Positions 1-64,000 of a stretch of DNA of 64,000 nucleotides are shown piece by piece. Each line of letters opens with the position of its first letter. Position 1 is the stretch's first letter. Below the pieces are notes generated by a model. The model saw nothing but the letters and a program-made list of their open reading frames with translations, was not told the DNA's origin and did no database searches. A program made the position numbers and the translations under genes. Source of the stretch: an uncultured Rhodopila sp. (GTDB lineage Bacteria > Pseudomonadota > Alphaproteobacteria > Acetobacterales > Acetobacteraceae); the NCBI GenBank assembly GCA_903851415.1, contig CAINOE010000022.1:1-64000 (forward strand). Direction: 5' to 3'.

Positions 1-183
1 AGCTTGGGCTGTTCACCCTTTCAGATGCCCAAGCATCAGCGAGACACTCCCGATGAGGAAACCGGCGACTGGAGAGCCGTGTGCGGGAGATCCGCCAGCA
101 CGGTTCGGAGGGCGGGGAGGAAACTTCCCGACCCCTATCGATGTGGCAGCGTCCGCCGCCTTTCCAGTCAGCGTGAACACGCT

Positions 184-1620
184 CTAGACCGACGAAAGCG
201 GGGGCGCCACATCCTCCAGCGACCGTCTTTCGGCGTTCGCCGCCAGCAACGCGGCCACCACCGCGGCGCCGATCATCAGGACGCCGCCCAACAGATAGCC
301 GTAGAAGATCGACATCCGGTTGCCGGTGTCGATCAAAATGCCGAACAGCGCCGGACCGGCCACGCCGCCGACACCGGTCCCGAAGGCGTAGAACAGAGAG
401 ATCGCGATGGCCCGGACTTCGAGAGGAAAACTTTCTCCGACCGTCAGATAGGCGGAACTCGCCGCGGCGGAGGCAAAGAAGAAGATCACCGTCCAGGCCA
501 ACGTCTGCTGCACTGCGTCCAACCAGCCCGCGGCGAACATCCAGCCGGTCATCACCATCAATACGCCGGAAAGGCCGTAGGTCGCGGTGATCATGATCCG
601 CCGGCCGACGGTGTCGAACAGCGGCCCCAGCAGCAACGGCCCGAGGAAATTGCCGACGGCGAAGGGCAGGATGAACAGCCCCACATTGCCTGAGGCGACT
701 CCGTAGAATCGCGTCAGCACCAGCGCATAGGTGAAAAACACCGCATTGTAGCAGAATGCCTGCGCCGCCATCAGCGCCACGCCCAGCCAGGCCTGGCGGC
801 GATAGCGCGTCACCAGTGCCCTCGCGCCGGCGGCGAACCAGGACTGCACGTCGGTGCGCAGGGTCAGGAAGCCCGGAGGCACCGGAGGCAGCTTCCGCCC
901 CGTCTCCCGCTCAACCCGCGCTTCGATTTCGCCGACAACCCGCTCGGCCTCCTCGGGCTGGCCGTGGGTCATCAGCCAGCGCGGGCTTTCGGGCAGGAAC
1001 CTGCGCAGGAACAGGACGATGAAGCCGAGCAGGCCGCCGATGATGAATGCGGCGCGCCAGCCGATTTCCGGCGGCATGATCGCCGGGTCGAGCACCACAT
1101 AGGCGCCCAGCGCCCCGATCGCCGCGCCGAGCCAGAAGCTGCCGTTGACGACCAGATCGGTGAAGCCCCGCCGCCTGGCCGGGATCAGTTCCTGGATTGT
1201 CGCGTTTACGGCGGCATACTCGCCGCCGATGCCGGCGCCGGTAGCCAGGCGGAAGAAAGCGAACGACCAGAAGTTCCACGACAGGCCGCAGGCGATCGTC
1301 GCGACCAGGTAGACCAGAACCGTCACGGTAAACAGCTTCTTCCGCCCCAGCCGATCGGTCAGCCACCCGAAGAACAGGGCACCGCCGACGGCGCCGATAA
1401 GGTAGGCGCTGGCCGCCGCGCCCACCTCGCTGCCGGTCAGGTGCAGGGTGGGGCTTTCGGAAAGGGCGCCGGCCAGCGATCCGACCACGGTCACTTCCAG
1501 CCCGTCCAGGATCCAGGCAATTCCAAGAGCGAATATCACCAGCCAATGGAATCCGCTCCAGGGCAGGCGGTCCAGCCGGTTCGGCACGTTCGTCTGATAG
1601 ACATTTCCGTATTGCGGCAT
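184..1620 (-). CDS. MFS transporter (sugar/aromatic-acid type)
   Basis: A 478-residue integral inner-membrane protein of the major facilitator superfamily, expected to move a small organic solute using the proton gradient. Roughly twelve hydrophobic segments are visible in two blocks of six. Motif A (GWLTDRLGRKK) lies in the loop after the second segment, and the loop after the sixth carries FLPESPRWL, the PESPRWL signature of sugar-porter and aromatic-acid/H+ symporter branches. The N-terminus (LPWSGFHWLVIFALG) is typical of the branch often annotated as MHS. It is divergent from the asparaginase gene with a shared upstream region of about 130 bases, so co-regulation with amide metabolism is possible, but the substrate cannot be read from the sequence. 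Confidence 0.9.
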   Translation of the reverse strand: MPQYGNVYQTNVPNRLDRLPWSGFHWLVIFALGIAWILDGLEVTVVGSLAGALSESPTLHLTGSEVGAAASAYLIGAVGGALFFGWLTDRLGRKKLFTVTVLVYLVATIACGLSWNFWSFAFFRLATGAGIGGEYAAVNATIQELIPARRRGFTDLVVNGSFWLGAAIGALGAYVVLDPAIMPPEIGWRAAFIIGGLLGFIVLFLRRFLPESPRWLMTHGQPEEAERVVGEIEARVERETGRKLPPVPPGFLTLRTDVQSWFAAGARALVTRYRRQAWLGVALMAAQAFCYNAVFFTYALVLTRFYGVASGNVGLFILPFAVGNFLGPLLLGPLFDTVGRRIMITATYGLSGVLMVMTGWMFAAGWLDAVQQTLAWTVIFFFASAAASSAYLTVGESFPLEVRAIAISLFYAFGTGVGGVAGPALFGILIDTGNRMSIFYGYLLGGVLMIGAAVVAALLAANAERRSLEDVAPPLSSV

Positions 1621-1754
1621 TGCTTCGCCACACCTTTATGTTGCCTAATCGTCCCCAACGATGGGACCCGGAGAAGCCGACAGATGGGTGTATTCGAAGC
1701 AATCAACGATCGCGCGAGGGCACTCGACCAGTCCGCCGCCGCGAACGCCGCCGC

Positions 1755-2753
1755 ATGACCCGGCCCAAAGTCGCTTTCATCGGCACGGGCGGCACGATTG
1801 CCTCCATCGGACGCGGTCCGTTGGATATTCAGGATTATGGCGCGACCGGCACCGTCATGCATGCCGACGAGATCCTGGCGCGCTGGCCGGAGACCAGCCT
1901 CGTCGCCGACGTAATCCCCGTGCGGTTCAGCAACATCGTCAGTCCGTCGATCGGCTTTGCCGATTGGAAGGCGCTGGTCGCGCTGTGCGGCCGGCTCGTC
2001 GCGGATCATCCCGATCTGGCCGGCATCGTCATCGGCCACGGCACGGCGACTCTGGAGGAAACCGCGTACTTCCTCAACCTGACGGCCAAGGTCGCGGTGC
2101 CGGTTGTCCTGGTCGGCGCTCAACGGCCTTCCAGTGCTTTGTCCAGCGATGCCGGCATGAACCTGGTCAACGCGATCCGCGTCGCTGCCAGTCCGGACGC
2201 CCGCGGCATGGGGGTCCTGGTCGTCCTGAACGATGAAATCCACGCGGCGCGTGAGGTGACAAAGACCTCCACCATGCGGCTGCAGACGTTCCGAACTCCG
2301 GATTTCGGCGCGCTGGGCCAGGCCGATGGCGACGCCGTGGAATTCTACCGCAGGCCGATACGCCGCCATGCGCCCGATGCGGTCTTCGATATCTCCGGAA
2401 TTGAGTCCCTACCGCGCGTAGACATTTCCTACTCCTATGCCGGAGGCGACGGGGTCGCGGTGCGTGCCTTCGTTGCCGCCGGTGCCAGGGGAATCGTTGC
2501 CGCCGGCTTCGCGCCGGGCTTCTGTCCGCCGGGCGAAGTTGACGCTCTGACCGATGCTGTCGCACAAGGCGTCGTCGTGGTGCAATCAACCCGGGTCGGC
2601 TCAGGCCGGACCTTTCTCGGGACCAAGCTGCGGCAACTGGGTTTTCTGATTGCCGATAACCTGACCCCGCAGAAGGCGCGCATACTGTTGGCCCTGGCGC
2701 TGACCGTAACCTCCGATCGCCATGAGATAGCCGGGATATTCCGGACCTTTTGA
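1755..2753 (+). CDS. Asparaginase family protein with altered active-site motif
   Basis: A 332-residue cytoplasmic member of the type I/II L-asparaginase family (hydrolysis of asparagine to aspartate and ammonia). The N-terminal nucleophile motif FIGTGGTIAS is present (Thr14), as is the REVTKT lysine (Lys170). The second motif normally reads HGTDTMEET; here it is HGTATLEETAYF, so the aspartate next to the catalytic threonine (Thr97) is alanine (Ala98). That aspartate contacts the substrate amino group in characterised enzymes, so substrate preference may differ. The start at 1755 is chosen because the conserved core begins there; an in-frame TTG at 1620 would add 45 Arg/Pro-rich residues with no resemblance to the family and would overlap the divergent MFS start codon. 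Confidence 0.87.
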   Translation: MTRPKVAFIGTGGTIASIGRGPLDIQDYGATGTVMHADEILARWPETSLVADVIPVRFSNIVSPSIGFADWKALVALCGRLVADHPDLAGIVIGHGTATLEETAYFLNLTAKVAVPVVLVGAQRPSSALSSDAGMNLVNAIRVAASPDARGMGVLVVLNDEIHAAREVTKTSTMRLQTFRTPDFGALGQADGDAVEFYRRPIRRHAPDAVFDISGIESLPRVDISYSYAGGDGVAVRAFVAAGARGIVAAGFAPGFCPPGEVDALTDAVAQGVVVVQSTRVGSGRTFLGTKLRQLGFLIADNLTPQKARILLALALTVTSDRHEIAGIFRTF

Positions 2754-2973
2754 CTGGCGGGCCCGCCCGCCCGGGGCTGTGGCGCCAGGTCCGAAGCGAT
2801 GCGGTCACTGCGATCCGCGCGCCGGTACCCTCTGCCGGGACGATCAGGCTTTTCTTCCAGGGCGGGTCCGCTGAGAACCGCGGGGTGTCTCTTTTCCGGC
2901 CGCGGGTAAGCGACGGGGTGCCGCTCGCCCGCCGGGAAACAGCCGCTTCGAACCGGGCACTCCCGAAATTATC

Positions 2974-3003
2974 TTGACTTCTGTCCCAATGTATGACTAT
3001 ATT
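2974..3003 (+). promoter_or_regulatory. Sigma-70-like promoter of the endolysin cassette
   Basis: TTGACT (2974-2979) and TATATT (2998-3003) are separated by 18 bases, close to the consensus and conspicuous against GC-rich surroundings. Transcription would begin near 3010, which rules out the upstream in-frame ATG at 2993 and supports translation from 3095. Confidence 0.6.
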
Positions 3004-3094
3004 CCCATACTACGGCGACCGCCCGGTTTTAGCGGCGTTTCAATTACAGAGACCGAGTTTTGCGAAATCTAATTCTGCCCGCCCGGGGCCACGT

Positions 3095-3781
3095 ATGTCC
3101 GGCGCATTGAATAGCCCCGCGGCCAAACCTCAGCCGCCGCGAGACCCGGTTGCCGCCCGGGTGATCCGTCTGGATACCGCGCTCCGTGCCATCGCGCCGC
3201 ATCTGGCCGGGGGCGAACGCTCGGCCTGGGTCGAAACCCTCAGTGAAAGGATGTCCACAGCCGATATTACCAGGTCCCGCCGCGTCGCTGCCTTCCTCGG
3301 GCAGTGCGCGGTGGAAAGCGGCGGGTTTCAAGTGCTGGAAGAAGACCTCAGCTACAGCGCGGCGCGCTTGTGCAAGGTTTGGCCCGGGCGGTTTCCCGAT
3401 GCCGATGCAGCCGAAGCCTGCGCATTCCAGCCGGAGGCGCTCGCCAACGACGTCTACGCCAACCGCATGGGCAACGGCGATCCGGCATCCGGCGATGGCT
3501 GGCACTTCCGTGGCCGCGGCCTCATCCAGATAACCGGCCGCACTGCCTATGAGCGGTTTGCCCGGGCAACGAACATGACCCTCGACCAGGCCGTCGCGCA
3601 TGCCGCGACATTGGCCGGAGCGGCCGACAGCGCGGTCTGGTTTTGGTCAGATAACAACCTCAACAAGCTCGCCGATGCCTGGCTTCTGGACGCGATCACC
3701 CGGAAGATCAACGGCGGGCTGACGGGAGCCGCGGAACGGAACCGGCTGTGCGGTGCCGCCTTGCATGCGCTTGGAGGGTGA
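3095..3781 (+). CDS. GH19 chitinase-like endolysin/muramidase
   Basis: A 228-residue protein of the glycoside hydrolase 19 fold, the fold used by many phage endolysins to cut peptidoglycan glycan strands. The catalytic region reads QCAVESGGFQVLEEDLSY, followed by the family block with YANRMGNGD, WHFRGRGLIQITGR and a late KINGGLTG motif. There is no signal peptide, so export would need a holin-type partner; a small hydrophobic protein follows immediately. The start at 3095 follows from the promoter at 2974-3003. The gene heads a four-gene tandem set (endolysin, membrane protein, lipoprotein, papain-like peptidase) that looks like a domesticated phage lysis region. No capsid or tail genes are visible nearby, so whether it serves a phage, a gene-transfer agent or the cell itself is open. 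Confidence 0.82.
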   Translation: MSGALNSPAAKPQPPRDPVAARVIRLDTALRAIAPHLAGGERSAWVETLSERMSTADITRSRRVAAFLGQCAVESGGFQVLEEDLSYSAARLCKVWPGRFPDADAAEACAFQPEALANDVYANRMGNGDPASGDGWHFRGRGLIQITGRTAYERFARATNMTLDQAVAHAATLAGAADSAVWFWSDNNLNKLADAWLLDAITRKINGGLTGAAERNRLCGAALHALGG

Positions 3782-3852
3782 CAGAAGCAGCTTCGGCTCC
3801 GGCGCCGGACATGACGAAGTAACCTTTAAGGTCGTTTTTCGGAGTTAATCGA

Positions 3853-4086
3853 ATGGATATCATGACCATGGTGGCGGCCATTCCCGGCGTCGCCCCTATA
3901 CTCCCCTATATCACGGCCGCCGTCGCTGCATGCGCGGCTGCAGCGGCAATTCTTCCGCATCCTGCTGCCGGAGCGACGGGCCTGTACCCGGCGATCTACG
4001 CGGCTGTGAACTTCATCGCATTCAATTTCGGCAAGGCGCGCAATGCAAACGCCTCGGCGTCCGGCACGCCCGCCGCTCAATCCTGA
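3853..4086 (+). CDS. Small alanine-rich membrane protein, holin-like position
   Basis: A 77-residue protein with a ribosome-binding site (CGGAG) a short distance before the ATG. Residues about 5-38 are strongly hydrophobic and alanine-rich, followed by a second hydrophobic stretch (LYPAIYAAVNFIAFNFG) and a short polar tail, giving one or two membrane helices. Its position between an unsignalled endolysin and a lipoprotein is what one expects of a holin or of the small structural membrane protein of a phage lysis cassette. No sequence motif proves this. The following lipoprotein gene begins 13 bases downstream, so co-translation is likely. Confidence 0.65.
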   Translation: MDIMTMVAAIPGVAPILPYITAAVAACAAAAAILPHPAAGATGLYPAIYAAVNFIAFNFGKARNANASASGTPAAQS

Positions 4087-4099
4087 AAGAAACCCTGTT

Positions 4100-4561
4100 A
4101 TGCTTCGCCGAACTCTTCTTTTCGCCAGCGCGATCGTGCCGGCCGCCGCCCTTGTGGGATGCGAGGTGCAGACAGCCTCTCAGATCGCGTCCGACGTCAA
4201 CCTGATCGCATCCGGCCTGACCGCGGCGATGGCCGATATCAGGCTGCTGCCGGGGATTCCCGCCGCGGCCGTGACGCAGCTCGATTTCTACCTCGCGACC
4301 GTTCAGGCCGATGCCGCCAAGGTGGCGAGTGCGACCTCCGCGCCCGCTGCCTCCACGATACAGGAAGTCGCTCAGGTGGTACAGGCCTTGGCATCGGTCG
4401 CCTTGCCGCTGGTACCCGGCGGATCGGTTATCGAGGCCGCCATTCAGGCGGCGCTGTCCCTGCTGCCGGTGATTCTGGCCGCGGCCGGGGTGTCGGGCGC
4501 CGGCACGCCGGCAAAATATCAGCCGGCTCAGGCGCGCGCCATCCTGGCTGCATTCCGCTGA
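4100..4561 (+). CDS. Small lipoprotein of the lysis-like cassette
   Basis: A 153-residue exported lipoprotein. The N-terminus has a short charged start (MLRRT), a hydrophobic core and a lipobox ending LVGC, with the cysteine at about residue 20. The mature part is alanine/valine-rich and helical, with no enzyme motif. In phages a lipoprotein beside endolysin and holin often acts as a spanin, but this protein is larger than the usual outer-membrane spanin, so the comparison rests on context only. The stop codon shares its last base with the ATG of the next gene (TGATG at 4559-4563), which indicates translational coupling. Confidence 0.65.
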   Translation: MLRRTLLFASAIVPAAALVGCEVQTASQIASDVNLIASGLTAAMADIRLLPGIPAAAVTQLDFYLATVQADAAKVASATSAPAASTIQEVAQVVQALASVALPLVPGGSVIEAAIQAALSLLPVILAAAGVSGAGTPAKYQPAQARAILAAFR

Positions 4562-5322
4562 TGGTGTGTGCCGGGTCCGGCCGTGGCATGCTCGGACGAA
4601 TCCGGCACGACCCGGTGGCGCTGGCGCGCGCGCCGTCGCACCGGTTCGGCGCCGTGCCGCCGCCGATGGTGCTCGACCGCTCGGCAACGGCGTTCGAGCC
4701 GGGCCTCTATCAGAACGATACTTTGCCGGACTGCACCGCCGTCGCGCTCGCCAACGCGGCGCGCGGCGTCGCGGCGTTGAACGGCTTCGATCTTGTGCTG
4801 GAGCAGGCGAGCGTGCCGGCCTTCTATGGCGCCTGCGTCGGCAACCCGGCCAACCTTGCCGCCACCGGCGGAGCGGTGATGCTGGACGTGCTGGCGAGGC
4901 AGGCCGCGCAGGGCTTCGACATCGGACCGCAAACCCTGCACGGCCTCTACGCCACCATCGACACGCGCAGCCGATCGGCGTTGGCTTGCGGGATGGCGCG
5001 GCTGGGGGCGGGATATTGGGGCGTGACCTTGCGGGAGCGCGACATGCAGCGCACGGCGGTGTGGGACGTACAGGCCGACCGCGATGACGGCGATGTTGTC
5101 GGCGGGCATGCTGTGGTCGCCTGGGACTATCGCGGGCTTGCGGACGGCGACACGCTGCGCATCGGCACCTGGGGGGCGTGGCAGCCGGCCACCTGGGCCT
5201 GGGTCGCGGCGCGGCTGGACGAGGCGTATGGGATCGTCTGGCGGCAGTTGGAGCGGGCCGATGGCACGTTCTACGGCGGCGTGACCGCGGACGGCCTCGT
5301 GGCGGAAATCGGCGTGGCGTAA
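4561..5322 (+). CDS. Putative papain-like cysteine peptidase in phage-like cassette
   Basis: A 253-residue soluble protein. It shows the ordered signature of a papain-fold peptidase: a glutamine for the oxyanion hole (Gln51), the nucleophile in LPDCTAVALANA (Cys58), a histidine in VGGHAVVAWDY (His183), and a closing IGTWGAWQ block (about 201-208) matching the Asn-Ser-Trp-Gly segment of papains, though with Thr in place of Asn. It is translationally coupled to the lipoprotein upstream and closes the four-gene cassette. The C-terminal 52 bases overlap the 3' end of the convergent TPR gene. A peptidase acting on cell-wall peptide or on a phage structural protein is plausible, but the function is inferred from residue pattern only. 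Confidence 0.68.
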   Translation: MVCAGSGRGMLGRIRHDPVALARAPSHRFGAVPPPMVLDRSATAFEPGLYQNDTLPDCTAVALANAARGVAALNGFDLVLEQASVPAFYGACVGNPANLAATGGAVMLDVLARQAAQGFDIGPQTLHGLYATIDTRSRSALACGMARLGAGYWGVTLRERDMQRTAVWDVQADRDDGDVVGGHAVVAWDYRGLADGDTLRIGTWGAWQPATWAWVAARLDEAYGIVWRQLERADGTFYGGVTADGLVAEIGVA

Positions 5323-6773
5323 CTGCCGGATGCCACCGCGCCCATCACATCAGCCAGAACGCTGCTCCAGTCGCCGGGCTCCGGCTGCCGGAACAGGCGC
5401 AGCGATCCGTACCACGGGCTGTCGCTGCGTCCTGCCAACCAGCGCCAGTCCGGTGCGAACGGCAGCAGAACCAGTGCCGGCGTGCCAAGCGCCCCGGCCA
5501 GGTGCGCGATCGAAGTGTCCACGGTAACGACGATGTCCAGGTTCGCCACCAGGGCCGCGGTTTCGGCGTAGTCCGTCATCCACTGCGTCAGGTCCGGCAA
5601 GCCGATACTGCCGGCCGCCGGACCGTGCTGGAGGTTGATGAAACTCAGCCCGGGGATTTCGGGAAGGGGGTTGAGACGATCCGCCGGGATCGATCGCTGC
5701 CGATCGGCCGGATGCGCGGGGTTGCCGGCGAAGACCAGGCCGGCTTTGCGGCCGGGCGGCAGGCGGGCTCTCCAGGCCCGGACGCGCGCAGGGTCCGCCG
5801 ACAGGTAGCCTTCGGCGAACGGGATGCTGTCCAACGTCGTGCCGAACGCAGCGGGCAGGCTCATCAGGTCGATCCGGGCGTCATACGGAGGCAATGGGCT
5901 GCCCGCGGGAACCGCCCGGACGCCATCCATCGAGCCGATCAGCGGAACCAGGGTGGGCGGGCAGACCAGAATCGGCATGCCCCCGGCGCCGCGGATCAGC
6001 CGCAAATAACGCGCGCATTGGATGGTGTCGCCGAGACCCTGCTCCGCCCTGATCAGGATGGTGCGGCCGCGCGGATCGGAGCCGTCCCAGGCGGGGCCGG
6101 AAAGCGGCGGGAAATCCCGCCGGTAGCGGTCGTCGCGCTTGCGCCACTCATACTCCGCAAAGCCGCGCGTCAGATCCCCGGCGAGCAGCGCGGCGACAGC
6201 CAGGTTCATATGCGCCCGGGCGAAATCCGGACGCAGGCGGATGGCGGTCTCGCAGGACCGGATCGCGTCATCGAGGCGCCCAAGCCGCGTCAGCAGATAG
6301 CCCAGGCTGGCATGCGCCTCCGGCAAATCCGGGTCGAGACGGATCGCGGTGCGATACAGCGCTTCCGCTGATTCGAGATCATCCAAGTCAATCGCCGCAT
6401 TGCCGAAGTTCATCCAGGACGGGGCGTGATCCGCTTTGATCTCGATGGCGCGGGCAAAGGCCGCGCAAGCGCGTGCCGGCCGGCCGGCGCCGTTGAGTGC
6501 GGTGCCGAGCGCATAATAAAGTTCCGCATCGTCCGGCGCCATGGCCAGCGCGCGGGACGCCTCCGCCAGAACCTCGACAAACCGCCCTCCGGCCAGCAGC
6601 GCGCGCACCAGGTTGCGGCGTATGCCCGGGTCGAGCGGGTTGGCTTCAACCGCCCGCCTGAGCAGGGTGACGGCGGTGTCGAGGTCGCCGTCCCGCAGCG
6701 CCAGCAGGCCAGGCCGGTAGGCTGAACGATCGAAGGATGGCTGGCTGGTCAGGGGGGCTGTGAGGCTTTGCAT
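5271..6773 (-). CDS. TPR protein with glycosyltransferase-9-like C-terminal domain
   Basis: A 500-residue protein. Residues about 20-250 are tandem tetratricopeptide repeats (units such as ALGTALNGAGRPARACAAFARA and the repeat ending AIRLRPDFARAHMNLA). Residues about 280-480 resemble the domain found in many alphaproteobacterial TPR-glycosyltransferase proteins: ILIRAEQGLGDTIQCARYL and DIVVTVDTSIAHLAGALGTP followed by DWRWL. This class is often linked with flagellin or surface-protein O-GlcNAc-type modification, but no flagellar gene lies here. The start at 6773 is where the TPR-type sequence begins; extending to 7130 would add an Arg-rich stretch unlike the family and would run across a divergent small gene. 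Confidence 0.82.
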   Translation of the reverse strand: MQSLTAPLTSQPSFDRSAYRPGLLALRDGDLDTAVTLLRRAVEANPLDPGIRRNLVRALLAGGRFVEVLAEASRALAMAPDDAELYYALGTALNGAGRPARACAAFARAIEIKADHAPSWMNFGNAAIDLDDLESAEALYRTAIRLDPDLPEAHASLGYLLTRLGRLDDAIRSCETAIRLRPDFARAHMNLAVAALLAGDLTRGFAEYEWRKRDDRYRRDFPPLSGPAWDGSDPRGRTILIRAEQGLGDTIQCARYLRLIRGAGGMPILVCPPTLVPLIGSMDGVRAVPAGSPLPPYDARIDLMSLPAAFGTTLDSIPFAEGYLSADPARVRAWRARLPPGRKAGLVFAGNPAHPADRQRSIPADRLNPLPEIPGLSFINLQHGPAAGSIGLPDLTQWMTDYAETAALVANLDIVVTVDTSIAHLAGALGTPALVLLPFAPDWRWLAGRSDSPWYGSLRLFRQPEPGDWSSVLADVMGAVASGSYATPISATRPSAVTPP

Positions 6774-6806
6774 GCGCCGATTTTGACGCCAAATGGTTAA
6801 CAAGAC

Positions 6807-7061
6807 ATGAAGGACGGTTTCGCGGGACCGCGAGCCGATGCGATGCGGCGCGCGATGCAGGCTATCGAGTTGCAGAGCGGGCGGCTTGCATCCGCCGATG
6901 CGCCGGCGCGGCCGGTCGCCGCGGCGATCGAGCGGGTGAAGCCGGTCCGGGCCTTGCCGCCGCATGCGGAGATCAACGCTGCCCTGCTGCTGGATGCCGC
7001 CGCTAGTCGGCGCGGGGCGTTCACCCCGGTTTCCGCCTATGCCGAACCGCCCATCGGTTGA
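6807..7061 (+). CDS. Hypothetical protein, 84 residues
   Basis: A short open frame divergent from the TPR gene with GC-rich third positions like its neighbours. The product is Ala/Arg/Pro-rich with amphipathic stretches (AMRRAMQAIELQSGRL) and no membrane segment or recognisable motif. No strong ribosome-binding site is visible. It may be a genuine small protein or a chance frame in the TPR promoter region; the codon pattern is the only support. Confidence 0.4.
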   Translation: MKDGFAGPRADAMRRAMQAIELQSGRLASADAPARPVAAAIERVKPVRALPPHAEINAALLLDAAASRRGAFTPVSAYAEPPIG

Positions 7062-7129
7062 GGACCGCCAGCCTGGACACCCGCGGCCCCTACGTCGAAG
7101 ATGGTTCCGGTAACCGGAAAGGAACGGCA

Positions 7130-7540
7130 ATGCTCAAGCGACGTGGTTTCGTGTCGTGCGCCCTGTGCGCCGCGGTTGGCCTGGTGGCTTCATCAGGCGA
7201 GGGCGAGGCTCAGGGGACTCCCGGGTTCAAGCGCACCATTCTTCAGAAGACCGAATATCCCGGCGACAAATACGCCTCCATCCTGGTGTCGGTCGACATC
7301 GAGCCGAATACGTTCATTCCCCGCCATACCCACCCGGGTGTCGAGTCCGCCTTCCTCACATCCGGCGGCGGCACGCTTTCCGTCAAGGGTCAAGCCGATC
7401 GGCTGGTGAAAGCGGGCGAAGGGTTCCAGATAGCGGCGGAGACACCGCACAGTCTGCGCAACGGGCCGGAGGCGACCCGGATCGTGGTCACCTATATCGT
7501 GGAAAAGGACAAGCCGCTGGCCTCGCCGGCGCCGGAATAG
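7130..7540 (+). CDS. Exported cupin-domain protein
   Basis: A 136-residue protein with an N-terminal export signal (MLKRRGFVSCALCAAVGLV), whose Lys-Arg-Arg and following hydrophobic stretch resemble a Tat signal. The rest is a single small cupin barrel: the first metal-binding motif is visible in IPRHTHPGVESAFLTSGGG (two His and one Glu) and the second in AETPHSLRNGP. A good ribosome-binding site (GGAAAGGAACGG) precedes the ATG. Such periplasmic cupins bind a divalent metal; their reactions are mostly unknown. It lies just upstream of an OsmC-family gene, which may point to a shared oxidative-stress role, but this is inference. Confidence 0.8.
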   Translation: MLKRRGFVSCALCAAVGLVASSGEGEAQGTPGFKRTILQKTEYPGDKYASILVSVDIEPNTFIPRHTHPGVESAFLTSGGGTLSVKGQADRLVKAGEGFQIAAETPHSLRNGPEATRIVVTYIVEKDKPLASPAPE

Positions 7541-7625
7541 CACGCGTCCGCATGACCGCGCCGGCGGCGCTTGACGGCCCAGCGGCTCGCCTCGGGCTGG
7601 CGTTCGGGCAGTAAGGAATATCCAC

Positions 7626-8129
7626 ATGAATGCCGACGAGCTGCGCGCCATCCAGGCGCCGATAAAGCAACGCTACCGCGACGAGCCGGAGGCAGCGCGG
7701 ATCCCCGCGCGCGCCGAAGGCAGCCTCGATCCGAATGACATCGCCATCGTGGTGGATGCGTGGCACGGAAAGGTCACCGCGGGCCTGCACAAGGCCGGCG
7801 GCGGCTCCGGCGAACTCGCCTGCTCGGCCGACATGCTGCTTGAGGCGCTCGTCGCCTGTGCCGGCGTCACGCTGCGGGCGGTGGCGACGGCGATGGGTGT
7901 TACCATTCGCGGCGGCAGGGTGATCGCCGAGGGCGTTTGGGATGCGCGCGGCACCCTCGGCGTCGATCGCGCAGCCCCGGTCGGCCTGACCGGCATTACC
8001 CTGCGGTTCGAACTCGATTGCGATGCTGATCGCAGCAAACTGGAACGAATGATCCAGACGGCCGAGCGGTATTGCGTCATTCTGCAAACCTTGAAATCGC
8101 CTCCGAACATCAAGTTGGAAATCGCCTGA
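7626..8129 (+). CDS. OsmC family peroxiredoxin-like protein
   Basis: A 167-residue cytoplasmic protein of the OsmC/Ohr superfamily, thiol-dependent enzymes that reduce organic hydroperoxides. Two cysteines sit in the expected contexts: LVACAGVTLRAVA (Cys78) on the central helix and ERYCVILQTL (Cys150) near the C-terminus. The length matches the stand-alone OsmC-like subgroup. The gene follows the cupin by about 85 bases. Whether it detoxifies peroxides or has a narrower substrate cannot be judged from the sequence. Confidence 0.85.
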   Translation: MNADELRAIQAPIKQRYRDEPEAARIPARAEGSLDPNDIAIVVDAWHGKVTAGLHKAGGGSGELACSADMLLEALVACAGVTLRAVATAMGVTIRGGRVIAEGVWDARGTLGVDRAAPVGLTGITLRFELDCDADRSKLERMIQTAERYCVILQTLKSPPNIKLEIA

Positions 8130-8300
8130 CCCGATCATGGCGGCAGCGTGTCGAAACCGGGTGGAGAAGCCGCGGCGAGTCGGGATTTGTGATCGAACGG
8201 ATGACCGGAAGGCGTCCATTCTTCGCGTTTACGCGATTGCCGCGACTGTGTCCGCCAGTCCGCGACGATGAGCAATCAAGGGAACGGAGGAGAGGCCGCC

Positions 8301-9149
8301 ATGATCAGAACACCGCCGGGATGGGGCGCCGACGTGATCACCCGGGCATATCGCTCGATGACCTTGACCAGCGATGTCGATAGCCGGGAGACCGCAGGCA
8401 CGCCCGCGGTCCGGCGCATCGGCGGCGAGGACCTGCGGTGGGCCCTGAACCGCGGTTGGGACGATTTCAAAGCCTCGCGCAGTGACGTTGTTTTCCTGTG
8501 TGTGCTGTATCCCGCTGTCGGCCTGGTGCTGGCGCGCCTGGCGTTCGGATATCAGATGCTGCCTCTGGTTTTCCCGCTTGCATCGGGCTTCGCGCTACTC
8601 GGGCCACTCGCCGCCGTGGGACTGAATGAAATGAGCCGGCGGCGGGAAATGGGCTTGTCGGCCGGTTGGGCCGATGCATTCAAAGTGTTCCGCTCGCCGT
8701 CCATCCATGCCATCGCCTTGCTTGGCCTGGCGCTGATGATGCTCTTCGTGTTCTGGCTGTTGGCGGCGCAGATCATCTACAACGTGACGCTGGGACCGAA
8801 GCCGCCGATATCCGTCGATGCTTTTGCCCATGATCTCCTGCACACCCGGGCTGGCGTGGCGATGGCGTTCGCCGGCTGCGCCACCGGGTTCGTGTTTGCT
8901 GCCGTTGCGTTGGCGGTCGGCGCCGTTTCGTTCCCAATGCTGCTTGACCGGAAGGTATCATTGGAAACAGCCGTGACGACGTCGATCCACGTGGTGCGCC
9001 GTAACCCGGTGACGATGGCAAAGTGGGGCATCATTATAACGCTCGGCCTCGTCGCCGGATCGATTCCGCTTTTGCTTGGCCTGATGATCGTAATGCCTGT
9101 GCTGGGGCACGCGACGTGGCACCTGTATCGCCGTGTCGTTATCAGTTGA
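8301..9149 (+). CDS. DUF2189 family integral membrane protein
   Basis: A 282-residue membrane protein of the DUF2189 family. After a polar N-terminus come the conserved segment ALNRGWDDFKASRSDVVFL and about six hydrophobic helices (for example LYPAVGLVLARLAFGY and GIIITLGLVAGSIPLLLG). The start at 8301 is chosen because GGAGGAGAGG lies a few bases before it; an ATG at 8268 would place that site inside the coding region. Family members are common in alphaproteobacteria and have no assigned function; genes near cytochrome oxidases are frequent in other genomes, but none is seen here. Confidence 0.83.
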   Translation: MIRTPPGWGADVITRAYRSMTLTSDVDSRETAGTPAVRRIGGEDLRWALNRGWDDFKASRSDVVFLCVLYPAVGLVLARLAFGYQMLPLVFPLASGFALLGPLAAVGLNEMSRRREMGLSAGWADAFKVFRSPSIHAIALLGLALMMLFVFWLLAAQIIYNVTLGPKPPISVDAFAHDLLHTRAGVAMAFAGCATGFVFAAVALAVGAVSFPMLLDRKVSLETAVTTSIHVVRRNPVTMAKWGIIITLGLVAGSIPLLLGLMIVMPVLGHATWHLYRRVVIS

Positions 9150-9212
9150 TATGGTCCTGGCTGGCCGTGCCGTCGTTTGCAGCAGCGGCCAGCACCACGG
9201 TGTTGACAAAGC

Positions 9213-11735
9213 CTAAAACTGTTTCAACAAACGATCAATATAATCCAGCTCCTGGCGGGGGCGTTCCTGCTCCGCGCCGCGCTTGCGCAGTTCTTCCTGG
9301 ATCGCCTGGGTGCGCTGCCGCTCCCGCTCTTCGGGCACGGTCACCTCGGCGCTATCCGATGAAGTCCCCTGATTGTAACGGCCCAGCGGATCGCGGCCGC
9401 CCTGATCCGCCCGATCCGGAGACCCCGGCATCGGTCCGTTGCCACTGCCGTCCCCGCTTTGCCCGTCCGGCATCATCATGCCCATGGAGCCGTCTGACCC
9501 ATCCTCATCGCCCTCGTCGCCCTCGTCGCCCTGACCCGGCTGGTTGCCCTTCTGCCTCGCCATCGTCCGGGCCATCTCGCGGCTGCCCTTCTGCAGCGCC
9601 GCGATCGCCTGCTGCTGCGACTCCCGCGCATCCTCGTCGTTGCCCTGTTTCAACTGCGCCTGCGCGTCCCGCATCGCCTGGTCAGCCTCCCCGAGACCGG
9701 GCGACAGCTCCCCCGTCATGTCGCTGAACTGCTGCATCAGCTCTCCCAGAGCGCGCCGCAGCGCCTGCTGCACGCGGCTGTCCGTCTCCCGCTGCTTCGC
9801 CGGGTCGCCGGGGGAGTCCGGGGCCTGGCTGCCGCGCTGCTGTGCGCGATCAAGCAGCCCGCCCTCCCGCGCGATCATGTCCTGAACTGCGCCTTGCTGG
9901 CGCTTGCCCTTCTGCCGCTTGCTGTCGGACTGCTTCTTGTCGCCCCCCCGGGTTCGGGCGTTGCGAAGCTGGTCCAGCATCTTCTCCAGCTCGGCCATCT
10001 GTTGCTGAGCGTCGGCCATGCGGCCTTCCTTCGCCGCCTGCTGCGCCCGCTCGGCCAATTTGTCGAGATCGCGATCGGTCAGCTTCATCGCTTTCGGATC
10101 GAACGGCATCACGTCGTTGTTGCGCTGCGCCTCGTTCATCAGCGCCTGCATGTGACGGTCGATCGCCTGCCGCAGTTCATCCAGCCGCTTCGCCAGTTCC
10201 CTCCGGTTGGCGTCCGTCGGCTGCTGCTGCGCCTTGTCCATCGCATCGCGGGCGGCCCGCCGCGCGTCTTCCACCGACCGCGCGCTCTGCTCAGTCTGGC
10301 CTTCCTCCATATGCAGGGCGAGTTCCCACAGCATCTCCTGCGCCTCGGGCACCGCGGAGTCCGTCCGGTTCCGCACCAGGCCGTAATAGATCGCGCTGAG
10401 ATTGACGAACGCGCCGATGTCGCCGTTGAACAGCCCCGGCTGCTGCATCAGCCCGTCGAGCGCCGCCACTGCATCGCTGCGGTCGTCCGGATGCAGGCTG
10501 AGGCCCTTGCGGATGCCGATGAGGATTTGCGCCACCGGGTTGTGGAACGGCCGCTCGCCCAGTTCGAACCCGGCCTCGGCGCTGGTCCCGATCTGGCCCG
10601 GCGCATCATGCGCGATCAGCCGCCCGACGACCGGCAGGCCGGCCCAGGGATTCGCCGTCAGATCCGGCTGGCTGACCCCGTGCGCCGTCTTCGGCGAACC
10701 GCCCGGCACCGGTATCTGAACAATCAGCGGCGGCGCGCCCGGGCGGTCCCGCAGCCGAAGCTCCGCCTGCAGGGTGCTGACGCCGTAGTCATCCGACGCC
10801 GTCCACGGCAACCTTGTCTGCTGACCCGACGCCGATCGGCCCGGCTTGTCGCCCCAGGAGACGACGGGAGGTTCATCGGCGACCACCGTCAGGCTCCAGG
10901 CGGCCAGCGTGCCGCCGTCCTGCCGCACCGAAAGCAAGCCGCCGCGGGTCAGCTCCCACTCCGCCTGGAAACTGGTGCGGTCCAGCGCGTCGAACGCGCC
11001 GGTGCGATCGTTCAGGGCCAGCGTCGGTGTGCTGCCGCCGCCTGAGACATTCACGGTCAGCCGCGACCCGGCTGGAACCGACACCGGCCCGCCCCCAGGC
11101 CGCAGGAAAATCGGTGCAATGCGGGTGTATGCGGGTGGCGTGATCCATGCCTGCACCTCGGTTGCCGGGGCGTTCGGAGCGGCCGGCAGGGCCGGCACGA
11201 CCGCGGCGAACAGCCGGTTGGGCGCGTCGAGACCGGCGATGGCGAAAGCCGCCAGCAGGCAGAGCAGCAGGGCATAGCGCAGCGCGCGGCGGTCGCGGCC
11301 GGCAAGCCCGGGATGCGGCAGGCCGACGGTCAGCGAGCCGATTTGCGCGACGGCGCGGGCCGCATGTGCCTTCCAGATCGCGACGCCCAGCGCGTCCGAG
11401 GCCGCGGGCTTGTCCGTCAGCACTGACAGCGGCCGGTGTATCAGCCCCGAGCGTCCCTCCAACCGCCGATCGGCTGCGCGGTCGTCGGGGAGGGTGACGG
11501 TGCGGAGGCCGCGGACGAGCAGCGCGACGACCACCGCCAGGACGGCCGCCAGCAGGATCAGGTGCAGCCAGCCCGGCAGCAGCGCCGGCAGGTTCAGCAG
11601 CGCGGCGCACAGGAACAGCCCGACGGCGGCAGCGGCGGGCCACAGCGCCGGCCACAGCGCCTCGAACAGGATGACCGCGCGGGCCAGAAACCGGCGGGCG
11701 GCCAGGCGGCGCAGCAGCGGTGCGGGATCGTTCAT
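9213..11735 (-). CDS. TIGR02302/DUF4175 family membrane protein
   Basis: An 840-residue alphaproteobacterial protein of the TIGR02302 family. The N-terminus has about three membrane helices (residues roughly 20-80 and 140-165), then a beta-rich periplasmic region with ITPPAYT and DDYGVS motifs. A long Gln/Glu/Lys/Arg-rich low-complexity region follows (about 480-830), with heptad-like stretches such as KLAERAQQAAKEGRMADAQQ. It ends in a Gly/Asp-rich segment and a conserved DYIDRLLKQF tail. The start at 11735 overlaps the lysA stop by four bases (ATGA), so the two are translationally coupled. The function is unknown; the gene usually follows lysA in this group, which suggests an envelope role. 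Confidence 0.88.
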   Translation of the reverse strand: MNDPAPLLRRLAARRFLARAVILFEALWPALWPAAAAVGLFLCAALLNLPALLPGWLHLILLAAVLAVVVALLVRGLRTVTLPDDRAADRRLEGRSGLIHRPLSVLTDKPAASDALGVAIWKAHAARAVAQIGSLTVGLPHPGLAGRDRRALRYALLLCLLAAFAIAGLDAPNRLFAAVVPALPAAPNAPATEVQAWITPPAYTRIAPIFLRPGGGPVSVPAGSRLTVNVSGGGSTPTLALNDRTGAFDALDRTSFQAEWELTRGGLLSVRQDGGTLAAWSLTVVADEPPVVSWGDKPGRSASGQQTRLPWTASDDYGVSTLQAELRLRDRPGAPPLIVQIPVPGGSPKTAHGVSQPDLTANPWAGLPVVGRLIAHDAPGQIGTSAEAGFELGERPFHNPVAQILIGIRKGLSLHPDDRSDAVAALDGLMQQPGLFNGDIGAFVNLSAIYYGLVRNRTDSAVPEAQEMLWELALHMEEGQTEQSARSVEDARRAARDAMDKAQQQPTDANRRELAKRLDELRQAIDRHMQALMNEAQRNNDVMPFDPKAMKLTDRDLDKLAERAQQAAKEGRMADAQQQMAELEKMLDQLRNARTRGGDKKQSDSKRQKGKRQQGAVQDMIAREGGLLDRAQQRGSQAPDSPGDPAKQRETDSRVQQALRRALGELMQQFSDMTGELSPGLGEADQAMRDAQAQLKQGNDEDARESQQQAIAALQKGSREMARTMARQKGNQPGQGDEGDEGDEDGSDGSMGMMMPDGQSGDGSGNGPMPGSPDRADQGGRDPLGRYNQGTSSDSAEVTVPEERERQRTQAIQEELRKRGAEQERPRQELDYIDRLLKQF

Positions 11736-13060
11736 GCCGGCAGCCTCTCCCGTTCCCATAACGTTTCGATCGCCTGGCGGTCGCGGATAACCGACCAGCG
11801 TTCGTTGTCCACCCAGACCTCGGCCGCCAGCGGGCGGGCGTTGTAGGTCGAACTCATCACCGCGCCATAGGCGCCGGCATCCAGGATCGCCACCCGCGCC
11901 TTCGGTGCCAGCGGAGGGAGCAAACGGCTGCGCGCGAACGTGTCGCCGCTTTCGCAGACCGGCCCGACCACCGAGGCCGGGACGGGCGGGGCAATGGCGT
12001 CCGCGGCCGAGACCGGGACGATCCCGTGCCAGGCATCATACATGGCCGGCCGGACCAGTTCGTTCATGCCGGCGTCCAGAACGATAAAGCGCTCGGGCGG
12101 GCTTTGCTTGACCAGCACGACGGAGGCCAGCAGCACGCCCGCCGAACCCACCAGCCAGCGTCCCGGTTCCATCGCCAGGCGAACGTCAAGCCTGCCGAAC
12201 GCCGCCTTCATGCAGGCGGCGAGGCCGGCGGGGGACGGCGCGGGCTCGTTGCGGTAGGGAATGCCGAGGCCGCCGCCGCAATCAACCGTGCTCACCCGCA
12301 GCCCGTTTTCCCGCAGCGCCGCCACCAGTTCGGCGATGCGGGCGAACGCCTCGCGATACGGCGCCAGCGCCAAAATCTGGCTCCCGATATGCGTCGCCAG
12401 GCCAATCGGCTCGATCCCGGGCAGGGTGGCGGCGAGGGCGTAGAGGGCGGCGGCATCGGCGTAGGGGATGCCGAACTTGTCCTCGGCCCGGCCGGTCGCG
12501 ATCTTGTCGTTGGTGCCCGCGTCCACATCCGGATTGACCCGCAGGGCGACCCGCGCCCGCCGCCCGAGGGAGTCGGCGAGGCAGGACAGCATCGCCAGTT
12601 CCTCGGCGCTTTCCACGTTGATCTGGCCGATATCCTCGGACAAGGCGAGGCGCAGTTCGTGCTCCGTCTTGCCGACGCCGGAATAGACGATGCGGCTGGC
12701 GGGAATGCCGGCCTGTCGGGCTTTCAGCAGCTCGCCGCCGCTGACGACGTCGGCCCCGGCGCCCTCGCCGCTGAACAGCGCCAGCACCGCCCGGCTGTCG
12801 TTGGCCTTGACGGCGTAATGCACCCGCGCGTCGAGATTCAAGTCCGCCATGGCGGATGCCAGCGCGCGGTAGCGGGCGCGCATGGTCACGGCGGAATAGG
12901 CCCATGTTGGTGTGCCGGCGGCATCGGCGATGGCCGCCAGCGGGACGCCGTCCATCAGCAGGCCGGCCATCGGGTCAAACCTTAGCAACGAGCGGGCGGC
13001 GATCAGGTCGCTGCAGGAGGGATCGGTTGAGGGATCGTTCGGAGGGGGTAGAGCGGCCAT
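11732..13060 (-). CDS. lysA: Diaminopimelate decarboxylase
   Basis: A 442-residue PLP enzyme that decarboxylates meso-diaminopimelate to L-lysine, the last step of lysine synthesis. The PLP lysine is in HYAVKAND (Lys85), the glycine-rich phosphate-binding loop is DCGGGLGIPY, and the dimer-interface catalytic motifs GPVCESGDTFA and DAGAYGAVMSSTYN are intact. The N-terminal 30 residues are less conserved, so translation could begin at the ATG for MAGLLMDG (about 12970). It is the first gene of a two-gene unit with the downstream DUF4175 gene. Confidence 0.95.
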   Translation of the reverse strand: MAALPPPNDPSTDPSCSDLIAARSLLRFDPMAGLLMDGVPLAAIADAAGTPTWAYSAVTMRARYRALASAMADLNLDARVHYAVKANDSRAVLALFSGEGAGADVVSGGELLKARQAGIPASRIVYSGVGKTEHELRLALSEDIGQINVESAEELAMLSCLADSLGRRARVALRVNPDVDAGTNDKIATGRAEDKFGIPYADAAALYALAATLPGIEPIGLATHIGSQILALAPYREAFARIAELVAALRENGLRVSTVDCGGGLGIPYRNEPAPSPAGLAACMKAAFGRLDVRLAMEPGRWLVGSAGVLLASVVLVKQSPPERFIVLDAGMNELVRPAMYDAWHGIVPVSAADAIAPPVPASVVGPVCESGDTFARSRLLPPLAPKARVAILDAGAYGAVMSSTYNARPLAAEVWVDNERWSVIRDRQAIETLWERERLPA

Positions 13061-13266
13061 GCCCGCACCCTACCGCAATTCCGGGAGCGGGAGGAATACT
13101 CGCTCTTTGCGCCGGCCGGACGGCATGGAACCCGGCGTTCTCCAAGGGCGGTCAGCCGCCGGGCCCATCCTCCCGCTTCGCCTGCCTTTGAACCGTTCCT
13201 TCGCGGACAGCATCCGCACTCTGCACGCGCCCGGAACCGTCAACAGCCGGCCGGCAGCGTCTCGGA

Positions 13267-14319
13267 TCAGATCAGGAACACACCTTTTCCGTCCGACTGC
13301 CTGTCGAACAGCTTGTACGCTTCGTCAGCCTGTTCCAAACGCCAACGGTGTGTAAACAGCCTATCCACGTCGATGCCGCGTTGCACGCAGAAGTCCGCGC
13401 ACTCAGCCTGAATGACGTTGGAGAACGTCCAAGATGCGACCAGCGTCAACTGCCGGCGCAGCAGATGCGGGCTGACCTCGATATGCACGTCGCCGCCCTC
13501 GCCCACGAAGCACATCGTGCCCCACACCCTGGTGCTGCGGATCGCGTTCAGCCGCGCCTCCGGACTTGACGAGGTGTCCAGCGTCAGGTCGGCGTATTTT
13601 CCGCCGGTCAGTTCCCGGATCGCCTCGACGGCGTCGTTCGATCCGGGGTTGACGGTCTCGTCCGCCCCGAATGCCCGCGCCCGCTCCAGCCGCTGCGCGT
13701 TGGTGTCAAGGGCGATCACGCGGGCGCCCATCGCCTTGGCAAACTGGGTGGCCGCCAGGCCGACCGGCCCCTGCCCGAAGATCGCGATCGTGTCTCGGCC
13801 GGAGATGTTCATCCGCCGCAGCGCGCCATAGGCGGTGCCCGAGCCGCAGGATATCGCCGCGCCCGCGGTGAACGTCAGTTCGTCAACCAGCGGCACCAGC
13901 GTGTTGGCCGGGACAAGAAGGTAGTGCGCGTGACCGCCATGGGCGTTGTTGCCGTATATCTTCACCGGCACCTCCTGGCAGAGCTGCTGCCAGCCCGACC
14001 GGCAATGCGCGCACTGGGTGCAGCCCTGGTAGTGGTGCACCATGACCCGCTGCCCGACCCTCGCTTCCCGAGGCAGGACGCCGGGTCCGACCGCGGCGAC
14101 GACACCGCATGGTTCATGGCCGGCGATCGTGGGGTTCGGGTTGGGTGGCAGGCCGGTGGCGTTGCGCGGCTGGGTCTTCGGCCGGCGATACTGGTGCAGA
14201 TCGGAGCCGCACATGCCGGAAGCCTTCATCTCGACCACCACCTCGCCGGGACCGGGCTCGGGGTCCGGGAAGTTCATCAGCTCCAGTCCGCGCTCTCCGG
14301 TAAAGACGACTCCCTGCAT
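13267..14319 (-). CDS. Zinc-dependent medium-chain alcohol dehydrogenase
   Basis: A 350-residue oxidoreductase of the MDR superfamily. The catalytic zinc site is marked by GMCGSDLHQY and AGHEPCG, the structural zinc site by the cysteines of GCTQCAHCRSGWQQLC, and the NAD(P)-binding fold by IFGQGPVGLAATQFAKAMGA. The aspartate in ALDTNAQR at the end of the second strand of that fold favours NAD over NADP. It probably oxidises a secondary alcohol or polyol; the substrate cannot be named. No operon partner: the flanking genes lie on the other strand or more than 200 bases away. Confidence 0.9.
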   Translation of the reverse strand: MQGVVFTGERGLELMNFPDPEPGPGEVVVEMKASGMCGSDLHQYRRPKTQPRNATGLPPNPNPTIAGHEPCGVVAAVGPGVLPREARVGQRVMVHHYQGCTQCAHCRSGWQQLCQEVPVKIYGNNAHGGHAHYLLVPANTLVPLVDELTFTAGAAISCGSGTAYGALRRMNISGRDTIAIFGQGPVGLAATQFAKAMGARVIALDTNAQRLERARAFGADETVNPGSNDAVEAIRELTGGKYADLTLDTSSSPEARLNAIRSTRVWGTMCFVGEGGDVHIEVSPHLLRRQLTLVASWTFSNVIQAECADFCVQRGIDVDRLFTHRWRLEQADEAYKLFDRQSDGKGVFLI

Positions 14320-14508
14320 GGTTTCCTCCGCGATTTGCCTTTGCGGGCACGGTAGCCGGATTTCCGGATCAGACCAAAACGCCGGCCTGCGACGCCTTCA
14401 GCCGGCGCTGCCTGCATGACAGCGCGGTTGCGCTTTTCCGCTATATCCTGTTGGGTATGGCGGTTGCCTGATTCACGAGAGCGTCCACTTAATGACTGCG
14501 CCATTCGG

Positions 14509-14862
14509 ATGGTGATCGACGCGAAAAGCCTGATCGGCGTGAAGCTCTCGGCCGACGGCGCGCGTCTGCAGCTGAGGGTTCGCGATGACATGGGGCGGAC
14601 GGTATCCCTGTCTTTGCCCGCGTGCTGGCTGAATGAAATGCTGAACGCCGTGCCAGGGTTGGGTGGCGCCGCGGATAGCGTGCATCCGCTCGATAGCTGG
14701 AGCATGGAGCGGGTGGGAACCGGGCCGGACCTCGTCCTGACGCTGCGCACGCCGGAAGGGCAAGCTGTATCGTTCCTGATGAAGCCGTGGCAGGTGGAAG
14801 GGATGGCGACGATCGCGACCTACGGCGGTTCGGGGCGGACGCCGGGCGAGACGATCCACTAG
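14509..14862 (+). CDS. Hypothetical protein, 117 residues
   Basis: A small soluble protein that appears beta-rich with a C-terminal segment SFLMKPWQVEGMATIATYGG. I do not recognise a family. Translation is taken from the ATG at 14509 (MVIDAKSLIG), where protein-like sequence begins; the frame stays open upstream but the added residues are Arg-rich and look like a chance extension. No signal peptide or membrane helix. It stands alone between the divergent alcohol dehydrogenase and a small convergent gene. Confidence 0.55.
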   Translation: MVIDAKSLIGVKLSADGARLQLRVRDDMGRTVSLSLPACWLNEMLNAVPGLGGAADSVHPLDSWSMERVGTGPDLVLTLRTPEGQAVSFLMKPWQVEGMATIATYGGSGRTPGETIH

Positions 14863-15079
14863 CGTCGCCGTCAAAGCCTGTATTTGGGTCGGAGTCCGCC
14901 TCCGGCTTGCCGCGCTCGTCAACTGCATGGCGGAGGGAGGTCTGCGCGCGACGGCGGCGTGCTGATCGTCTGGAAGCTGGATTGGCTCGGCCCGGTGTCC
15001 CGCTCTCGTTCCACCGGTGTGCCGGCCACATATCATCCCGCGCCGGACAGCGCGGCCGTGCGTATGGCGGCGGCGATTG

Positions 15080-15319
15080 TCAGCGGGCGGCGAGACGGTA
15101 ATGAATTGCCGCCAGCGCATCGGCCCAGTTGTCGAAGAACGCCCGGGTGTCGGCTAAGCGCGGGCCGGCGACTACCCACTCGCCGGAGTCCGTCCAGCAG
15201 GACACGGACGCGATGCTGTCGGGCCGGCGGACGGTGATATGATGCTGGCCGACGGACGGAGTGAACCCGGCGGCGATTATGTCGGCGACGATATCGGATT
15301 CGGACAGGTAGCGGGCCAT
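15080..15319 (-). CDS. Hypothetical protein, 79 residues
   Basis: A small soluble protein starting MARYLSESDIVADIIAAGF and ending in DNWADALAAIHYRLAAR. A ribosome-binding site (GAAGGAAA) lies about eight bases before the ATG at 15319. The composition is balanced and protein-like with a predicted helix-strand-helix order; no family is recognised. The frame continues upstream to 15610, but the added part has no start signal and reads as intergenic sequence. It lies about 320 bases outside the left end of the 3.8-kb insertion. Confidence 0.55.
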   Translation of the reverse strand: MARYLSESDIVADIIAAGFTPSVGQHHITVRRPDSIASVSCWTDSGEWVVAGPRLADTRAFFDNWADALAAIHYRLAAR

Positions 15320-15636
15320 GAACGCGTTTCCTTCGAATGTTCTGCGGCAGGCTCCGCATATCGGGCTTGCCCTGATGATGAACTTGGAGGGAGCAGCGTG
15401 CGATTCCAGGTGTCCCGGCCTAATACTGACGCCGGTGGGATCATGCGCAGACGGGAGTGGGCCGATGTCCTGGATGATCGGCGTCAGCCGCCCCCGGAAG
15501 GTCCCCGCCGCCGAATACCGCGCCTGCGATATCGCGCAGCTTCGGTCCGTGCCGCACGGCGTCAACCTAACCCGCCTGAGCGTGCCCAGACCAACTTCAT
15601 CCAGTGCCACACCATGTTGACGAATGCAACCTGCCC

Positions 15637-15644
15637 GGGCATGG
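15637..15644. repeat. Left target-site duplication of the 3.8-kb element
   Basis: GGGCATGG lies immediately outside the left inverted repeat and is repeated exactly at 19443-19450 immediately outside the right one. Direct repeats of eight bases at both borders are the mark of transposition. Two further Cs match on the left side of each copy, so the exact border is ambiguous by up to two bases. Confidence 0.85.
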
Positions 15645-15664
15645 GGTAGTGGGTCAGTATGAAA
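15645..15664 (+). repeat. Left terminal inverted repeat
   Basis: GGTAGTGGGTCAGTATGAAA, matching the complement of 19423-19442 at 19 of 20 positions. It marks the left end of the mobile element. Confidence 0.8.
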
Positions 15665-15727
15665 AAAGAGATTGACGCGGTAGGAAAATAAGGGTACAGG
15701 AGTCTAATTTCCTGATAGGAGCGTTAC

Positions 15728-15937
15728 GTGAGCTTTGTACAACGTGAGATAGACCGGCTACATGGTGCGCTTGTCGCCGAAGGTGATGGTGACCGTCGAG
15801 CGGCACTCTACGCCGCTCGACAAGCCCTTGAGTGGGCGATTGAACCCACTGGGGTTCAATCGCCCTTCGATTTGGTTATGGGCACTCAGGCAAGCTCAGA
15901 AGATTGTTCGGCGCATAACCATCCGCCTGAGTTTTGA
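15728..15937 (+). CDS. Small hypothetical protein (MSFVQREIDR type)
   Basis: A 69-residue protein starting at GTG with AGGAG a few bases upstream. The sequence MSFVQREIDRLHGALV and YAARQALEWAIEPTG looks like a genuine small helical protein, and I believe similar hypothetical proteins exist in other proteobacteria, but no function is known. Two perfect hairpins (15795-15821 and 15834-15865) lie inside the coding region. The 3' end overlaps the convergent DUF3892 gene by about 60 bases. It is the leftmost cargo gene of the element. Confidence 0.55.
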   Translation: MSFVQREIDRLHGALVAEGDGDRRAALYAARQALEWAIEPTGVQSPFDLVMGTQASSEDCSAHNHPPEF

Positions 15938-16169
15938 GATATTTTCGCCCTTCATGCGGGGCGACCACAACGTCAACCTCGCGACCGTTGACGCTGACGT
16001 AAAAATCCCATTCGTGGGTTTCGACAGCGCGGATTGCGCGCTCCTCGTCGAGGTACCACCGAGCGGTCTCGCTGCCGGGCGGATTTATCCCGCCGATGCC
16101 CTGTATCCGTTCGTGGGGATTTGTCCGATCGCGCTTTCGAATGCAACTAACCCTAACGCGTTGAGCCAT
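15876..16169 (-). CDS. DUF3892 domain protein
   Basis: A 97-residue protein matching the DUF3892 pattern: an N-terminal RVRVSCIRKRDR strand, a central IQGIGGINPPG segment, HEWDFYVSVNGREVDVVVA, and the ending GRKYLKTQADGYAPNNLLSLPEC that is the most conserved part of the family. Translation is taken from the ATG for MAQRVRV; the frame continues upstream without a convincing start. DUF3892 proteins are small, often encoded in accessory DNA, and have no established function. Here it is cargo of the 3.8-kb element. Confidence 0.75.
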   Translation of the reverse strand: MAQRVRVSCIRKRDRTNPHERIQGIGGINPPGSETARWYLDEERAIRAVETHEWDFYVSVNGREVDVVVAPHEGRKYLKTQADGYAPNNLLSLPECP

Positions 16170-16290
16170 ATTGGAGATTCTTTCATAGAGCCAAAGAAAC
16201 CGACTTGACCGACGCGATTCGGAGGCCCTATACAGGGTTGCCACTACCACGGTCCGCAACCGGTTCCAACGAGTGCGGATCACCGCGAAG

Positions 16291-16309
16291 CCGGGGTTGC
16301 GACCCCCGG
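16291..16309. terminator. GC-rich hairpin upstream of DUF3892
   Basis: CCGGGG (16291-16296) and CCCCGG (16304-16309) pair perfectly around a seven-base loop and are followed on the plus strand by TTTCGTTTCG. It could end plus-strand transcription or act as a leader structure for the minus-strand DUF3892 gene. No perfect T-run follows, so this is a weak terminator call. Confidence 0.35.
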
Positions 16310-16479
16310 TTTCGTTTCGCGGCACAGATCAGTGATGATAATTGAAGAACGCGCAGGAGTCGGCGCAACCAGAATCTTGGGTTGCGGCAAAAAAAGACTC
16401 TCACCCATTAGTTGTAATCAGCATACCTTAACCGGCGGCGATTCGCCTAGCCCCGAAACGCACGAAGGCGTGATGTGGG

Positions 16480-17322
16480 TTATTGCGCAGCCTCCCAATC
16501 CTCCAGCACCGCCACCATATCAGCCAGCTCCCAAAGCTTCGTGGTCACGCCCGCCGCCATCGCTGGCGTGCAACGAAGCGTCTGGTGGATGCGGACGAAG
16601 TTGTAATGCATTAGGTGGATGGCGACCGAATGCGCATGGTTCTCGGCCTTCTTTGAAAAAGCGTTCGTCAGGCGGGTGAACCGGCGATTGCCCATGCGGG
16701 TTGTCAGGTTGGCGCGCTCAACATAGCTGGTGCTGATGTGCGCCGGGTCGGGGCGCCCTTCCACCCGCTCCTTCTTGGCGCCCATGCACGGAGCCGGGCT
16801 GTAGCGACCCGGCGCAACGCCCGCATCGCCATAGATTTTGATCAACACGGCGTAGTCGATATCGGCGCCGAAGGACTGTTCCACCGCTTCCAGATAGGGC
16901 TTGTGGCCGTCGCTGGTCAGTTGCACGCGGTTCGCGAGGCGTGACGCCAGATCGCCGATGAACTCGAATGCCGCGTCGCTGTCGCGCTTCCCGACCTTAA
17001 AAGAGGGGATCAGCTTCGTATCCGCGTCGATCGCCATCCACGTCCAGATGTCGCCAGCGCCGGCCGGTGCGGCCTTGGCGGTCGGTGCGTTCTTGGCCTT
17101 GGCATAGACGAACGCCCAAATCTCATCGACTTGTAGCCGCTTGCAAGTCAGGTTCCGCATGGCGCGGTCCTGATAGTCCGAGAAAGCTTCTCCCGCGTCT
17201 TCCAGCAGTTTGACGATAGTGTTCTTGCTGGCGCCCGTGATGCGGCTGATTGCGCGCATCGACATGCCCTCAACCATCAGGCCGAGGATTTGGGCGCGAT
17301 CGGTGCGGGAGAGCTTGTTCAT
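16480..17322 (-). CDS. IS1-like DDE transposase
   Basis: A 280-residue transposase of the IS1-type DDE group as found as single genes in alphaproteobacteria. The N-terminal helix-turn-helix reads KLSRTDRAQILGLM to GASKNTIVKLL. The catalytic acids are visible in LQVDEIWAFVY, LTSDGHKPYL and SYVERANLTTR. Unlike classical IS1 it is one frame, with no frameshift between two genes. The ATG at 17322 is supported by a promoter (17330-17358) so close that the message would be almost leaderless; an upstream ATG at 17358 lies inside the -35 box. No inverted repeats flank this gene alone; the only pair found encloses the whole 3.8-kb segment. Confidence 0.85.
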   Translation of the reverse strand: MNKLSRTDRAQILGLMVEGMSMRAISRITGASKNTIVKLLEDAGEAFSDYQDRAMRNLTCKRLQVDEIWAFVYAKAKNAPTAKAAPAGAGDIWTWMAIDADTKLIPSFKVGKRDSDAAFEFIGDLASRLANRVQLTSDGHKPYLEAVEQSFGADIDYAVLIKIYGDAGVAPGRYSPAPCMGAKKERVEGRPDPAHISTSYVERANLTTRMGNRRFTRLTNAFSKKAENHAHSVAIHLMHYNFVRIHQTLRCTPAMAAGVTTKLWELADMVAVLEDWEAAQ

Positions 17323-17329
17323 AGGCGTG

Positions 17330-17358
17330 GGTATATGACCCCTTATGCTTAGCGTCAA
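17330..17358 (-). promoter_or_regulatory. Transposase promoter with overlapping palindrome
   Basis: On the minus strand TTGACG (17353-17358) and TATACC (17330-17335) are 17 bases apart, directly before the transposase ATG at 17322. A perfect 8-bp inverted repeat, TTATGCTT at 17343-17350 and AAGCATAA at 17357-17364, overlaps the -35 box and could be a repressor site. Confidence 0.55.
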
Positions 17359-17367
17359 GCATAAAAG

Positions 17368-18441
17368 TCACTCGACCGCGCGAAGCGTCATTCTTGAATC
17401 GACCCTGACCGGCGGCTGGACAGGTCCAGTAAGTCCCCAAATGAGACTTTCCACCTCATCCGGCGGGAAATTAAGTTGTGTTGCTATTTCGTCCTTTGTC
17501 GTTCGTTCAGCCCACAGTTGGGCAAGCACTTTTTTCCAGACCGCAGACGTCTCGCGCTCAATCCCGACTTTTTCGGCAGTTCGATATCCGCGTCTTCCCA
17601 ACTCGATACAGGCAGATTTATAGCGCCAGTCACTTAATAGCCCGAGCGTATGCAGTCTGTATGCCATCGCCATTGCAGAAACACGCCATCGCTTCTTCGC
17701 TGCCAGGATGTCATCCACAGTGATGAACGAAGGCATCCGTGAGCGTACATCGGCGGCCGGCATCAGGAACGACGACCCAAAAGCATTTGCTTCCCGCTCA
17801 GCAATCGGAGAGCGTTGCGCTCCAACATGACGGTGAGCGACTAGATGGCAAAGCTCGTGGGCTGCGTCGAAGACGCTATGCTCAGCACTTTTGTAGGTGT
17901 TTAAGAAGACGTAGGGAGTCTCATCGCGCCAAAATGAAAAAGCGTCTACAGAAGCGGTTTGTTCAGAGAGAGAGAATACCTTAACCCCATTGACTTCAAG
18001 CAGCCCAATCATATTGCTGATTGGTTTTTCTCCCAATCCCCAATATTGTCGAAGTGTACGAGCGGCGACTTCCATATCCGTTTCATAACTTAGATCGATA
18101 AAATTCGGCTCGGGAAGCGAGAACTCACGACCTATCCAGTCGCCCAATTCGACACCGAGGGTGCCAGCAGCTATCGAGGCATCGCGTTCTCGCGCGCTCA
18201 TCTTCGTCAAATTGCGAAAGCTAACCGCGCTTGTATCAATCTCTTCTGGATCGTCACCCTCAAAGAATTCCACAGGATAACGAAGGGCCTTTGCAAGCCG
18301 GGAGATCGTTTCGGCATCAGGGGTTTCGCCATTTTCCACTCTGGAAATCGTGACGACAGAGAGGCCGGATCGCTCAGCGAGTCCTTTCCCGTTCAGTCCT
18401 CGCCGCTTTCTCGCGAGACTGAGGCGCTTGTGATTGAACAT
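17368..18441 (-). CDS. XRE regulator fused to ImmA/IrrE metallopeptidase
   Basis: A 357-residue two-domain protein. Residues 3-60 form a Cro/CI-type helix-turn-helix (LAERSGLSVVTISRVENG). Residues about 125-260 are an ImmA/IrrE-type zinc peptidase with HELCH (195-199) and the downstream EREANAFGSSFLMP segment supplying the third ligand region. A C-terminal part of about 100 residues is less conserved. Proteins of this type sense a signal and cleave a repressor, or act as the antitoxin-like partner in two-gene modules. It starts three bases after the stop of an unknown 209-residue gene, forming a tight operon, and would be the natural ligand for the operator at 19084-19132. Confidence 0.88.
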   Translation of the reverse strand: MFNHKRLSLARKRRGLNGKGLAERSGLSVVTISRVENGETPDAETISRLAKALRYPVEFFEGDDPEEIDTSAVSFRNLTKMSARERDASIAAGTLGVELGDWIGREFSLPEPNFIDLSYETDMEVAARTLRQYWGLGEKPISNMIGLLEVNGVKVFSLSEQTASVDAFSFWRDETPYVFLNTYKSAEHSVFDAAHELCHLVAHRHVGAQRSPIAEREANAFGSSFLMPAADVRSRMPSFITVDDILAAKKRWRVSAMAMAYRLHTLGLLSDWRYKSACIELGRRGYRTAEKVGIERETSAVWKKVLAQLWAERTTKDEIATQLNFPPDEVESLIWGLTGPVQPPVRVDSRMTLRAVE

Positions 18442-18444
18442 GAC

Positions 18445-19074
18445 TTAGCTAGCCTTGCGCAGAACCTGCGGATCAAAATCCATGGGTGTTTCGTCCTCAT
18501 CGAACGAACGAGATGCACCGTCGAAATCATCTCCGCTCGACAAATAAATACGATCAATAAACGCGGAAAATGTTTGATATTTCACCACGGGGCGCGAAAG
18601 CTCGACAGCCCCTTGTTCATCGACCATCAGGTAATAAAAGGCATAAGGGGACGTAGGAGCCTCTGCAAACGCGGGAAGATCGTCAAATAGCCCCTTACCC
18701 TGACTTACTTTCTCCGCGCCGCTTCCCTTCTTCGATCTGGGCACGGGGTTATGCATATCGTTACACGCGAGATCAACGTTAACAAAGCTCAAGATCACGT
18801 TCTTTGCATCGTTGCGAACGGCTTCGATGCCGTTTGGGCGATCTTGCCTCCAATGTTCGCCAACTAACTCATCCCGAAGGCCGTATATTCCACCATGATA
18901 GGAGAATGTGCCGGCAGCGTTGGCGGCGTGATAACCCGTTGCGTCGGCAGCGGCGCCAAGCGCCATTGTCCGCACCTTCAGAAGCTTTGCCCTGGTCAGA
19001 TTGAGCCGCGCCAGTTCGGGATCGACCTCCCAAGGCTCCTTTAGAATCCGCGTTAGAATTTTAGGGACGGCCAC
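18445..19074 (-). CDS. Unknown protein, first gene of the ImmA module
   Basis: A 209-residue soluble protein beginning at GTG (MAVPKILTRI) with a CAGGAG ribosome-binding site that partly overlaps the right side of the operator palindrome. It has a charged N-terminal helical region, a central segment with KNVILSFVNVDLACNDMHNP, and an acidic C-terminus (SFDEDETPMDFDPQ). No family, signal peptide or membrane helix is recognised. Pairing with an XRE-ImmA gene under a palindromic operator is the layout of toxin-antitoxin or phage-response modules, so this could be the effector or the protein that the peptidase acts on. Base composition is clearly less GC-rich than in the core genes. Confidence 0.75.
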   Translation of the reverse strand: MAVPKILTRILKEPWEVDPELARLNLTRAKLLKVRTMALGAAADATGYHAANAAGTFSYHGGIYGLRDELVGEHWRQDRPNGIEAVRNDAKNVILSFVNVDLACNDMHNPVPRSKKGSGAEKVSQGKGLFDDLPAFAEAPTSPYAFYYLMVDEQGAVELSRPVVKYQTFSAFIDRIYLSSGDDFDGASRSFDEDETPMDFDPQVLRKAS

Positions 19075-19083
19075 TACATGCTC

Positions 19084-19132
19084 CTGATAAGATTTTCACC
19101 CATACCGTAGGGTCGAAAATCTTATCAGTCAA
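19084..19132 (-). promoter_or_regulatory. Palindromic operator and promoter of the ImmA module
   Basis: A perfect 14-bp inverted repeat, CTGATAAGATTTTC (19084-19097) and GAAAATCTTATCAG (19115-19128), is extended inward by ACCC and GGGT. Minus-strand TTGACT (19127-19132) and a weak -10 TACGGT (19104-19109) are 17 bases apart, so the arms bracket the -10 region. This is the geometry of an autorepressed XRE operon. It could also form a strong stem that terminates the upstream 75-residue gene, whose stop codon touches it. Confidence 0.65.
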
Positions 19133-19356
19133 CTATTTTTTTCCCACCGCTTCGCCGCCGCCTTCCGAGCAATCTCCGCCCGCCGCTCCGGCGCCATAGC
19201 CGAGGCGCGGGCCGCTCCGCCCTTCTTCCCCATCGCCGCCGCGCCAGCGTCCTTCCCGTCGTCAACCGCGTCGGGAGCCTGGCCGGTCATGATGTCCACC
19301 ATCAGCTTGCCGAGTTGGACGGGATCGCGGGGGCGGGGGGTGCGTTTGGTTGCCAT
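19129..19356 (-). CDS. Small basic KGG-type hypothetical protein
   Basis: A 75-residue protein, MATKRTPRPRDPVQLGKLMVDIMTG and onward, with a C-terminal half rich in Ala, Lys and Arg (GKKGGAARASAMAPERRAEIARKAAAKRWEK). This pattern recurs in small proteins of many proteobacteria, often beside accessory genes, and may bind nucleic acid, but nothing is established. Its stop codon abuts the operator palindrome of the ImmA module. It is the last cargo gene before the right end of the element. Confidence 0.6.
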   Translation of the reverse strand: MATKRTPRPRDPVQLGKLMVDIMTGQAPDAVDDGKDAGAAAMGKKGGAARASAMAPERRAEIARKAAAKRWEKNS

Positions 19357-19422
19357 GCGTGAGAGTATGCCATGATGCGGGCGGGGTTGCACGTCTGGCA
19401 GATAGGAAAGGAATCTAGCCGA

Positions 19423-19442
19423 TTTCAAACTGACCCACTACC
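19423..19442 (-). repeat. Right terminal inverted repeat
   Basis: TTTCAAACTGACCCACTACC, the complement of 15645-15664 with one mismatch. It marks the right end of the mobile element. Confidence 0.8.
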
Positions 19443-19450
19443 GGGCATGG
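19443..19450. repeat. Right target-site duplication of the 3.8-kb element
   Basis: GGGCATGG, identical to 15637-15644 at the other border. The fusion gene starts about 75 bases further on. Confidence 0.85.
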
Positions 19451-19525
19451 CTGCGCGTGGCGGGAAGTCGACTGTTGCGGTATCTTTCGGCTCCGGAGGC
19501 TGATTTTCTTTTTCGGGAATGCAGA

Positions 19526-20779
19526 ATGGCCGGCGTGCGGACTAGCCAGACACACCCGCTTCAGATCGCGGACGTGCGTGCAAGCCCCTCGCATGGGCGG
19601 ATCGGGATCACGTTCTGTCCCGGCAAGCATGACAATGCCGCGGCAACCGGGGCCTGGGCGCGCGATCTTGCGGCGGATCTCGGCGTCATCAACGCATGGG
19701 GCGCGCGTCTGGTGCTGACGCTGGTCGAGCCAGCCGAACTCGTTGCGCTCAAGGTGCCCAATCTCGGCGCGGAAATCCGAGGCATGGGGCTCGATTGGCG
19801 ACATTTGCCCATCGCGGATTACTCTGTTCCGGCCGAGGCATTCGAGAAGCAATGGGAGACGCATGGCCGGGACATCCGCGCGCTGCTGCGCAGCGGCGCC
19901 GATGTGCTTGTGCATTGCAAGGGCGGCCTTGGCCGGGCCGGCATGATGGCCGCCCGGCTTCTCGTCGAATTGGGCATGGCACCCGACCAGGCCATCCGGG
20001 ACGTTCGCCGGGCGCGCAAAGGCGCGATCGAGACACCGGCGCAGCTCGCGCTGGTCCGGCGGACGAAAGCCATCCTCGCCCTGGATGCCCCCGGGGATCC
20101 CCTGGTCATCGACACGGCGACGATGCAGAAGGTCGGCCGGCAGATGGGAACCAATCCGGGTGGCGTCTATCAGGACGAGAACGGCCGGCGGTTCTACGTG
20201 AAGTCGCTGGAATCGCCCGCGCACGCGCGCAACGAGATCATTGCGGCGAAACTCTATCAACTGGCCGGGGCGCCGACGCTGACCTATGTGAATGCGAAGC
20301 AGCCAAACCAGATCGCGACCGATTTTATCGAGCTTGAGAAGAAGCGGATATCGCAACTCAGCGGCAACGAGCGCAGACAGGCGCAGCACTGGCTCGGTGT
20401 GCACGCATGGACAGCCAACTGGGATGCAGCCGGATTCGACGGCGATAATCAGGGCGTCGCCAAAGGGGTGGTCATAACGCTCGACGTCGGGGGCGCGATG
20501 GAGTTTCGGGCGCAGGGAGACCCGAAGGGCAAAGCCTTCGGCGCGTGCGTCCGCGAGATCGACACGCTGCGCAACGATGCCGACAATCCTCACGCGACAC
20601 GGCTTTTCGGCGACATGACCGCTGCCGAGATCGATAAGGCTGTCGCAGTGGTGACGCGCATTCCCGACGCCGAGATACGGAAAGTCATCGCCGGGAATGG
20701 CGGCAGCAGCGCGCTTGCGGAAAAGATGATCGCGCGCAAGACCGATATGGCAGAGCGTTCAACCCGGGCAAACCGGTAG
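19526..20779 (+). CDS. Dual-specificity-phosphatase / kinase-like fusion protein
   Basis: A 417-residue two-domain protein. Residues about 10-185 form a cysteine phosphatase of the dual-specificity type: general acid in HLPIADYSVP (Asp98) and the CX5R loop VHCKGGLGRAGM (Cys131, Arg137). Residues about 200-350 have the order of motifs seen in HipA- or PI3K-like kinases: GGVYQDENGRRFYVK (glycine strand and Lys226), ARNEIIAAKLY (Glu237), HAWTANWDAAGFDGDN (Asn298, Asp300, Asn308) and ITLDVGGAMEFR (Asp320). It is not a match I can name with certainty. The ATG at 19526 is preferred; a GTG at 19457 would add 23 residues. The gene starts 75 bases from the right end of the transposon, which may have altered its promoter. 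Confidence 0.72.
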   Translation: MAGVRTSQTHPLQIADVRASPSHGRIGITFCPGKHDNAAATGAWARDLAADLGVINAWGARLVLTLVEPAELVALKVPNLGAEIRGMGLDWRHLPIADYSVPAEAFEKQWETHGRDIRALLRSGADVLVHCKGGLGRAGMMAARLLVELGMAPDQAIRDVRRARKGAIETPAQLALVRRTKAILALDAPGDPLVIDTATMQKVGRQMGTNPGGVYQDENGRRFYVKSLESPAHARNEIIAAKLYQLAGAPTLTYVNAKQPNQIATDFIELEKKRISQLSGNERRQAQHWLGVHAWTANWDAAGFDGDNQGVAKGVVITLDVGGAMEFRAQGDPKGKAFGACVREIDTLRNDADNPHATRLFGDMTAAEIDKAVAVVTRIPDAEIRKVIAGNGGSSALAEKMIARKTDMAERSTRANR

Positions 20780-20917
20780 CTCTGCTATCGAGTTCACGGA
20801 CCCTCCATTATGTGCGCGGACCGGCGATCAGTGGGACGCCGGCCGGCACCGGGGCGCTGCGCATCCAACCGGAGGCTGAAACCGGGCGCGGAGCAGACCA
20901 TGGCCGCGACCGGGCAT

Positions 20918-21631
20918 TCAACTCCGCGCAAGCGGCAGAACCGGCGGCGGATTGGCTTCCACATGCTCAAGCCAACCCTTGGTCGCCGCGAAACGGATGA
21001 CCTCGACCCGACTCTTGAAGCCCAATTTTTCCATGGCCCGCGCTTTGTAGGTGTCCACCGATTTCACCGCGATCTCCAGCATGGCGGCGATGGCTTTGTT
21101 GCTGTGACCAAGTGCGGCGAGGCGCAGCACGTCGACCTCTCGGGCGCTGAGCTCCGCGATCGCGCCCGCCAGCGACTTTCCCGGCAGAAGCGCGGCTTTT
21201 CGGCCGATCGCACGACCGGCGATCGCCGGGTCCAGATAGACGTCACCGGCCGACACGGCGTGAATGCCGCGGCGAAGCTCCTCCGGGGCCGATCGCTTGA
21301 GCACATAGCCCGCAACGCCCAAAGCCAGCAGCTTGCGGAGGTAGCCGTCGTCCTCATGCACCGTCAGGATCAGGATCCGGCACGCCGGGCAGGCGGCGAG
21401 AAGTTTTCGGGAAACCTCAATGCCGTTCAGTCCGGGCATCGACAGGTCGAGGACGGCAACGTCAGGCTTCAAATCAGTAGCCCTTGCCAGCGCGGTCGGG
21501 CCGTCCCGCGCTTCGCCGACCAACTCGAGCGCAGGGTCCGCAGATACCAGCGCCTTTATTCCATCCAGTATGAGAGGATGGTCGTCGGCCACAAAAACCC
21601 GCAACCGGGCGAGAGTTGCGAGATTCATCAC
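20918..21631 (-). CDS. NarL/FixJ-type response regulator
   Basis: A 237-residue DNA-binding response regulator. The receiver domain (residues about 10-125) has the acidic pair in VADDHP, the phosphoryl acceptor in AVLDLSMPG (Asp62) and the conserved lysine in GYVLKRS. The output domain (about 160-225) is a LuxR-type helix-turn-helix: LSAREVDVLRLAALGHSNKAIAAML then VKSVDTYKARAMEKLG. Its ATG overlaps the stop of the bacteriophytochrome kinase by four bases, so the two are a translationally coupled light-responsive two-component pair. Target genes are unknown. Confidence 0.93.
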   Translation of the reverse strand: MMNLATLARLRVFVADDHPLILDGIKALVSADPALELVGEARDGPTALARATDLKPDVAVLDLSMPGLNGIEVSRKLLAACPACRILILTVHEDDGYLRKLLALGVAGYVLKRSAPEELRRGIHAVSAGDVYLDPAIAGRAIGRKAALLPGKSLAGAIAELSAREVDVLRLAALGHSNKAIAAMLEIAVKSVDTYKARAMEKLGFKSRVEVIRFAATKGWLEHVEANPPPVLPLARS

Positions 21632-23943
21632 GCCAGCGGGATATTGATGAAGAGGGTCGTGCCCTTGCCGGGGACCGATTCGATCTCAAGCGAACCGTTT
21701 ACGAGTGTCAGGCGTTCCCGCATCCCGAGCAGGCCCAGGCGCTTCGTGGGCAACTCGGAGGCCGCGGCATTGCCGGGGTCAAAGCCGCGGCCGTTGTCCT
21801 CAATGATCATGGTGACGAGCTGCTCCGTGGTGCCGAGAGCCACGCCTACCTCGGTCGCCGCTGCATGGCGTATAACATTCGTCAGCGCCTCCTGAAGGAC
21901 CCTATACAGCGCCGTCTCGATCTCCGGCTGCAAACGCCTGCCCTCCAGGGTCAGGTGCAGATCAACCTGGATGCCCGTGCGCTCGCTCCAGGTTTCGGTC
22001 AGGTTCTGGATCGCGGTCTGGATGCCGAGGTCGTCCAGCACGGTGGGCCGGATCTCCCAGGCCAATCGGTTCAGATCGCGGCCAAACTCCAAGACCAGAG
22101 CCTTCAATCCGGTCAGCCGCTGGGCGAACTGTTCAACGCCGGCGGACGAATGATCGACGCCGTCGAGGCCGAGCCGCAGCAGGGCCAGAGACTGTCCCAG
22201 CGTATCGTGCAGTTCGCGGGCGACACGCATCCGTTCGGCTTCCTGATCCGCCACCGTTCGGCGCAGCACCTGCGACAGGTCAGCTTCGAGCGCAGCGCGG
22301 CGGTCGCTTTCCTCCTTCAGGGCCTCGGCGGTGGTCCGCCATTCTTCCAGCCGAAAATCCAATTGCCTGACGAGTGCTTCCTGCTCCTGCCGCGCCACCT
22401 CGCGCTCGCGCGCCATTTGTTCAATGCGCCGCAGCACGACCTCATGCAATGACATGCGGAGCCGGTGGGCAGCGTCAACCTCGATGTCCAGCCAGGGAGA
22501 CGCATGCAGTTTTACGGATTCGGTCCAGGCGGCGAAACTTTGGCGGGGCGTCAGGGTTAGACCTTCCGGTCCGGCTTCCGCGGCCTTTGCCGGATTGCCG
22601 GCCCATGTCACGGCCTTGCTGATCTCCGGACGGAACCACAGGACGTAATCGCGCGGCGTCCTGGAAACGGACAGCGCAAGCAGCCCGCTGGCCACATCGG
22701 CGAAGTCACGCGCCGGCGGGTATAGCGCGGTGAGGCAGTCTGTCTGGAAAACGCCCTCGTTGACGGTCTCGTTCAGCCAGGCCACCAGCCCCTCGATCTG
22801 TTCAGGCGCCGGCGCGACGCCGCTGGCGCTGAAGCGGCCATCGGTCCATAGGCCGACGCCCGTGGCCGGGATGAAGTCCAGCAGGTTCGGCCGGTACCGG
22901 ATGAGCCCGTCGGCGAGGTTGGGCTCGTGGCTCATCCGCGCCACGATCGCATCATACAGATGCGCTGAGTCCAGTTGCGCCTGAAGGCGTTCCTCGGCGA
23001 TCTTCAACTCGAGGTGGGAGGAGACTATTTCGATAAACAGTTCGCACGCATCGCGCAGCCGGTGCGGCAGGTAGCGGGGCGCCGCATGATGGCACGCAAC
23101 CAGGCCCCAGAGCTTGCCGCCCACTATGAGAGACAACGAAAAGGAGGCAACGACTCCCATGTTGGCCAGATACTGGCGGTGAATGGGAGAAACGCTCCGC
23201 AGCAGGCTATGGCTCAGATCGAGCGGCCGGCCGGTCAGGGGATTGAGCGGCGGGGTGATTGCGGCGGGCGCATAGCGGGCGTCGGGGATGTGCCGGATCC
23301 AGTTTGCCAGATACAGCGCCCGAGCCTGCTTCGGGATGTCGCTCGCCGGATAATGCAGGCCGAGGAACGTATCAACGTCCGGCCCCCGCGCCTCCGCCAC
23401 CACCAGGCCGCTGCCATTCGGTGAGAAGCGGTACACCATGACCCGATCGAATCCGGTCGCGTTCCGCACTTCCGTCGCGAGCCCGTCACACGCCAGCTGA
23501 AGCGATCCCTGGCTTTGCACGCGGCGGACCATGGATTGAACCAGGGCCATCGCATCGTCGGGGTTCGGGTTGCGCCGCGGATCGAACTCCAGGACCGGCA
23601 ATCCGTTGCTGAGGTGGGTGACGACATCGGTGGTCCCGCCGTCTTTCGTCTCGTGGACGAAAGCATGAACCGCCCGGGCCAACGGCCGATCGGCTTCGAG
23701 GAGGTCACGCAGGCGGTCCTGCTGTTGGGACGACAGGACCATCGCCACGCGTCCACCCAAAAGGGTTGTGGCTGCCGCACCCAGGAGCCCGGCCGTATCG
23801 CCGCCGGCCTGGACGATGCGCAGGCTGTCCGGGTCCAGCGTCAGCAAGGCGCCATGCGGCTGGATCGACCCCGGTATGTGGATCGGTTCGTGATCGCAAT
23901 TCGTCAGGTCGGTTGCGCCGAAGTCGATTGCCGGTTCTGGCAT
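21628..23943 (-). CDS. Bacteriophytochrome histidine kinase
   Basis: A 771-residue red/far-red light sensor. The PAS domain carries the biliverdin-attachment cysteine in LTNCDHEPIHIPGSIQPHG (Cys16). The GAF domain has PASDIPKQARALY and SPIHRQYLANMGV, and the PHY domain has the tongue motif LTPRQSFAAW. After a coiled-coil linker (about 520-570) comes a HisKA_3-type dimerisation domain with ARELHDTLGQSL (His579) and an HATPase with the N box EALTNVIRHA and DNGRGF. The NarX-like kinase core matches the NarL-type regulator encoded next to it. No heme oxygenase gene, which makes biliverdin, is adjacent. The start at 23943 gives the normal PAS N-terminus. Confidence 0.93.
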   Translation of the reverse strand: MPEPAIDFGATDLTNCDHEPIHIPGSIQPHGALLTLDPDSLRIVQAGGDTAGLLGAAATTLLGGRVAMVLSSQQQDRLRDLLEADRPLARAVHAFVHETKDGGTTDVVTHLSNGLPVLEFDPRRNPNPDDAMALVQSMVRRVQSQGSLQLACDGLATEVRNATGFDRVMVYRFSPNGSGLVVAEARGPDVDTFLGLHYPASDIPKQARALYLANWIRHIPDARYAPAAITPPLNPLTGRPLDLSHSLLRSVSPIHRQYLANMGVVASFSLSLIVGGKLWGLVACHHAAPRYLPHRLRDACELFIEIVSSHLELKIAEERLQAQLDSAHLYDAIVARMSHEPNLADGLIRYRPNLLDFIPATGVGLWTDGRFSASGVAPAPEQIEGLVAWLNETVNEGVFQTDCLTALYPPARDFADVASGLLALSVSRTPRDYVLWFRPEISKAVTWAGNPAKAAEAGPEGLTLTPRQSFAAWTESVKLHASPWLDIEVDAAHRLRMSLHEVVLRRIEQMAREREVARQEQEALVRQLDFRLEEWRTTAEALKEESDRRAALEADLSQVLRRTVADQEAERMRVARELHDTLGQSLALLRLGLDGVDHSSAGVEQFAQRLTGLKALVLEFGRDLNRLAWEIRPTVLDDLGIQTAIQNLTETWSERTGIQVDLHLTLEGRRLQPEIETALYRVLQEALTNVIRHAAATEVGVALGTTEQLVTMIIEDNGRGFDPGNAAASELPTKRLGLLGMRERLTLVNGSLEIESVPGKGTTLFINIPLA

Positions 23944-24012
23944 TGTAAATGCACGGCCAAAATATTCCTGCGGTGGGCCGGAGGAAGGGTTGCGAGCGCG
24001 ATATCCCCACAC

Positions 24013-24648
24013 GATCGAGGTTTATCCCTGATCAGCGCAGCGGGCAACTCATTGGCGCCGGGCGGCCGCCGGCATGCCGAATTCAACCTGGAATCGGTTG
24101 ATCTGTAGGTCAACTGACGGACAGGAAACAGATGCAAAGGCAAGTCACCTATAGAAAACTCTAAAACCGGCGCTATAAAGGCGGTCAAGGGCGCTCTTGT
24201 CGTTCGAAATAGCGGGATCCGATGACGATCCTTCCTTCAGTTCGATGCGGGTGATCCCGGGAATTGCGACGGAACGCCTTGTTGCGGGATGCCGTATTTC
24301 TCGTGTCGAAGACATGCTGAGGAAGGCAACCGATCCAGCGGACATTCGTATCATGGAATGATTGTCGATGGAGGAGAAGCAAACGTTCCACGCAACCGCT
24401 ATCCCTGCGGCAGGACGGAAATGCTTTGGAGTGCCATGGTGCATGATCTGAATTGGCGGGAAGACGCAGAGGGCGCGCTCGTTGCGGCCATTGGGTGCCG
24501 CAGCGTTGGTGTACAGCCAGCCGGGATGCGACTCTTTGGAACGCTGAAGTAACCCGGCTTTTCACGTCATGGGCGCTGCCGGGAAGGCGATGCAAGCCGG
24601 GCACGGGATTTGCCCGAATTTGATCGACGGACACAGAGGATGCACAGC
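24013..24648. other. Intergenic region upstream of the phytochrome gene
   Basis: About 630 bases between the divergent phytochrome and XRE genes, less GC-rich than neighbouring coding DNA. Short open frames occur on both strands, the best being 24289-24552 on the plus strand (87 codons, ending MLWSAMVHDLNWRED and onward). It has no clear ribosome-binding site and no family resemblance, so it is not called as a gene. The promoters of both flanking genes should lie here. Confidence 0.3.
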
Positions 24649-25041
24649 ATGAACCAGGGGTATTCAGAAACGATGACCGACGACGGCGTCGGCGTTCAGC
24701 AGCAGGATGCCGCATGGCTGACACCGCGCGACAAGCAGATCGGCTCCCACATCCGGCGGCGGCGCGTACAGATGGGAATGTCGCGGTCGAGGCTGGCCCT
24801 GGCCTTGGGCATCAGCGAGAATCAGGTCGAGGCTTATGAGCTGGGCCGGATCTGGCTTGGCGCGACGCGTTTGTTCAAGATCGCCGATATTCTCGGTGTC
24901 GATCTTGCTTTTTTCTATGCGGAGATACCTGGCGGCGCGGCGCGTGATCCCGGGGCCGCCGGGCAGGCAGCCGGCATCGCCGGCGACCCCTGTTTGGTTG
25001 CCGTCGAAGGAGGCCGCTACTTCGGCGGCGCCAGGGGCTGA
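24649..25041 (+). CDS. XRE family transcriptional regulator
   Basis: A 130-residue DNA-binding protein. Residues about 25-85 are a Cro/CI-type helix-turn-helix with KQIGSHIRRRRVQMGMSRSR, ALGISENQVEAYELGRIW and a closing KIADILGVDLAFFYA. The N- and C-terminal tails are low in complexity and Gly/Ala-rich, with no second domain. AGAGGA sits eight bases before the ATG at 24649. The domain resembles the solitary XRE regulators common in alphaproteobacteria; targets are unknown. Confidence 0.85.
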   Translation: MNQGYSETMTDDGVGVQQQDAAWLTPRDKQIGSHIRRRRVQMGMSRSRLALALGISENQVEAYELGRIWLGATRLFKIADILGVDLAFFYAEIPGGAARDPGAAGQAAGIAGDPCLVAVEGGRYFGGARG

Positions 25042-25248
25042 ACGAATCGGTTGCCGCCGGGATGCGGCAGCCGGTGCAGCCGGGAATAACGGTCAGGACG
25101 AACTTTCCGCAGTCCGAATTGACGGCCCCGCTCGATACCGCACGGATGGCGCTGTCGATGATCAACCTGGCCCTGACCGACGGTGGCGAGGGCACGGACG
25201 AGAAATAATCATGCGCCGATAGTCGCATCGGGTTTCTACCCGGAGACG

Positions 25249-25515
25249 TCATCGCAGCGTGGATTCGCCGCTCTCCGGGTTGCGTGCGGTGCGCGCCGGC
25301 CGGTCTCGCACACGCAGGATGACGGGTCCGGTCAGGGGGATTTTGCCGCCCTTGACGCGTTGCCGGCTGGCGACCGCCGCGAAATCGTCCAGGACGGCTT
25401 CGGTGGCCTTTTCAGACAGGTCAGGCCGCTCCGCCAGTCCGGCGGCGATATGATCAGGCGTGATGGCGGTTTGCGGCGCGGCCTTTGCCGGAACCGCCTT
25501 CTTGCCCGCGGACAC
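25249..25515 (-). CDS. Short HU/IHF-like DNA-binding protein
   Basis: An 88-residue protein that follows the HU pattern: an N-terminal helix pair (TPDHIAAGLAERPDLSEKATEAVLDDF), a basic KGGKIPLTGPVILRVR strand region where HU has its glycine turn, and RDRPARTARNPESGE, the DNA-inserting arm motif (RxxARxxRNPxTGE). It ends six residues after the proline loop (GESTLR and stop), about 10-15 residues earlier than usual, so the last strand and helix are missing. It starts at GTG just after an in-frame stop. It may be a functional short variant or a decaying copy. Confidence 0.62.
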   Translation of the reverse strand: MSAGKKAVPAKAAPQTAITPDHIAAGLAERPDLSEKATEAVLDDFAAVASRQRVKGGKIPLTGPVILRVRDRPARTARNPESGESTLR

Positions 25516-25880
25516 CCCCGTCTACGGCAGTGTCAGCAGGACGTTTCGCCGGCACTGGGCTGAGCAGACGGTGGTCCGGCCTGAAGAGCCGCAGCCGCGG
25601 CAGCGCCTGCCACGGTTCGGCGGTCACCAGGGCCCGGATGGCCGCCCCCGCCGGAGGGAGTCCGAAGGACCGTAAAGAATTAATGTCAGACACTCACTTT
25701 TTCGTTGATCGCCTTCGGGTGAGAAGTGCATCTTCCCGCTCGTGGACGGCGCCTGGCGCTTTCTGCTTCTTTGTTCGGACGTTTCCTCCCCCAAACTTCA
25801 GGCGGCGTCTCTCCTCCTCGGCGCCGCCAGCCTTTTCTCCGCCGCTACTGCGGCCCGCCGGCTATTTTTCGGAGGCTACC
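25516..25880. other. Stretch without a confident gene
   Basis: Open frames run through this region on both strands, but none has a start signal, a recognisable domain or a clear codon pattern. The minus-strand frame beginning MSDINSLRSFGLPP near 25693 could be a gene fragment. Confidence 0.25.
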
Positions 25881-26036
25881 ATGAGCCTGATGAGCGCCCG
25901 CCGGGTCATCCACAATCCGGCCAACTATAGTGCGAGTCTCGTGCAGGAAGCAGCCGCACAGTTGTTCGACAGTATTCACGCCACCTTGGACGATATCCGG
26001 GATGCGTCCCGGGCGCTTGCCGAGCTTGTCAGGTAA
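25881..26036 (+). CDS. Small hypothetical protein, 51 residues
   Basis: A short open frame with a strong ribosome-binding site (GGAGG at 25871-25875, five bases before the ATG). The product begins MSLMSARRVIHNPANYSASL and continues as one amphipathic helix (AAAQLFDSIHATLDDIRDASRALAELV). No family is recognised. The translation signal is the main evidence. It stands alone between the HU-like gene and the DUF6502 gene. Confidence 0.45.
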   Translation: MSLMSARRVIHNPANYSASLVQEAAAQLFDSIHATLDDIRDASRALAELVR

Positions 26037-26431
26037 CGCCGGCATAGACTCCCGGGACCCGGCGGTCGCCCTGTCGCCTGCCCGGCGGGCAGGATCGCCG
26101 CAGCAGATCGCGCTGGCCCGGCAAGTAGATGCCGCACCGGCGCATCATGCTTTGCGCCTCGCGCCTGCAGCACTCCGTCACGGGTGAGGGCGCACGGCAT
26201 CACGGCGTTATCGCATTGAAGCCATCGATCGTGCCCGGGCCTTGCGGTGTCGGAGACCCCGGCCGTCTCACGCCCCCTCTCGTTCCGAAGACGCCGATCG
26301 GCCGCAGCGCCTGCTGCCATTGGCGGGCGCCAGCCGCAGCGGCGCGGCGCTCAGTTCGACGCTTAAGATTATAATTGTGTAATCAAAATCAAATATGATA
26401 AGGGAACGCTGAGATAATCAGATATTGAACC
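26037..26431. other. Intergenic region before the DUF6502 gene
   Basis: About 395 bases. The last 50 bases turn AT-rich (around AAGATTATAATTGTGTAATC), consistent with a promoter for the DUF6502-DUF5666 operon. No gene is seen. Confidence 0.35.
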
Positions 26432-27325
26432 GTGACCCCATTCGGCCGCCCTCTGCCAGCACCTCCGACGGCCCTCCTGATCGCCGTCTCGCGGCTGCTA
26501 CGGCCGTTGGTGCGGCTCATGCTGCGCAGCGGCGTCACGTTCCCCGTGCTGACGGACGCGCTGCGCCGCCTGTTCGTGGACGTGGCAGCGACCGACATTC
26601 TGCGGCGGACGGCGGAGCAAACCGATAGCCGCATCAGCCTGCTGACCGGGGTCAATCGCAAACTCGTCAAACAATACAGAGAGATGCAGCCCGACGATAC
26701 GGCCGCCCCCAAGGTTGTGACAGTCACAAGTGAAATTATTGCCCGCTGGCGAGGCTCGCCGCCGTTCGCGGATGACGCCGGCCAACCGAGGCCGTTGCCG
26801 CGCACAGGCGAACCCGGGGACGCCGGGCCATCGTTCGATGCGCTGGTCCGTTCCGTCACAACCGACATACGCTCACGTGCCGTTCTGGACGACTGGCTCA
26901 GCCAGGGGATTGTTCAGTTGGCACAGCCGGACCTGGTCGTGCTGAACGTCGATGCCTTCGTTCCGCGGCCGGGTGCCGGGGAACAATTGTTCTACTTCGC
27001 CAGAAACCTGCAAGACCATATCGCGGCGGCCGTTGCGAATATCAGCGCCGCCGAAGCTGCGCCGTTCCTTGACCGAAGCGTCCATTACGACGGGCTGACG
27101 CCGGCGCAGGCCCGTGAACTCGAAGCATTCGCGCGCGCAGCGGCGATGCGGGCTTTGCTCGAAGTCAACCGAAAAGCCCGGGAGCTGGTCGAAGCCGATC
27201 CGTCCCCGGCCGCCGATACCCCGGTTCGGGTCAATTTCGGGACCTTCGTCTTCACCGAAAGCGAATCACCTGCCGGTGCACAGCCGGGCGAGGCCCGGAT
27301 GCCGGCCGCCGGAGGAGCGGAATGA
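26432..27325 (+). CDS. DUF6502 family protein
   Basis: A 297-residue soluble protein of the DUF6502 family. The conserved N-terminal region reads LLRPLVRLMLRSGVTFPVLTDALRR, followed by SRISLLTGVNRKLVKQYRE, which resembles a winged-helix or helix-turn-helix segment. The C-terminal half is helical and less conserved. It starts at GTG. Its stop overlaps the ATG of the following DUF5666 gene (ATGA), and these two families are commonly encoded side by side, so they probably act together: this one in the cytoplasm, possibly as a regulator, the other on the outside. Molecular function is not established. Confidence 0.83.
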   Translation: MTPFGRPLPAPPTALLIAVSRLLRPLVRLMLRSGVTFPVLTDALRRLFVDVAATDILRRTAEQTDSRISLLTGVNRKLVKQYREMQPDDTAAPKVVTVTSEIIARWRGSPPFADDAGQPRPLPRTGEPGDAGPSFDALVRSVTTDIRSRAVLDDWLSQGIVQLAQPDLVVLNVDAFVPRPGAGEQLFYFARNLQDHIAAAVANISAAEAAPFLDRSVHYDGLTPAQARELEAFARAAAMRALLEVNRKARELVEADPSPAADTPVRVNFGTFVFTESESPAGAQPGEARMPAAGGAE

Positions 27326-28611
27326 AATATTTTGGCGCGCTTCTGGTGCTGCTGACACTGGCATGCTGTGCCGGCCCTCAGCCCGAGCCGCCCGATGAGG
27401 CCATCGTTTTCGAGCCGGGCGCGGTCTGCCGCGTCGGCCATGACGGCGGACCCGGCATAGCGGACCGCGGCATCGGCGGCACGGGTGGTCCAGCCCGAAC
27501 CCGAACCTCCGATCGCGGCATCGGCGGCACCGGCATTTTCGGCGTCGTGACCGGCTTCGCTTCGGTCTGCGTCGATGGGCTGGAGGTCCGGCTCGACAAG
27601 AACCTTCCCGTAACCGTCAACGGCGCCGCGGCAACGGCGAAGCAGCTCAGGGCCGGCCAGGTGGTCGCTATCGAAGCCGGAGGGCAGGAGACCGCGGCAC
27701 ACTCCGTCGACCAGGTGAGGATGATATCGGTCCGCTATGAGGTGTCAGGGCCGATCGAGGCGGTCGAAACCGCCGCGGGCGCCATTGTGGTGGCCGGCCA
27801 GCGCGTGATGCTGCTGCCCACAACCTGGATGGCAGGCCGCTTCGCCCCGGGCGATTGGACCACTGTCAGTGGTCTGCGGCAGCCCGACGGGACCGTAATG
27901 GCCAGCCGGCTGGACCGTGGACGGGTCGGCATGTTGTTCGTGCGCGGCCGGATCGTCCAGGAAGGCGATACGACCCGGATCGGCGGTCTGGTGCTGCACG
28001 GACCTCCTGTCACCATCGTGAAGGCGGGGGCGTTCGTCTCGATCGCAGGCAGGTATGTGGACCGAGCCGCCGAAGTGAGGTCGATTGACGCGGATCCTCT
28101 GTCGGAAAATCCGGCGGGATATTTCGGAGATTCGGCGCGCCAGGTCATCCTGCAGGCGTTCGTTCGCGTCCATCGCGGGATGGTGTGGCTGAATAACGGC
28201 CGCAGTTTCCAGGCCGGTGCGGGCGTGCAAGGCAAAGGCAGCGTCTATCGCAACGCCGTCGTCCGGCTGGAACGAACGGCCTCAGGCGCGTTCATCGCCA
28301 CGGAGTTGCACTATACCGCTTATCGCGCCCAGCCCGCGGATGCGCCGGCGCGGAGCAAAGGACATGGAGCCGGCGACCTCGTGTTGCCGCCGGAGGCCCC
28401 GCCCGGACCGCCAACGGACACACCGCCTCCTGATCTGCCCGACGTAAACAACGGCATCAACGACGCGCCGGATATTTTTCCGTATCCGTCACCCGGCGAG
28501 GCTGTCATTTCAAATGCCGCGGGGGCCCGGGGCGGGTCATCCGGCAGCCGCCTGTCTGTCCGCGACCGGAATTACACGCTGCCGGTCCGCGTAACCGCCG
28601 CCCTCGACTGA
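27322..28611 (+). CDS. DUF5666 domain lipoprotein
   Basis: A 429-residue exported lipoprotein. The signal peptide ends in a lipobox (LTLACCAG, lipidated Cys about residue 15). A Gly-rich segment with two copies of DRGIGGTG follows, then repeated DUF5666 beta units of about 70 residues (GVVTGFASVCVDGLEVRLD, ISVRYEVSGPIEAV and FVRGRIVQEGDTTRIGGLVL). The C-terminus is Pro-rich and probably disordered. It overlaps the DUF6502 gene by four bases. DUF5666 units look like small OB-type beta modules; the ligand is unknown. Confidence 0.83.
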   Translation: MKYFGALLVLLTLACCAGPQPEPPDEAIVFEPGAVCRVGHDGGPGIADRGIGGTGGPARTRTSDRGIGGTGIFGVVTGFASVCVDGLEVRLDKNLPVTVNGAAATAKQLRAGQVVAIEAGGQETAAHSVDQVRMISVRYEVSGPIEAVETAAGAIVVAGQRVMLLPTTWMAGRFAPGDWTTVSGLRQPDGTVMASRLDRGRVGMLFVRGRIVQEGDTTRIGGLVLHGPPVTIVKAGAFVSIAGRYVDRAAEVRSIDADPLSENPAGYFGDSARQVILQAFVRVHRGMVWLNNGRSFQAGAGVQGKGSVYRNAVVRLERTASGAFIATELHYTAYRAQPADAPARSKGHGAGDLVLPPEAPPGPPTDTPPPDLPDVNNGINDAPDIFPYPSPGEAVISNAAGARGGSSGSRLSVRDRNYTLPVRVTAALD

Positions 28612-28657
28612 ACCGGCTACAGGCTCTGCGCTGAAGCCGCCGGGCCGCGCCAACGTT

Positions 28658-28679
28658 GGTGACACAGGAACGTGTCACC
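28658..28679. terminator. Hairpin between convergent genes
   Basis: GGTGACAC (28658-28665) and GTGTCACC (28672-28679) pair perfectly around a six-base loop, between the ends of two converging genes. No T-run follows, so it would be a processing or rho-assisted end at most. Confidence 0.4.
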
Positions 28680-28762
28680 GCGGCGCCAACCTCGTTTGCA
28701 CGCACACCGATCGGTTGCCGGCTTCAGCGTCCGCGGCACCGGGGCCGCGCCGGGTCTCGCGG

Positions 28763-29494
28763 CTAGGAGCCGATGGCGGTTTTGCCAAACCGGACGACGC
28801 GGTGCGGCAACTCCATGCTTGCCACGGTGCCGCCGGCACTCTCCATCCGCAAGGTTCCGCCATGCCGTTCGGCAAAGCCCTGCGCCAGGGAAAGGCCTTC
28901 ACCGGTACGCGGCGTGCCGGAAAAGCCCCAGCCGTCGTCGGTTACACTGAGGAGCGTCATTCCGCCTTCGCTCACCAGCCGCACGGATATCCGGCCGCCC
29001 GGGCGGTCTTTCAGGCCGTGTTTGACCGCGTTGCCGATGAGTTCGTTGGCGCCGCGGATGACGGCTTCGCGCAAGGCGGGGGGGCAGGTGCCGCGCACCG
29101 ACACGCCGATGCGAATGACCTGTTCGGCGCCCCGCATCATCTCGACGATGCCTCCGCCAAGCTGGCGCAGCCGATCGGCCATCGAACCGGGGGCCTCGGT
29201 CAGGCCGAACAGCGCGTTCGAGATCGTGGCCGACAGGCCGATGCGGTATTCGAGCTCGCGCGCGAACCTTTCCGCAGCCGGCGTGTCGCACATGCCGGAT
29301 CGTTCCGTTATCAGCGCCATAATCCGTTGCAGCGTGTTCTTGGTGTGATGACGCAGTTGGCGCAGGTCGATCTCTTGCGCCGAAGGGTCGTTCCGAACCG
29401 CGTCATTCGGGAGCGGCGCGGCGAAATCCGGTTGACCCGACGGGATGACCGCAAAGCGACGCGTTGTTCGGGCGGAGCCGGCGGCGTGTGACAT
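28763..29494 (-). CDS. Orphan sensor histidine kinase (HisKA_2/HWE-like)
   Basis: A 243-residue cytoplasmic kinase with no sensory domain. The dimerisation and phosphorylation region reads LRQLRHHTKNTLQRIMALI (His50), the form typical of HisKA_2 and HWE kinases. The HATPase region has ANELIGNAVKHGL (N box), VTDDGWGF and GEGLSLAQGFAERHGG. No response regulator is adjacent, so it is an orphan and may receive its signal from another protein. A 17-base palindrome lies about 135 bases upstream (29628-29644). Confidence 0.87.
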   Translation of the reverse strand: MSHAAGSARTTRRFAVIPSGQPDFAAPLPNDAVRNDPSAQEIDLRQLRHHTKNTLQRIMALITERSGMCDTPAAERFARELEYRIGLSATISNALFGLTEAPGSMADRLRQLGGGIVEMMRGAEQVIRIGVSVRGTCPPALREAVIRGANELIGNAVKHGLKDRPGGRISVRLVSEGGMTLLSVTDDGWGFSGTPRTGEGLSLAQGFAERHGGTLRMESAGGTVASMELPHRVVRFGKTAIGS

Positions 29495-29627
29495 AATGCG
29501 TTGCCTCTCGTTCCAGATTGGCGGCAGGCGAGGCCCGCCGGCTTGTAACGTCCGGCGACAGAGCCACCATCCCGCCCGAGCCGCCAGAGAATGAGGGTCC
29601 CGGCGCCCGATCTATGTCGGATCGTAT

Positions 29628-29644
29628 GTGGGAAAATTTCCCAC
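29628..29644. promoter_or_regulatory. Palindromic operator-like site
   Basis: GTGGGAAAATTTCCCAC is a perfect 8-1-8 palindrome about 135 bases upstream of the orphan kinase start. Its AT-rich core stands out from the GC-rich surroundings. A dimeric repressor could bind it; the protein is unknown. Confidence 0.4.
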
Positions 29645-30353
29645 GTCAAACGGTTTCTTGCTGCGCCGATGCTGAGGTCCGGCGGAAGCCCGAATGGTCA
29701 GACCGAGGGGCGTATCGGATACGCGAATCCCGGTATATGAGATTCATACGGAAATGCGTCTACAAACCCTTCAAGCGCGACCGCATATGCCGTCTCGATA
29801 TACGCTTATGCAGTCGGGCTGGACCCGGGCGGCCGTCACCCGGGCGATGGCGGCGCCGGTTGCGAAACATGGCCGCGCTCTCGAACGACCAGGACCGCGA
29901 AGCGGACCGCCGCTGCCGCCCCGGGATCATTCGAGGTGCCGCTGCGGTTCGCGGCGATCTCGGCGTCGCCAGGCGCGGGCTGCGGACACCGCTCCCCATA
30001 GGCGGCACATGCCCGCCCGGCCTCGTTTGTGCCAATCCTTTCGACGTAGAATAATTCCACGCTGTTTTGTATGTTGTTCGCATTCCTCAATGGGAGGCGC
30101 CTCATGGGCTTCACGAGCTTCATTCGCGGCCGGGCCACAAGCCTGCCTCCCTTCCGCGGCCACAAGCCCAAGGCGTTCTGCCCGCGGATCGCGAGATGTG
30201 GAATTGCCATTGCGGTCCAAGCGGCGCCAGTCGGTTGGCGGCCCGGCCCGTTGCCGTCCCGGCATCCGCCTGACCGGCCTGTGTCGAGGACCGTGTTTCC
30301 CGGTCTGATCGTTGGCGCCGCGCAGGACTCACCATGCTGACCGGGGGCGCCCG
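29645..30353. other. Long region without a confident gene
   Basis: About 710 bases ahead of the giant envelope gene. Several overlapping open frames occur on both strands, but none shows a ribosome-binding site with a recognisable product. A second short palindrome, CGTATCGGATACG (29711-29723), lies near the left side. The promoter of the 30.4-44.2 kb operon should be in the right part. Confidence 0.35.
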
Positions 30354-33300
30354 ATGAGAAAACTGCCGGCTTATGGCGCTCTCCTCGCCTGTCTCGCGGC
30401 CGGCGTGCCCGCCGCCCGGGCGGCGGGGATAGACTGCGGCAAGGCCCGCTCGCCTGCCGAGAAAGCCATCTGCGCCAGTCCGGAACTGCTCGCGCTCGAT
30501 CGGCAGGTCGCCGCGGCCTATGCCGATGCGCTCGCGCGACGGCCGCAGCAGAAGGACGCCATGCGGCAGGATCTGATCCGTTGGCTGAAGCAGCGCGACA
30601 CGGCGTGCGCCCTGCCGGCCGCGGACATCGCGCCGTGTCTGACAAGCCAGCTGACCGCGCGCCTGGCCGATCTGGCTCCTGTCGCGACACCGCCCCCGGC
30701 AACACCGCCGGGCGCGACCGCCCCGGGCGGCGCGCCACCCGCCGAAGCACTGCGAACCGCCGCCCCGGCCGCGCCTCCGGCCGACCCGCCGATACCCCCG
30801 AATGTCACGCCACAAGGCGCCGCCACGCTCGACCAGACGCAACTGGCCGCGGCGGAGCACGCCGAGACGATGCTCCGAGTCACCAGCGCCGGGCGGTTCG
30901 CCATCGCCGCCAAAAGCGCTTCGGGCGCGGCGATCCAGCTCATCGACATTCTGACGGGACCCGGCGGAATCGCCGGCATTGCGGGAGCGCAGGACGGGCG
31001 TCTGGACGCGCTGCTGGACGTAGGCGTCTACAAGCTGCGCGTCACCTCGGAGCGGGCTGCCGCCGGGGCCGTGTTCCTAGGCGTCACGCCGTTTCACGAC
31101 GCGGCACCGCCTGCCGCCTTGCCGCAGCCGGGCTTCCCGCTGGCGGCGGCGTTGCGCGACGGCGAGCAGCGGGCGTTCTGGCTGACGGTGCCCCCCGACG
31201 GCAGCGTGCGCATCGAGGCGGCCGGGCGCGCCCTCGGCGATCTGCGCCTCTGGCGGGACGGCCGGGAACTGACCGCGCTGGAGCCCGCGGCGATGCGCGT
31301 CGAACCGGTCTCCGGCCATCCGCTGACCGATCTCCGCCTGGAAGGCAAGGTCGAGCCGGGAACCTATCTGGCGGTCGCCTATGGCGGCCCGCCGCTTGCC
31401 TGGACCGACAACGACCCGGACCAGACCTTCCTTTTGCGCTGCGGCGCATCTCCGGCGCTGGCCGAGGGCCGGGCCGGCGGTCCGATGGGGCCGTTCGGCA
31501 GCGAGGTTTTCGACCTGCCCGCCGCGACCGGGCTGGTCCGGCTGAGCCTGCCGGCGTCCGCGGCGGCTGAACTGCGGGCCGGCGACTCCGTCGCCACGCT
31601 TTCCCGCGGCAGTCGCGAACCGACGGTCCATCTGGCGGTCAGGCCCGGGAAAACGCCCACGGTCGAACTCCGCGCCGCGGCGGGACAGCCATTCACGCTT
31701 CAGGCGCTCGAACAGCCGGCCGCCACCGTCATCAACCGGCCCGGAACGTATTGGGTCTCCGCCGTGGTCAACGGCGCGGGGGGCGACGAAGTGCCCGCCG
31801 GCGTTCTGCTGCAACGCAGCGAAAGCGCTGATAAGCCGCCCCGCATCGTGGCCGGCTCGGTACCGCGCGTCGGCCCCGGCGCGGCCTGGCATGCGCGTTT
31901 CAACCTGCGCGGCCCGACGACCCTGCTGGTGGAGAACACCGCCGCGGGCGAGCTGGCCGTCCGAAGTTCGGGTGTCTCCGTCACCCAGCGCGGCCAGCCC
32001 GGCGTCTACGACCTCGCCGCCGACTACTACGGACTGAACCTGACGCCCGTCGACGGGGCGCTGGGCAGCCTGGACCTCGTGGCCGGACCGCCCGGCGCCG
32101 CCGCGCCGCCGGTAGCGGCATGGCCGCCCGATCCTGTCGTGCCGTTCGGGGTGCAGACGCTTGGACCGGGGCAGTCGCTTCAGGTCCTGGGTCCGTCCGC
32201 GCCGGGGGTCCAACTCGGCTTGTCGGCCCGGCGCGTGCCGGTTGCGCTGGCCGAGGGGCCGCTGACCGTTACTCAGGCGGTTGGAAGCACCCTGGCGATC
32301 CCGGTAACCCTCGCCGCGGGCGGCACCCTGGCGGTCAGCGAAATCGGCGGCGGGCCGATCGGCTTTGGGCTGCAGGAGACGAGCGGGGGTGCGAGCAATG
32401 TCGTGTTGCCGCTCGCGGACCATCCCCGCACGATCGTCCTGGCCTGGCGGCGCTCGATCAGTCCCATCCCCATCGCCGCCCCGCTTCCGCCCGGCACCGG
32501 CGTCGCATTGCAACCGGGTCGGCCGGCCAGCCTCGACCTGATGCGGGACGAGAGCCGCGGCTTTGCCCTGACGCTGCCGCAAGGCGGCTTGTACCGGGTG
32601 GAGACGCTCGGCCGCCTGCGCACCGCGGGACGGATCGCCACGGCCTTCATCCCGCGCCTGCAGGACGCGGAGGCGAATGGCGTCGGCCAGAATATGCTGA
32701 TCCAGCAGGTGCTGCGCGCCGGAGCCTACCGGGTGGACGTTACTGCCCTGGAATCGGCCGGGCATCTCGCCGTGTCGGTCACCCCGGCGCCGGTGCTGTT
32801 CGGCGCGGCGCTGTCGCCCGGCGGCAGTGTGCGCGCCAGCCTGCCGGCCGGATCGGCGATCAGCTTCCCGCTCGCGATTGCCGAACCGAACCGGCGCTAT
32901 CGTCTCGATGTCCCCGCGCTCGGCACCCCATGGCAGGGCCGCATCGAGGATGCGCAGGGCTGGCCGATGACCGTGGCGGGTCCGCTGGACGGCATCACCC
33001 CGGCGCTACCGCCCGGAGACTATCGCCTGGTCGTCTCGCCGGCCTCGGCCGATCGGCAGGTGGTGGCAAGGCTGACTGAAATGGCCGCCGCGCCGGAGAT
33101 TACCGGCCACGGGCCGCATCGGCTGCCGTTCGAAGCCCCGCAAACCGCCGTCTGGCGGGAGCCGGAAGCGCGGGACCAGCCGCGGACCCCGGACGCCTGG
33201 AGCTTCGACCTGGCCGGTCCGGCGGGGGTCGCGCTGGACCTCGGCGACGGCATGACAGGCGAGCTGCACCGCGCCGGAGAGACGGCATCGATCGCGCGCA

Positions 33301-35834
33301 TCACGGGCCACTACGCGGGGAAGCTTGAGGCGGGACAGTATCGGCTGGATGCCGCCAGCCTCGGGCGCAACGACCGTCTGGCATACACCATCGCCCTGAC
33401 CAGCCCGGCGTTGCAGCCCGGCGTGCCGCGAACCGTCGCGCTGCCGTCCACCACCGGTTTCGCGATCGCCGAGGCGCGGGTGGTCAGCCTGACCAGCTTC
33501 GGCAACACCCCGGTGAAGGCAGTGCTCCGCCGCGACGACGGCAGCGTGGTCGCCCGCATCGGCGCGCGGGCGGACGACTGGAACATCGCCGCATCCCGGC
33601 TTTTGCCGGCCGGCCGCTACCGGCTCGACCTCGCCGCCGCCAGTCCGCCGGGTCTGTCGGCGGTCAGCCGGAGCACGCCCGCCGCGACGGATCAGGACGC
33701 CAGCGACAAGGGTGGCGAAGAAAATGAGTCCGAACCCGAGGCTGGCCAGCCGCCTGCGCCGCCCGACAATGACCAGTCCGACGCGGCGAAGCCGGCGGAT
33801 GACGCCCCCGCCGCGGGTAGCCCGTCCACTGAATTGCGCCTGGCACTGCCCGAGGCACTGCCGGCCGTCGCCGCGCCGGCCCGGACGACGGAACTGACCG
33901 GGGCCGGCGTCCATGTCCTGACCCTGGACCAGCCGGCGCCCGGCAAGCTGCTGGTGGCGCAGGCGGCGTCCGGCGCGTCGCTCGTGCTGGCGCTGGAACG
34001 CCGCACGGCCGGCGGCTGGCAGGTCGTGGCCCTGGACGAGAGCACCGCGCCCATCGTCGCCAGCCCGGCGGACGCCGATCAGGCGCCGTGGAGGGTCGAG
34101 GTGTGGACCGTGGATGGAGGCGCGCAATCGATCCGCGTCGCCGCGCGCGGTTTGGACGTTGCGCCCCAGCCGGCGGGCAGCGTGGCGCTGGCGGCGCTCG
34201 AGGACATGCCCGCTGCCGTGGCAGTCGCGCACGTCGCGCTCGATTCGGCGGCTCCGGTGTCGATCGAAGCGGCACCCGGCCTGCTGGCCGGCGGCTGGGC
34301 GGGTCAGCCGCTGGCGCCGCTGAACGGGCCGGTGTTGCCGCAAGCGCGCGATGTCTGGCTGCTCGGACATGAAGCGGGGACGGCGACAGTGGCGGCGCTG
34401 CCCTTGAGCGGAGTCCAGGCCATGATCGTGCCGCCGGGGCAGGTGGCGCAGCTTGGCGCGGTCACGCCGCCGGCAGGCCCCGCGGCAGCGCCGCCGGCAG
34501 GCCATGTGGCGATCTGGCGCGCGGAGGGCGGGTTCGCGCAGCCCGGCCTGGGCGCCGCCGCCGGCATCGCCACATTCTCCGCCGTCGCCCTGGCCGATCG
34601 GCCGGTCGTGTTGCGGAATGCGTCCGGCGATGGGCCGCTGCGGGTGACGCTGACGCGGCTGGACCTGGAACTCCTGCCTGCCCGAACGCTCGATGCGGCG
34701 CTGCAAACCACTCTGCCGCCCGGTTCGGCCCTGCCGCTCAGGTTGCCCGGCGGTGACAAGGTTTTGCAGGCCGATATGGGGGCCGAGGTGGCGGCGTTTG
34801 CCGGGCAGGCCGCGGTTTGGGCGGGCGCGGCACCGGTTTCGCGCTCGCTGCCGGGCGGCTGTACGGACATCCTGCTGGTCAACGCGGGCCGCGCCGCCGC
34901 GCCGGCAAGCCTGGCCTGGCAGCCTGCGCCGCCTGCCGCGCCGCTGCGAGCGGGCAGCGTGCTCAAGCGCTTCTTCGGCGCCGGCGGATCGTTCGAACTG
35001 CCGTTCGACGCGGCGGCCGGCGCCCGTCTGGTCAGCGCGGGCGACGCGAGCCTGACCGCGATCGCGGCGGACGGCGCGGTCCGCCGCGGCCAGGATATCG
35101 TGCTCTCCGGCACCGGGCGGGTGGTGGTTGAGCATGGGACAGGGCCGATCGCGGTTTGGCTCGCGGCCGATGGCGTGTCGCCGTGGCCGGATGCCGCCGT
35201 GCAACAGGTCAGGCCGCCGGCACGGTTGGCGCTGGCCGGTGCCGCGATGGCGCTGGGACTGAACCAGGACTCGCCAAGCCTGCTGCATGTCAGCACCACC
35301 GCTCCGGTTCTGGCGGCTCTGGTGCAGGCTGGGCGAACCGACCCTCCGCGGCTGTTCCCGGCCGGCGCGGAGTTGCATGTCATGCTCGCGGCCGGTGCGG
35401 CGGAACTGCGGCTTTATCCGCCGTCGGACGGTCCGTTGACCGGCAGCCTGATGCTGTCCGCCGAACCCGTCACGCCCATCGGCGAGGGGCTGGGCGCCCC
35501 GGTCAGCGTCGCCCCTGGCCGATCGGCGGTGTTCGCCTTCAGCCTTGCCAAGGCGGCGACCATCGGCGTCGGGGTGCGGGCGGACCCGGACCGCGCCTCT
35601 GTGCGGCTGCTCGACGCGTCCGGGGCGGTGCTCGGGGAGGGCGTGGCGCAACTGCGCGCGCTGCGGGCCGGGCAATACCTGATCGAGGCGCGGGTGCCGC
35701 CGGACTCCGCGCCGGCAATCCTGCGTCCCGCCGTCATCGGCATCACCCCGCGCGGATCGGGACCGCCGCCGGACGTGGCGCAGAAGTATCTCGAACTGGT
35801 TGGGCTGAAGCCCGCGCAAGGAACGACGCCATGA
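30354..35834 (+). CDS. Giant secreted LprI-N-terminal beta-rich protein, A2M partner
   Basis: An 1826-residue exported protein. A signal peptide (MRKLPAYGALLACLAAGVPAARA) is followed by an LprI/DUF1311-type module (IDCGKARSPAEKAICASPELLALDRQVAAAY, residues about 25-100) and a Pro/Ala-rich linker (about 105-160). The remaining 1,650 residues are repetitive beta-type sequence rich in Ala, Gly, Pro and Val; units built on patterns such as PGTYLAVAYGG and AGQYRLDAASLG recur, with an acidic, probably flexible stretch near 33.7 kb. I recognise no enzyme. The stop overlaps the ATG of the alpha-2-macroglobulin gene by four bases, so the two are made together and probably act in the periplasm as a pair, with PBP1C downstream. 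Confidence 0.8.
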   Translation: MRKLPAYGALLACLAAGVPAARAAGIDCGKARSPAEKAICASPELLALDRQVAAAYADALARRPQQKDAMRQDLIRWLKQRDTACALPAADIAPCLTSQLTARLADLAPVATPPPATPPGATAPGGAPPAEALRTAAPAAPPADPPIPPNVTPQGAATLDQTQLAAAEHAETMLRVTSAGRFAIAAKSASGAAIQLIDILTGPGGIAGIAGAQDGRLDALLDVGVYKLRVTSERAAAGAVFLGVTPFHDAAPPAALPQPGFPLAAALRDGEQRAFWLTVPPDGSVRIEAAGRALGDLRLWRDGRELTALEPAAMRVEPVSGHPLTDLRLEGKVEPGTYLAVAYGGPPLAWTDNDPDQTFLLRCGASPALAEGRAGGPMGPFGSEVFDLPAATGLVRLSLPASAAAELRAGDSVATLSRGSREPTVHLAVRPGKTPTVELRAAAGQPFTLQALEQPAATVINRPGTYWVSAVVNGAGGDEVPAGVLLQRSESADKPPRIVAGSVPRVGPGAAWHARFNLRGPTTLLVENTAAGELAVRSSGVSVTQRGQPGVYDLAADYYGLNLTPVDGALGSLDLVAGPPGAAAPPVAAWPPDPVVPFGVQTLGPGQSLQVLGPSAPGVQLGLSARRVPVALAEGPLTVTQAVGSTLAIPVTLAAGGTLAVSEIGGGPIGFGLQETSGGASNVVLPLADHPRTIVLAWRRSISPIPIAAPLPPGTGVALQPGRPASLDLMRDESRGFALTLPQGGLYRVETLGRLRTAGRIATAFIPRLQDAEANGVGQNMLIQQVLRAGAYRVDVTALESAGHLAVSVTPAPVLFGAALSPGGSVRASLPAGSAISFPLAIAEPNRRYRLDVPALGTPWQGRIEDAQGWPMTVAGPLDGITPALPPGDYRLVVSPASADRQVVARLTEMAAAPEITGHGPHRLPFEAPQTAVWREPEARDQPRTPDAWSFDLAGPAGVALDLGDGMTGELHRAGETASIARITGHYAGKLEAGQYRLDAASLGRNDRLAYTIALTSPALQPGVPRTVALPSTTGFAIAEARVVSLTSFGNTPVKAVLRRDDGSVVARIGARADDWNIAASRLLPAGRYRLDLAAASPPGLSAVSRSTPAATDQDASDKGGEENESEPEAGQPPAPPDNDQSDAAKPADDAPAAGSPSTELRLALPEALPAVAAPARTTELTGAGVHVLTLDQPAPGKLLVAQAASGASLVLALERRTAGGWQVVALDESTAPIVASPADADQAPWRVEVWTVDGGAQSIRVAARGLDVAPQPAGSVALAALEDMPAAVAVAHVALDSAAPVSIEAAPGLLAGGWAGQPLAPLNGPVLPQARDVWLLGHEAGTATVAALPLSGVQAMIVPPGQVAQLGAVTPPAGPAAAPPAGHVAIWRAEGGFAQPGLGAAAGIATFSAVALADRPVVLRNASGDGPLRVTLTRLDLELLPARTLDAALQTTLPPGSALPLRLPGGDKVLQADMGAEVAAFAGQAAVWAGAAPVSRSLPGGCTDILLVNAGRAAAPASLAWQPAPPAAPLRAGSVLKRFFGAGGSFELPFDAAAGARLVSAGDASLTAIAADGAVRRGQDIVLSGTGRVVVEHGTGPIAVWLAADGVSPWPDAAVQQVRPPARLALAGAAMALGLNQDSPSLLHVSTTAPVLAALVQAGRTDPPRLFPAGAELHVMLAAGAAELRLYPPSDGPLTGSLMLSAEPVTPIGEGLGAPVSVAPGRSAVFAFSLAKAATIGVGVRADPDRASVRLLDASGAVLGEGVAQLRALRAGQYLIEARVPPDSAPAILRPAVIGITPRGSGPPPDVAQKYLELVGLKPAQGTTP

Positions 35835-38800
35835 CGCTGTTGCGGCTGCTGCCAATCCTCCTGCTGCTATGCGCGACGGCCCGGGCGCAGGTGCCGCCGC
35901 AGCTCGATCGGCTGCAACGGGCCGATGGCACGCATGTCGTGCCGGACCATTTCCTGCGCCGTTGGGACCCGGTGACGATCCTGTTCGATGCCGCCCGCGG
36001 ACCCGCCGAGGGCGGCCCCGAAGATGCGCCCGATCGCCTGGTGTCGCTGAACCCGCCGAAGCCGGGCGCGTGGACCTGGCTCGGCCCGAAGACACTGCAA
36101 TTCCGCCCCGCCGAACCCTGGGAGCCGTTGCGGCGAGAGGTGGTGACGCTGGATGGCACCGCGACGACGCTGGTGCCGCTGCTGCCGGTGCCCACCGCCA
36201 CGGGGCCGGCCAACAGCGACACCGGCACCGCCGATCTCGACACGATCGCACTGCAATTCGACCAGCCGGTCGAAATCGATGCCCTCGCGCGGCTGCTCAC
36301 CATCGAGCTACGAGCCCAGGCCGCCATGGGTGGCGAGCCATCGCAGGTGCTGACGGCGACGGATTTCACCCTGCGTCCGTTGGAACGGAGCGGCCGTGGC
36401 GACAAGCAAACCATTGTCGTGACGCTGCGGCAGCCGATCCCGGACGGCCAGGTCGCGACGTTGCGGCTGCGCCTGTCGGACGAGCCAGGCCTGGATGACC
36501 CGATCTTCGATCTGCCGATCAAGAGCGCCCTGCCGTTCAAGCTGCGCTACGCGCAATGCAACCCCGGATTCTACTGGAACATGGCGGTCGACACCATCGC
36601 GCACTGCCATCCTGTCCGCGATACTCCCGCCCCGCGCGGCATCACCCTACAGTTCACCGCCGTGCCTGAGATGCCCGACATCGTCAAGGCGCGCGACATC
36701 CTGCGCGTCACGCCGCCGGTCGACGGCATGAACGTGAGCGTGGGCATCGGCGGTGACAAAGAGCTGCGGATCACCGGTCACTTCGCCGCCGACCAGGTCT
36801 ACAGCCTCCAGGTCGCCGCCGGAGCCCTGCATGATGCGCGCGGCCGGTCTCTGTCTGAAGCAATCACCTGGCGCTTCAATTTCGAGGCTGACGTACCGGC
36901 GCTGGATTGGGACGTGCCGCAAGGCATCGTCGAACGGCTCGGGCCGCAGATGGTCCCGCTGCGCGGCCGCGGCTATGACCGCGCCGACATCCGCGTGTAT
37001 CCCATCGATCCGCTCAGCCGCGACTTCTGGCCGTTCCCGCGCGCCGGCCTCACGACAAACGACGACACCGCGCCGCCGCTGCCGGGCAACGAGCCACCCC
37101 ACTACACCGACTCGCAGCCGATCGGCGGCGACGCCATGGCGGTTCGGATCGGCGCGCTGGGATCGCCGGCCGCCAGCGAACTGATGACCCTGCCGATCCA
37201 CCGCGGCGGCGAGAATGCCAAGTTCGGGATTGATCTGGCGCCGGTGCTCGCGCGCGTCGCCGGAGCTCAGGCGCCCGGGACCTACCTGGTCGGACTGCGC
37301 GCGGTGGACGGACGCACCCGCCAATGGGCGCGGCTGCAGGTGACCGACCTGTCGCTGAGCACCGTCGATGAGGCGAGCCATGTTCGCTTCGTGGTCACCT
37401 CGCTCGCGACCGCGCAGCCCATCGGCGGGGCCGAGATCCGGCTGGAGGGGCTGCGCGACGGGCATTTCGTCAGCCTCGCCCGGGGCGTCAGCGAGGCGGA
37501 TGGAAGCTGGACCCTGGCCGCGCCGATTGCCCTCGGCCTGGACCGCGAGGAGTCGCAGATCCGCCGCATCGTGGTGGTGAAGGCGACCGACACGCTGGTG
37601 CTGGAGCCTCGCCGCGGCCCGCAGCAATACAGCGCCGAGGCCTGGACCAGGCCGGAGGAGCCGTGGCTCGGCTGGACGACGGACAAGGACCAGTCCGGCC
37701 GCCGTCCGGTCGCACAGACGCTGTGCCATGTCTTCACCGAGCGGCCGATCTACCGGCCGGAGGAACCCGTGCTGATCGCCGGCATCGTGCGGCGCTACCA
37801 GGCGGGCGCGCTGACTTATGCCTCTGGCACCGGACAGGTCCTGGTGACCGGACCCGGCGAACAGGAATGGCGGCTGCCCGTCACCTTGGACGAAATCGGC
37901 GGCTTCCATGTGAAGTTCGACCAGAAGACCGAGGCGACCGGCGACTACGCCATCGAGTACCAGCCTAAGGACGGCCACGGCTGCGGCGCCGTGACAGTGA
38001 AGAAGGAGGCGTATCGCCTGCCGACGTTCGAGGTGGTGCTGAACGGCCCGGCTCATACGCCGCTCGATGCGCCGTTCCAGGTCGATCTGCTGGCCCGTTT
38101 CTTCGCCGGGGGCTTGCTCAGCGACCGTCCGATCACCTGGCGGGTGACGCAGTATCCGTATGTTTGGGCGCCCCCCGGCCGCGAGGGTTTTCTGTTCTCC
38201 TCGGACAGCCGGTTCTCCGGCGACAGCAACTTCCGCACCACGCCGGTGCTGAGCCGCGAGACCAAGACCGACGCCGGCGGTTCGGCGCAGTTGACGCTGG
38301 ACCCGACGATCGAGCCGACGGCGCAGCCGCGGCAGTACCTGGTCGAGGCTACGGTCACCGGCGACGACGACATCCAGGTCCGCGGGGTGCAGCGGGTAAC
38401 CGCACTGCCGCCGTTTGTCCTGGGCGTGAAAGTGCCCCGCTACCTGCCCCGGGTGGGGGCAATCGATCCGGAGATCCTGGCGCTGGACGGCGACGGCAAG
38501 CCGTTGGCCGGGTTGGCGATGACGGTGAAGCTGATCCACCGCCAGTGGAACTCGGTCCTGCAGGCCAGCGACTTCGCGCAAGGCTCGGCCAAGTACCAGA
38601 CCCAGGTGATCGACGAGACGGTCGAGGAGCGGCATGTCAGCAGCACCGCGGAGGCGCTGGCGCAGCATTTCGCCGTCCCGGAGGCCGGCGTCTACCTGGT
38701 CGAAGTGACCGCCTCGGACAAAATCGGACGCACCCAGACGGTGCGGGTCGACCTGTTCATGGCCGGCGATACCCCCGTGACCTGGCAGCACCCGCCTGCC

Positions 38801-41551
38801 GAGACGGTGACCGTCAGCACCGGCAAGGACCGCTACGATCCGGGCGAGACCGCGACCTTGCTGATCCAAAGCCCGTTCCAGACCGCCCGCGCGCTGGCGA
38901 TCACGGAGGAACCGGAGGGACGGTTCCGCTATGACTGGGTGGACATCGCCAATGGCTTCGGGCGCTACGACGTGCCGGTGCGCAAGCAGCAGGTGCCGCG
39001 GCTGGCGGTGCATTTCCTGCTGATGCGCGGGCGGCTGGCGACTCCGCCGGGGCCGATGGCGCCGTTCGACCAGGGCAAGCCGGTGACCCTGGCGGCCACC
39101 AAATGGGTCAACGTCAACCCGACCGACAACCGGGTGATGGTCACCTTGGAGGCGCCGGAGCAGGCCCGCCCGGCGCAGGAGTTCGACCTGGTGCTGCATC
39201 TGGCGGACCCGGCCGGCCACCCGCTGGCGGGCGAGGCAACAGTGTGGATGGTGGACCAGGCGGTGCTCTCGCTGGCCAGGGAGCAGCCGCTGGACCCGAT
39301 CCCCGCCTTCATCGTCGATCGGCCCACCAGGATGGCGGCACGCGACACGCGATCGATGGCGTTCGGCGTGATCCCGCTCAACGAGGCGCCGGGCGGCGAT
39401 GAGGCGGGCGATTTCGGCATGGAGAACATCTCCGTCCGCAAGAATTTCACCCCGGTGCCGCTGTATGTGCCCCGGGTGAAGGTGGGCGCGGACGGGACGG
39501 CGCGGGTGCATGTGAAGCTGCCCGATTCGCTGACGGTGTTCATGCTGCGCGCCAAGGCGGTCAGCGGGCCGGACCGGTTCGGCTTCGGCGCCGGACAGAT
39601 GAAAATCCGCCAGCCGGTGGTGGCGCAGCCGGCGCTGCCGCGGTTCGTGCGTCCCGGCGACGTGTTCACCGCGGGCCTCATCGGCCGCATCGTCGAAGGG
39701 CCGGGCGGAGCGGGCACGGCGGCGATATCGCTGGATCATCTGACCGTGCAGGGGACTCCGCAGCTTGCCGTGAACTGGGACGGCCAGCGCCCGGCCCGCA
39801 CCGACTACACCGTCAGCGTGCCGGAACCGGCGGCCGGGACGACGACAGCGCGGGTGCGGTTCCTGCTGCAACGAACGGCGGACCGTGCGAGCGACGCGGT
39901 GCAGATCGACTTGCCGATCGAGCCGGACCGTCCGGCGGTGCACCGGCGCGAGCTGCTGGCGATCGGTCCGAACGGCGGGTTGGATGTTCCCGCGCTGGCG
40001 GAACCGGCGCGTCCGGCGAGCTATGCGCGCACCGTCACGCTCGCCACGGACCCGGCAGTGCTGAAGCTGATCGCCGGGGCTGGCTTCCTGACGCGGCCGG
40101 CGGTGGGCGGAACCGAGCAGCGCATGGCGCTGGCTCAGGCGGAGCTGGCACTGATGCCGTTCACGCCGATACTCGATGCGGCCGGGCTGCGCGATCGGCT
40201 GGCCGGCGACGTCGCCCTGGCATTGGCGGCCATGAAGCAGACAACCGACGACAACGGCCTGGTGGCGTTCTTCCCGCATGGCGATGGGTGCGTGTGGCTG
40301 ACCGCCAGCGGCTACCGGTTGATGGTGGCCGCGGCCCGGCTCGGTTTGCCGGTGGACAAGCCCACGATGGAGCGGATGGCGAAGGTGCTGACCGCGGCAC
40401 TGCGCAGCGACTACCCGCATCTGCTCAGCCGCGAGGAGACTTATGAGCGGATCACCGCACTGATCGCTCTGGCCGACGGCGGACAGGCGTCCCCGGAATA
40501 CGCCGGGGAGCTGGCCCGGCGGGCTCCGGTCCTGCGCACCGGCGGCCTGGCGGACGTCGCCAACGTGCTGGCGCGCCTGCCGGATGGCGACAGCCGCCTG
40601 CTGGCAAACGTGCTGGAGACTTTGTGGACGCGGGTGAATCTGCTCGCGCGCGAGGGCAAGCCTGTCTATGCCGGGCTGGCCGATACCGGCGGCAGTGCGC
40701 AGATCCTGCCGTCCGAGGCGCGCAGCCTGGCAGAAGTGACCGAGGCGGTGGCAACGGCCACCCCCGATGATCCGCGCCTGATGGTTCTGCGCACCGGACT
40801 GCTGGGATTGGCTGACGGCCAGGGCTGGGGCAGCACCAACGCCACGGCCGCCGCCCTGCGCGCGCTGGCCGCGGCGTGGCGCGCGCCGGACGCGCCGGTG
40901 TCGGCAACGATCGCGATGCCGTCCGGGCCGGTGACCGGGACACTGGACAAGACGCATCCGCTGCTTCAGGCAACCAGCGGTTCGCCAGGGGCTGTCCATG
41001 TGCAGGCGCGGGCGGGACTCGCCGTGCTGGCGGGGACCGACTACGTCCCTGCCGAACCGGGCGCCGCCGCCCGGCCTGACCAGCATGGTTTCGCGCTGAC
41101 CCGGACGCTGTTCCGCGTTCCCGCCGCGCAAGGTGCGGCGCAACCGCCTTTGGCCAGGATCGAGCCGGGTGCTGACGGGGCTGTCCATCTGGCTCCGGGC
41201 GACGTGGTGGAGGAATTGGACGAGGTGGTCACTCCCGAGGACCGTGCCCAGGTCGCGCTGCGTCTGCCGCTGGCCGCCGGGCTGGAGCCGCTGAATCCGG
41301 CGTTGGCGACAGCCACCGCGGATGCCGCGCCGTCCGCTGGCCCGACCTTGGCGCCGTCGTATGCGGCGTACGGGGATGACGAGGTGGTGGCGGTCTGGCT
41401 ATCCCTGCCGAAGGGGACGTATGGATTGCGGACCCGCATGCGCGCGACCACGGCCGGCAGCTATACGCAACCTCCGGCGACGGCGGAGATGCTGTATCAG
41501 CCGGGTGTGTCGGCCGCGACGGGCGGACAGCGCGTCGTTGTGGGGCCATGA
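35831..41551 (+). CDS. Bacterial alpha-2-macroglobulin (YfaS-like), thioester cysteine absent
   Basis: A 1906-residue periplasmic protein with signal peptide MTLLRLLPILLLLCATARAQ. It has the layout of bacterial alpha-2-macroglobulins, which trap proteases: a series of MG domains, the conserved TERPIYRPEEPVLIAGIVR block, the MPDS-like KLPDSLTVFMLRAKAVS block and a C-terminal thioester-domain region (about 1400-1700). The usual thioester motif is Gly-Cys-x-Glu-Gln; here the sequence is AVGGTEQRMALAQ, with Gly1427 where the reactive cysteine should be. Covalent trapping by thioester is therefore not possible, although a physical trap could remain. It is coupled to the 1826-residue gene and followed by DUF2442 and PBP1C genes. 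Confidence 0.92.
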   Translation: MTLLRLLPILLLLCATARAQVPPQLDRLQRADGTHVVPDHFLRRWDPVTILFDAARGPAEGGPEDAPDRLVSLNPPKPGAWTWLGPKTLQFRPAEPWEPLRREVVTLDGTATTLVPLLPVPTATGPANSDTGTADLDTIALQFDQPVEIDALARLLTIELRAQAAMGGEPSQVLTATDFTLRPLERSGRGDKQTIVVTLRQPIPDGQVATLRLRLSDEPGLDDPIFDLPIKSALPFKLRYAQCNPGFYWNMAVDTIAHCHPVRDTPAPRGITLQFTAVPEMPDIVKARDILRVTPPVDGMNVSVGIGGDKELRITGHFAADQVYSLQVAAGALHDARGRSLSEAITWRFNFEADVPALDWDVPQGIVERLGPQMVPLRGRGYDRADIRVYPIDPLSRDFWPFPRAGLTTNDDTAPPLPGNEPPHYTDSQPIGGDAMAVRIGALGSPAASELMTLPIHRGGENAKFGIDLAPVLARVAGAQAPGTYLVGLRAVDGRTRQWARLQVTDLSLSTVDEASHVRFVVTSLATAQPIGGAEIRLEGLRDGHFVSLARGVSEADGSWTLAAPIALGLDREESQIRRIVVVKATDTLVLEPRRGPQQYSAEAWTRPEEPWLGWTTDKDQSGRRPVAQTLCHVFTERPIYRPEEPVLIAGIVRRYQAGALTYASGTGQVLVTGPGEQEWRLPVTLDEIGGFHVKFDQKTEATGDYAIEYQPKDGHGCGAVTVKKEAYRLPTFEVVLNGPAHTPLDAPFQVDLLARFFAGGLLSDRPITWRVTQYPYVWAPPGREGFLFSSDSRFSGDSNFRTTPVLSRETKTDAGGSAQLTLDPTIEPTAQPRQYLVEATVTGDDDIQVRGVQRVTALPPFVLGVKVPRYLPRVGAIDPEILALDGDGKPLAGLAMTVKLIHRQWNSVLQASDFAQGSAKYQTQVIDETVEERHVSSTAEALAQHFAVPEAGVYLVEVTASDKIGRTQTVRVDLFMAGDTPVTWQHPPAETVTVSTGKDRYDPGETATLLIQSPFQTARALAITEEPEGRFRYDWVDIANGFGRYDVPVRKQQVPRLAVHFLLMRGRLATPPGPMAPFDQGKPVTLAATKWVNVNPTDNRVMVTLEAPEQARPAQEFDLVLHLADPAGHPLAGEATVWMVDQAVLSLAREQPLDPIPAFIVDRPTRMAARDTRSMAFGVIPLNEAPGGDEAGDFGMENISVRKNFTPVPLYVPRVKVGADGTARVHVKLPDSLTVFMLRAKAVSGPDRFGFGAGQMKIRQPVVAQPALPRFVRPGDVFTAGLIGRIVEGPGGAGTAAISLDHLTVQGTPQLAVNWDGQRPARTDYTVSVPEPAAGTTTARVRFLLQRTADRASDAVQIDLPIEPDRPAVHRRELLAIGPNGGLDVPALAEPARPASYARTVTLATDPAVLKLIAGAGFLTRPAVGGTEQRMALAQAELALMPFTPILDAAGLRDRLAGDVALALAAMKQTTDDNGLVAFFPHGDGCVWLTASGYRLMVAAARLGLPVDKPTMERMAKVLTAALRSDYPHLLSREETYERITALIALADGGQASPEYAGELARRAPVLRTGGLADVANVLARLPDGDSRLLANVLETLWTRVNLLAREGKPVYAGLADTGGSAQILPSEARSLAEVTEAVATATPDDPRLMVLRTGLLGLADGQGWGSTNATAAALRALAAAWRAPDAPVSATIAMPSGPVTGTLDKTHPLLQATSGSPGAVHVQARAGLAVLAGTDYVPAEPGAAARPDQHGFALTRTLFRVPAAQGAAQPPLARIEPGADGAVHLAPGDVVEELDEVVTPEDRAQVALRLPLAAGLEPLNPALATATADAAPSAGPTLAPSYAAYGDDEVVAVWLSLPKGTYGLRTRMRATTAGSYTQPPATAEMLYQPGVSAATGGQRVVVGP

Positions 41552-41617
41552 CGGGGCGGACCATGCCATGGGGCCACGGTCGCTGCCGCGCCACGGCCAA
41601 AGGGTCGAGGACTGAAC

Positions 41618-41938
41618 ATGCTGTATCGGATCGATAACGCTGTCGCCCACCCGGACCGCACCGTGACCGTGACCTGGTCGGACGGCGTCGCCGCCGTCGT
41701 GGATCTGAACCCGGTGATCGCGAGGGGGAATGTGTTCGCGCCCATGCAGGATGGTGCCTACTTCGTGGAGCACATGCGGATCGCGCCGGACCGTCCGGGC
41801 CTCGAATGGCCGAACCGCGTCGATCTGTCAGCGGACGGGTTGCGGTTTCGAGCGTTTCCCGCCGAGGCTGAAGCCGAGTTCAGCGCGCCGGTTGCCCGAG
41901 CGGGCGCCGGGTCACCGGCGCTCGTTCCCGGGCCGTAA
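41618..41938 (+). CDS. DUF2442 domain protein
   Basis: A 106-residue protein. The N-terminal 80 residues match DUF2442: VTVTWSDGVAAVVDLNPVIARGNVFAPMQD and FVEHMRIAPDRPGLEWPNRVDLSAD. The tail is Ala/Pro-rich. DUF2442 proteins are small, often paired with DUF4160 toxin-like proteins, but no such partner is present. Here the gene lies between the macroglobulin gene and pbpC on the same strand, so it is probably only a passenger of the transcript. Confidence 0.78.
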   Translation: MLYRIDNAVAHPDRTVTVTWSDGVAAVVDLNPVIARGNVFAPMQDGAYFVEHMRIAPDRPGLEWPNRVDLSADGLRFRAFPAEAEAEFSAPVARAGAGSPALVPGP

Positions 41939-41977
41939 CCGCTCCCCGAATCACGCGATGAAGCCCAAGGGCCGCGC

Positions 41978-44170
41978 GTGACAGCAAACCTGGACGGGCC
42001 TTCGCCTTCGCACCGTTCGGCCGCCGTGACGCGGGTTCCCGGCCGGAGGAGAAGGCTTTCGTTCTCCGCTCTCGGCGCAATCCCCGCCCTTGCCCTCGCC
42101 ATCACCTACGCAACCCGGGTCGCCGCAGATGCACATTTTTCCGCGCCGGCTCCCACCGCCTTCGTAACCGACCGCAACGGCACCTTCCTGACACAGGCGG
42201 GCCACATATCGACCCGCCCGGACGGTGGACGTCAGGTGGAGTACGGCTACTGGCCAATCACCCCGCCGGACCCGGTGGTGCGCGCGACGCTCGCGCTGGA
42301 GGATCGGCGGTTCCGGTGGCATCCCGGGGTCGATCCGCTCGCCGTCCTGCGTGCCGCCTGGCAACATCTCCGCGGCGGCCATCGTTCAGGCGCGTCCACG
42401 CTGGCGATGCAGGTGGCGCGCATGCAGCATCCGCGGCCTCGCACATTGTGGGCCAAGGCGGTGGAGGCCGGGACGGCCGTGGCGCTGACCGTTCGCTACG
42501 GACGCGCGGCGATACTGGAGCAGTATCTCCGGCTGGCGCCCTACGGCGAGAACAGCCACGGCATCGCACATGCGGCGCGATGGTATTTCGACACCCCGGC
42601 CGGGGACTTGACCCCGGCGCAGGCGGCGCTGCTCTGCGGCATCCCGCAGGCACCGAGCCGACTCGCGCCGCGCGGCGCCGGGCTGCCACGGGCCGCCGCC
42701 CGTGCCCGGCTGGCGCTGAAGGCGGCTGAACTGCCGGCGGCCGAGCTGGCGCAGGCGCTTGCCGAACTGGATCATCTGGCGCCCGTGCCGGCGCCCCGCC
42801 GCCCGGCCTCGCTGCAGACGGTGCCGCGGCTTGAGGCGCTCGCGCGCGCCGCCGGCGGCACGCGCCTGCGGGCGACGCTGGATCTGCCGACGCAGGAGCA
42901 GGTCTCGCGGATGGCGGCGGCCCATCTGGCGGCATGGAAACGTTTCGGCGCGCAACAGGTGGCGGTGATGGTGGTCCGCCGCGGCAGCCGGGCGGTGCTG
43001 GTGGACGTGACATCCGCCGGCGGCGCCTCGCAACCGGGCGGCGCCATCGACTACACGACGGTGCTGCGCTCGCCCGGCAGCACGCTGAAGCCGTTCCTGT
43101 ACGCACTGGCCCTGCAACGCGGTCTGATCGCGCCCCAGGACGTGCTGGCCGATCGGCCGGAGGGTGCGGGCGGGATCGCCAATGCCGATCATGACTTCCT
43201 GGGGCCGCTGCTGCCGCGCCAGGCGTTGGCGAACTCCCGCAATGTGCCCGCCACAAACCTGCTGCGCCGGCTTGGCTTGGCGGAGGGATTTGCCTTTCTG
43301 CGGCAGCTCGGGCTGCACCGGCTGGACGGTTCGCCGGAACGCTTCGGCCTGGCGATGGCCATCGGCGCCCTGCCGACAAGCCTGGAGCGGTTGATGCGGG
43401 CGTACGCCACGCTCGCAGAAGACGGCATGGATGACGATCTGGCGTGGTTCGATGGCGCCGAACGGGACCCGCAGCGGCTGATCAGCGCGGACGCCGCCCG
43501 GCTGGTGGGACGCTTCCTCAGCGACCCGATGGCCCGGCTGCCGAGCTTTCCGCGTTACGGCTCATCCGAATTTCCGTTCGCCGTGGCGCTGAAGACCGGG
43601 ACCTCGCTGGGCTACCGCGACGCGTGGACCATCGCATGGTCGCGCGCCTATCTGATCGGCGTTTGGGTGGGCCGCGCGGATGCCGGGCCGATGACGCGGC
43701 TCAGCGGCGCCCGAGCGGCCGCCGGGTTGGCGCAGGCGGTGATGCTGTGGCTGCATGGCGCCGGGCGCAACGACCTGATGGCAGGCGAACTCGCCGCCCC
43801 GGAAGGACGCCGCGAGACGGAGCTTTGCCCGGATGCGGCGTGCAGCCAGCGTCTGACCGAATGGGTCGATCCGGCAGTGCCGCCGCGCCCGGAGACCGGT
43901 AGCGCGCGTCTCGCCATCGTCCAACCGGAACCGGACAGCCATGTCTGGCGCAATCCTGACGCGCCGCCGGGGCTGAACCGGCTGGTGCTGCGCGCGACCG
44001 CCGCGCCGCCGATCGGCCAGATCGTTTGGCTGGTCGATGGCCAGCCGGTCGCGGTGGGTGCGCCGGATGCGCCGCTGTTTTGGCGCATGGTCCCGGGGCG
44101 GCACCGGTTCCAGGTGCGGCTGCCGCTTCAGGACGACGCCTCCCGGCCGGTGACGGTTGTCGTGGAGTAG
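41978..44170 (+). CDS. pbpC: Penicillin-binding protein 1C
   Basis: A 730-residue bifunctional peptidoglycan synthase anchored by one N-terminal helix (about 30-50). The glycosyltransferase domain has the catalytic Glu108 in LALEDRRFRWHPGVDP and the GASTLAMQ motif. The transpeptidase domain has SPGSTLKPF (Ser368, Lys371), SRN (420-422) and KTGTSLGYRDAW (539-541). The C-terminal 90 residues are the BiPBP_C domain typical of PBP1C. It starts at GTG. Pairing with an alpha-2-macroglobulin is widespread and is thought to defend or repair the envelope when the wall is breached. Confidence 0.95.
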   Translation: MTANLDGPSPSHRSAAVTRVPGRRRRLSFSALGAIPALALAITYATRVAADAHFSAPAPTAFVTDRNGTFLTQAGHISTRPDGGRQVEYGYWPITPPDPVVRATLALEDRRFRWHPGVDPLAVLRAAWQHLRGGHRSGASTLAMQVARMQHPRPRTLWAKAVEAGTAVALTVRYGRAAILEQYLRLAPYGENSHGIAHAARWYFDTPAGDLTPAQAALLCGIPQAPSRLAPRGAGLPRAAARARLALKAAELPAAELAQALAELDHLAPVPAPRRPASLQTVPRLEALARAAGGTRLRATLDLPTQEQVSRMAAAHLAAWKRFGAQQVAVMVVRRGSRAVLVDVTSAGGASQPGGAIDYTTVLRSPGSTLKPFLYALALQRGLIAPQDVLADRPEGAGGIANADHDFLGPLLPRQALANSRNVPATNLLRRLGLAEGFAFLRQLGLHRLDGSPERFGLAMAIGALPTSLERLMRAYATLAEDGMDDDLAWFDGAERDPQRLISADAARLVGRFLSDPMARLPSFPRYGSSEFPFAVALKTGTSLGYRDAWTIAWSRAYLIGVWVGRADAGPMTRLSGARAAAGLAQAVMLWLHGAGRNDLMAGELAAPEGRRETELCPDAACSQRLTEWVDPAVPPRPETGSARLAIVQPEPDSHVWRNPDAPPGLNRLVLRATAAPPIGQIVWLVDGQPVAVGAPDAPLFWRMVPGRHRFQVRLPLQDDASRPVTVVVE

Positions 44171-44559
44171 CTCGGATTGGTCCGCGCGCAACGGGCCGCA
44201 GGTGAGTCCCGGCACCGCCTCCGGCCCCGGCGACGACGCAGCCGGGCGGGTTCGGCGCGCCGCTGCCTCCAACGGCCACACCCGGGGCCCCCGAAGACGG
44301 CCGCGAGACAGTCGGACGAAAGTCCCGCCGAAACCCTGTTGCTGCGATGCAACCGCACCAGTTGACCTGAAAAAAGATCATGATACCGTGGCGCCAATAC
44401 TGGGATACCGGCAAAGACAGTACATGAATATCGGTGCGGCACTTGGGCGATTGTAGCAAGACCTTCCCGATGACCTCGCCTGCGGGCCGGCGCGCCGGCG
44501 GATGACGGGTGCATGACGTCTTATACCGGTCCGCGATGAGAGCGACTCTTCCCGCAAAC
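44171..44559. other. Intergenic region after pbpC
   Basis: About 390 bases without a gene that I can support. It precedes the palindromic repeat at 44560-44637. Confidence 0.4.
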
Positions 44560-44637
44560 CGTCATGGCCCGGCTTGTCCGGGCCACCTATCGCCGCACGT
44601 GCCGAAACAGGTGGCCCGGACAAGCCGGGCCATAACG
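44560..44637. repeat. REP-like palindromic repeat, copy 1
   Basis: Two 29-base arms (44560-44588 and 44609-44637), complementary except at one position, enclose a 20-base loop. The core of each arm is GGCCCGGCTTGTCCGGGCC or its complement. A second copy with nearly the same arms lies at 52101-52179 and a half copy at 60708-60738. Repeats with this ATGGCCCGGCTTGTCCGGG core are common between genes in Bradyrhizobium and Acetobacteraceae. The RNA would form a very stable hairpin. Confidence 0.8.
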
Positions 44638-44822
44638 ATCAGTGGCGGGCTTTGTGTCAAACTCAACGCGGATTGGTATTATCCTCTTCACACCCCGCGT
44701 TCTTCCCGAAATCCCATTTCCCGAGCCGCATCGGCGGCCGCGCGGACGGGCCATGCAAAGGCCGGACGGGCCGCGGCGCGAACGGCCCGGCCAATCAATG
44801 ACTTCCACTCAGACGGACACCC

Positions 44823-46148
44823 ATGCCCAGACTGTTGATCATCCAGGCCGCATGCTATCGCTCACGCGACGACCGCCGCCCGCTCCGAATCCGCAAGCGC
44901 AAGCTGATGGGTGCCGTGATGCCCTATCTCGCCGCTCTGGCGCCGCCCGGCTGGGACATCGCGCTGGTTGACGACGCGATCGAGGAGCCGGATTTCAACG
45001 CGGACGCGGACGTCGTCGCCATCACCGCCCGCATGGTCACGTCGCTGCGCGCCTACGAGATCGCCGACAGGTTTCGCGCAAGGAAGATCCCCGTTCTGAT
45101 GGGCGGCCCGCACGCGACGTTCTACGCCGATGAGATGGCCCAACACGCCGACGGCGTATGCATCGGGGAGGCGGAGGAGATCTTCCCGACGATGCTGGAG
45201 GACGCGGCGGCCGGGCGCCTGCGGCAATTCTATCAGCGCGAGACGGCCGCCAGCATGCAGGGAATGCCGACTCCGCGGTGGGATCTGCTCAAGCCGAAGG
45301 ACTACGTGTTCTACCGGCCCGTCGTCATCCAGCAGTCGCGCGGCTGCCCCTATACCTGCGATTTCTGCGCCGAGCGCCGGCTGAACGGCGATTACGGCTA
45401 CCGCGACCGCCCGGCCGAGGAAGTTGTCGAGGAAATCAGGAAGTCCGGCAGCCGCCACATCTTCTTCGCCGCCAGCCAGTTCGTCGGCCACAAGAAGCGG
45501 ACGATGGAGCTGCTTGAGGCGCTGATCCCGCTGAAAATCCGCTGGTCGGCGCTGTTCTCGCCCCGTTTCGGACTGGACGCCGAGTTCCTCGACCTGGCGC
45601 AGAAATCCGGGCTGCTGCATGTGAACATGGGGATCGAGAGCATCTCCCAGGACACGTTGAAGACCATGCACAAGGAATTCAACAAATCCCACAGCTACTC
45701 CGACATGATCGGCAATCTCAACAAGCGGAACATCAGCTTCTCGTTCAACTTCGTCTTCGGCGCGGATGCGGACGATCAAAGCATCTTCCCCGCGACGCTG
45801 GAGTTCCTGAAGGAGCACAAGGTCCCGGCGGCCTATTTCAACCTCCTGGTTCCGCTGCGCGGCACGCCGCTTTGGGACCGGATGAAGGGCGAGGACCGCA
45901 TCATCGATGAGGCCAACATGGAACGCTGGCCCGGCACCTTCTGCCACATCCTGCCGGCGCAGATGTCGAAGGAGCAGTTGGTGGATCAGGTGCGGAAGCT
46001 GCAGCGCGACTTCTACACGGTGCGCTCGATGGTGCAGCGTTTGCGGATTCCCCGCACGCAGGCGGATCTGGCATCCTGGAACGTGAACCTGACCCAGAGG
46101 AAAGTGGCGCTGAATTCCGATAGCATGTGCGAGTTCAGCGAATTCTGA
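44823..46148 (+). CDS. B12-binding-domain radical SAM enzyme
   Basis: A 441-residue enzyme. Residues about 30-140 form a cobalamin-binding-type Rossmann domain (VAITARMVTSLRAYEI, VLMGGPHATFY and GEAEEIFP). The radical SAM core follows, with the 4Fe-4S cysteines in QSRGCPYTCDFCAERR (Cys175, Cys179, Cys182). The C-terminal part has the PLRGTPLWDRM segment common in this class. Relatives include methyltransferases and enzymes of lipid or hopanoid modification, so the substrate is not assigned. A cupredoxin gene follows within 20 bases and is probably co-transcribed. Confidence 0.88.
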   Translation: MPRLLIIQAACYRSRDDRRPLRIRKRKLMGAVMPYLAALAPPGWDIALVDDAIEEPDFNADADVVAITARMVTSLRAYEIADRFRARKIPVLMGGPHATFYADEMAQHADGVCIGEAEEIFPTMLEDAAAGRLRQFYQRETAASMQGMPTPRWDLLKPKDYVFYRPVVIQQSRGCPYTCDFCAERRLNGDYGYRDRPAEEVVEEIRKSGSRHIFFAASQFVGHKKRTMELLEALIPLKIRWSALFSPRFGLDAEFLDLAQKSGLLHVNMGIESISQDTLKTMHKEFNKSHSYSDMIGNLNKRNISFSFNFVFGADADDQSIFPATLEFLKEHKVPAAYFNLLVPLRGTPLWDRMKGEDRIIDEANMERWPGTFCHILPAQMSKEQLVDQVRKLQRDFYTVRSMVQRLRIPRTQADLASWNVNLTQRKVALNSDSMCEFSEF

Positions 46149-46168
46149 AACTGGTTTTCGAGGGGGGA

Positions 46169-46573
46169 ATGATGCGGATCGTCCAAAGCGCTGTGGCTGT
46201 CGTGCTTGTGGCGGTGCCGGGACTGCCGTGCGCCATCGCCCAGCCGGCCGCCGCCGGCCAGACCGTCACGGTCACCCTGTCGAACTTTGCATTCGAACCG
46301 GAGCACCTGCGGCTGAAGGTGGGCGTTCCGGTCCGGCTGCGTCTGGTGAACGACAGCTCCGGCGCGCACGACTTCAGCGCCCCGGCGTTCTTCGCCGCCA
46401 GCAGCTTTCCGCCCGGAACGTCGGCACCGAAGGACGGCGACGTCGATGTCGCGGGCCACGACTCGGTGGAGATCAACCTGATCCCCCGCACCGCCGGCAC
46501 GTATCGTCTCAGGTGTACCCATTTCCTGCATGGCCTGTTCGGCATGCATGGGTCGATCGAGGTGAGTCCGTAG
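46169..46573 (+). CDS. Periplasmic cupredoxin-like copper protein
   Basis: A 134-residue exported protein. A signal peptide of about 25 residues is followed by a single beta-barrel of the plastocyanin/azurin type. The likely copper ligands are the His in SGAHDFSAP (His67) and Cys116, His121 and Met126 in YRLRCTHFLHGLFGMHG. GAGGGGGG precedes tandem ATG codons at 46169 and 46172. It would carry electrons or bind copper in the periplasm. It is encoded directly after the radical SAM enzyme, which is cytoplasmic, so a functional link is not obvious. Confidence 0.82.
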   Translation: MMRIVQSAVAVVLVAVPGLPCAIAQPAAAGQTVTVTLSNFAFEPEHLRLKVGVPVRLRLVNDSSGAHDFSAPAFFAASSFPPGTSAPKDGDVDVAGHDSVEINLIPRTAGTYRLRCTHFLHGLFGMHGSIEVSP

Positions 46574-46720
46574 GCGGAGCGGCCCGGATCGTGAAAATCT
46601 TCGGCCACTGCCGCTTGACAATCGGGCGTTGGGGTTCACGTTACATTCTATTCTCCCGGCGATCCGGGATCACATTCGCACTGGCCGGATGGTGCTGGTG
46701 GTTGCGGTCGAGACCATGCG

Positions 46721-46957
46721 ATGCAGGGATGCCTATCCGAGTTGAGACAGACCGTGGCCGATTTTGATCATCCGACGTTCAAGGACTTTACCGACGTAAC
46801 CCTGGCGCAGCCGATTGTTGTGCAAGGGATCGCCATGCCCGCGGGCTCGCGCGGCGTCATTCTGGCGGCCTGGGCGGATGGACAGGCCTACGAGGTTGAG
46901 TTCGAAACACCCCGCCATGTCCTGCTGACTGTTGAGGCGGAGTGCCTCCGGGCGTGA
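46721..46957 (+). CDS. DUF4926-like small protein
   Basis: A 78-residue protein whose core (FTDVTLAQPIVVQGIAMPAGSRGVI and AYEVEFETP) follows the DUF4926 pattern, a short SH3-like beta barrel. Translation may start at ATG 46721 or at GTG 46754 (MADFDHPTF), the latter giving the usual length. DUF4926 genes often occur with toxin-like DUF6883 or nuclease genes in accessory DNA; no such partner is visible directly beside it. It marks the start of an accessory-looking patch up to about 50 kb. Confidence 0.6.
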   Translation: MQGCLSELRQTVADFDHPTFKDFTDVTLAQPIVVQGIAMPAGSRGVILAAWADGQAYEVEFETPRHVLLTVEAECLRA

Positions 46958-47495
46958 TTTGGTTGCCCAATGCCAGATCACTGCAGGTTAACGGTGCGGA
47001 TGATCGATGATGGGCAGACGATCCCACGCTTCGTCAGCGGCTACACGAGCCCGGCCCCTCCGCCTGCATTCCCAAACCTTCCCTATAGGTCGTCGCTTCC
47101 ATGAACCAACCACATCAAGATCGAAGGTTGAACTGCCCGCTTGGGGTGTACCGGACGCAGATATTCGCACCTGCGATGGCTGGTTTGCGCCCAACATGGT
47201 CGTTCAGACGAGCGGCACCGTTTCTCCAGAGCAGTCGTTCATGGGCACAGCGGCAAATGGCGGATGGGTGGATTTCACTGTCTCCGCTATCGGACGCGAC
47301 GATGGGAAACCGGACATTTGGCCTGTGGCAAGGCCTAACCGGGAGCGGAGCGCTAGCTTGAGGAGTTAACAATAATAAGCAGATGTTCGTTGAATGATGA
47401 TCGACGACACGATGCGTCGAACGTTGCAAGCCATTGCAGCGCCTGGGAGGGATACCGGTCCGGCGATCTGTTACCCAAAGCGTACGTTCATAATG
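46958..47495. other. Region without a confident gene
   Basis: About 540 bases, less GC-rich than the core. Short open frames occur in all directions, none with a good start or a recognisable product. It may hold decayed accessory sequence. Confidence 0.3.
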
Positions 47496-47705
47496 TCAAA
47501 CCTGCACACTCCATTCCGAAAGTTTCATCCGGCGATGACAACCGCAGCATTCCACCACGCAATCCGAACTCTGTAGATTTCCATTTTTGCGACCATACAC
47601 AATGCAGATAGTCGCGCCGCAATGAGGATTGGGGCAACGACCGCCCTGTGATAAAGTCGTCATTGTCACTGGCACTTCGATATCGGGATTTCTATCTGAA
47701 GTCAT
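47496..47705 (-). CDS. Small zinc-ribbon protein
   Basis: A 69-residue protein with two cysteine pairs in a zinc-ribbon arrangement: GGRCPNPHCGATICIVY (Cys24, Cys29) and VVECCGCHRRMKLSEW (Cys53/54, Cys56). Such small ribbons bind nucleic acid or protein. It is taken from the ATG at 47705; the frame is open further upstream but runs toward the neighbouring gene. It lies 68 bases after the large DUF4209 gene on the same strand and may be its partner. Confidence 0.55.
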   Translation of the reverse strand: MTSDRNPDIEVPVTMTTLSQGGRCPNPHCGATICIVYGRKNGNLQSSDCVVECCGCHRRMKLSEWSVQV

Positions 47706-47773
47706 TTTAGCCTCTATTTCGATCAGGTGGGCATGGTTGCCGCGTGCCGCGTGCCTTGCGCCCTCGGCATCGG

Positions 47774-49645
47774 TCACCGTTCCTCGGACAAGTGAGGGGT
47801 CACTAATTCGTCCCATCCCCGGAGCACGAACAGGCAGCATAGGCGGTATATCAACCAGTTCGCATAATACACATTCGGGTGGTAGCAATCGCCTCCGCTC
47901 AGTTGCCCATGCGCGACCTCGTGGCGCAACGCTGGCCCTGGCCTCGTGTTAAAAAGACGATCGATCTCCCACGCGAGCGCGGGTGTAAGGATTTCCTCCA
48001 ACTCGGGTCGAAAACGGACAAAGATGTTTTTCAACGACAGGTCCTGCTCGGTGCTGTCATCCCCCCGCTTTGATGGATCGGCACCGCCGAGCTTCAAAAT
48101 CTGACGCAGGCACGGCTCCAACTGCGGAATCAAGAGATGAGCCGCCGACATGAAGTCCCCCTGAAAGAATCTAGTGAATCCAAGAGCCATAATCGGCTTC
48201 TGCGCCTCAGGGACGAATGCAGAAAACCCGACGATTGCCTCGAAATGACGCGGTATCAGACCGAACCTAGCTTGTATAATTATTTTTGCGGGTTCAATAT
48301 ACGCAGCTACCGCGCGTTGACGGTGAATACTTTCCGACCGGTCGATCATATGGGTGAACCAAACATCGTCCGGTTCGCCATCGTGCGGCGCCCCCGGCGA
48401 TTTCGTCACCGTGCGGCCTTCGCTGTCCACATACGTGAAGGGCGTCATTGCCATCAGTGGGGACGCCCTCGCCGCCTCCATGACATCAGCGCGAAGTTGC
48501 TCAGGGTCACGCGAATTATCAAGTAATGCAAAAGTCCGCAAAGCGTCGGACAGCCCGAGGCCATCGAAGTGCTCCGCGACCTTTTTCGGTGTATCCCCTA
48601 TTTCCAGATCAAATTCGAACGACCCCAATTGCTTCATCGATTCCTTCTGAAGTCGACGCAGATCAGCTTCGAGCTTGATCTCCAACTCCTCTTGTCCCAG
48701 CACATGTCGTAGCTGCTGTAGGGCCTCCATGACCCATGACGCCTCGGCACCTGCGCCACTAACCTGTCCACGCATTGCAAGGGTTTGTCCCACAGCGCCC
48801 ATCAGGCATCGTTGACGAGAGGCCGGGTCTTTCAAACTCTGGTAGAGACGGGCTGCCAAATCCCAGGCGGATTTGACCGCAATCGGGTAGCCACCATGCG
48901 GAACAGCTTCTGCGGCGGCCTCCAACTCGGGAGCGAGTGTTGCCGCATCCTTCAGGCGGAACTCAAGAGCCAACTCTGCCAACTGAACGAAGATACCAAT
49001 ATCGCCCTGCTCGCGTGTAGCGCTGTAGAGCCGATCGAAACTATCAACTACATTCTGCGGCTTGCTGCCAGTCTTGCTCGTGAAACGCGCGATTTGCAGC
49101 GCTCGGTGCAGCGGGGTCTTCGCCGCGATACCCGGCTTTAGGCCATACAGCGTCTTTAGCTTCCCACCTATAAGCCCGTTGACAATCTCGCAATAGGCTT
49201 CGATGGCGGCGACCGCTGAAGCAGCGTCACGCCTGTTGTTTGACCATGCCACGTCAGCAAGCCTGGCTCTCAAGGCTGAACTGTCGATTCCGCTCACGAT
49301 CGCCCCTAGCGATTCCGCCGCCTCGCCGCGATAGTCCTCGACCACAGGCGACTGCCTGCCGTTCGTAAACGAGAACAGCGGATGCCAGATATTCCCCGGG
49401 TCCGATGGATGTAGCCCAATGCTGCAAATTTGTGCGATTAGCAGATACACGGCCTGTGCCGGCTCGTCATTGAGCGCCTTTGCAGCCGCGAAGGCTTGCT
49501 CGTAGAGCCGATACATATCGTGTGAATCAGCGATGTCGTGTCCGCGGATTGGCGCTTCAATGTCAACGGCATCGAAGTCAGCTTTCGTCGCAAGACGCGG
49601 TTGCTGCGGAGGGTCATCCGAGTCTTCCTTATTATCCATCGTCAT
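47774..49645 (-). CDS. DUF4209-type protein with HEPN-like RxxxxH motif
   Basis: A 623-residue soluble, mostly helical protein. The N-terminal 500 residues resemble the large helical domain of DUF4209 proteins (I believe the part now called DUF7380), with segments such as YEQAFAAAKALNDEPAQAVY. The C-terminus carries RPGPALRHEVAHGQLSGGDC followed by ANWLIYRLCCLF. The RHEVAH stretch (Arg574, His579) fits the R-x4-H signature of HEPN ribonucleases, including a polar residue after the arginine. The gene is isolated, less GC-rich than the core, and followed by a zinc-ribbon gene. An RNA-cleaving defence effector is one possibility; it has not been shown for this family as far as I know. Confidence 0.72.
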   Translation of the reverse strand: MTMDNKEDSDDPPQQPRLATKADFDAVDIEAPIRGHDIADSHDMYRLYEQAFAAAKALNDEPAQAVYLLIAQICSIGLHPSDPGNIWHPLFSFTNGRQSPVVEDYRGEAAESLGAIVSGIDSSALRARLADVAWSNNRRDAASAVAAIEAYCEIVNGLIGGKLKTLYGLKPGIAAKTPLHRALQIARFTSKTGSKPQNVVDSFDRLYSATREQGDIGIFVQLAELALEFRLKDAATLAPELEAAAEAVPHGGYPIAVKSAWDLAARLYQSLKDPASRQRCLMGAVGQTLAMRGQVSGAGAEASWVMEALQQLRHVLGQEELEIKLEADLRRLQKESMKQLGSFEFDLEIGDTPKKVAEHFDGLGLSDALRTFALLDNSRDPEQLRADVMEAARASPLMAMTPFTYVDSEGRTVTKSPGAPHDGEPDDVWFTHMIDRSESIHRQRAVAAYIEPAKIIIQARFGLIPRHFEAIVGFSAFVPEAQKPIMALGFTRFFQGDFMSAAHLLIPQLEPCLRQILKLGGADPSKRGDDSTEQDLSLKNIFVRFRPELEEILTPALAWEIDRLFNTRPGPALRHEVAHGQLSGGDCYHPNVYYANWLIYRLCCLFVLRGWDELVTPHLSEER

Positions 49646-50139
49646 GCGCCTCCCGGTGCATCAGAGAAATAACTGGATCTGTATCGGCGTCTCAGCCCGA
49701 CTCGTCAATTCCTCAAAGTTCGTCAGCAGAGGCGTTTCCGCAACGCTGTTCCTTGAGCCTGTCCGCGCGAATGACTTTCGGGTATATGTCTGGGAGGTAT
49801 CGGCGGCGTCGAAGTGCGGCGTGTTCAAGCCACGGAACTCGGAACATTACTGCGTGCCGTAAGTTCCGAGACGACAAATGACCGCACTCGGAATTGCCCG
49901 CTCGGCATTTCGGCTGCCGTGGTGGTTCGAAACCAGCCAAACCGTTCAGGTGGAACGAACGGCAGTTTCCGGCCTTACCCGCTCCAAAGCCGCCCTTCCG
50001 CTGTCGGCCGATCTCGGCCGTATGGGCGGCAGCCGCAATAGACCGCCCGGGCCGCAATGGGCCATCGGCCAACGAACCGCCACCTATGATCGGCTTCCCG
50101 GAAATACCATACCGACCGCGCGCAGCCGTAAACACCGCC
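49646..50139. other. Region without a confident gene
   Basis: About 490 bases between two minus-strand genes. An open frame of 165 codons on the minus strand has no start signal and an Arg/Gly-rich product, so it is not called. A short inverted repeat, CTCGGAAC (49838-49845) and GTTCCGAG (49863-49870), is present. The sequence around GGTTCGAAACCAGCCAAACC resembles intergenic repeats seen in related genomes, but this needs a search. Confidence 0.3.
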
Positions 50140-52008
50140 CTACCGTCCCGCCAAACACCGGTTCGCCCGTGCCGCCGCCTGCTGGGCCGGCGGCAACCCG
50201 CCCAGTTCATCGCCGCCGAACAGGTGATCGCGCGCGGCGGATTTGCCCGCCGCCGACACGCTCGGATTGTCGAGCGGCCCGCTGACGTGGATCGGGATAT
50301 CCAGCGCGAAGAAATCCGTTGTCGATGACAGGCTTCCCACCGTCAGATCCACCCAGTTCTTTTGCAGATCGAAGCTGCCGACGCCCGCCAGCGTGCCGTC
50401 GCTGGTCCGGATCCGCAGCGGCCGCAGCCGCCCCGCCAGCCCGTTCATGTCCACCACGCCCAGCATGCAACTGATGCCGGCCGCTCCGGTTGGTTTGCGG
50501 AACAGCCGCCGCGCGTTCAAGGAGATCATCTCGACGATATTGGTATCCAGCGACCCGCTCGTCATCGTCACCAGCGCCGTGGTGCGCGCGCCCCGCATCG
50601 CGCGGACCAGGTCGTCGCCGGTCATCGTCGAGGCCGCCTGCGCCGAGAAGCCGCCGCCGATGGGGACCGGGCTGACGCCAAGCGACCGCAGCACGGTCCG
50701 CAGGTCGCCGTCGGACAGATTGGCCGTCAGCTCAACCTGAGCAACCGGCCCCTTCTGTTCGGCCGCGCCTGACACGACGGCGCGCGTCCCGGCATACAGC
50801 AACGACAAATACTCCACCGAGACCTTCTTCGGAACGACCTTGACGTGCAGAGCAACGTCGCTGGCACTGAAGCGATAATAGATCAGTTGCTTCACATCGA
50901 CCGCCGCGTCCACCAGGGTCCCGGGCTTCTCGTCCACATACAAAGGAATGCTGGCGGAGCGCATCGTGCGCGGCGCCCTGGTTCCCTTCGGCCGCTTCGC
51001 CCCTGCGTCCGTCAGCAGGTTCAGGTCAAGGCGATCGAACACCGCGGAAACCTTGACATCGTCCGGTACTCCCCGGCCGCCTTCCTTCAGGTGGCCGGAC
51101 AGCGTGAAGGCGTCCTCATCGATCAGGCCGTTGCCATCGGGCAGGTCCCAGTCGTCGCCTTTCTTGGTCAGCGTTCCCGCCAGTGCGACCGGCAGGTTCG
51201 CCTCGATGCTGAAACCCAAAGCGTCCTGCAGGTCGCTCAGGAACGGAACATTCAGGTAGATCGGCCCCGTTACGCCATCGAAATTCAACGGATCGGTCAT
51301 GCTGCCTTTGAACTCGGCAACGGCATCGCCCGACTTGATTTGCACGCTTGCCCCGAACGGCTGCGGCACGAGGCGGAGGCGGTCGAACGACTGCAACGTG
51401 CCCTCCAGATGCATCGGCGTCCCGTTGTAGCTGCCATCGGCAACCAAGCTGATAGGTTGGTCGGGCGCTGCCGTGTGCATGGTGAAGGCGGCGGCCTTTG
51501 CGTCCAGAAGCGCGCCGCTCGACGTCCGGAAGGTGAGCGCAAAGTCATGCACCGCGGCGTCGAGCACGGCCGGGAAGCCGGCCAGATCGGGCGGCGGCGG
51601 CGGCCTGGCCTCAACCGGGCTAAACTTCCAGTTTGCCGCGCCGCCCGCGGCATGCTCCAGCAGCACTGTCAGGCCATCGACCGAGGCAGTGCGCACCACC
51701 AGCGGACCGGACAGGATGGAGCGCGCATCCACCACGGCATCCAGTTCGCGCAGGCCGACCATCACCGGTCCGCTGCCGCCTTCGAGGTTATCGACGCGCA
51801 GGTCGCGCAGGAGAACCGTTACCCCGTCGTTCCAGCCAAGCCGCAACTCTCCGACGCCGACATTCCGGTGCAGTCTGGCGGAGGCGAGGCGCCCGGCGAG
51901 TGGCGCGAGATTGGCGTGCAGCGCCCAAATCAGCGAGCCACCGGCCGCGAAGACGATCAGTGCCAGCAGGACGGCGGCGGCGAGTGCGATCCGGCGGCGC
52001 GTGCTCAA
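50140..52008 (-). CDS. AsmA family protein
   Basis: A 622-residue envelope protein. An N-terminal membrane anchor (ALAAAVLLALIVFAAGGSLIWAL) is followed by a long beta-rich periplasmic part typical of AsmA proteins, which form lipid-transfer grooves between the membranes. The N-terminal chorein-like region reads VGVGELRLGWNDGVTVLLRDLRVDN, and the C-terminal AsmA block includes ALVTMTSGSLDTNIVEMISLNARRLF and TSDGTLAGVGSFDLQKNWVDLTVGS, which is the conserved core. The C-terminus is short and uncharged. It stands alone on the minus strand. Confidence 0.87.
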   Translation of the reverse strand: MSTRRRIALAAAVLLALIVFAAGGSLIWALHANLAPLAGRLASARLHRNVGVGELRLGWNDGVTVLLRDLRVDNLEGGSGPVMVGLRELDAVVDARSILSGPLVVRTASVDGLTVLLEHAAGGAANWKFSPVEARPPPPPDLAGFPAVLDAAVHDFALTFRTSSGALLDAKAAAFTMHTAAPDQPISLVADGSYNGTPMHLEGTLQSFDRLRLVPQPFGASVQIKSGDAVAEFKGSMTDPLNFDGVTGPIYLNVPFLSDLQDALGFSIEANLPVALAGTLTKKGDDWDLPDGNGLIDEDAFTLSGHLKEGGRGVPDDVKVSAVFDRLDLNLLTDAGAKRPKGTRAPRTMRSASIPLYVDEKPGTLVDAAVDVKQLIYYRFSASDVALHVKVVPKKVSVEYLSLLYAGTRAVVSGAAEQKGPVAQVELTANLSDGDLRTVLRSLGVSPVPIGGGFSAQAASTMTGDDLVRAMRGARTTALVTMTSGSLDTNIVEMISLNARRLFRKPTGAAGISCMLGVVDMNGLAGRLRPLRIRTSDGTLAGVGSFDLQKNWVDLTVGSLSSTTDFFALDIPIHVSGPLDNPSVSAAGKSAARDHLFGGDELGGLPPAQQAAARANRCLAGR

Positions 52009-52100
52009 AGCGGACTCCTGTGCCGGCGGGGTGGCCGCAGGTCATTGTATATGTGCTATGCCAGTCCGCGTTGACTTTGACGCATCGAGCGTCATTCCAA

Positions 52101-52179
52101 CGTCATGGCCCGGCTTGTCCGGGGCACCTATCGCGGCAGGGTGCCGGCATAGGTGGCCCGGACAAGCCGGGCCATGACG
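52101..52179. repeat. REP-like palindromic repeat, copy 2
   Basis: Arms at 52101-52129 and 52151-52179, complementary except at one position, nearly identical to the copy at 44560-44637. It lies between two minus-strand genes. The bases following both copies also share a GCGGATTGGT segment, so the duplicated unit may be longer than the palindrome. Confidence 0.8.
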
Positions 52180-52215
52180 ATTTATCGGAAGAGTCGGTCT
52201 CATCGCGGATTGGTG

Positions 52216-53025
52216 TTACAGCCTGCTCAGCAGTTCCGCCTTCTTGGTGTTGAACTCCGCGTCGCTCAGGATGCCGCGGCTGTGCAGGGCCGCCAGCTTC
52301 TCGATCGCCGCGAACACGTCGCCGCCCGCTCCGGAAGTCTCCGGCAAGGGCGGGACAGGCGCCAAAGGCTGTGCGCGCACCCCGTTCACCGACACGACGG
52401 GCAGCGAGGACACATCCACCACGCCGTACTGGCTCGTGAAGGTAAACGACCCGCCATAGGACTGCTGCTGGCCGAACCCGCCGATGTTGTGGTCCAGCGT
52501 ATCGTAGATCGTCACCGTCCCGTTCAGGTCGATCGCCAGCCGCCGCGCCTGGGCGAAATAGGCATACCGCACATTGTTCTGCGACCCTGTGCTGTTCGGC
52601 CAGCTCAGCTCGTCGCCCCACCAGTTGCCGGAGGCGCCGGTGTTCGGCGGCGGGATGAACAGGCTGTTCGGGCCGGACGGTCCGCCTCCGGTCTGCTGGT
52701 GCTGCTGGCCGTATCCGCCCTGGCTCTGCGACTGGAAGCTGCCGGTTTGTGTCAGGTTCGGCTGGTTGGCGACGATGGCGGACAGGTCGCCGCACAGCGC
52801 GTCGACGCGGCCTTTCAGATAGCCGTTGAACATGTCGCCGATCATGGTCATGCCGCCGCGCATCCATTGGCCGGAGCCGCCGAACTCGGGATGGCTGAAC
52901 TGCGCCATGCCGCCATTGCCGTTGATCACGGCGTCCAGCATCGTTGCCACCGCATCGAAGCTGAAGCCATGGCGCTGGACGAGGTCGTTGACCACTTGCT
53001 CGCCGGCAGGTGAGAGCTGTCGCAT
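52216..53025 (-). CDS. SHOCT domain protein
   Basis: A 269-residue soluble protein. The C-terminal 30 residues are a SHOCT motif (IEKLAALHSRGILSDAEFNTKKAELLSRL), a short oligomerisation helix pair. The N-terminus starts with LSPAGEQVVNDLVQRHGFS, a helical segment found in related SHOCT proteins, and a Gly/Gln/Ser-rich low-complexity linker lies in the middle (about 90-130). No catalytic motif is seen. Function unknown; the protein may sense or bind DNA or membranes. Confidence 0.82.
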   Translation of the reverse strand: MRQLSPAGEQVVNDLVQRHGFSFDAVATMLDAVINGNGGMAQFSHPEFGGSGQWMRGGMTMIGDMFNGYLKGRVDALCGDLSAIVANQPNLTQTGSFQSQSQGGYGQQHQQTGGGPSGPNSLFIPPPNTGASGNWWGDELSWPNSTGSQNNVRYAYFAQARRLAIDLNGTVTIYDTLDHNIGGFGQQQSYGGSFTFTSQYGVVDVSSLPVVSVNGVRAQPLAPVPPLPETSGAGGDVFAAIEKLAALHSRGILSDAEFNTKKAELLSRL

Positions 53026-53107
53026 GGGTCTGTTTCCTCAAAGGCGGACATAATACAGCCAGACCGTATAGACGGTCGAGTGGTCAGGTCAAAGCCCAAC
53101 GCCACCG

Positions 53108-53686
53108 CTACAGCAGCTTCAGCGCCAGGAACCCGCCGACGATCGCTACAGCGAAGGCGCTGGTGACCAGCGTCAGCCGGCGCTCGATAAAATCGCGCAC
53201 GGAATCGCCGAAGAAATGCAGCAGCGTGGCGACGATGAAGAACCGGGCGCCGCGGGTCACCACGCTCGCCGCCATGAACACAGCGAAATCGAACCGCGCC
53301 GCCCCGGCCGCAATCGTCACGATTTTGTAAGGGATTGGCGTCAGCCCCTTCACCAGGATGATCCACACCCCGTATTTCCGGAACGTCGCCTGGAACGCCG
53401 CATACGCGTCGCCGTGCCCGTAAACGTTGAGAATTGGCCGGGCGAGCTGATCGAACACCGCAAAGCCGATCAGGTAGCCCAGCGCGCCCCCGGCGACGCT
53501 CGCCGCGGTGCAGATCGCCGCGAACCGCCAGGCCTTTCTCGGCTTCGCCAGCGCCATCGGCACCAGCAGCGCATCCGGCGGGATGGGGAAGAAGCTTGCC
53601 TCTGCAAAGGCGATCAACGCCAGCCACCAGGCGGCGTAGGGGGAGGCGGCGAGCGCCATGACGCGCGTATACATTCTGTGCAGCAT
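53108..53686 (-). CDS. YqaA/DedA family membrane protein
   Basis: A 192-residue inner-membrane protein of the SNARE-associated/DedA superfamily, YqaA type. Four or five hydrophobic helices are visible, with the conserved FAEASFFPIPPDALLVPMAL segment near the N-terminus and LVKGLTPIPYKIVTIAAGAARF in the middle, which corresponds to the re-entrant loop. DedA proteins flip or transport lipids. The start at 53686 (MLHRMYTRVM) is preferred because the residues upstream look non-native; MYTRVM at 53674 is also possible. Confidence 0.88.
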   Translation of the reverse strand: MLHRMYTRVMALAASPYAAWWLALIAFAEASFFPIPPDALLVPMALAKPRKAWRFAAICTAASVAGGALGYLIGFAVFDQLARPILNVYGHGDAYAAFQATFRKYGVWIILVKGLTPIPYKIVTIAAGAARFDFAVFMAASVVTRGARFFIVATLLHFFGDSVRDFIERRLTLVTSAFAVAIVGGFLALKLL

Positions 53687-53772
53687 GGCGCCGCGTCTAG
53701 CAGCCCCGGCGTCGCTGGTCACGCACCAACCGCCTGCTTATCGTCCCCGGCAAGACAGGAGACATCAGAACG

Positions 53773-55461
53773 ATGCCCACCACCACCGTCGCCCGGCTGC
53801 TGGCCGACAGCCTCGAAGCCCATGACGTCGATCAGATCTTCTGCGTGCCCGGCGAAAGCTATGTCGGCCTGACCAGCGTGCTGGCCGAGCGCAACACCAT
53901 CCGCCTGATCGTCTGCCGGCACGAGGGCGGCGCCGGCTTCATGGCGGTCGCCGACGGGCGGCTGCGCTCCCGCGCCGGAGTCTGCATGGTCTCGCGCGGC
54001 CCGGGCCTGTCGAACGCGATGGTGTCGCTGCACTCGGCGTTCCACGACGCCACGCCGATGGTGATGCTGGTGGGCCAGGTGGAGCGGGCGGATTTCGGGC
54101 GGTTGGCGTTGCAGGAGCAGAACTACTCACGCCTGCTGTGCGACATCACCAAAAGCGTCATTGAGGTGAACCAGCCGGAGCAGGCCTCCGAAGCCATCGC
54201 CCGTGCCTTCCATATCGCGGAAAGCGGCACGCCCGGCCCGGTCGCGGTGATCCTGCCGGAGGACATTTTCGACGAGCCCACCGATGCCGAGCTGAACCCG
54301 CCCAGGCCGCGCGTCGTCGCCGGCCCGTGCACGCAGGATCTGCGACGCCTGGCGGAGGTGCTGGCACAGGCCGAACGGCCGCTGATCCTGGCGGGCGGCG
54401 CCTTGCTGGCGGACAGCCTGTATGACCCCGATGTCTACGCCGATCTGCGGCGGTTGTCGGAGGAATGGGTGCTGCCGGTAAGCCCGACTCACCGCCGGCC
54501 GCAGTTGTTCGACTCGCACCATCCCAACTACGGCGGCTACATGGGCATCCGCGTCCCGCCCGCCTTGATCGGCGAAATGAAAAAAGCCGATATGGTCGTG
54601 GCGCTGGGGGAACGGCTGACCGATACGGTGAGCCAATCGTATACATTCCCAGCCGCGCCGCAACCGCAGGTTCCGCTGGTTCATATCTGGCCCGATCCGA
54701 ATGAAGTCGGCCGCGTTTGGCGCCCCGATCTCGGAATACCCTGCGATCCCTACGAGGTAATAAAGGGACTGCTGGCGCTGGAGCCCCCGGCCGATGCGGC
54801 GAAGCGGCGCGGCTGGGTCGACGGTCTGCACAAGATCCATTTGTCGCTGATGGAGAAAACCCGGGAGCCGGCGGAGGACGGGGTCAATTTCGCCGCCGTG
54901 GTCTGCGAGATCGACAAGCACCTGGCTGATGATGCGGTGGTGACGTCGGATGCCGGCAATTTCGGGTCGTTTCTTCACAGGTATATCCGCTTCCGGCCCG
55001 GGCAGGTGTTCCTGTCATCGGTCGTCGGCGCCATGGGGTCGGGCATGCCGATGGCGGTTGCGGGCGCGTTGCGGCGCCCCGGCAGGCAGGTCGTTGCGTT
55101 CATGGGCGACGGCGGCGCGCTGATGATGGGCAATGAGATCGCCACCGCCTGCCAATACGGCGTGGCGCCGATCGTGATCATCTCCGACAACGCGATGTAC
55201 GGCACGATCGGGATGCATTCGTATGTGCGCTACCCCGACCGCAAGTTCATGCAGGCAACCCGCCTGACCAACCCCGATTTCGCCGCCTGGGGGCGGTCGT
55301 TCGGCGCGGAGGGAATTACGATCCGGGAGGAGACCGAGGTGGCGGATGGGATCGCCCGGGCATTCGCGGTGAAGACCAGGCCGGTGGTGGTGCACTGCCT
55401 GACCTCGGCGGTGCAGATGAGCGCCTGGCGGCGGTTCGAGGCTGATGGGCCGCTGCCCTGA
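53773..55461 (+). CDS. Thiamine-pyrophosphate-binding enzyme, acetolactate-synthase-like
   Basis: A 562-residue TPP enzyme with the three-domain order of acetolactate synthase and benzoylformate decarboxylase. The N-terminal pyrimidine-binding domain has the cofactor glutamate in VCRHEGGAGFMAVADGR. The C-terminal pyrophosphate-binding domain has the magnesium motif FMGDGGALMMGNEIATACQ ending in VIISDNAMYG. It is 10-20 residues shorter than typical IlvB and lacks an adjacent small-subunit gene, so a decarboxylase or carboligase with another substrate is more likely than branched-chain amino-acid synthesis. Confidence 0.87.
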   Translation: MPTTTVARLLADSLEAHDVDQIFCVPGESYVGLTSVLAERNTIRLIVCRHEGGAGFMAVADGRLRSRAGVCMVSRGPGLSNAMVSLHSAFHDATPMVMLVGQVERADFGRLALQEQNYSRLLCDITKSVIEVNQPEQASEAIARAFHIAESGTPGPVAVILPEDIFDEPTDAELNPPRPRVVAGPCTQDLRRLAEVLAQAERPLILAGGALLADSLYDPDVYADLRRLSEEWVLPVSPTHRRPQLFDSHHPNYGGYMGIRVPPALIGEMKKADMVVALGERLTDTVSQSYTFPAAPQPQVPLVHIWPDPNEVGRVWRPDLGIPCDPYEVIKGLLALEPPADAAKRRGWVDGLHKIHLSLMEKTREPAEDGVNFAAVVCEIDKHLADDAVVTSDAGNFGSFLHRYIRFRPGQVFLSSVVGAMGSGMPMAVAGALRRPGRQVVAFMGDGGALMMGNEIATACQYGVAPIVIISDNAMYGTIGMHSYVRYPDRKFMQATRLTNPDFAAWGRSFGAEGITIREETEVADGIARAFAVKTRPVVVHCLTSAVQMSAWRRFEADGPLP

Positions 55462-55575
55462 CGCAGCATCGAAACCCCGCCGGGTCCAAGGGGCTGCGTC
55501 ACGGCAGGAAATCGCGGACGTTTTAGCTCGCGCCGGGGCGGCGGGGACGCCATATTCGCCGCGAAGGAGCCGCTT

Positions 55576-55752
55576 ATGCTGAAGATCGAAGTTGAGCAAG
55601 AAGACGATGGCCGCTGGATCGGCGAAGCAACAGCGCTACCGGGCGTGCTGGCATACGGAAGTACCGAAGCTGAGGCCCGTTCTCGCGTCGCTGCACTGGC
55701 TTTGCGCGTCATAGCGGACCGGATTGAGCACGGTGAGCCATTGGCGCCGTAA
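55576..55752 (+). CDS. Orphan HicB-like antitoxin
   Basis: A 58-residue protein with a good ribosome-binding site (AAGGAG). It matches the HicB fold pattern: KIEVEQEDDGRWIGEATALP, GVLAYGSTEAEARSRVAALA and LRVIADRIEHGE. HicB neutralises the HicA mRNA interferase, whose gene is normally adjacent. No HicA-like sequence is present on either side, and there is no C-terminal DNA-binding extension. It is therefore a solitary HicB, common in proteobacteria, perhaps left from a lost pair. Confidence 0.82.
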   Translation: MLKIEVEQEDDGRWIGEATALPGVLAYGSTEAEARSRVAALALRVIADRIEHGEPLAP

Positions 55753-55850
55753 GTTGACGCCGCCCCGCAGGTCCGCCCCGTCCCGCCATGGACTCGCGCT
55801 CCTCGGCGCGTATCATGCGGCAAACGCCGTTAGCAGGGAGAGACCACAGG

Positions 55851-56744
55851 ATGAACGACACATCAGTGATCGCGCCGTCCTTCGACCGCACCAAAGAAGA
55901 CCTCGGCAACATCGTCGAACTCGGCCATGTCAACGTGCGCGTGCCCGACCAGAGCAAGGCGATCGCCTTCTACATCATGGGCCTCGGCCTGACCCGCGAC
56001 CCGTACCTGATGACCGGCCTGGAGAACATGTGGGTCAACGCTGGCCGCGGCCAGTTCCACCTGCCGGCGGGCAAGGGCGAAGTCGTCCGCGGCACCATCG
56101 CGCTGGTGATCCCGGACCGGGAAGCCCTGCTGCGCCGATTGCACAACGCGCAGAAATACCTGGACGGGACGAAATTCAGTTTCCGCGAAGCCGGCGACGC
56201 GGTCGAAACGACTTGCCCCTGGGGCAACCGCATCCGCGTCCACACCCCCGACCCGGCCCGGTTCGGCCCGATGCGCCTCGGCATGCCCTATGTCGAGTTC
56301 GACATTCCCGCCGGCACCGGCCTCGCCGCCATCGCCCGGTTTTACGTGGAAATCCTTGGCGGCATCGCCGGGGTGGCCTCCGACGAGCGCGGTCCCTACG
56401 CCCGGGTCAGCACCTCCGCCGAAAGCCAGGTCACGTTCCGCGAAACGACCGCCCCGATGCCGGAGTACGATGGACACCACATCCAGATCACCCTTGCCGA
56501 CTTCTCCGGCCCGCACAGGAAGTTGCTGGAGCGCGGGCTGATCAGCGAGGAAAGCGACCAGCACCAGTATCGGTTCCTCGACATCGTCGATGTGGACAGC
56601 AACCGGCCGCTGTTCCGGGTCGAGCACGAAACCCGCAGCATGCGGCATCCGATGTTCGGCCGCACCTACATCAACCGCAATCCCGACATGACCAACCGCA
56701 ACTTCGTCCCCGGCTACGAAGTCGGCCTCTGGGCGCTGAACTGA
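55851..56744 (+). CDS. VOC (glyoxalase/dioxygenase) family protein
   Basis: A 297-residue protein made of two vicinal-oxygen-chelate modules. The first begins IVELGHVNVRVPDQSKAIAF and the second GMPYVEFDIPAGTGLAAIARFYVEIL; the second also contains HHIQITLAD, a typical metal-ligand strand. The C-terminus carries a conserved-looking TRSMRHPMFGR and a repeated Asn-rich ending. The start at 55851 follows CACAGG. It is followed one base later by a truncated MaoC-like gene, so the two probably formed an operon before the deletion. Reaction unknown. Confidence 0.85.
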   Translation: MNDTSVIAPSFDRTKEDLGNIVELGHVNVRVPDQSKAIAFYIMGLGLTRDPYLMTGLENMWVNAGRGQFHLPAGKGEVVRGTIALVIPDREALLRRLHNAQKYLDGTKFSFREAGDAVETTCPWGNRIRVHTPDPARFGPMRLGMPYVEFDIPAGTGLAAIARFYVEILGGIAGVASDERGPYARVSTSAESQVTFRETTAPMPEYDGHHIQITLADFSGPHRKLLERGLISEESDQHQYRFLDIVDVDSNRPLFRVEHETRSMRHPMFGRTYINRNPDMTNRNFVPGYEVGLWALN

Positions 56745-56745
56745 C

Positions 56746-57047
56746 ATGCCGATCGCGCCGTATCGCGTTTGCGCCTTCGAAACGGCCAAGGCGTCGGAAA
56801 ACAAGATCCACGACGACGCCACCGCGCAACGCTTCGGCTTCAGGGGCGGCTTCGTCGGCGGCGTGAATGTCTACGCCGATATGTCGCACCAGCCGGTGCA
56901 GCGCTGGGGCCGCGCCTGGCTGGAGCGCGGCGCCGGCGAGGCGCGTTTCGCCAGACCGGTACCGATCGCACCATCGGCCTGCGGCTCAGCACCGAGCAGG
57001 AACGCGAGGGCCTCGATATCGTGCTGCACGGCGAGCAGGTGTTCTGA
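56746..57047 (+). pseudogene. Fused remnants: MaoC-like N-terminus and Amt C-terminus
   Basis: Two unrelated gene ends meet here. From 56746, about 72 codons read as the start of a MaoC/hotdog acyl-dehydratase-like protein (ASENKIHDDATAQRFGFRGG, then VQRWGRAWLERGAGEARF), after which the similarity stops. In another frame, 56970-57047 encodes TIGLRLSTEQEREGLDIVL plus HGEQVF and a stop, which is the cytoplasmic C-terminal tail of AmtB-type ammonium transporters (GLRVSxEEExEGLDxxxHGE). The junction is near 56961-56970. A deletion that removed the rest of both genes is the simplest explanation. Confidence 0.72.
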
Positions 57048-57106
57048 ACGACGCACCCCGGGGCAGCTTGACCGGGCCAGGCATCCCCAACAAGCTGCCT
57101 GCCGCC

Positions 57107-57580
57107 ATGAGCAGACCTGTCATCGAAATGGACGCCGTCGTCCGGCCGGAGTGGATCGACTCCAACGGACACCTCAACCTGGCCTATTACGTGGTCGTCT
57201 TCGACCTCGCCACCGATGCGTTCTACACCGCGCTGGGCATCGGCGATGCCTATCGCGACGCCACCGGCTTTTCCTGTTTCACCGCCGAGACGCACACGCT
57301 GTATGAACGCGAGGTGCATCTCGGCGACAAGCTGCTGGTGCGTGCCTGGCTGCTGGGCGCCGATACCAAGCGGGTGCATTATTTTCACGAAATGTTCCAC
57401 GTCGAAAGCGGGGAACGGTCCGCCGCGCAGGAGCTGATGGCCTTGCACATCGACATGAGCATCCGCCGCACCGCTCCATTCCCGGCCGAGCGCCGCGCCG
57501 CCCTGCGCCGGGCGGTGCAGGACTACGCGCCGGCGGCGCCGCCGAAAGGCGCGGGGCGGACGATCGCAATGCCCGGGTGA
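57107..57580 (+). CDS. Hotdog-fold acyl-CoA thioesterase
   Basis: A 157-residue thioesterase of the 4-hydroxybenzoyl-CoA type. The active-site strand-helix reads PEWIDSNGHLNLAYYVVVFDLATDAF, where the aspartate and the NGH turn are characteristic. A later segment, VHYFHEMFHVESGERSAAQELMALHIDM, completes the sheet. The C-terminus is Pro/Ala-rich. It starts at ATG 57107, sixty bases after the Amt remnant, and is followed within 12 bases by two sugar-transferase genes on the same strand. The acyl substrate is unknown. Confidence 0.87.
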   Translation: MSRPVIEMDAVVRPEWIDSNGHLNLAYYVVVFDLATDAFYTALGIGDAYRDATGFSCFTAETHTLYEREVHLGDKLLVRAWLLGADTKRVHYFHEMFHVESGERSAAQELMALHIDMSIRRTAPFPAERRAALRRAVQDYAPAAPPKGAGRTIAMPG

Positions 57581-57592
57581 TCGCGCCGCGCG

Positions 57593-58252
57593 ATGCATCG
57601 TCTGTCCGTCGTCATCCCCGCGCTGAATGCCGGGACCCTGCTGTCCGGGACGCTGGCCGTTATCGGCCGCGGCCTGGAGATCATCGTGGTGGATGGCGGC
57701 AGCGCCGACAGGACGTGCGAGGTCGCAGCCGAGGCGGGTGCCCGCGTGCTGGCTGCGCCGCGGGGACGAGGCAGCCAGATCGCCGCCGGCATCGCCGCCG
57801 CGACCGGTCCCTGGCTGTTGATCCTGCACGCCGACACGCGCCCGGGTGATGGCTGGCGGCAGGCTGTCGCGGCTCACATGGCGACTCCGGACCGCGCCGG
57901 CTATTTCCGCTTCGCGCTCGACAGTCCCGCGGCACCCGCCCGCCGGCTGGAGCGGATCGTCGCCTGGCGCTGCCGGGTGTTCGGTCTGCCCTATGGCGAC
58001 CAGGGGCTGCTGATCCATCGCGATCTGTTGCGCGCTGTTGGCGGGGTGAAGAAGCTGCCGCTGATGGAGGACGTCGATCTGGTCCGCCGCCTCGGCCGCG
58101 GCCGGCTGCGCTTGCTGGCCGCGGACGCGGTGACGTCGGCCGCGCGCTGGGAGCGGGAGGGATACCTGCGCCGATCGGCTCGCAATCTGGTCTGCCTGGC
58201 GCTCTGGTTTGCCGGCGTGCCGCCGCGGGTCATCCGGCGGCTGTACGCATGA
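57593..58252 (+). CDS. Family 2 glycosyltransferase (TIGR04283 type)
   Basis: A 219-residue GT-A-fold enzyme. It has LSVVIPALNAG at the start, EIIVVDGGSADRTCEVA for nucleotide-sugar binding, the metal motif LLILHADTRPGDGW, and a late PYGDQGLLIHRDLL and MEDVDLVRRL region typical of the TIGR04283 family. Members of this family occur next to TIGR04282 genes and are annotated in databases as arsenosugar-biosynthesis glycosyltransferases, though this is a genome-context name. Here the TIGR04282 gene follows with a four-base overlap. Confidence 0.9.
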   Translation: MHRLSVVIPALNAGTLLSGTLAVIGRGLEIIVVDGGSADRTCEVAAEAGARVLAAPRGRGSQIAAGIAAATGPWLLILHADTRPGDGWRQAVAAHMATPDRAGYFRFALDSPAAPARRLERIVAWRCRVFGLPYGDQGLLIHRDLLRAVGGVKKLPLMEDVDLVRRLGRGRLRLLAADAVTSAARWEREGYLRRSARNLVCLALWFAGVPPRVIRRLYA

Positions 58253-58872
58253 GGGATACCGTCGTCGTCTTCGCCCGGGCGCCGCGGCTGGGCACGGTCA
58301 AGCGCCGCCTGGCGCGGGATATCGGCGACCGCGCGGCGTTGCGGTTCCACGCCGCGACGCTGGGTTCGTTGCTGCGCAGGCTGCTGGCGTGCCGGCGTTT
58401 CGACGTCGTGCTGGCCATGACCCCGGATCGCGCGCGCTTCCGCTTGCCGGCGGGCGCGCGGCGCATCCCGCAGGGGCGTGGCGACCTCGGCGCCCGGATG
58501 GCCGGGGCGCTGCGGCGGTTTCGGCGCGTCGCGCTGCTGGGCTGCGATATCCCCGAAGCCGGCGCCGCCGATGTCCGCGCGGCGTTCCGGCTGCTCGGTT
58601 CGGCCGATGCGGTGTTCGGTCCGGCGGAAGACGGCGGGTATTGGCTGATCGCGCTGGGGCCCCGGCGCCCGTCGGACCTGTTCGGCGCTTCCCGCTGGTC
58701 GACGGAGCATGCGCTGGCCGACACGCTGCGGCAGTTCGCGCATCGCCGCGTGGCGTTCATCCGCCGGTTGGCGGATGTCGATACGGCGGCCGACTATGGA
58801 CGGTCACGCGGTCTCGCACATCCGGCGCAGCCGATCCGGGTGGCGCAGCGTGATATAGCCGCGGTCGAGTGA
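58249..58872 (+). CDS. TIGR04282 family nucleotidyl/glycosyl transferase
   Basis: A 207-residue protein of the TIGR04282 family. It has VVVFARAPRLGTVKRRLARDIG at the N-terminus (GT-A-like nucleotide-binding loop), RVALLGCDIPEAGAADVRAAF, and GPAEDGGYWLIAL (an Asp/Gly-rich active-site block). It overlaps the TIGR04283 gene by four bases (ATGA) and its own 3' end overlaps the convergent Crp/Fnr gene by 69 bases. Neither the arsenite methyltransferase nor the arsenosugar radical SAM gene expected for the named pathway is present nearby. Confidence 0.88.
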   Translation: MRDTVVVFARAPRLGTVKRRLARDIGDRAALRFHAATLGSLLRRLLACRRFDVVLAMTPDRARFRLPAGARRIPQGRGDLGARMAGALRRFRRVALLGCDIPEAGAADVRAAFRLLGSADAVFGPAEDGGYWLIALGPRRPSDLFGASRWSTEHALADTLRQFAHRRVAFIRRLADVDTAADYGRSRGLAHPAQPIRVAQRDIAAVE

Positions 58873-59502
58873 CAGCCATCCGGCGTCGCGCCAGACCTGC
58901 AGTTGCTTGTTGACGCTTTCCCGGGTCGAGGCGATGCGCGTGCCGATGTCGCGCTGCGACAGCTTGAACTCGATGCGGATGCCGGCCGGGGTGGTGCTGC
59001 CGTGCTCTTCCGCCAGCCGCAGCAGCAGCCTGGCGAGGCGGCCGGGCAGGTCGAGCATGACGATGTCGCTCAGCGCGTCGCTGGTCTGGCGCAGGCGCTG
59101 GCACAGCACCGCCACCATGCGCACGATCAGGTCCTGGTTGGCGAGCAGGAACGGCATGAAATGCCGCCGCTCGATCACCAGCAGGTCGCTGTCTTCCGCC
59201 GCGGTGGCATCGGCGCTGCGAGGGCGGCCGTCCAGAAGCGCGATCTCGCCGAACACCTCGCCGGTTCGTATCGTGTTCAGCGTGACTTCCTTGCCGTCCG
59301 CCGAACCGGTACTGATCCGCACGGAGCCTTTCAGCACCGCCATCATCGATGAGGCGGTGTCGCCCTTCTGGAAAATCATCTGGCCGCGGCGGTAGGAACG
59401 TTCCGATCCCATCGTCAGAATCCGGTCGAGCTCCTCCTGCCGCATCGCGGTGAACAGCATACAGCTCAGCAGCGCGTCTCGTTGCGCGGCACGACTCGGC
59501 AT
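58804..59502 (-). CDS. Crp/Fnr family transcriptional regulator
   Basis: A 232-residue regulator. The N-terminal cyclic-nucleotide-binding beta barrel (about 15-130) contains the phosphate-binding-cassette-like GEIALLDGRPRSADATA. The C-terminal winged helix-turn-helix (about 150-225) has LSQRDIGTRIASTRESVNKQLQVWRDAGWL, whose recognition helix resembles CRP. The N-terminal cysteines of FNR's iron-sulfur cluster are absent, so cAMP or another small ligand is more likely than oxygen sensing. Its 3' end overlaps the TIGR04282 gene. Confidence 0.92.
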   Translation of the reverse strand: MPSRAAQRDALLSCMLFTAMRQEELDRILTMGSERSYRRGQMIFQKGDTASSMMAVLKGSVRISTGSADGKEVTLNTIRTGEVFGEIALLDGRPRSADATAAEDSDLLVIERRHFMPFLLANQDLIVRMVAVLCQRLRQTSDALSDIVMLDLPGRLARLLLRLAEEHGSTTPAGIRIEFKLSQRDIGTRIASTRESVNKQLQVWRDAGWLSLDRGYITLRHPDRLRRMCETA

Positions 59503-59696
59503 TTTGCCGTAACTCCAACCCGGATTTTGGCGCCACTATGCACGTCCGGCGGCCGAAGCCATAGTGTTTAACCGGGGCGAGTCTTACCATCGATCGCCGC
59601 GACGCCGAACGGGCAGGCGTGACCGGCACAGGTCCAGGGTGGCGGCCCGAGGCGGGACGGACACATCCGTCCGGGCGTTCAAGCAGGCGGAGGAAG

Positions 59697-59954
59697 ATGG
59701 TCAACCCAATGTGCAAGCCGGAAACCCTGCCGGCGGAGGCGTTGGAGACAGCGGCAACGATCGCCGCGGCTGCGCCGATTTCGGCGCGGCAGATCAGGCA
59801 GTCGGTGAACATGGGCCTGAACACGGATCCGCCGACCGGGCTGATGTTCGAGATCGGAGCCTGCAACCGGAAGGTGCCGGCCGGGGATCGTCGGGAACGC
59901 ATCGCGGCGTTCGATGCAAAGCGAAAGCCGATCTTCACGGGAGAACAGGAATGA
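59697..59954 (+). pseudogene. C-terminal remnant of an enoyl-CoA hydratase
   Basis: Codons for VNPMCKPETLPAEALETAAT, then SARQIRQSVNMGLNTDPPTG and RERIAAFDAKRKPIFTGE, match the last third of crotonase-family enzymes (typically VNRVxPxxxLxEEALxxAxxIA to EGIxAFxEKRxPxFxG). The N-terminal two-thirds, including the oxyanion-hole region and active site, are missing; upstream in the same frame is Arg/Pro-rich non-homologous sequence. It is therefore a 5'-truncated gene copy and should have no enzymatic activity. Confidence 0.72.
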
Positions 59955-60050
59955 AGGCGATTTCAAGCGTGGGACTGATGCGCGCCCTGGCGGCGGTCGC
60001 ATGGGACCGGAAGACAAGGAAGCCATCGCGATGCGCGAGGTGACTGCGAA

Positions 60051-60683
60051 GTGACATTCGGGCTGCTGATGGCCTCGGCTTTGGCCGGCGCCGCCTATAC
60101 TTTGGCGCCGGGGCCAGCGTTCCTCGCACTGCTGGGCATCGGTGCCAGCCGCGGGCGGCGGGCGGGAGCTCTGTTTCTGGGCGGTCATTTCTGTGGCGAT
60201 GTTCTCTGGGCGTCTCTGTCCCTGACCGCAATCATCGGCGCCCGGGAGATCGGCACGCTCATTTTCGACGTTCTCGGCTTGATTTGCGGGTCTTATTTGT
60301 GCTGGCTGGGGGTGCGTTCGGCCACCGCAAGGCGGGATGCTGACGGAGCAGTAACGACAGAGCCGCGGCGTCCGCTGCTGCGCGGGCTGGCGTTCGGGCT
60401 GTCGAACCCGAAGGCGTATCCCGTGGCAGTGGCGATGTTCACCGCGCTGCTCGCCCGTTACGCCAGCGCTTTGGACTGGCGCGCGTTCGCGCCGCTGCTG
60501 GCGGCGGCCTGCGCCGGGTTCGTTGCCGCGGACGTCGTCCTGGTCTCGGTGATAGGGGCGGGCGTGGTGCGTCGGTTCTACCGGCGGCACGCGTTATGGG
60601 TGACGCGCGTGTCGGGCGTGCTGTTCGTGGGGTTCGGCCTGCACGCCATCGCCACGGCGGGGCCGGGGGTGTGGAGAGGTTGA
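60051..60683 (+). CDS. LysE/RhtB family exporter
   Basis: A 210-residue inner-membrane protein with about six hydrophobic helices. The family signature TLAPGPAFLALLGIGASRGRRAGALFLGG lies after the first helix and GLAFGLSNPKAYPVAVAMF in the middle. LysE/RhtB proteins export amino acids such as lysine, threonine or homoserine; the substrate here is unknown. It starts at GTG. Downstream is a half-copy of the palindromic repeat and a convergent GST gene. Confidence 0.87.
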   Translation: MTFGLLMASALAGAAYTLAPGPAFLALLGIGASRGRRAGALFLGGHFCGDVLWASLSLTAIIGAREIGTLIFDVLGLICGSYLCWLGVRSATARRDADGAVTTEPRRPLLRGLAFGLSNPKAYPVAVAMFTALLARYASALDWRAFAPLLAAACAGFVAADVVLVSVIGAGVVRRFYRRHALWVTRVSGVLFVGFGLHAIATAGPGVWRG

Positions 60684-60707
60684 GCACGGTGCGCCCGTCC
60701 CCACGAT

Positions 60708-60738
60708 CGTCATGGCCCGGACAAGTCCGGCTATGACG
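60708..60738. repeat. REP-like palindrome, half copy
   Basis: CGTCATGGCCCGGAC and the imperfect complement AGTCCGGCTATGACG make a compact hairpin between the convergent LysE and GST genes. It shares its outer arms with the copies at 44560 and 52101 but lacks the long loop. It may act as a bidirectional terminator. A degenerate relative lies around 63711-63740. Confidence 0.6.
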
Positions 60739-60749
60739 AAGGCTGCAAA

Positions 60750-61412
60750 TCAAGCCAGCTTCTCATAGTCCTCCACCAGCCACGCCTCCGGCTCGGCCGC
60801 CGCGCCGTCATACCATTCCGCAACCAAGGGATGTCCGCGCACCGCCGCGCAAAAGGCCGCCGTCGCCGGCGACCCCGCCACGCCCCAGCCCAAAAAACGG
60901 GCCACCACCGGCGCGAACATCGCATCCGCCGCACCGAACGGCGCACCGAACAGAAACGGCCCGCCGCCCCCGAACCGCGCCCGGGTATCCGCCCACAAAG
61001 ACTCGATCCGGGCGATGTCCTTCAACGCCCCGGGCGTCCGCCCAAGCCCGGAGAAATCCCGCCCCAGATTCATCCACATGGCGGAACGCAGCTCGCGAAA
61101 CCCGGCATGCATCTCCGCCGCGATCGAGCGCGCATGCGCCCGGGCAACGCGATCCTCCGGCCACAGCGCCGGCCGAAGTTCCCCGCAGTAATCGCAGATC
61201 GCCAGCGACTCCCACACCCGCGCCCCGTTGTGCTCAAGAAACGGCACCAGCCCGTTCGGCGACACCGCGGCAATCGCCCGGGTCGGCCCCGGGCGTTCGA
61301 ACGGGATCACCCGCACCTCGACATCCAATTCCGCCAGCCGGACCGCCAGCCAGCCGCGCATCGACCAGGACGAATAGCGCTTGTTGCCGATGTAAAGAAC
61401 GCCCTCAGACAT
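60750..61412 (-). CDS. Glutathione S-transferase family protein
   Basis: A 220-residue protein with the thioredoxin-like N-terminal domain (LYIGNKRYSSWSMRGWLAVRLAEL) and the glutathione-binding segment PNGLVPFLEHNGARVWESLAICDY. The helical C-terminal domain includes GAPFGAADAMFAPVVARFLGW. The YSSWSMR motif places it in the zeta-like bacterial group. Translation is taken from ATG 61412, which overlaps the stop of the upstream SDR gene by eight bases; an ATG at 61424 is also possible. The two genes form a coupled pair. Confidence 0.9.
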   Translation of the reverse strand: MSEGVLYIGNKRYSSWSMRGWLAVRLAELDVEVRVIPFERPGPTRAIAAVSPNGLVPFLEHNGARVWESLAICDYCGELRPALWPEDRVARAHARSIAAEMHAGFRELRSAMWMNLGRDFSGLGRTPGALKDIARIESLWADTRARFGGGGPFLFGAPFGAADAMFAPVVARFLGWGVAGSPATAAFCAAVRGHPLVAEWYDGAAAEPEAWLVEDYEKLA

Positions 61413-62247
61413 CGTTTTCTCCAAACAAACCCGGCGGCGCCGGTTCGGCCCGGGAATACTCCGTCGAGCAGTACGCGCCGCCCATATACCGTTCCTCCAC
61501 CGGATCGCCGCTTACCACGCCCGCCAACTGCGCGGTCAATCCGTCCGCGCTATCGATCGGCTCCCAGCCCAGAGCCTGCCGCGCATCGTCCCGCCACCAG
61601 GTCATCCGCGCATTCTTCGAGGCACCCCACAGCACGGAACAGCCGACCGACGGCGCCAGCACGCTGCGCTCGATCATCCGCGCGAAATCGCCATACGACA
61701 GCCAGGACGCCAGCATCCGCGCGTTCACCGGCTCCGGCGTGGCGGAGCCGATGCGCACGAACACGCTCTCCACCCCGTGCTTGAACCAGTATAGCCGCCC
61801 CATCAGCTCGCCATACGCCTTGGACAGGCCGTAATACGTGTCCGGCAGAAACTGCGTGTCGGCGCCGATGCTTTCGGTCCGCTCATGAAAGCCGATCGAA
61901 TGGTTCGACGAAGCAAACACCACGCGCGCCTTCTCCCGCCGCGCGGCTTCGTAGACATGATACACACCGCGGATATTCGGGCCGATGACCTTTTCGAACG
62001 GCTGGTCGGTCGAGGCGCCGCCGAGGTGCAGGATCGCCCCGCATCCCTCCGCCAGCCGCAACATCCCCACCCCGTCCTCCAGATCGGCCCGGGTGAACGC
62101 CGCACCCGCGGGCAGCGCCTCGGGGAACGGCGCGATGTCGGTCAGCACCAGCTTCCACCCCAAGCCGCCGAGATGGCGGACCAGCACCCGGCCCAGCGCG
62201 CCGGAGGCCCCCGTCAGAAGAACCGGTTTGGCAGGCGTCTCAGTCAT
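61405..62247 (-). CDS. Extended SDR oxidoreductase, uronate-dehydrogenase-like
   Basis: A 280-residue NAD(P)-binding enzyme of the extended short-chain dehydrogenase group. It has the cofactor motif LLTGASGALGRVL, an aspartate after the second strand (VLTDIAPF), the catalytic Tyr-Lys in DTYYGLSKAYGELM, and a serine-containing SSNHSIGFHE segment like that of uronate dehydrogenases, which oxidise aldohexuronates to aldarolactones. The overall resemblance to that group is fair, but the substrate is inferred. It is coupled to the GST gene and divergent from the amidase gene by about 30 bases. Confidence 0.85.
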   Translation of the reverse strand: MTETPAKPVLLTGASGALGRVLVRHLGGLGWKLVLTDIAPFPEALPAGAAFTRADLEDGVGMLRLAEGCGAILHLGGASTDQPFEKVIGPNIRGVYHVYEAARREKARVVFASSNHSIGFHERTESIGADTQFLPDTYYGLSKAYGELMGRLYWFKHGVESVFVRIGSATPEPVNARMLASWLSYGDFARMIERSVLAPSVGCSVLWGASKNARMTWWRDDARQALGWEPIDSADGLTAQLAGVVSGDPVEERYMGGAYCSTEYSRAEPAPPGLFGENDV

Positions 62248-62279
62248 GGCATGCTCCTTTCGCTCGCACGGGAGGCATC

Positions 62280-63617
62280 ATGCGCAGGATCGACGAACTC
62301 GCCCAGGCCCTGGCCGAAGGAACCACCACCAGCCGCGCCCTGATCGAGGACGCGCTGGGCCGTATCGTCGATCCGTCCGGCGAAGGTTCCAGGGCCTTTA
62401 TCAAGGTGCACGCGGCCCAGGCCCGCGCCATGGCGGACGCAGCCGACGCGCTGCGCAAGGTCAACCGCGCACCCGGGCCGTATGCCGGCATCCCGATCGC
62501 GCTGAAAGATCTGTTCGACATCGCCGGCGAACCGACTCCGGCGGGTTCCGCCGTCCTGGCCGACGCTCCGCCCGCCGCGGCCCATGCCACGGCCGTCGCG
62601 CGAATGCTCGCCGCCGGCTTCATCCCCGTCGGCCGCGCCAACATGACCGAGTTCGCGTTTTCCGGCCTTGGCATCAACCCGCATTACGGCACGCCCGCCA
62701 GCCCCTGGGACCGCGAGACCAGGCGCATCCCGGGCGGCAGTTCCTCCGGCACCGCGGTCGCGGTCGCGGACGGCATGGCGGCGGCCGGGCTCGGGACGGA
62801 TACCGGAGGCTCCTGCCGCATCCCCGCGGCGTTCTGCGGCATCGTGGGCTACAAGCCGACGGCGCGGCGTATCCCGATTGCCGGGGTCCTCCCGCTCGCC
62901 CCGTCGCTCGATTCCGTCGGCCCGCTGGCCCCGAGCGTCGCCTGCTGCCGCACAATCGACGCCATCCTGGCAGCCGAGACCCCGCGCCCGCCCGCTGCCG
63001 CCAGGCTGAACGGCCTGCGCCTGGCGGTGCCGGACAGCCTGGTGTTGGAAGGCATGGACGACACCGTCGCCAACGCGTTCGAACGGGCGTTGTCCACCCT
63101 GTCCGCGGCCGGCGCCCGGATCGAAACAGCCCGTTTCACGCCGTTCGACGAACTGCCGGACGTCAACGCCAAGGGGGGGTTCGCGGCATCCGAGGCCTAC
63201 GCCTGGCACCGCTCGCTGCTGGCGTCGAAAGGCAGCCTGTATGACCCGCGCATCCGCGCCCGCATCATCCGCGGCGAGGCCATCGCCGCGGCCGATTATC
63301 TCGACCTCGTGGCCGCCCGCGCCCGGCTGGTCGCGGCGTTCGACCGGGCCACGGCGCCGCATGATTGCGTACTGATGCCGACAGTGCCGATAGTCCCGCC
63401 GCCGATCGGCGCGCTGGAGGATGAGCGGCGGTATAACAGCGTCAACATGCTGATCCTGCGTAACACGGCGCTCGGCAACTTCTTCGACCGCTGCGCGATC
63501 TCGGTGCCGTGCCACCGCCCCGGTGAGGCTCCGGCGGGCCTGATGCTGATGGGGGAGACGATGGGCGATGCCAGGCTGTTCGGCGTCGCGGCGGCGGTGG
63601 AGGCGGCGCTGGCGTAG
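62280..63617 (+). CDS. Amidase signature family enzyme
   Basis: A 445-residue hydrolase of the amidase signature family. The Ser-cisSer-Lys triad is visible: Lys76 in PIALKDLFDIAG, Ser154 in RRIPGGSSSGTAVAV, and the nucleophile Ser178 in GTDTGGSCRIPAAFCG (a cysteine follows where most members have Ile, Val or Thr). The length fits the aryl/aliphatic amidase branch rather than GatA, whose partners GatB and GatC are not seen. It probably cleaves a small amide; the substrate is unknown. Confidence 0.92.
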   Translation: MRRIDELAQALAEGTTTSRALIEDALGRIVDPSGEGSRAFIKVHAAQARAMADAADALRKVNRAPGPYAGIPIALKDLFDIAGEPTPAGSAVLADAPPAAAHATAVARMLAAGFIPVGRANMTEFAFSGLGINPHYGTPASPWDRETRRIPGGSSSGTAVAVADGMAAAGLGTDTGGSCRIPAAFCGIVGYKPTARRIPIAGVLPLAPSLDSVGPLAPSVACCRTIDAILAAETPRPPAAARLNGLRLAVPDSLVLEGMDDTVANAFERALSTLSAAGARIETARFTPFDELPDVNAKGGFAASEAYAWHRSLLASKGSLYDPRIRARIIRGEAIAAADYLDLVAARARLVAAFDRATAPHDCVLMPTVPIVPPPIGALEDERRYNSVNMLILRNTALGNFFDRCAISVPCHRPGEAPAGLMLMGETMGDARLFGVAAAVEAALA

Positions 63618-63813
63618 CGTTGCTCATGTCTCGCCGAACATCCGGCCATGACGGTGAGGGCGGAGGCGGTCCGGCAAAATCCTTCTCCGCGCGACGCCTT
63701 ATCCTGATAACTATGGGGACAAGCCCGGCCATGAACGGGGGCGATATCCGCGCCGCCAGCCCTTATATTAGTTAGCGCCTATGCGGCCCGCCCATGCAGC
63801 CAGGAGACGATCA

Positions 63814-64000
63814 ATGGCGTACACCCATGTCGCCGGAATGCGGAGCTTTCGCTTTCCAGACCTCAGGACGCTGCTCGCCAAGGCAAGCCCGGCACGCTCC
63901 GGTGACCATCTCGCCGGCGTGGCCGCCGAGGACGACACCGAACGCGCGGCGGCACAATTGGCGCTCGCCGATACGCCGCTGAGGGATTTCCTGAACGAGG
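63814..64000 (+). CDS. eutB: Ethanolamine ammonia-lyase large subunit, 5' part
   Basis: The first 62 codons of a gene cut by the window end. The protein begins MAYTHVAGMRSFRFPDLRTL, then LLAKASPARSGDHLAGVAA and DTPLRDFLNE, matching the N-terminus of EutB, the large subunit of the adenosylcobalamin-dependent enzyme that splits ethanolamine to acetaldehyde and ammonia. CAGGAGA precedes the ATG at 63814. The small-subunit gene eutC should follow outside the window. Confidence 0.85.
   Translation, partial: MAYTHVAGMRSFRFPDLRTLLAKASPARSGDHLAGVAAEDDTERAAAQLALADTPLRDFLNE

Follow-up and report, generated by a model that had tools for sequence, protein, structure and literature searches.

A locus in an uncultured Rhodopila genome is very probably a complete IS1-related unit transposon carrying predicted RosmerTA cargo

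The stretch of DNA analyzed here (the window, 64,000 nucleotides from an uncultured Rhodopila sp.) contains a segment bounded by inverted repeats in which an IS1-like transposase gene lies among several other genes, raising the question of whether this transposase moves the whole segment. IS1-family elements are normally ∼0.7 to 1.2 kb long and carry no cargo. We conclude that 15645-19442 is very probably a complete unit transposon belonging to a family related to IS1, with its own transposase and with cargo that is swapped between relatives, here RosmerTA. Such an element has two ends of type GGTAGTGnnTCAGTTTGAA and two core genes, one for a single-ORF DDE transposase and one, close to the opposite end, for a small protein predicted as three helices. 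Slot A, which separates the core genes, holds cargo, and in many cases so does slot B, which separates the transposase from the right end. The features of the window element are as follows.

15637-15644, no strand: target-site duplication, copy 1, GGGCATGG
15645-15666, no strand: terminal inverted repeat, right end (transposase read forward)
15876-16175, minus strand: DUF3892 gene, slot B cargo between transposase and right end (Pfam PF13031, 3.6e-17)
16480-17325, minus strand: IS1-like single-ORF DDE transposase, 281 aa
17368-18441, minus strand: predicted RmrA, RosmerTA antitoxin with HTH and ImmA/IrrE (M78) domains, 357 aa, slot A cargo
18445-19074, minus strand: predicted RmrT, RosmerTA toxin, 209 aa, immediately upstream of rmrA
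19084-19128, no strand: 45-bp near-palindrome between the small gene and the rmrT start, from a self-complementary match
19129-19356, minus strand: small core protein, 75 aa, conserved across related elements
19421-19442, no strand: terminal inverted repeat, left end, adjoining the small gene
19443-19450, no strand: target-site duplication, copy 2, GGGCATGG

A preliminary description of this DNA had reported 20-bp inverted repeats with one mismatch, exact 8-bp direct repeats, and a GC content below that of the host, and all three were confirmed. The ends are identical at 19/20 positions (15645-15664 versus 19423-19442) and, when extended to 22 bp (15645-15666 versus 19421-19442), at 19/22; the 8-bp sequence is exact on both sides; and GC in the interior is 0.51 to 0.63 (500-bp windows) versus 0.62 to 0.75 in the nearest several kb. 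The 14-bp end occurs at precisely two places in the window, and allowing ≤2 mismatches adds no other; shuffled windows had 0.10 matches on average, and 0/100 had two. The element is present as one copy in its own genome. A second GC dip, to 0.56 near 24.0 to 24.5 kb, lies outside it.

The same description had counted five genes besides the transposase; the transposase stands, and only four others are supportable (RmrA, RmrT, the small core gene, and DUF3892). It had overlooked that the small gene is a second core gene, that the cargo is RosmerTA, and that every delimited relative carries cargo. RmrA matched PADLOC PDLC03946 with 560 bits (3.9e-169, profile positions 1-356 of 357) as well as Pfam Peptidase_M78 and HTH_3, and RmrT matched PDLC03932 with 251 bits (1.5e-75, positions 4-208 of 209). 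Judged by sequence, the window cargo is a complete RosmerTA anti-phage toxin–antitoxin pair plus a DUF3892 gene. The HTH-ImmA protein RmrA beside the RmrT toxin matches RosmerTA as presented in the available part of PMC10440598, with no evident difference, except that RosmerTA is here the cargo and not the carrier. The near-palindrome is a possible candidate for an RmrA operator. The DUF3892 ORF reaches to 16325, and BLAST found no relative of this gene among the cargos.

Using the IS1-like transposase as query, we delimited 68 elements with ends of type GGTAGTGnnTCAGTTTGAA, the window element included; 7 of these were reached via the small gene and the rest via the transposase. All 68 carry cargo, and their lengths run from 2.2 to 5.9 kb (2194-5945 bp), so none of them has the short cargo-free IS1 format. 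The search proposed earlier, for other copies with both ends 2 to 6 kb apart, therefore succeeded, and the copies hold different cargo. An exact 8-bp duplication flanks 63/68 elements versus 0/2613 shifted comparisons, and because the duplication also helped to choose the ends, the 63/68 figure is partly selected. In three elements (L023, L062, and L185), the two ends are present but the flanking duplication does not match, the duplication of L039 has one mismatch, and that of L076 is nine bases long; the tandem dimer L043 was entered as one element. Most loci are metagenome bins, which supply all of the evidence beyond Pseudomonadota. From the first 80 loci, 28 were left out of the delimited count; contig ends cut many of these, and the small gene lies near the transposase in 12/28. 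Of the loci scanned for ends, five (L034, L048, L073, L074, and L079) had room available but just a single good end; L051 and L052 were left out as having both ends and a duplication that did not match; and L069 has the small gene and no clear end. At L075, only 62 bp separate the small gene from the transposase, and the contig stops 148 bp beyond the small gene; this may be a cargo-less copy. Among 13 further loci, distant or IS1-like (L106, L133, L134, L192-L200, and L201), most of them scanned for ends, only L134 was convincing with a duplication, L192 and L193 each had one end-like site, and the small gene was not found at E 0.1. L193 and L106 are nearer relatives than the other extra loci. 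A search of the open-access literature by titles and abstract starts found no description of the family.

The assignment of the transposase as an IS1-like DDE enzyme held in part. It is a DDE transposase that barely reaches Pfam DDE_Tnp_IS1 (24.7 bits, cut-off 24.1), but the resemblance is remote: NCBIfam transpos_IS1 (NF033558) was matched at E 3e-17 and 63.2 bits, below its cut-off of 100. An alternative TTG start at 17358 would give a 292-aa protein, and in that numbering D78, D150, and E214 are invariant across 64 aligned transposases (elements with an ORF longer than 240 aa). In these, 63 residues separate the second D from the E, whereas IS1-family transposases have 24 residues there and an insA/insB frameshift; the transposase here is a single ORF without the insA/insB arrangement. 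IS1-family ends start GGnnnTG, and the GGTAGTG start of the window element fits this pattern together with its 8-bp duplication. Compared with the classical 818-bp Pseudanabaena element L134, the family shares repeats starting GGTAGT, the 8-bp duplication, and a related DDE transposase, but the window-family transposase is a longer single ORF, 26% identical to that of L134 over the aligned part, and the family differs in its length, its universal cargo, and its small core gene.

Two cases among plasmids bear directly on movement. A Mesorhizobium loti plasmid holds a whole 3370-bp element at a site that is empty in Mesorhizobium huakuii and Mesorhizobium sp. AR07, and an Acidiphilium plasmid holds a whole 2634-bp element at a site that is empty in pACRY02 and JZ-6 unnamed3; in both, the predicted empty-site joint was found at 76 to 79 of 80 bases. 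With related plasmids empty, the insertion in both relatives comprised the whole unit and made an 8-bp duplication, so that the cargo traveled with the ends and the transposase. The proposed empty-site check was thus answered by two plasmid-borne relatives and not at the window locus, where a search of 200 family genomes with each flank found no empty site. The flanks matched 38 and 34 genomes, counting the element's own, and almost all of these matches were weak. The best left-flank match was 72% over 146 bp, and the best right-flank match elsewhere was 80% over 1.3 kb, starting 31 bp right of the element; across the 14 kb compared, the latter genome showed no homology on the left side. The transposase would bind both ends and move all DNA between them, and we are highly confident that the window element can be mobilized as a whole by the transposase it encodes. 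The earlier suggestion of an unusual passenger-carrying IS1-like member is supported, its wording having been too cautious.

That description had also offered the alternative that the ends belong to another element whose transposase, encoded elsewhere, acts in trans, the IS1-like gene being a passenger. Units with the same ends and no intact transposase do exist (817 bp, 425 bp, and a 1342-bp unit with a truncated gene), but the transposase ORF of the clade is held by 67/68 delimited elements (L024 being without an intact one), although all but seven of the 68 had been found through it, its distances track those of the ends (Mantel r 0.284, 0/2000 permutations), and its stop codon falls exactly 9 bp short of the right end, within the repeat, in 21/57 elements. 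Of the 53 Pfam families matched in 107 cargo proteins, the 25 listed include a single other transposase model, Transposase_mut, in 1 protein. Action in trans was rejected on unit content, end distances, and stop-codon position, and we consider it highly improbable. A different possibility is that this is an ordinary IS1-family transporter IS (tIS) already catalogued in ISfinder, with the small gene a common passenger. The repeats starting GGT, the 8-bp duplication, and the IS1-related DDE transposase would fit, and we take the single-ORF ISMhu11 subgroup of the IS1 family to have members of up to about 4.6 kb; a search of the open-access literature by the name ISMhu11 found no paper. The tIS concept, an IS-type transposase with passenger genes between the ends, is established in the available part of PMC9330008 and describes the window element as well, but here every delimited member carries cargo, a second core gene accompanies the transposase, and cargo is replaced fast. 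Because the transposase lies below the curated IS1 cut-off with its 63-residue spacing, no element of the 68 is cargo-less, and the small gene tracks the transposase, which cargo hardly does, we think a catalogued tIS unlikely.

The second core gene, which in most elements is at the far end from the transposase, encodes a 70- to 100-aa protein with the consensus KRPRDxNQLAKxIVD...GRxGG...EIAxKAAxARW. An intact separate ORF is present in 60/68 elements and missing in 8/68; in 58/59 it is upstream of the transposase gene and shares its strand, and a two-ended unit was reached from the small protein in 10/11 places. Across 52 of the first 80 loci, each with a delimited element, there were 56 small-protein matches inside elements and 0 outside, and distances between small proteins correlate with those between transposases (r 0.440, n = 57; top of 2000 permutations 0.208). 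The protein is predicted as three helices (pTM 0.39), and the predicted structure gave no fold match; with this and the 8 elements that do without a separate intact ORF, it may be dispensable. A tblastn search of plasmids returned no match despite a copy in CP050295 annotated "histone H1," and we suspect the low-complexity filter. The chances seem evenly balanced that the small protein is an accessory in transposition, an end- or DNA-binding factor that would help or regulate it. It adjoins the cargo, and a stretch resembling it was found within P63C-domain cargo proteins, as might suit a regulator or antitoxin-like partner of the cargo with no part in transposition, but it is kept through cargo change and correlates with the transposase, making that role rather unlikely; its retention in the 817-bp transposase-free unit fits neither role cleanly.

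Cargo DNA was replaced while core genes and ends were kept in 12/14 compared pairs, chosen by hand. Outside these pairs, the window element and L003, from the same genus, resemble each other only across 300 bp at the left (75%), in the transposase gene (80%), and at the end. Mapped on the transposase tree, cargo labels required 27 changes (shuffled mean 29.8, minimum possible 9) and are slightly clustered, ≤27 changes occurring in 8/200 shuffles. The small gene follows the transposase, and cargo hardly does. As cargo is replaced, it would be unnecessary for transposition.

Recognizable defense modules occur in at least 21/68 elements, a lower bound because 15 later elements were scanned only in part; the scan covered 107/108 ORFs of ≥115 aa from the first 53 elements, with one copy of the L043 dimer omitted. 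Among these 107 proteins, RmrA was matched in 5, PD-Lambda-2_B in 5, and SoFic in 3 (from the best 25 of 209 families), and among 107 flanking proteins no defense model matched more than 2. In total, 209 PADLOC families were matched in cargo and 23 in flanks, a contrast that is overstated because one L003 ATPase alone matches 138 under a looser limit. When 40 proteins were taken singly, PADLOC matched 12, so the defense label is valid for 21/68 elements and not for all. Several recurrent cargo families are without assigned function (P63C, a 430-aa family with invariant Thr2, AAA/nSTAND, a ClpP-like SDH protease, and a 334-aa family). From its first 20 residues, the 430-aa family gives the impression of a proteasome-like N-terminal-threonine hydrolase; no solved relative was found, and with a mean pLDDT of 65 the matches of its predicted structure are meaningless.

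Cargo probably acts in defense or addiction, and it would persist by giving phage defense or addiction to the host or to the element itself. Toxin–antitoxin pairs can stabilize mobile DNA, and many recognized cargos are toxin–antitoxin-like (RosmerTA, PD-Lambda-2 type, and Fic), in keeping with selfish addiction modules that retain the element in the genome rather than confer shared anti-phage immunity. However, BglII-type endonuclease with MT-A70 methylase, HEC-04/OLD-type ATPases, and a PD-T4-6-like kinase are carried too, and phage protection by RosmerTA pairs is reported in the available part of PMC10440598; purely selfish cargo is somewhat doubtful. More tentatively, these elements may be a separate family of transposons whose special task is to shuttle immune modules, in which an IS1-derived transposase and a three-helix partner would serve two slots that exchange defense systems across phyla, and in which the unassigned cargos could be undescribed defense systems.

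The spread of defense genes among bacteria outpaces what most known vehicles can account for. Since the element is compact, with sharp ends and two constant genes, its cargo can be read automatically and screened for new defense systems. The family also raises the questions of whether a second protein is required for an IS1-type transposase to carry kilobases of cargo and by what mechanism cargo is exchanged under a constant core. Among known elements, the family stands nearest to IS1-family or transporter ISs and to Tn7-like defense-cargo transposons. According to the available part of Benler 2021 (PMC8649781), Tn7-like transposons carry diverse innate immune and toxin–antitoxin cargo, including ImmA, with known innate systems on 26% of those surveyed, a likeness to the at least 21/68 elements here; the window family differs in its 2- to 6-kb size and in a core made up of a single short DDE transposase plus a small protein. 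Tns-type genes (TnsB/TnsC) were not found among the window element's genes with Pfam and NCBIfam. In the relatives, TniB matched 2/107 cargo proteins, alongside AAA models.

The preliminary description had proposed terminal inverted repeats between exact 8-bp direct repeats, and both were borne out: the ends of the window element (15645-15666 and 19421-19442) agreed in 19 of their 22 positions, with GGGCATGG present at both flanks. The 14-bp end occurred twice in the 64-kb window and nowhere else in it at ≤2 mismatches (shuffled mean 0.10), and the element had only one copy in its own genome. A dual-specificity-phosphatase-like gene (Tc-R-P, PF22785; 19457-20779) starts 15 bp to its right, and the element may have landed 5′ of this gene.

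Using the transposase as query against one genome per species, we obtained 127 relatives and kept 80; both ends were set in 52 of these, and the window element plus a further 15 elements from family genomes, phylum genomes and plasmids brought the total to 68 (L-numbers denote the relatives' loci). Other copies with both ends, whose cargo the preliminary description had proposed comparing, were delimited in 67 cases, with cargo differing in most of the pairs compared. Both ends of the family share the consensus GGTAGTGggTCAGTTTGAA, and an exact 8-bp duplication was found at 63 of 68 elements vs 0 of 2613 shifted comparisons, most ends having been chosen with the duplication's help. The elements measure 2194-5945 bp (median 3163.5, n = 68), and GC was lower inside than in the flanks for 67 of 68. 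Named hosts on the tree span nine phyla, those outside Pseudomonadota being metagenome bins only; named strains bearing elements include Methylorubrum thiocyanatum DSM 11490, Paracoccus sphaerophysae, Rhodovulum euryhalinum, Falsiroseomonas selenitidurans, Parvularcula maris and Szabonella alba, and elements also occur on plasmids of M. loti, Acidiphilium multivorum and Hoeflea.

The preliminary description had also called for an empty site. None was found for the window's own locus, but two plasmid-borne relatives provided such sites:

L129:2796-6165, 3370 bp, M. loti plasmid element, absent from M. huakuii and Mesorhizobium sp. AR07
L131:3267-5900, 2634 bp, Acidiphilium element, absent from pACRY02 and another plasmid of the same strain

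For each element, the joint predicted for an uninterrupted site was recovered. Both Acidiphilium plasmids agreed with it at 79 of 80 bases and carry an exact target copy; the two Mesorhizobium plasmids agreed at 77 and 76 of 80, and their lone target copy departs from the duplication in the final base. In these two cases the ends, small core gene, cargo and transposase are thereby shown to have entered as a single unit.

The family transposase is encoded by one ORF, matches an HTH model weakly at its N-terminus and is only remotely similar to IS1. D78, D150 and E214 were invariant among 64 aligned transposases, and we infer that they are the catalytic residues; this D-D-E protein would catalyse transposition. 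The ORF ended exactly 9 bp from the right end (the end on the transposase side) in 21 of 57 elements, which places the stop codon inside the inverted repeat. By comparison, a classical IS1-like element (L134; 26% identity) spans 818 bp and carries no cargo; its ends read GGTAGTCC..., and it is flanked by an 8-bp duplication. An IS1-like transposase, 34% identical, was also seen in the 321-kb genome of Brevundimonas phage Gurke (L201), where the matching stretch has no annotated feature; neither recognisable ends nor the small gene was found there.

The second core gene (19129-19356, minus strand, in the window) lies near the left end, opposite the transposase. In 58 of 59 cases it was upstream of the transposase gene and co-oriented with it, and its start was >310 bp from the left end in 5 of 57. 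Its 70-100-aa product has the consensus KRPRDxNQLAKxIVDxATG ... GRxGGxKGGxARAxxLTPExRxEIAxKAAxARW. It was a separate ORF of <140 aa in 60 of 68 elements; traces remain in L016, L037, L056 and L080, and in L033, L039, L054 and L077 the motif lies mainly inside a larger P63C-cluster cargo protein. Small-protein and transposase distances were correlated (n = 57, r 0.440; permutation maximum 0.208). In a reverse search, the small-protein profile hit 11 places in 10 of 299 genomes (window's genome excluded): six complete elements with duplication, one two-ended element whose duplication did not match, three short two-ended units with duplication and no intact transposase (L189:6809-7625, L190:5118-6459 and L191:3563-3987; 817, 1342 and 425 bp), and one place adjoining a single end. 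These shortened units have the same end type, and the 817-bp unit still contains the small gene. A check of 13 distant or IS1-like loci did not reveal the gene. An AlphaFold model shows three helices (pTM 0.39) and gave no match in a structure search. The small protein may assist or regulate transposition.

The core stays constant while the cargo changes. The window element and L003, from the same genus and with an 88% identical transposase, are similar only over the leftmost 300 bp, over the transposase gene and at the end, and carry different cargo. Twelve of 14 further, hand-chosen pairs had no common cargo DNA, including three pairs among L117, L122 and L123, which lie in one genome with transposase genes 88-89% identical; some cargo was common to L046 and L059 and to L033 and L039. 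RosmerTA cargo recurs in L053, whose transposase is just 57% identical to the window's. On the transposase tree, ten cargo labels required 27 changes, where 9 would be the fewest possible and shuffles averaged 29.8 (≤27 in 8 of 200 shuffles). Together, these results indicate that cargo turnover is almost, not wholly, independent of the carrier. Homologous recombination between common core genes could be one route of exchange. The gap between small gene and transposase (slot A) exceeded 250 bp in 56 of 57 elements, the exception being L010, and that between transposase and right end (slot B) in 31 of 57; in none of the 57 were both below 250 bp.

The window cargo comprises RmrT and RmrA, both full length vs PADLOC profiles, plus DUF3892. 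RosmerTA systems are described in PMC10440598 as ImmA-type toxin-antitoxin pairs, some of which have been shown to protect against phage. Recognised defence modules were present in at least 21 of 68 elements, window included, ten of these assignments being made via a BLAST cluster containing a directly scanned member:

RmrT/RmrA: L053, L132; RmrA relative: L186
PD-Lambda-2_B type: L004, L015, L018, L040, L063, L119, L129, L185
Fic/SoFic: L016, L037, L076, L187
BglII-type endonuclease and MT-A70 methylase: L003, L047
HEC-04/OLD-type ATPase: L003, L080
PD-T4-6-like kinase: L122
PDC-S13: L031

Among the PADLOC matches listed for 107 cargo proteins, single RmrA models reached up to 5, PD-Lambda-2_B 5 and SoFic 3, vs at most 2 for every model in 107 flanking proteins; the contrast in families matched (209 vs 23) is inflated because single ATPases match many models. 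Counting against a defence reading, individual PADLOC scans of 40 proteins left 28 without a match (3, 9, 6 and 10 in batches of ten, the first including the small core protein). No defence module was recognised in the remaining 47 elements, where recurrent cargo included P63C proteins (8 elements), a 430-aa family (7), AAA/nSTAND (4), an SDH-type protease (3) and a 334-aa family (3). The 430-aa family (L045:8267-9541 and six other elements), with an invariant Thr2 and an AVALAADSAVT-like start, had neither family nor fold match and is perhaps a proteasome-like hydrolase. The cargo would presumably confer a benefit.

We found no earlier description of the family in the open-access literature searched. 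ISfinder includes an IS1 subgroup with a single ORF, whose members reach 4.6 kb and among which relatives could fall. The closest general concept is the transporter IS (PMC9330008). Tn7-like transposons, 26% of which bear previously described innate systems (PMC8649781), are the closest functional parallel, from which the tiny core sets this family apart.

Several further arrangements were seen. A near-perfect palindrome with 14-bp arms (19084-19128) lies between the small core gene and rmrT and is possibly an RmrA operator; L053 has a palindrome of different sequence at the equivalent position. At L075:9633-10880, 62 bp separate the small gene from the transposase, one end matches at 15 of 19 positions and the contig stops 148 bp past the transposase; this is a possible copy without slot-A cargo. 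L043:8115-13712 is a tandem pair of identical 2795-bp copies with exactly the 8-bp duplication between them, which may be a by-product of transposition or an artefact of assembly.
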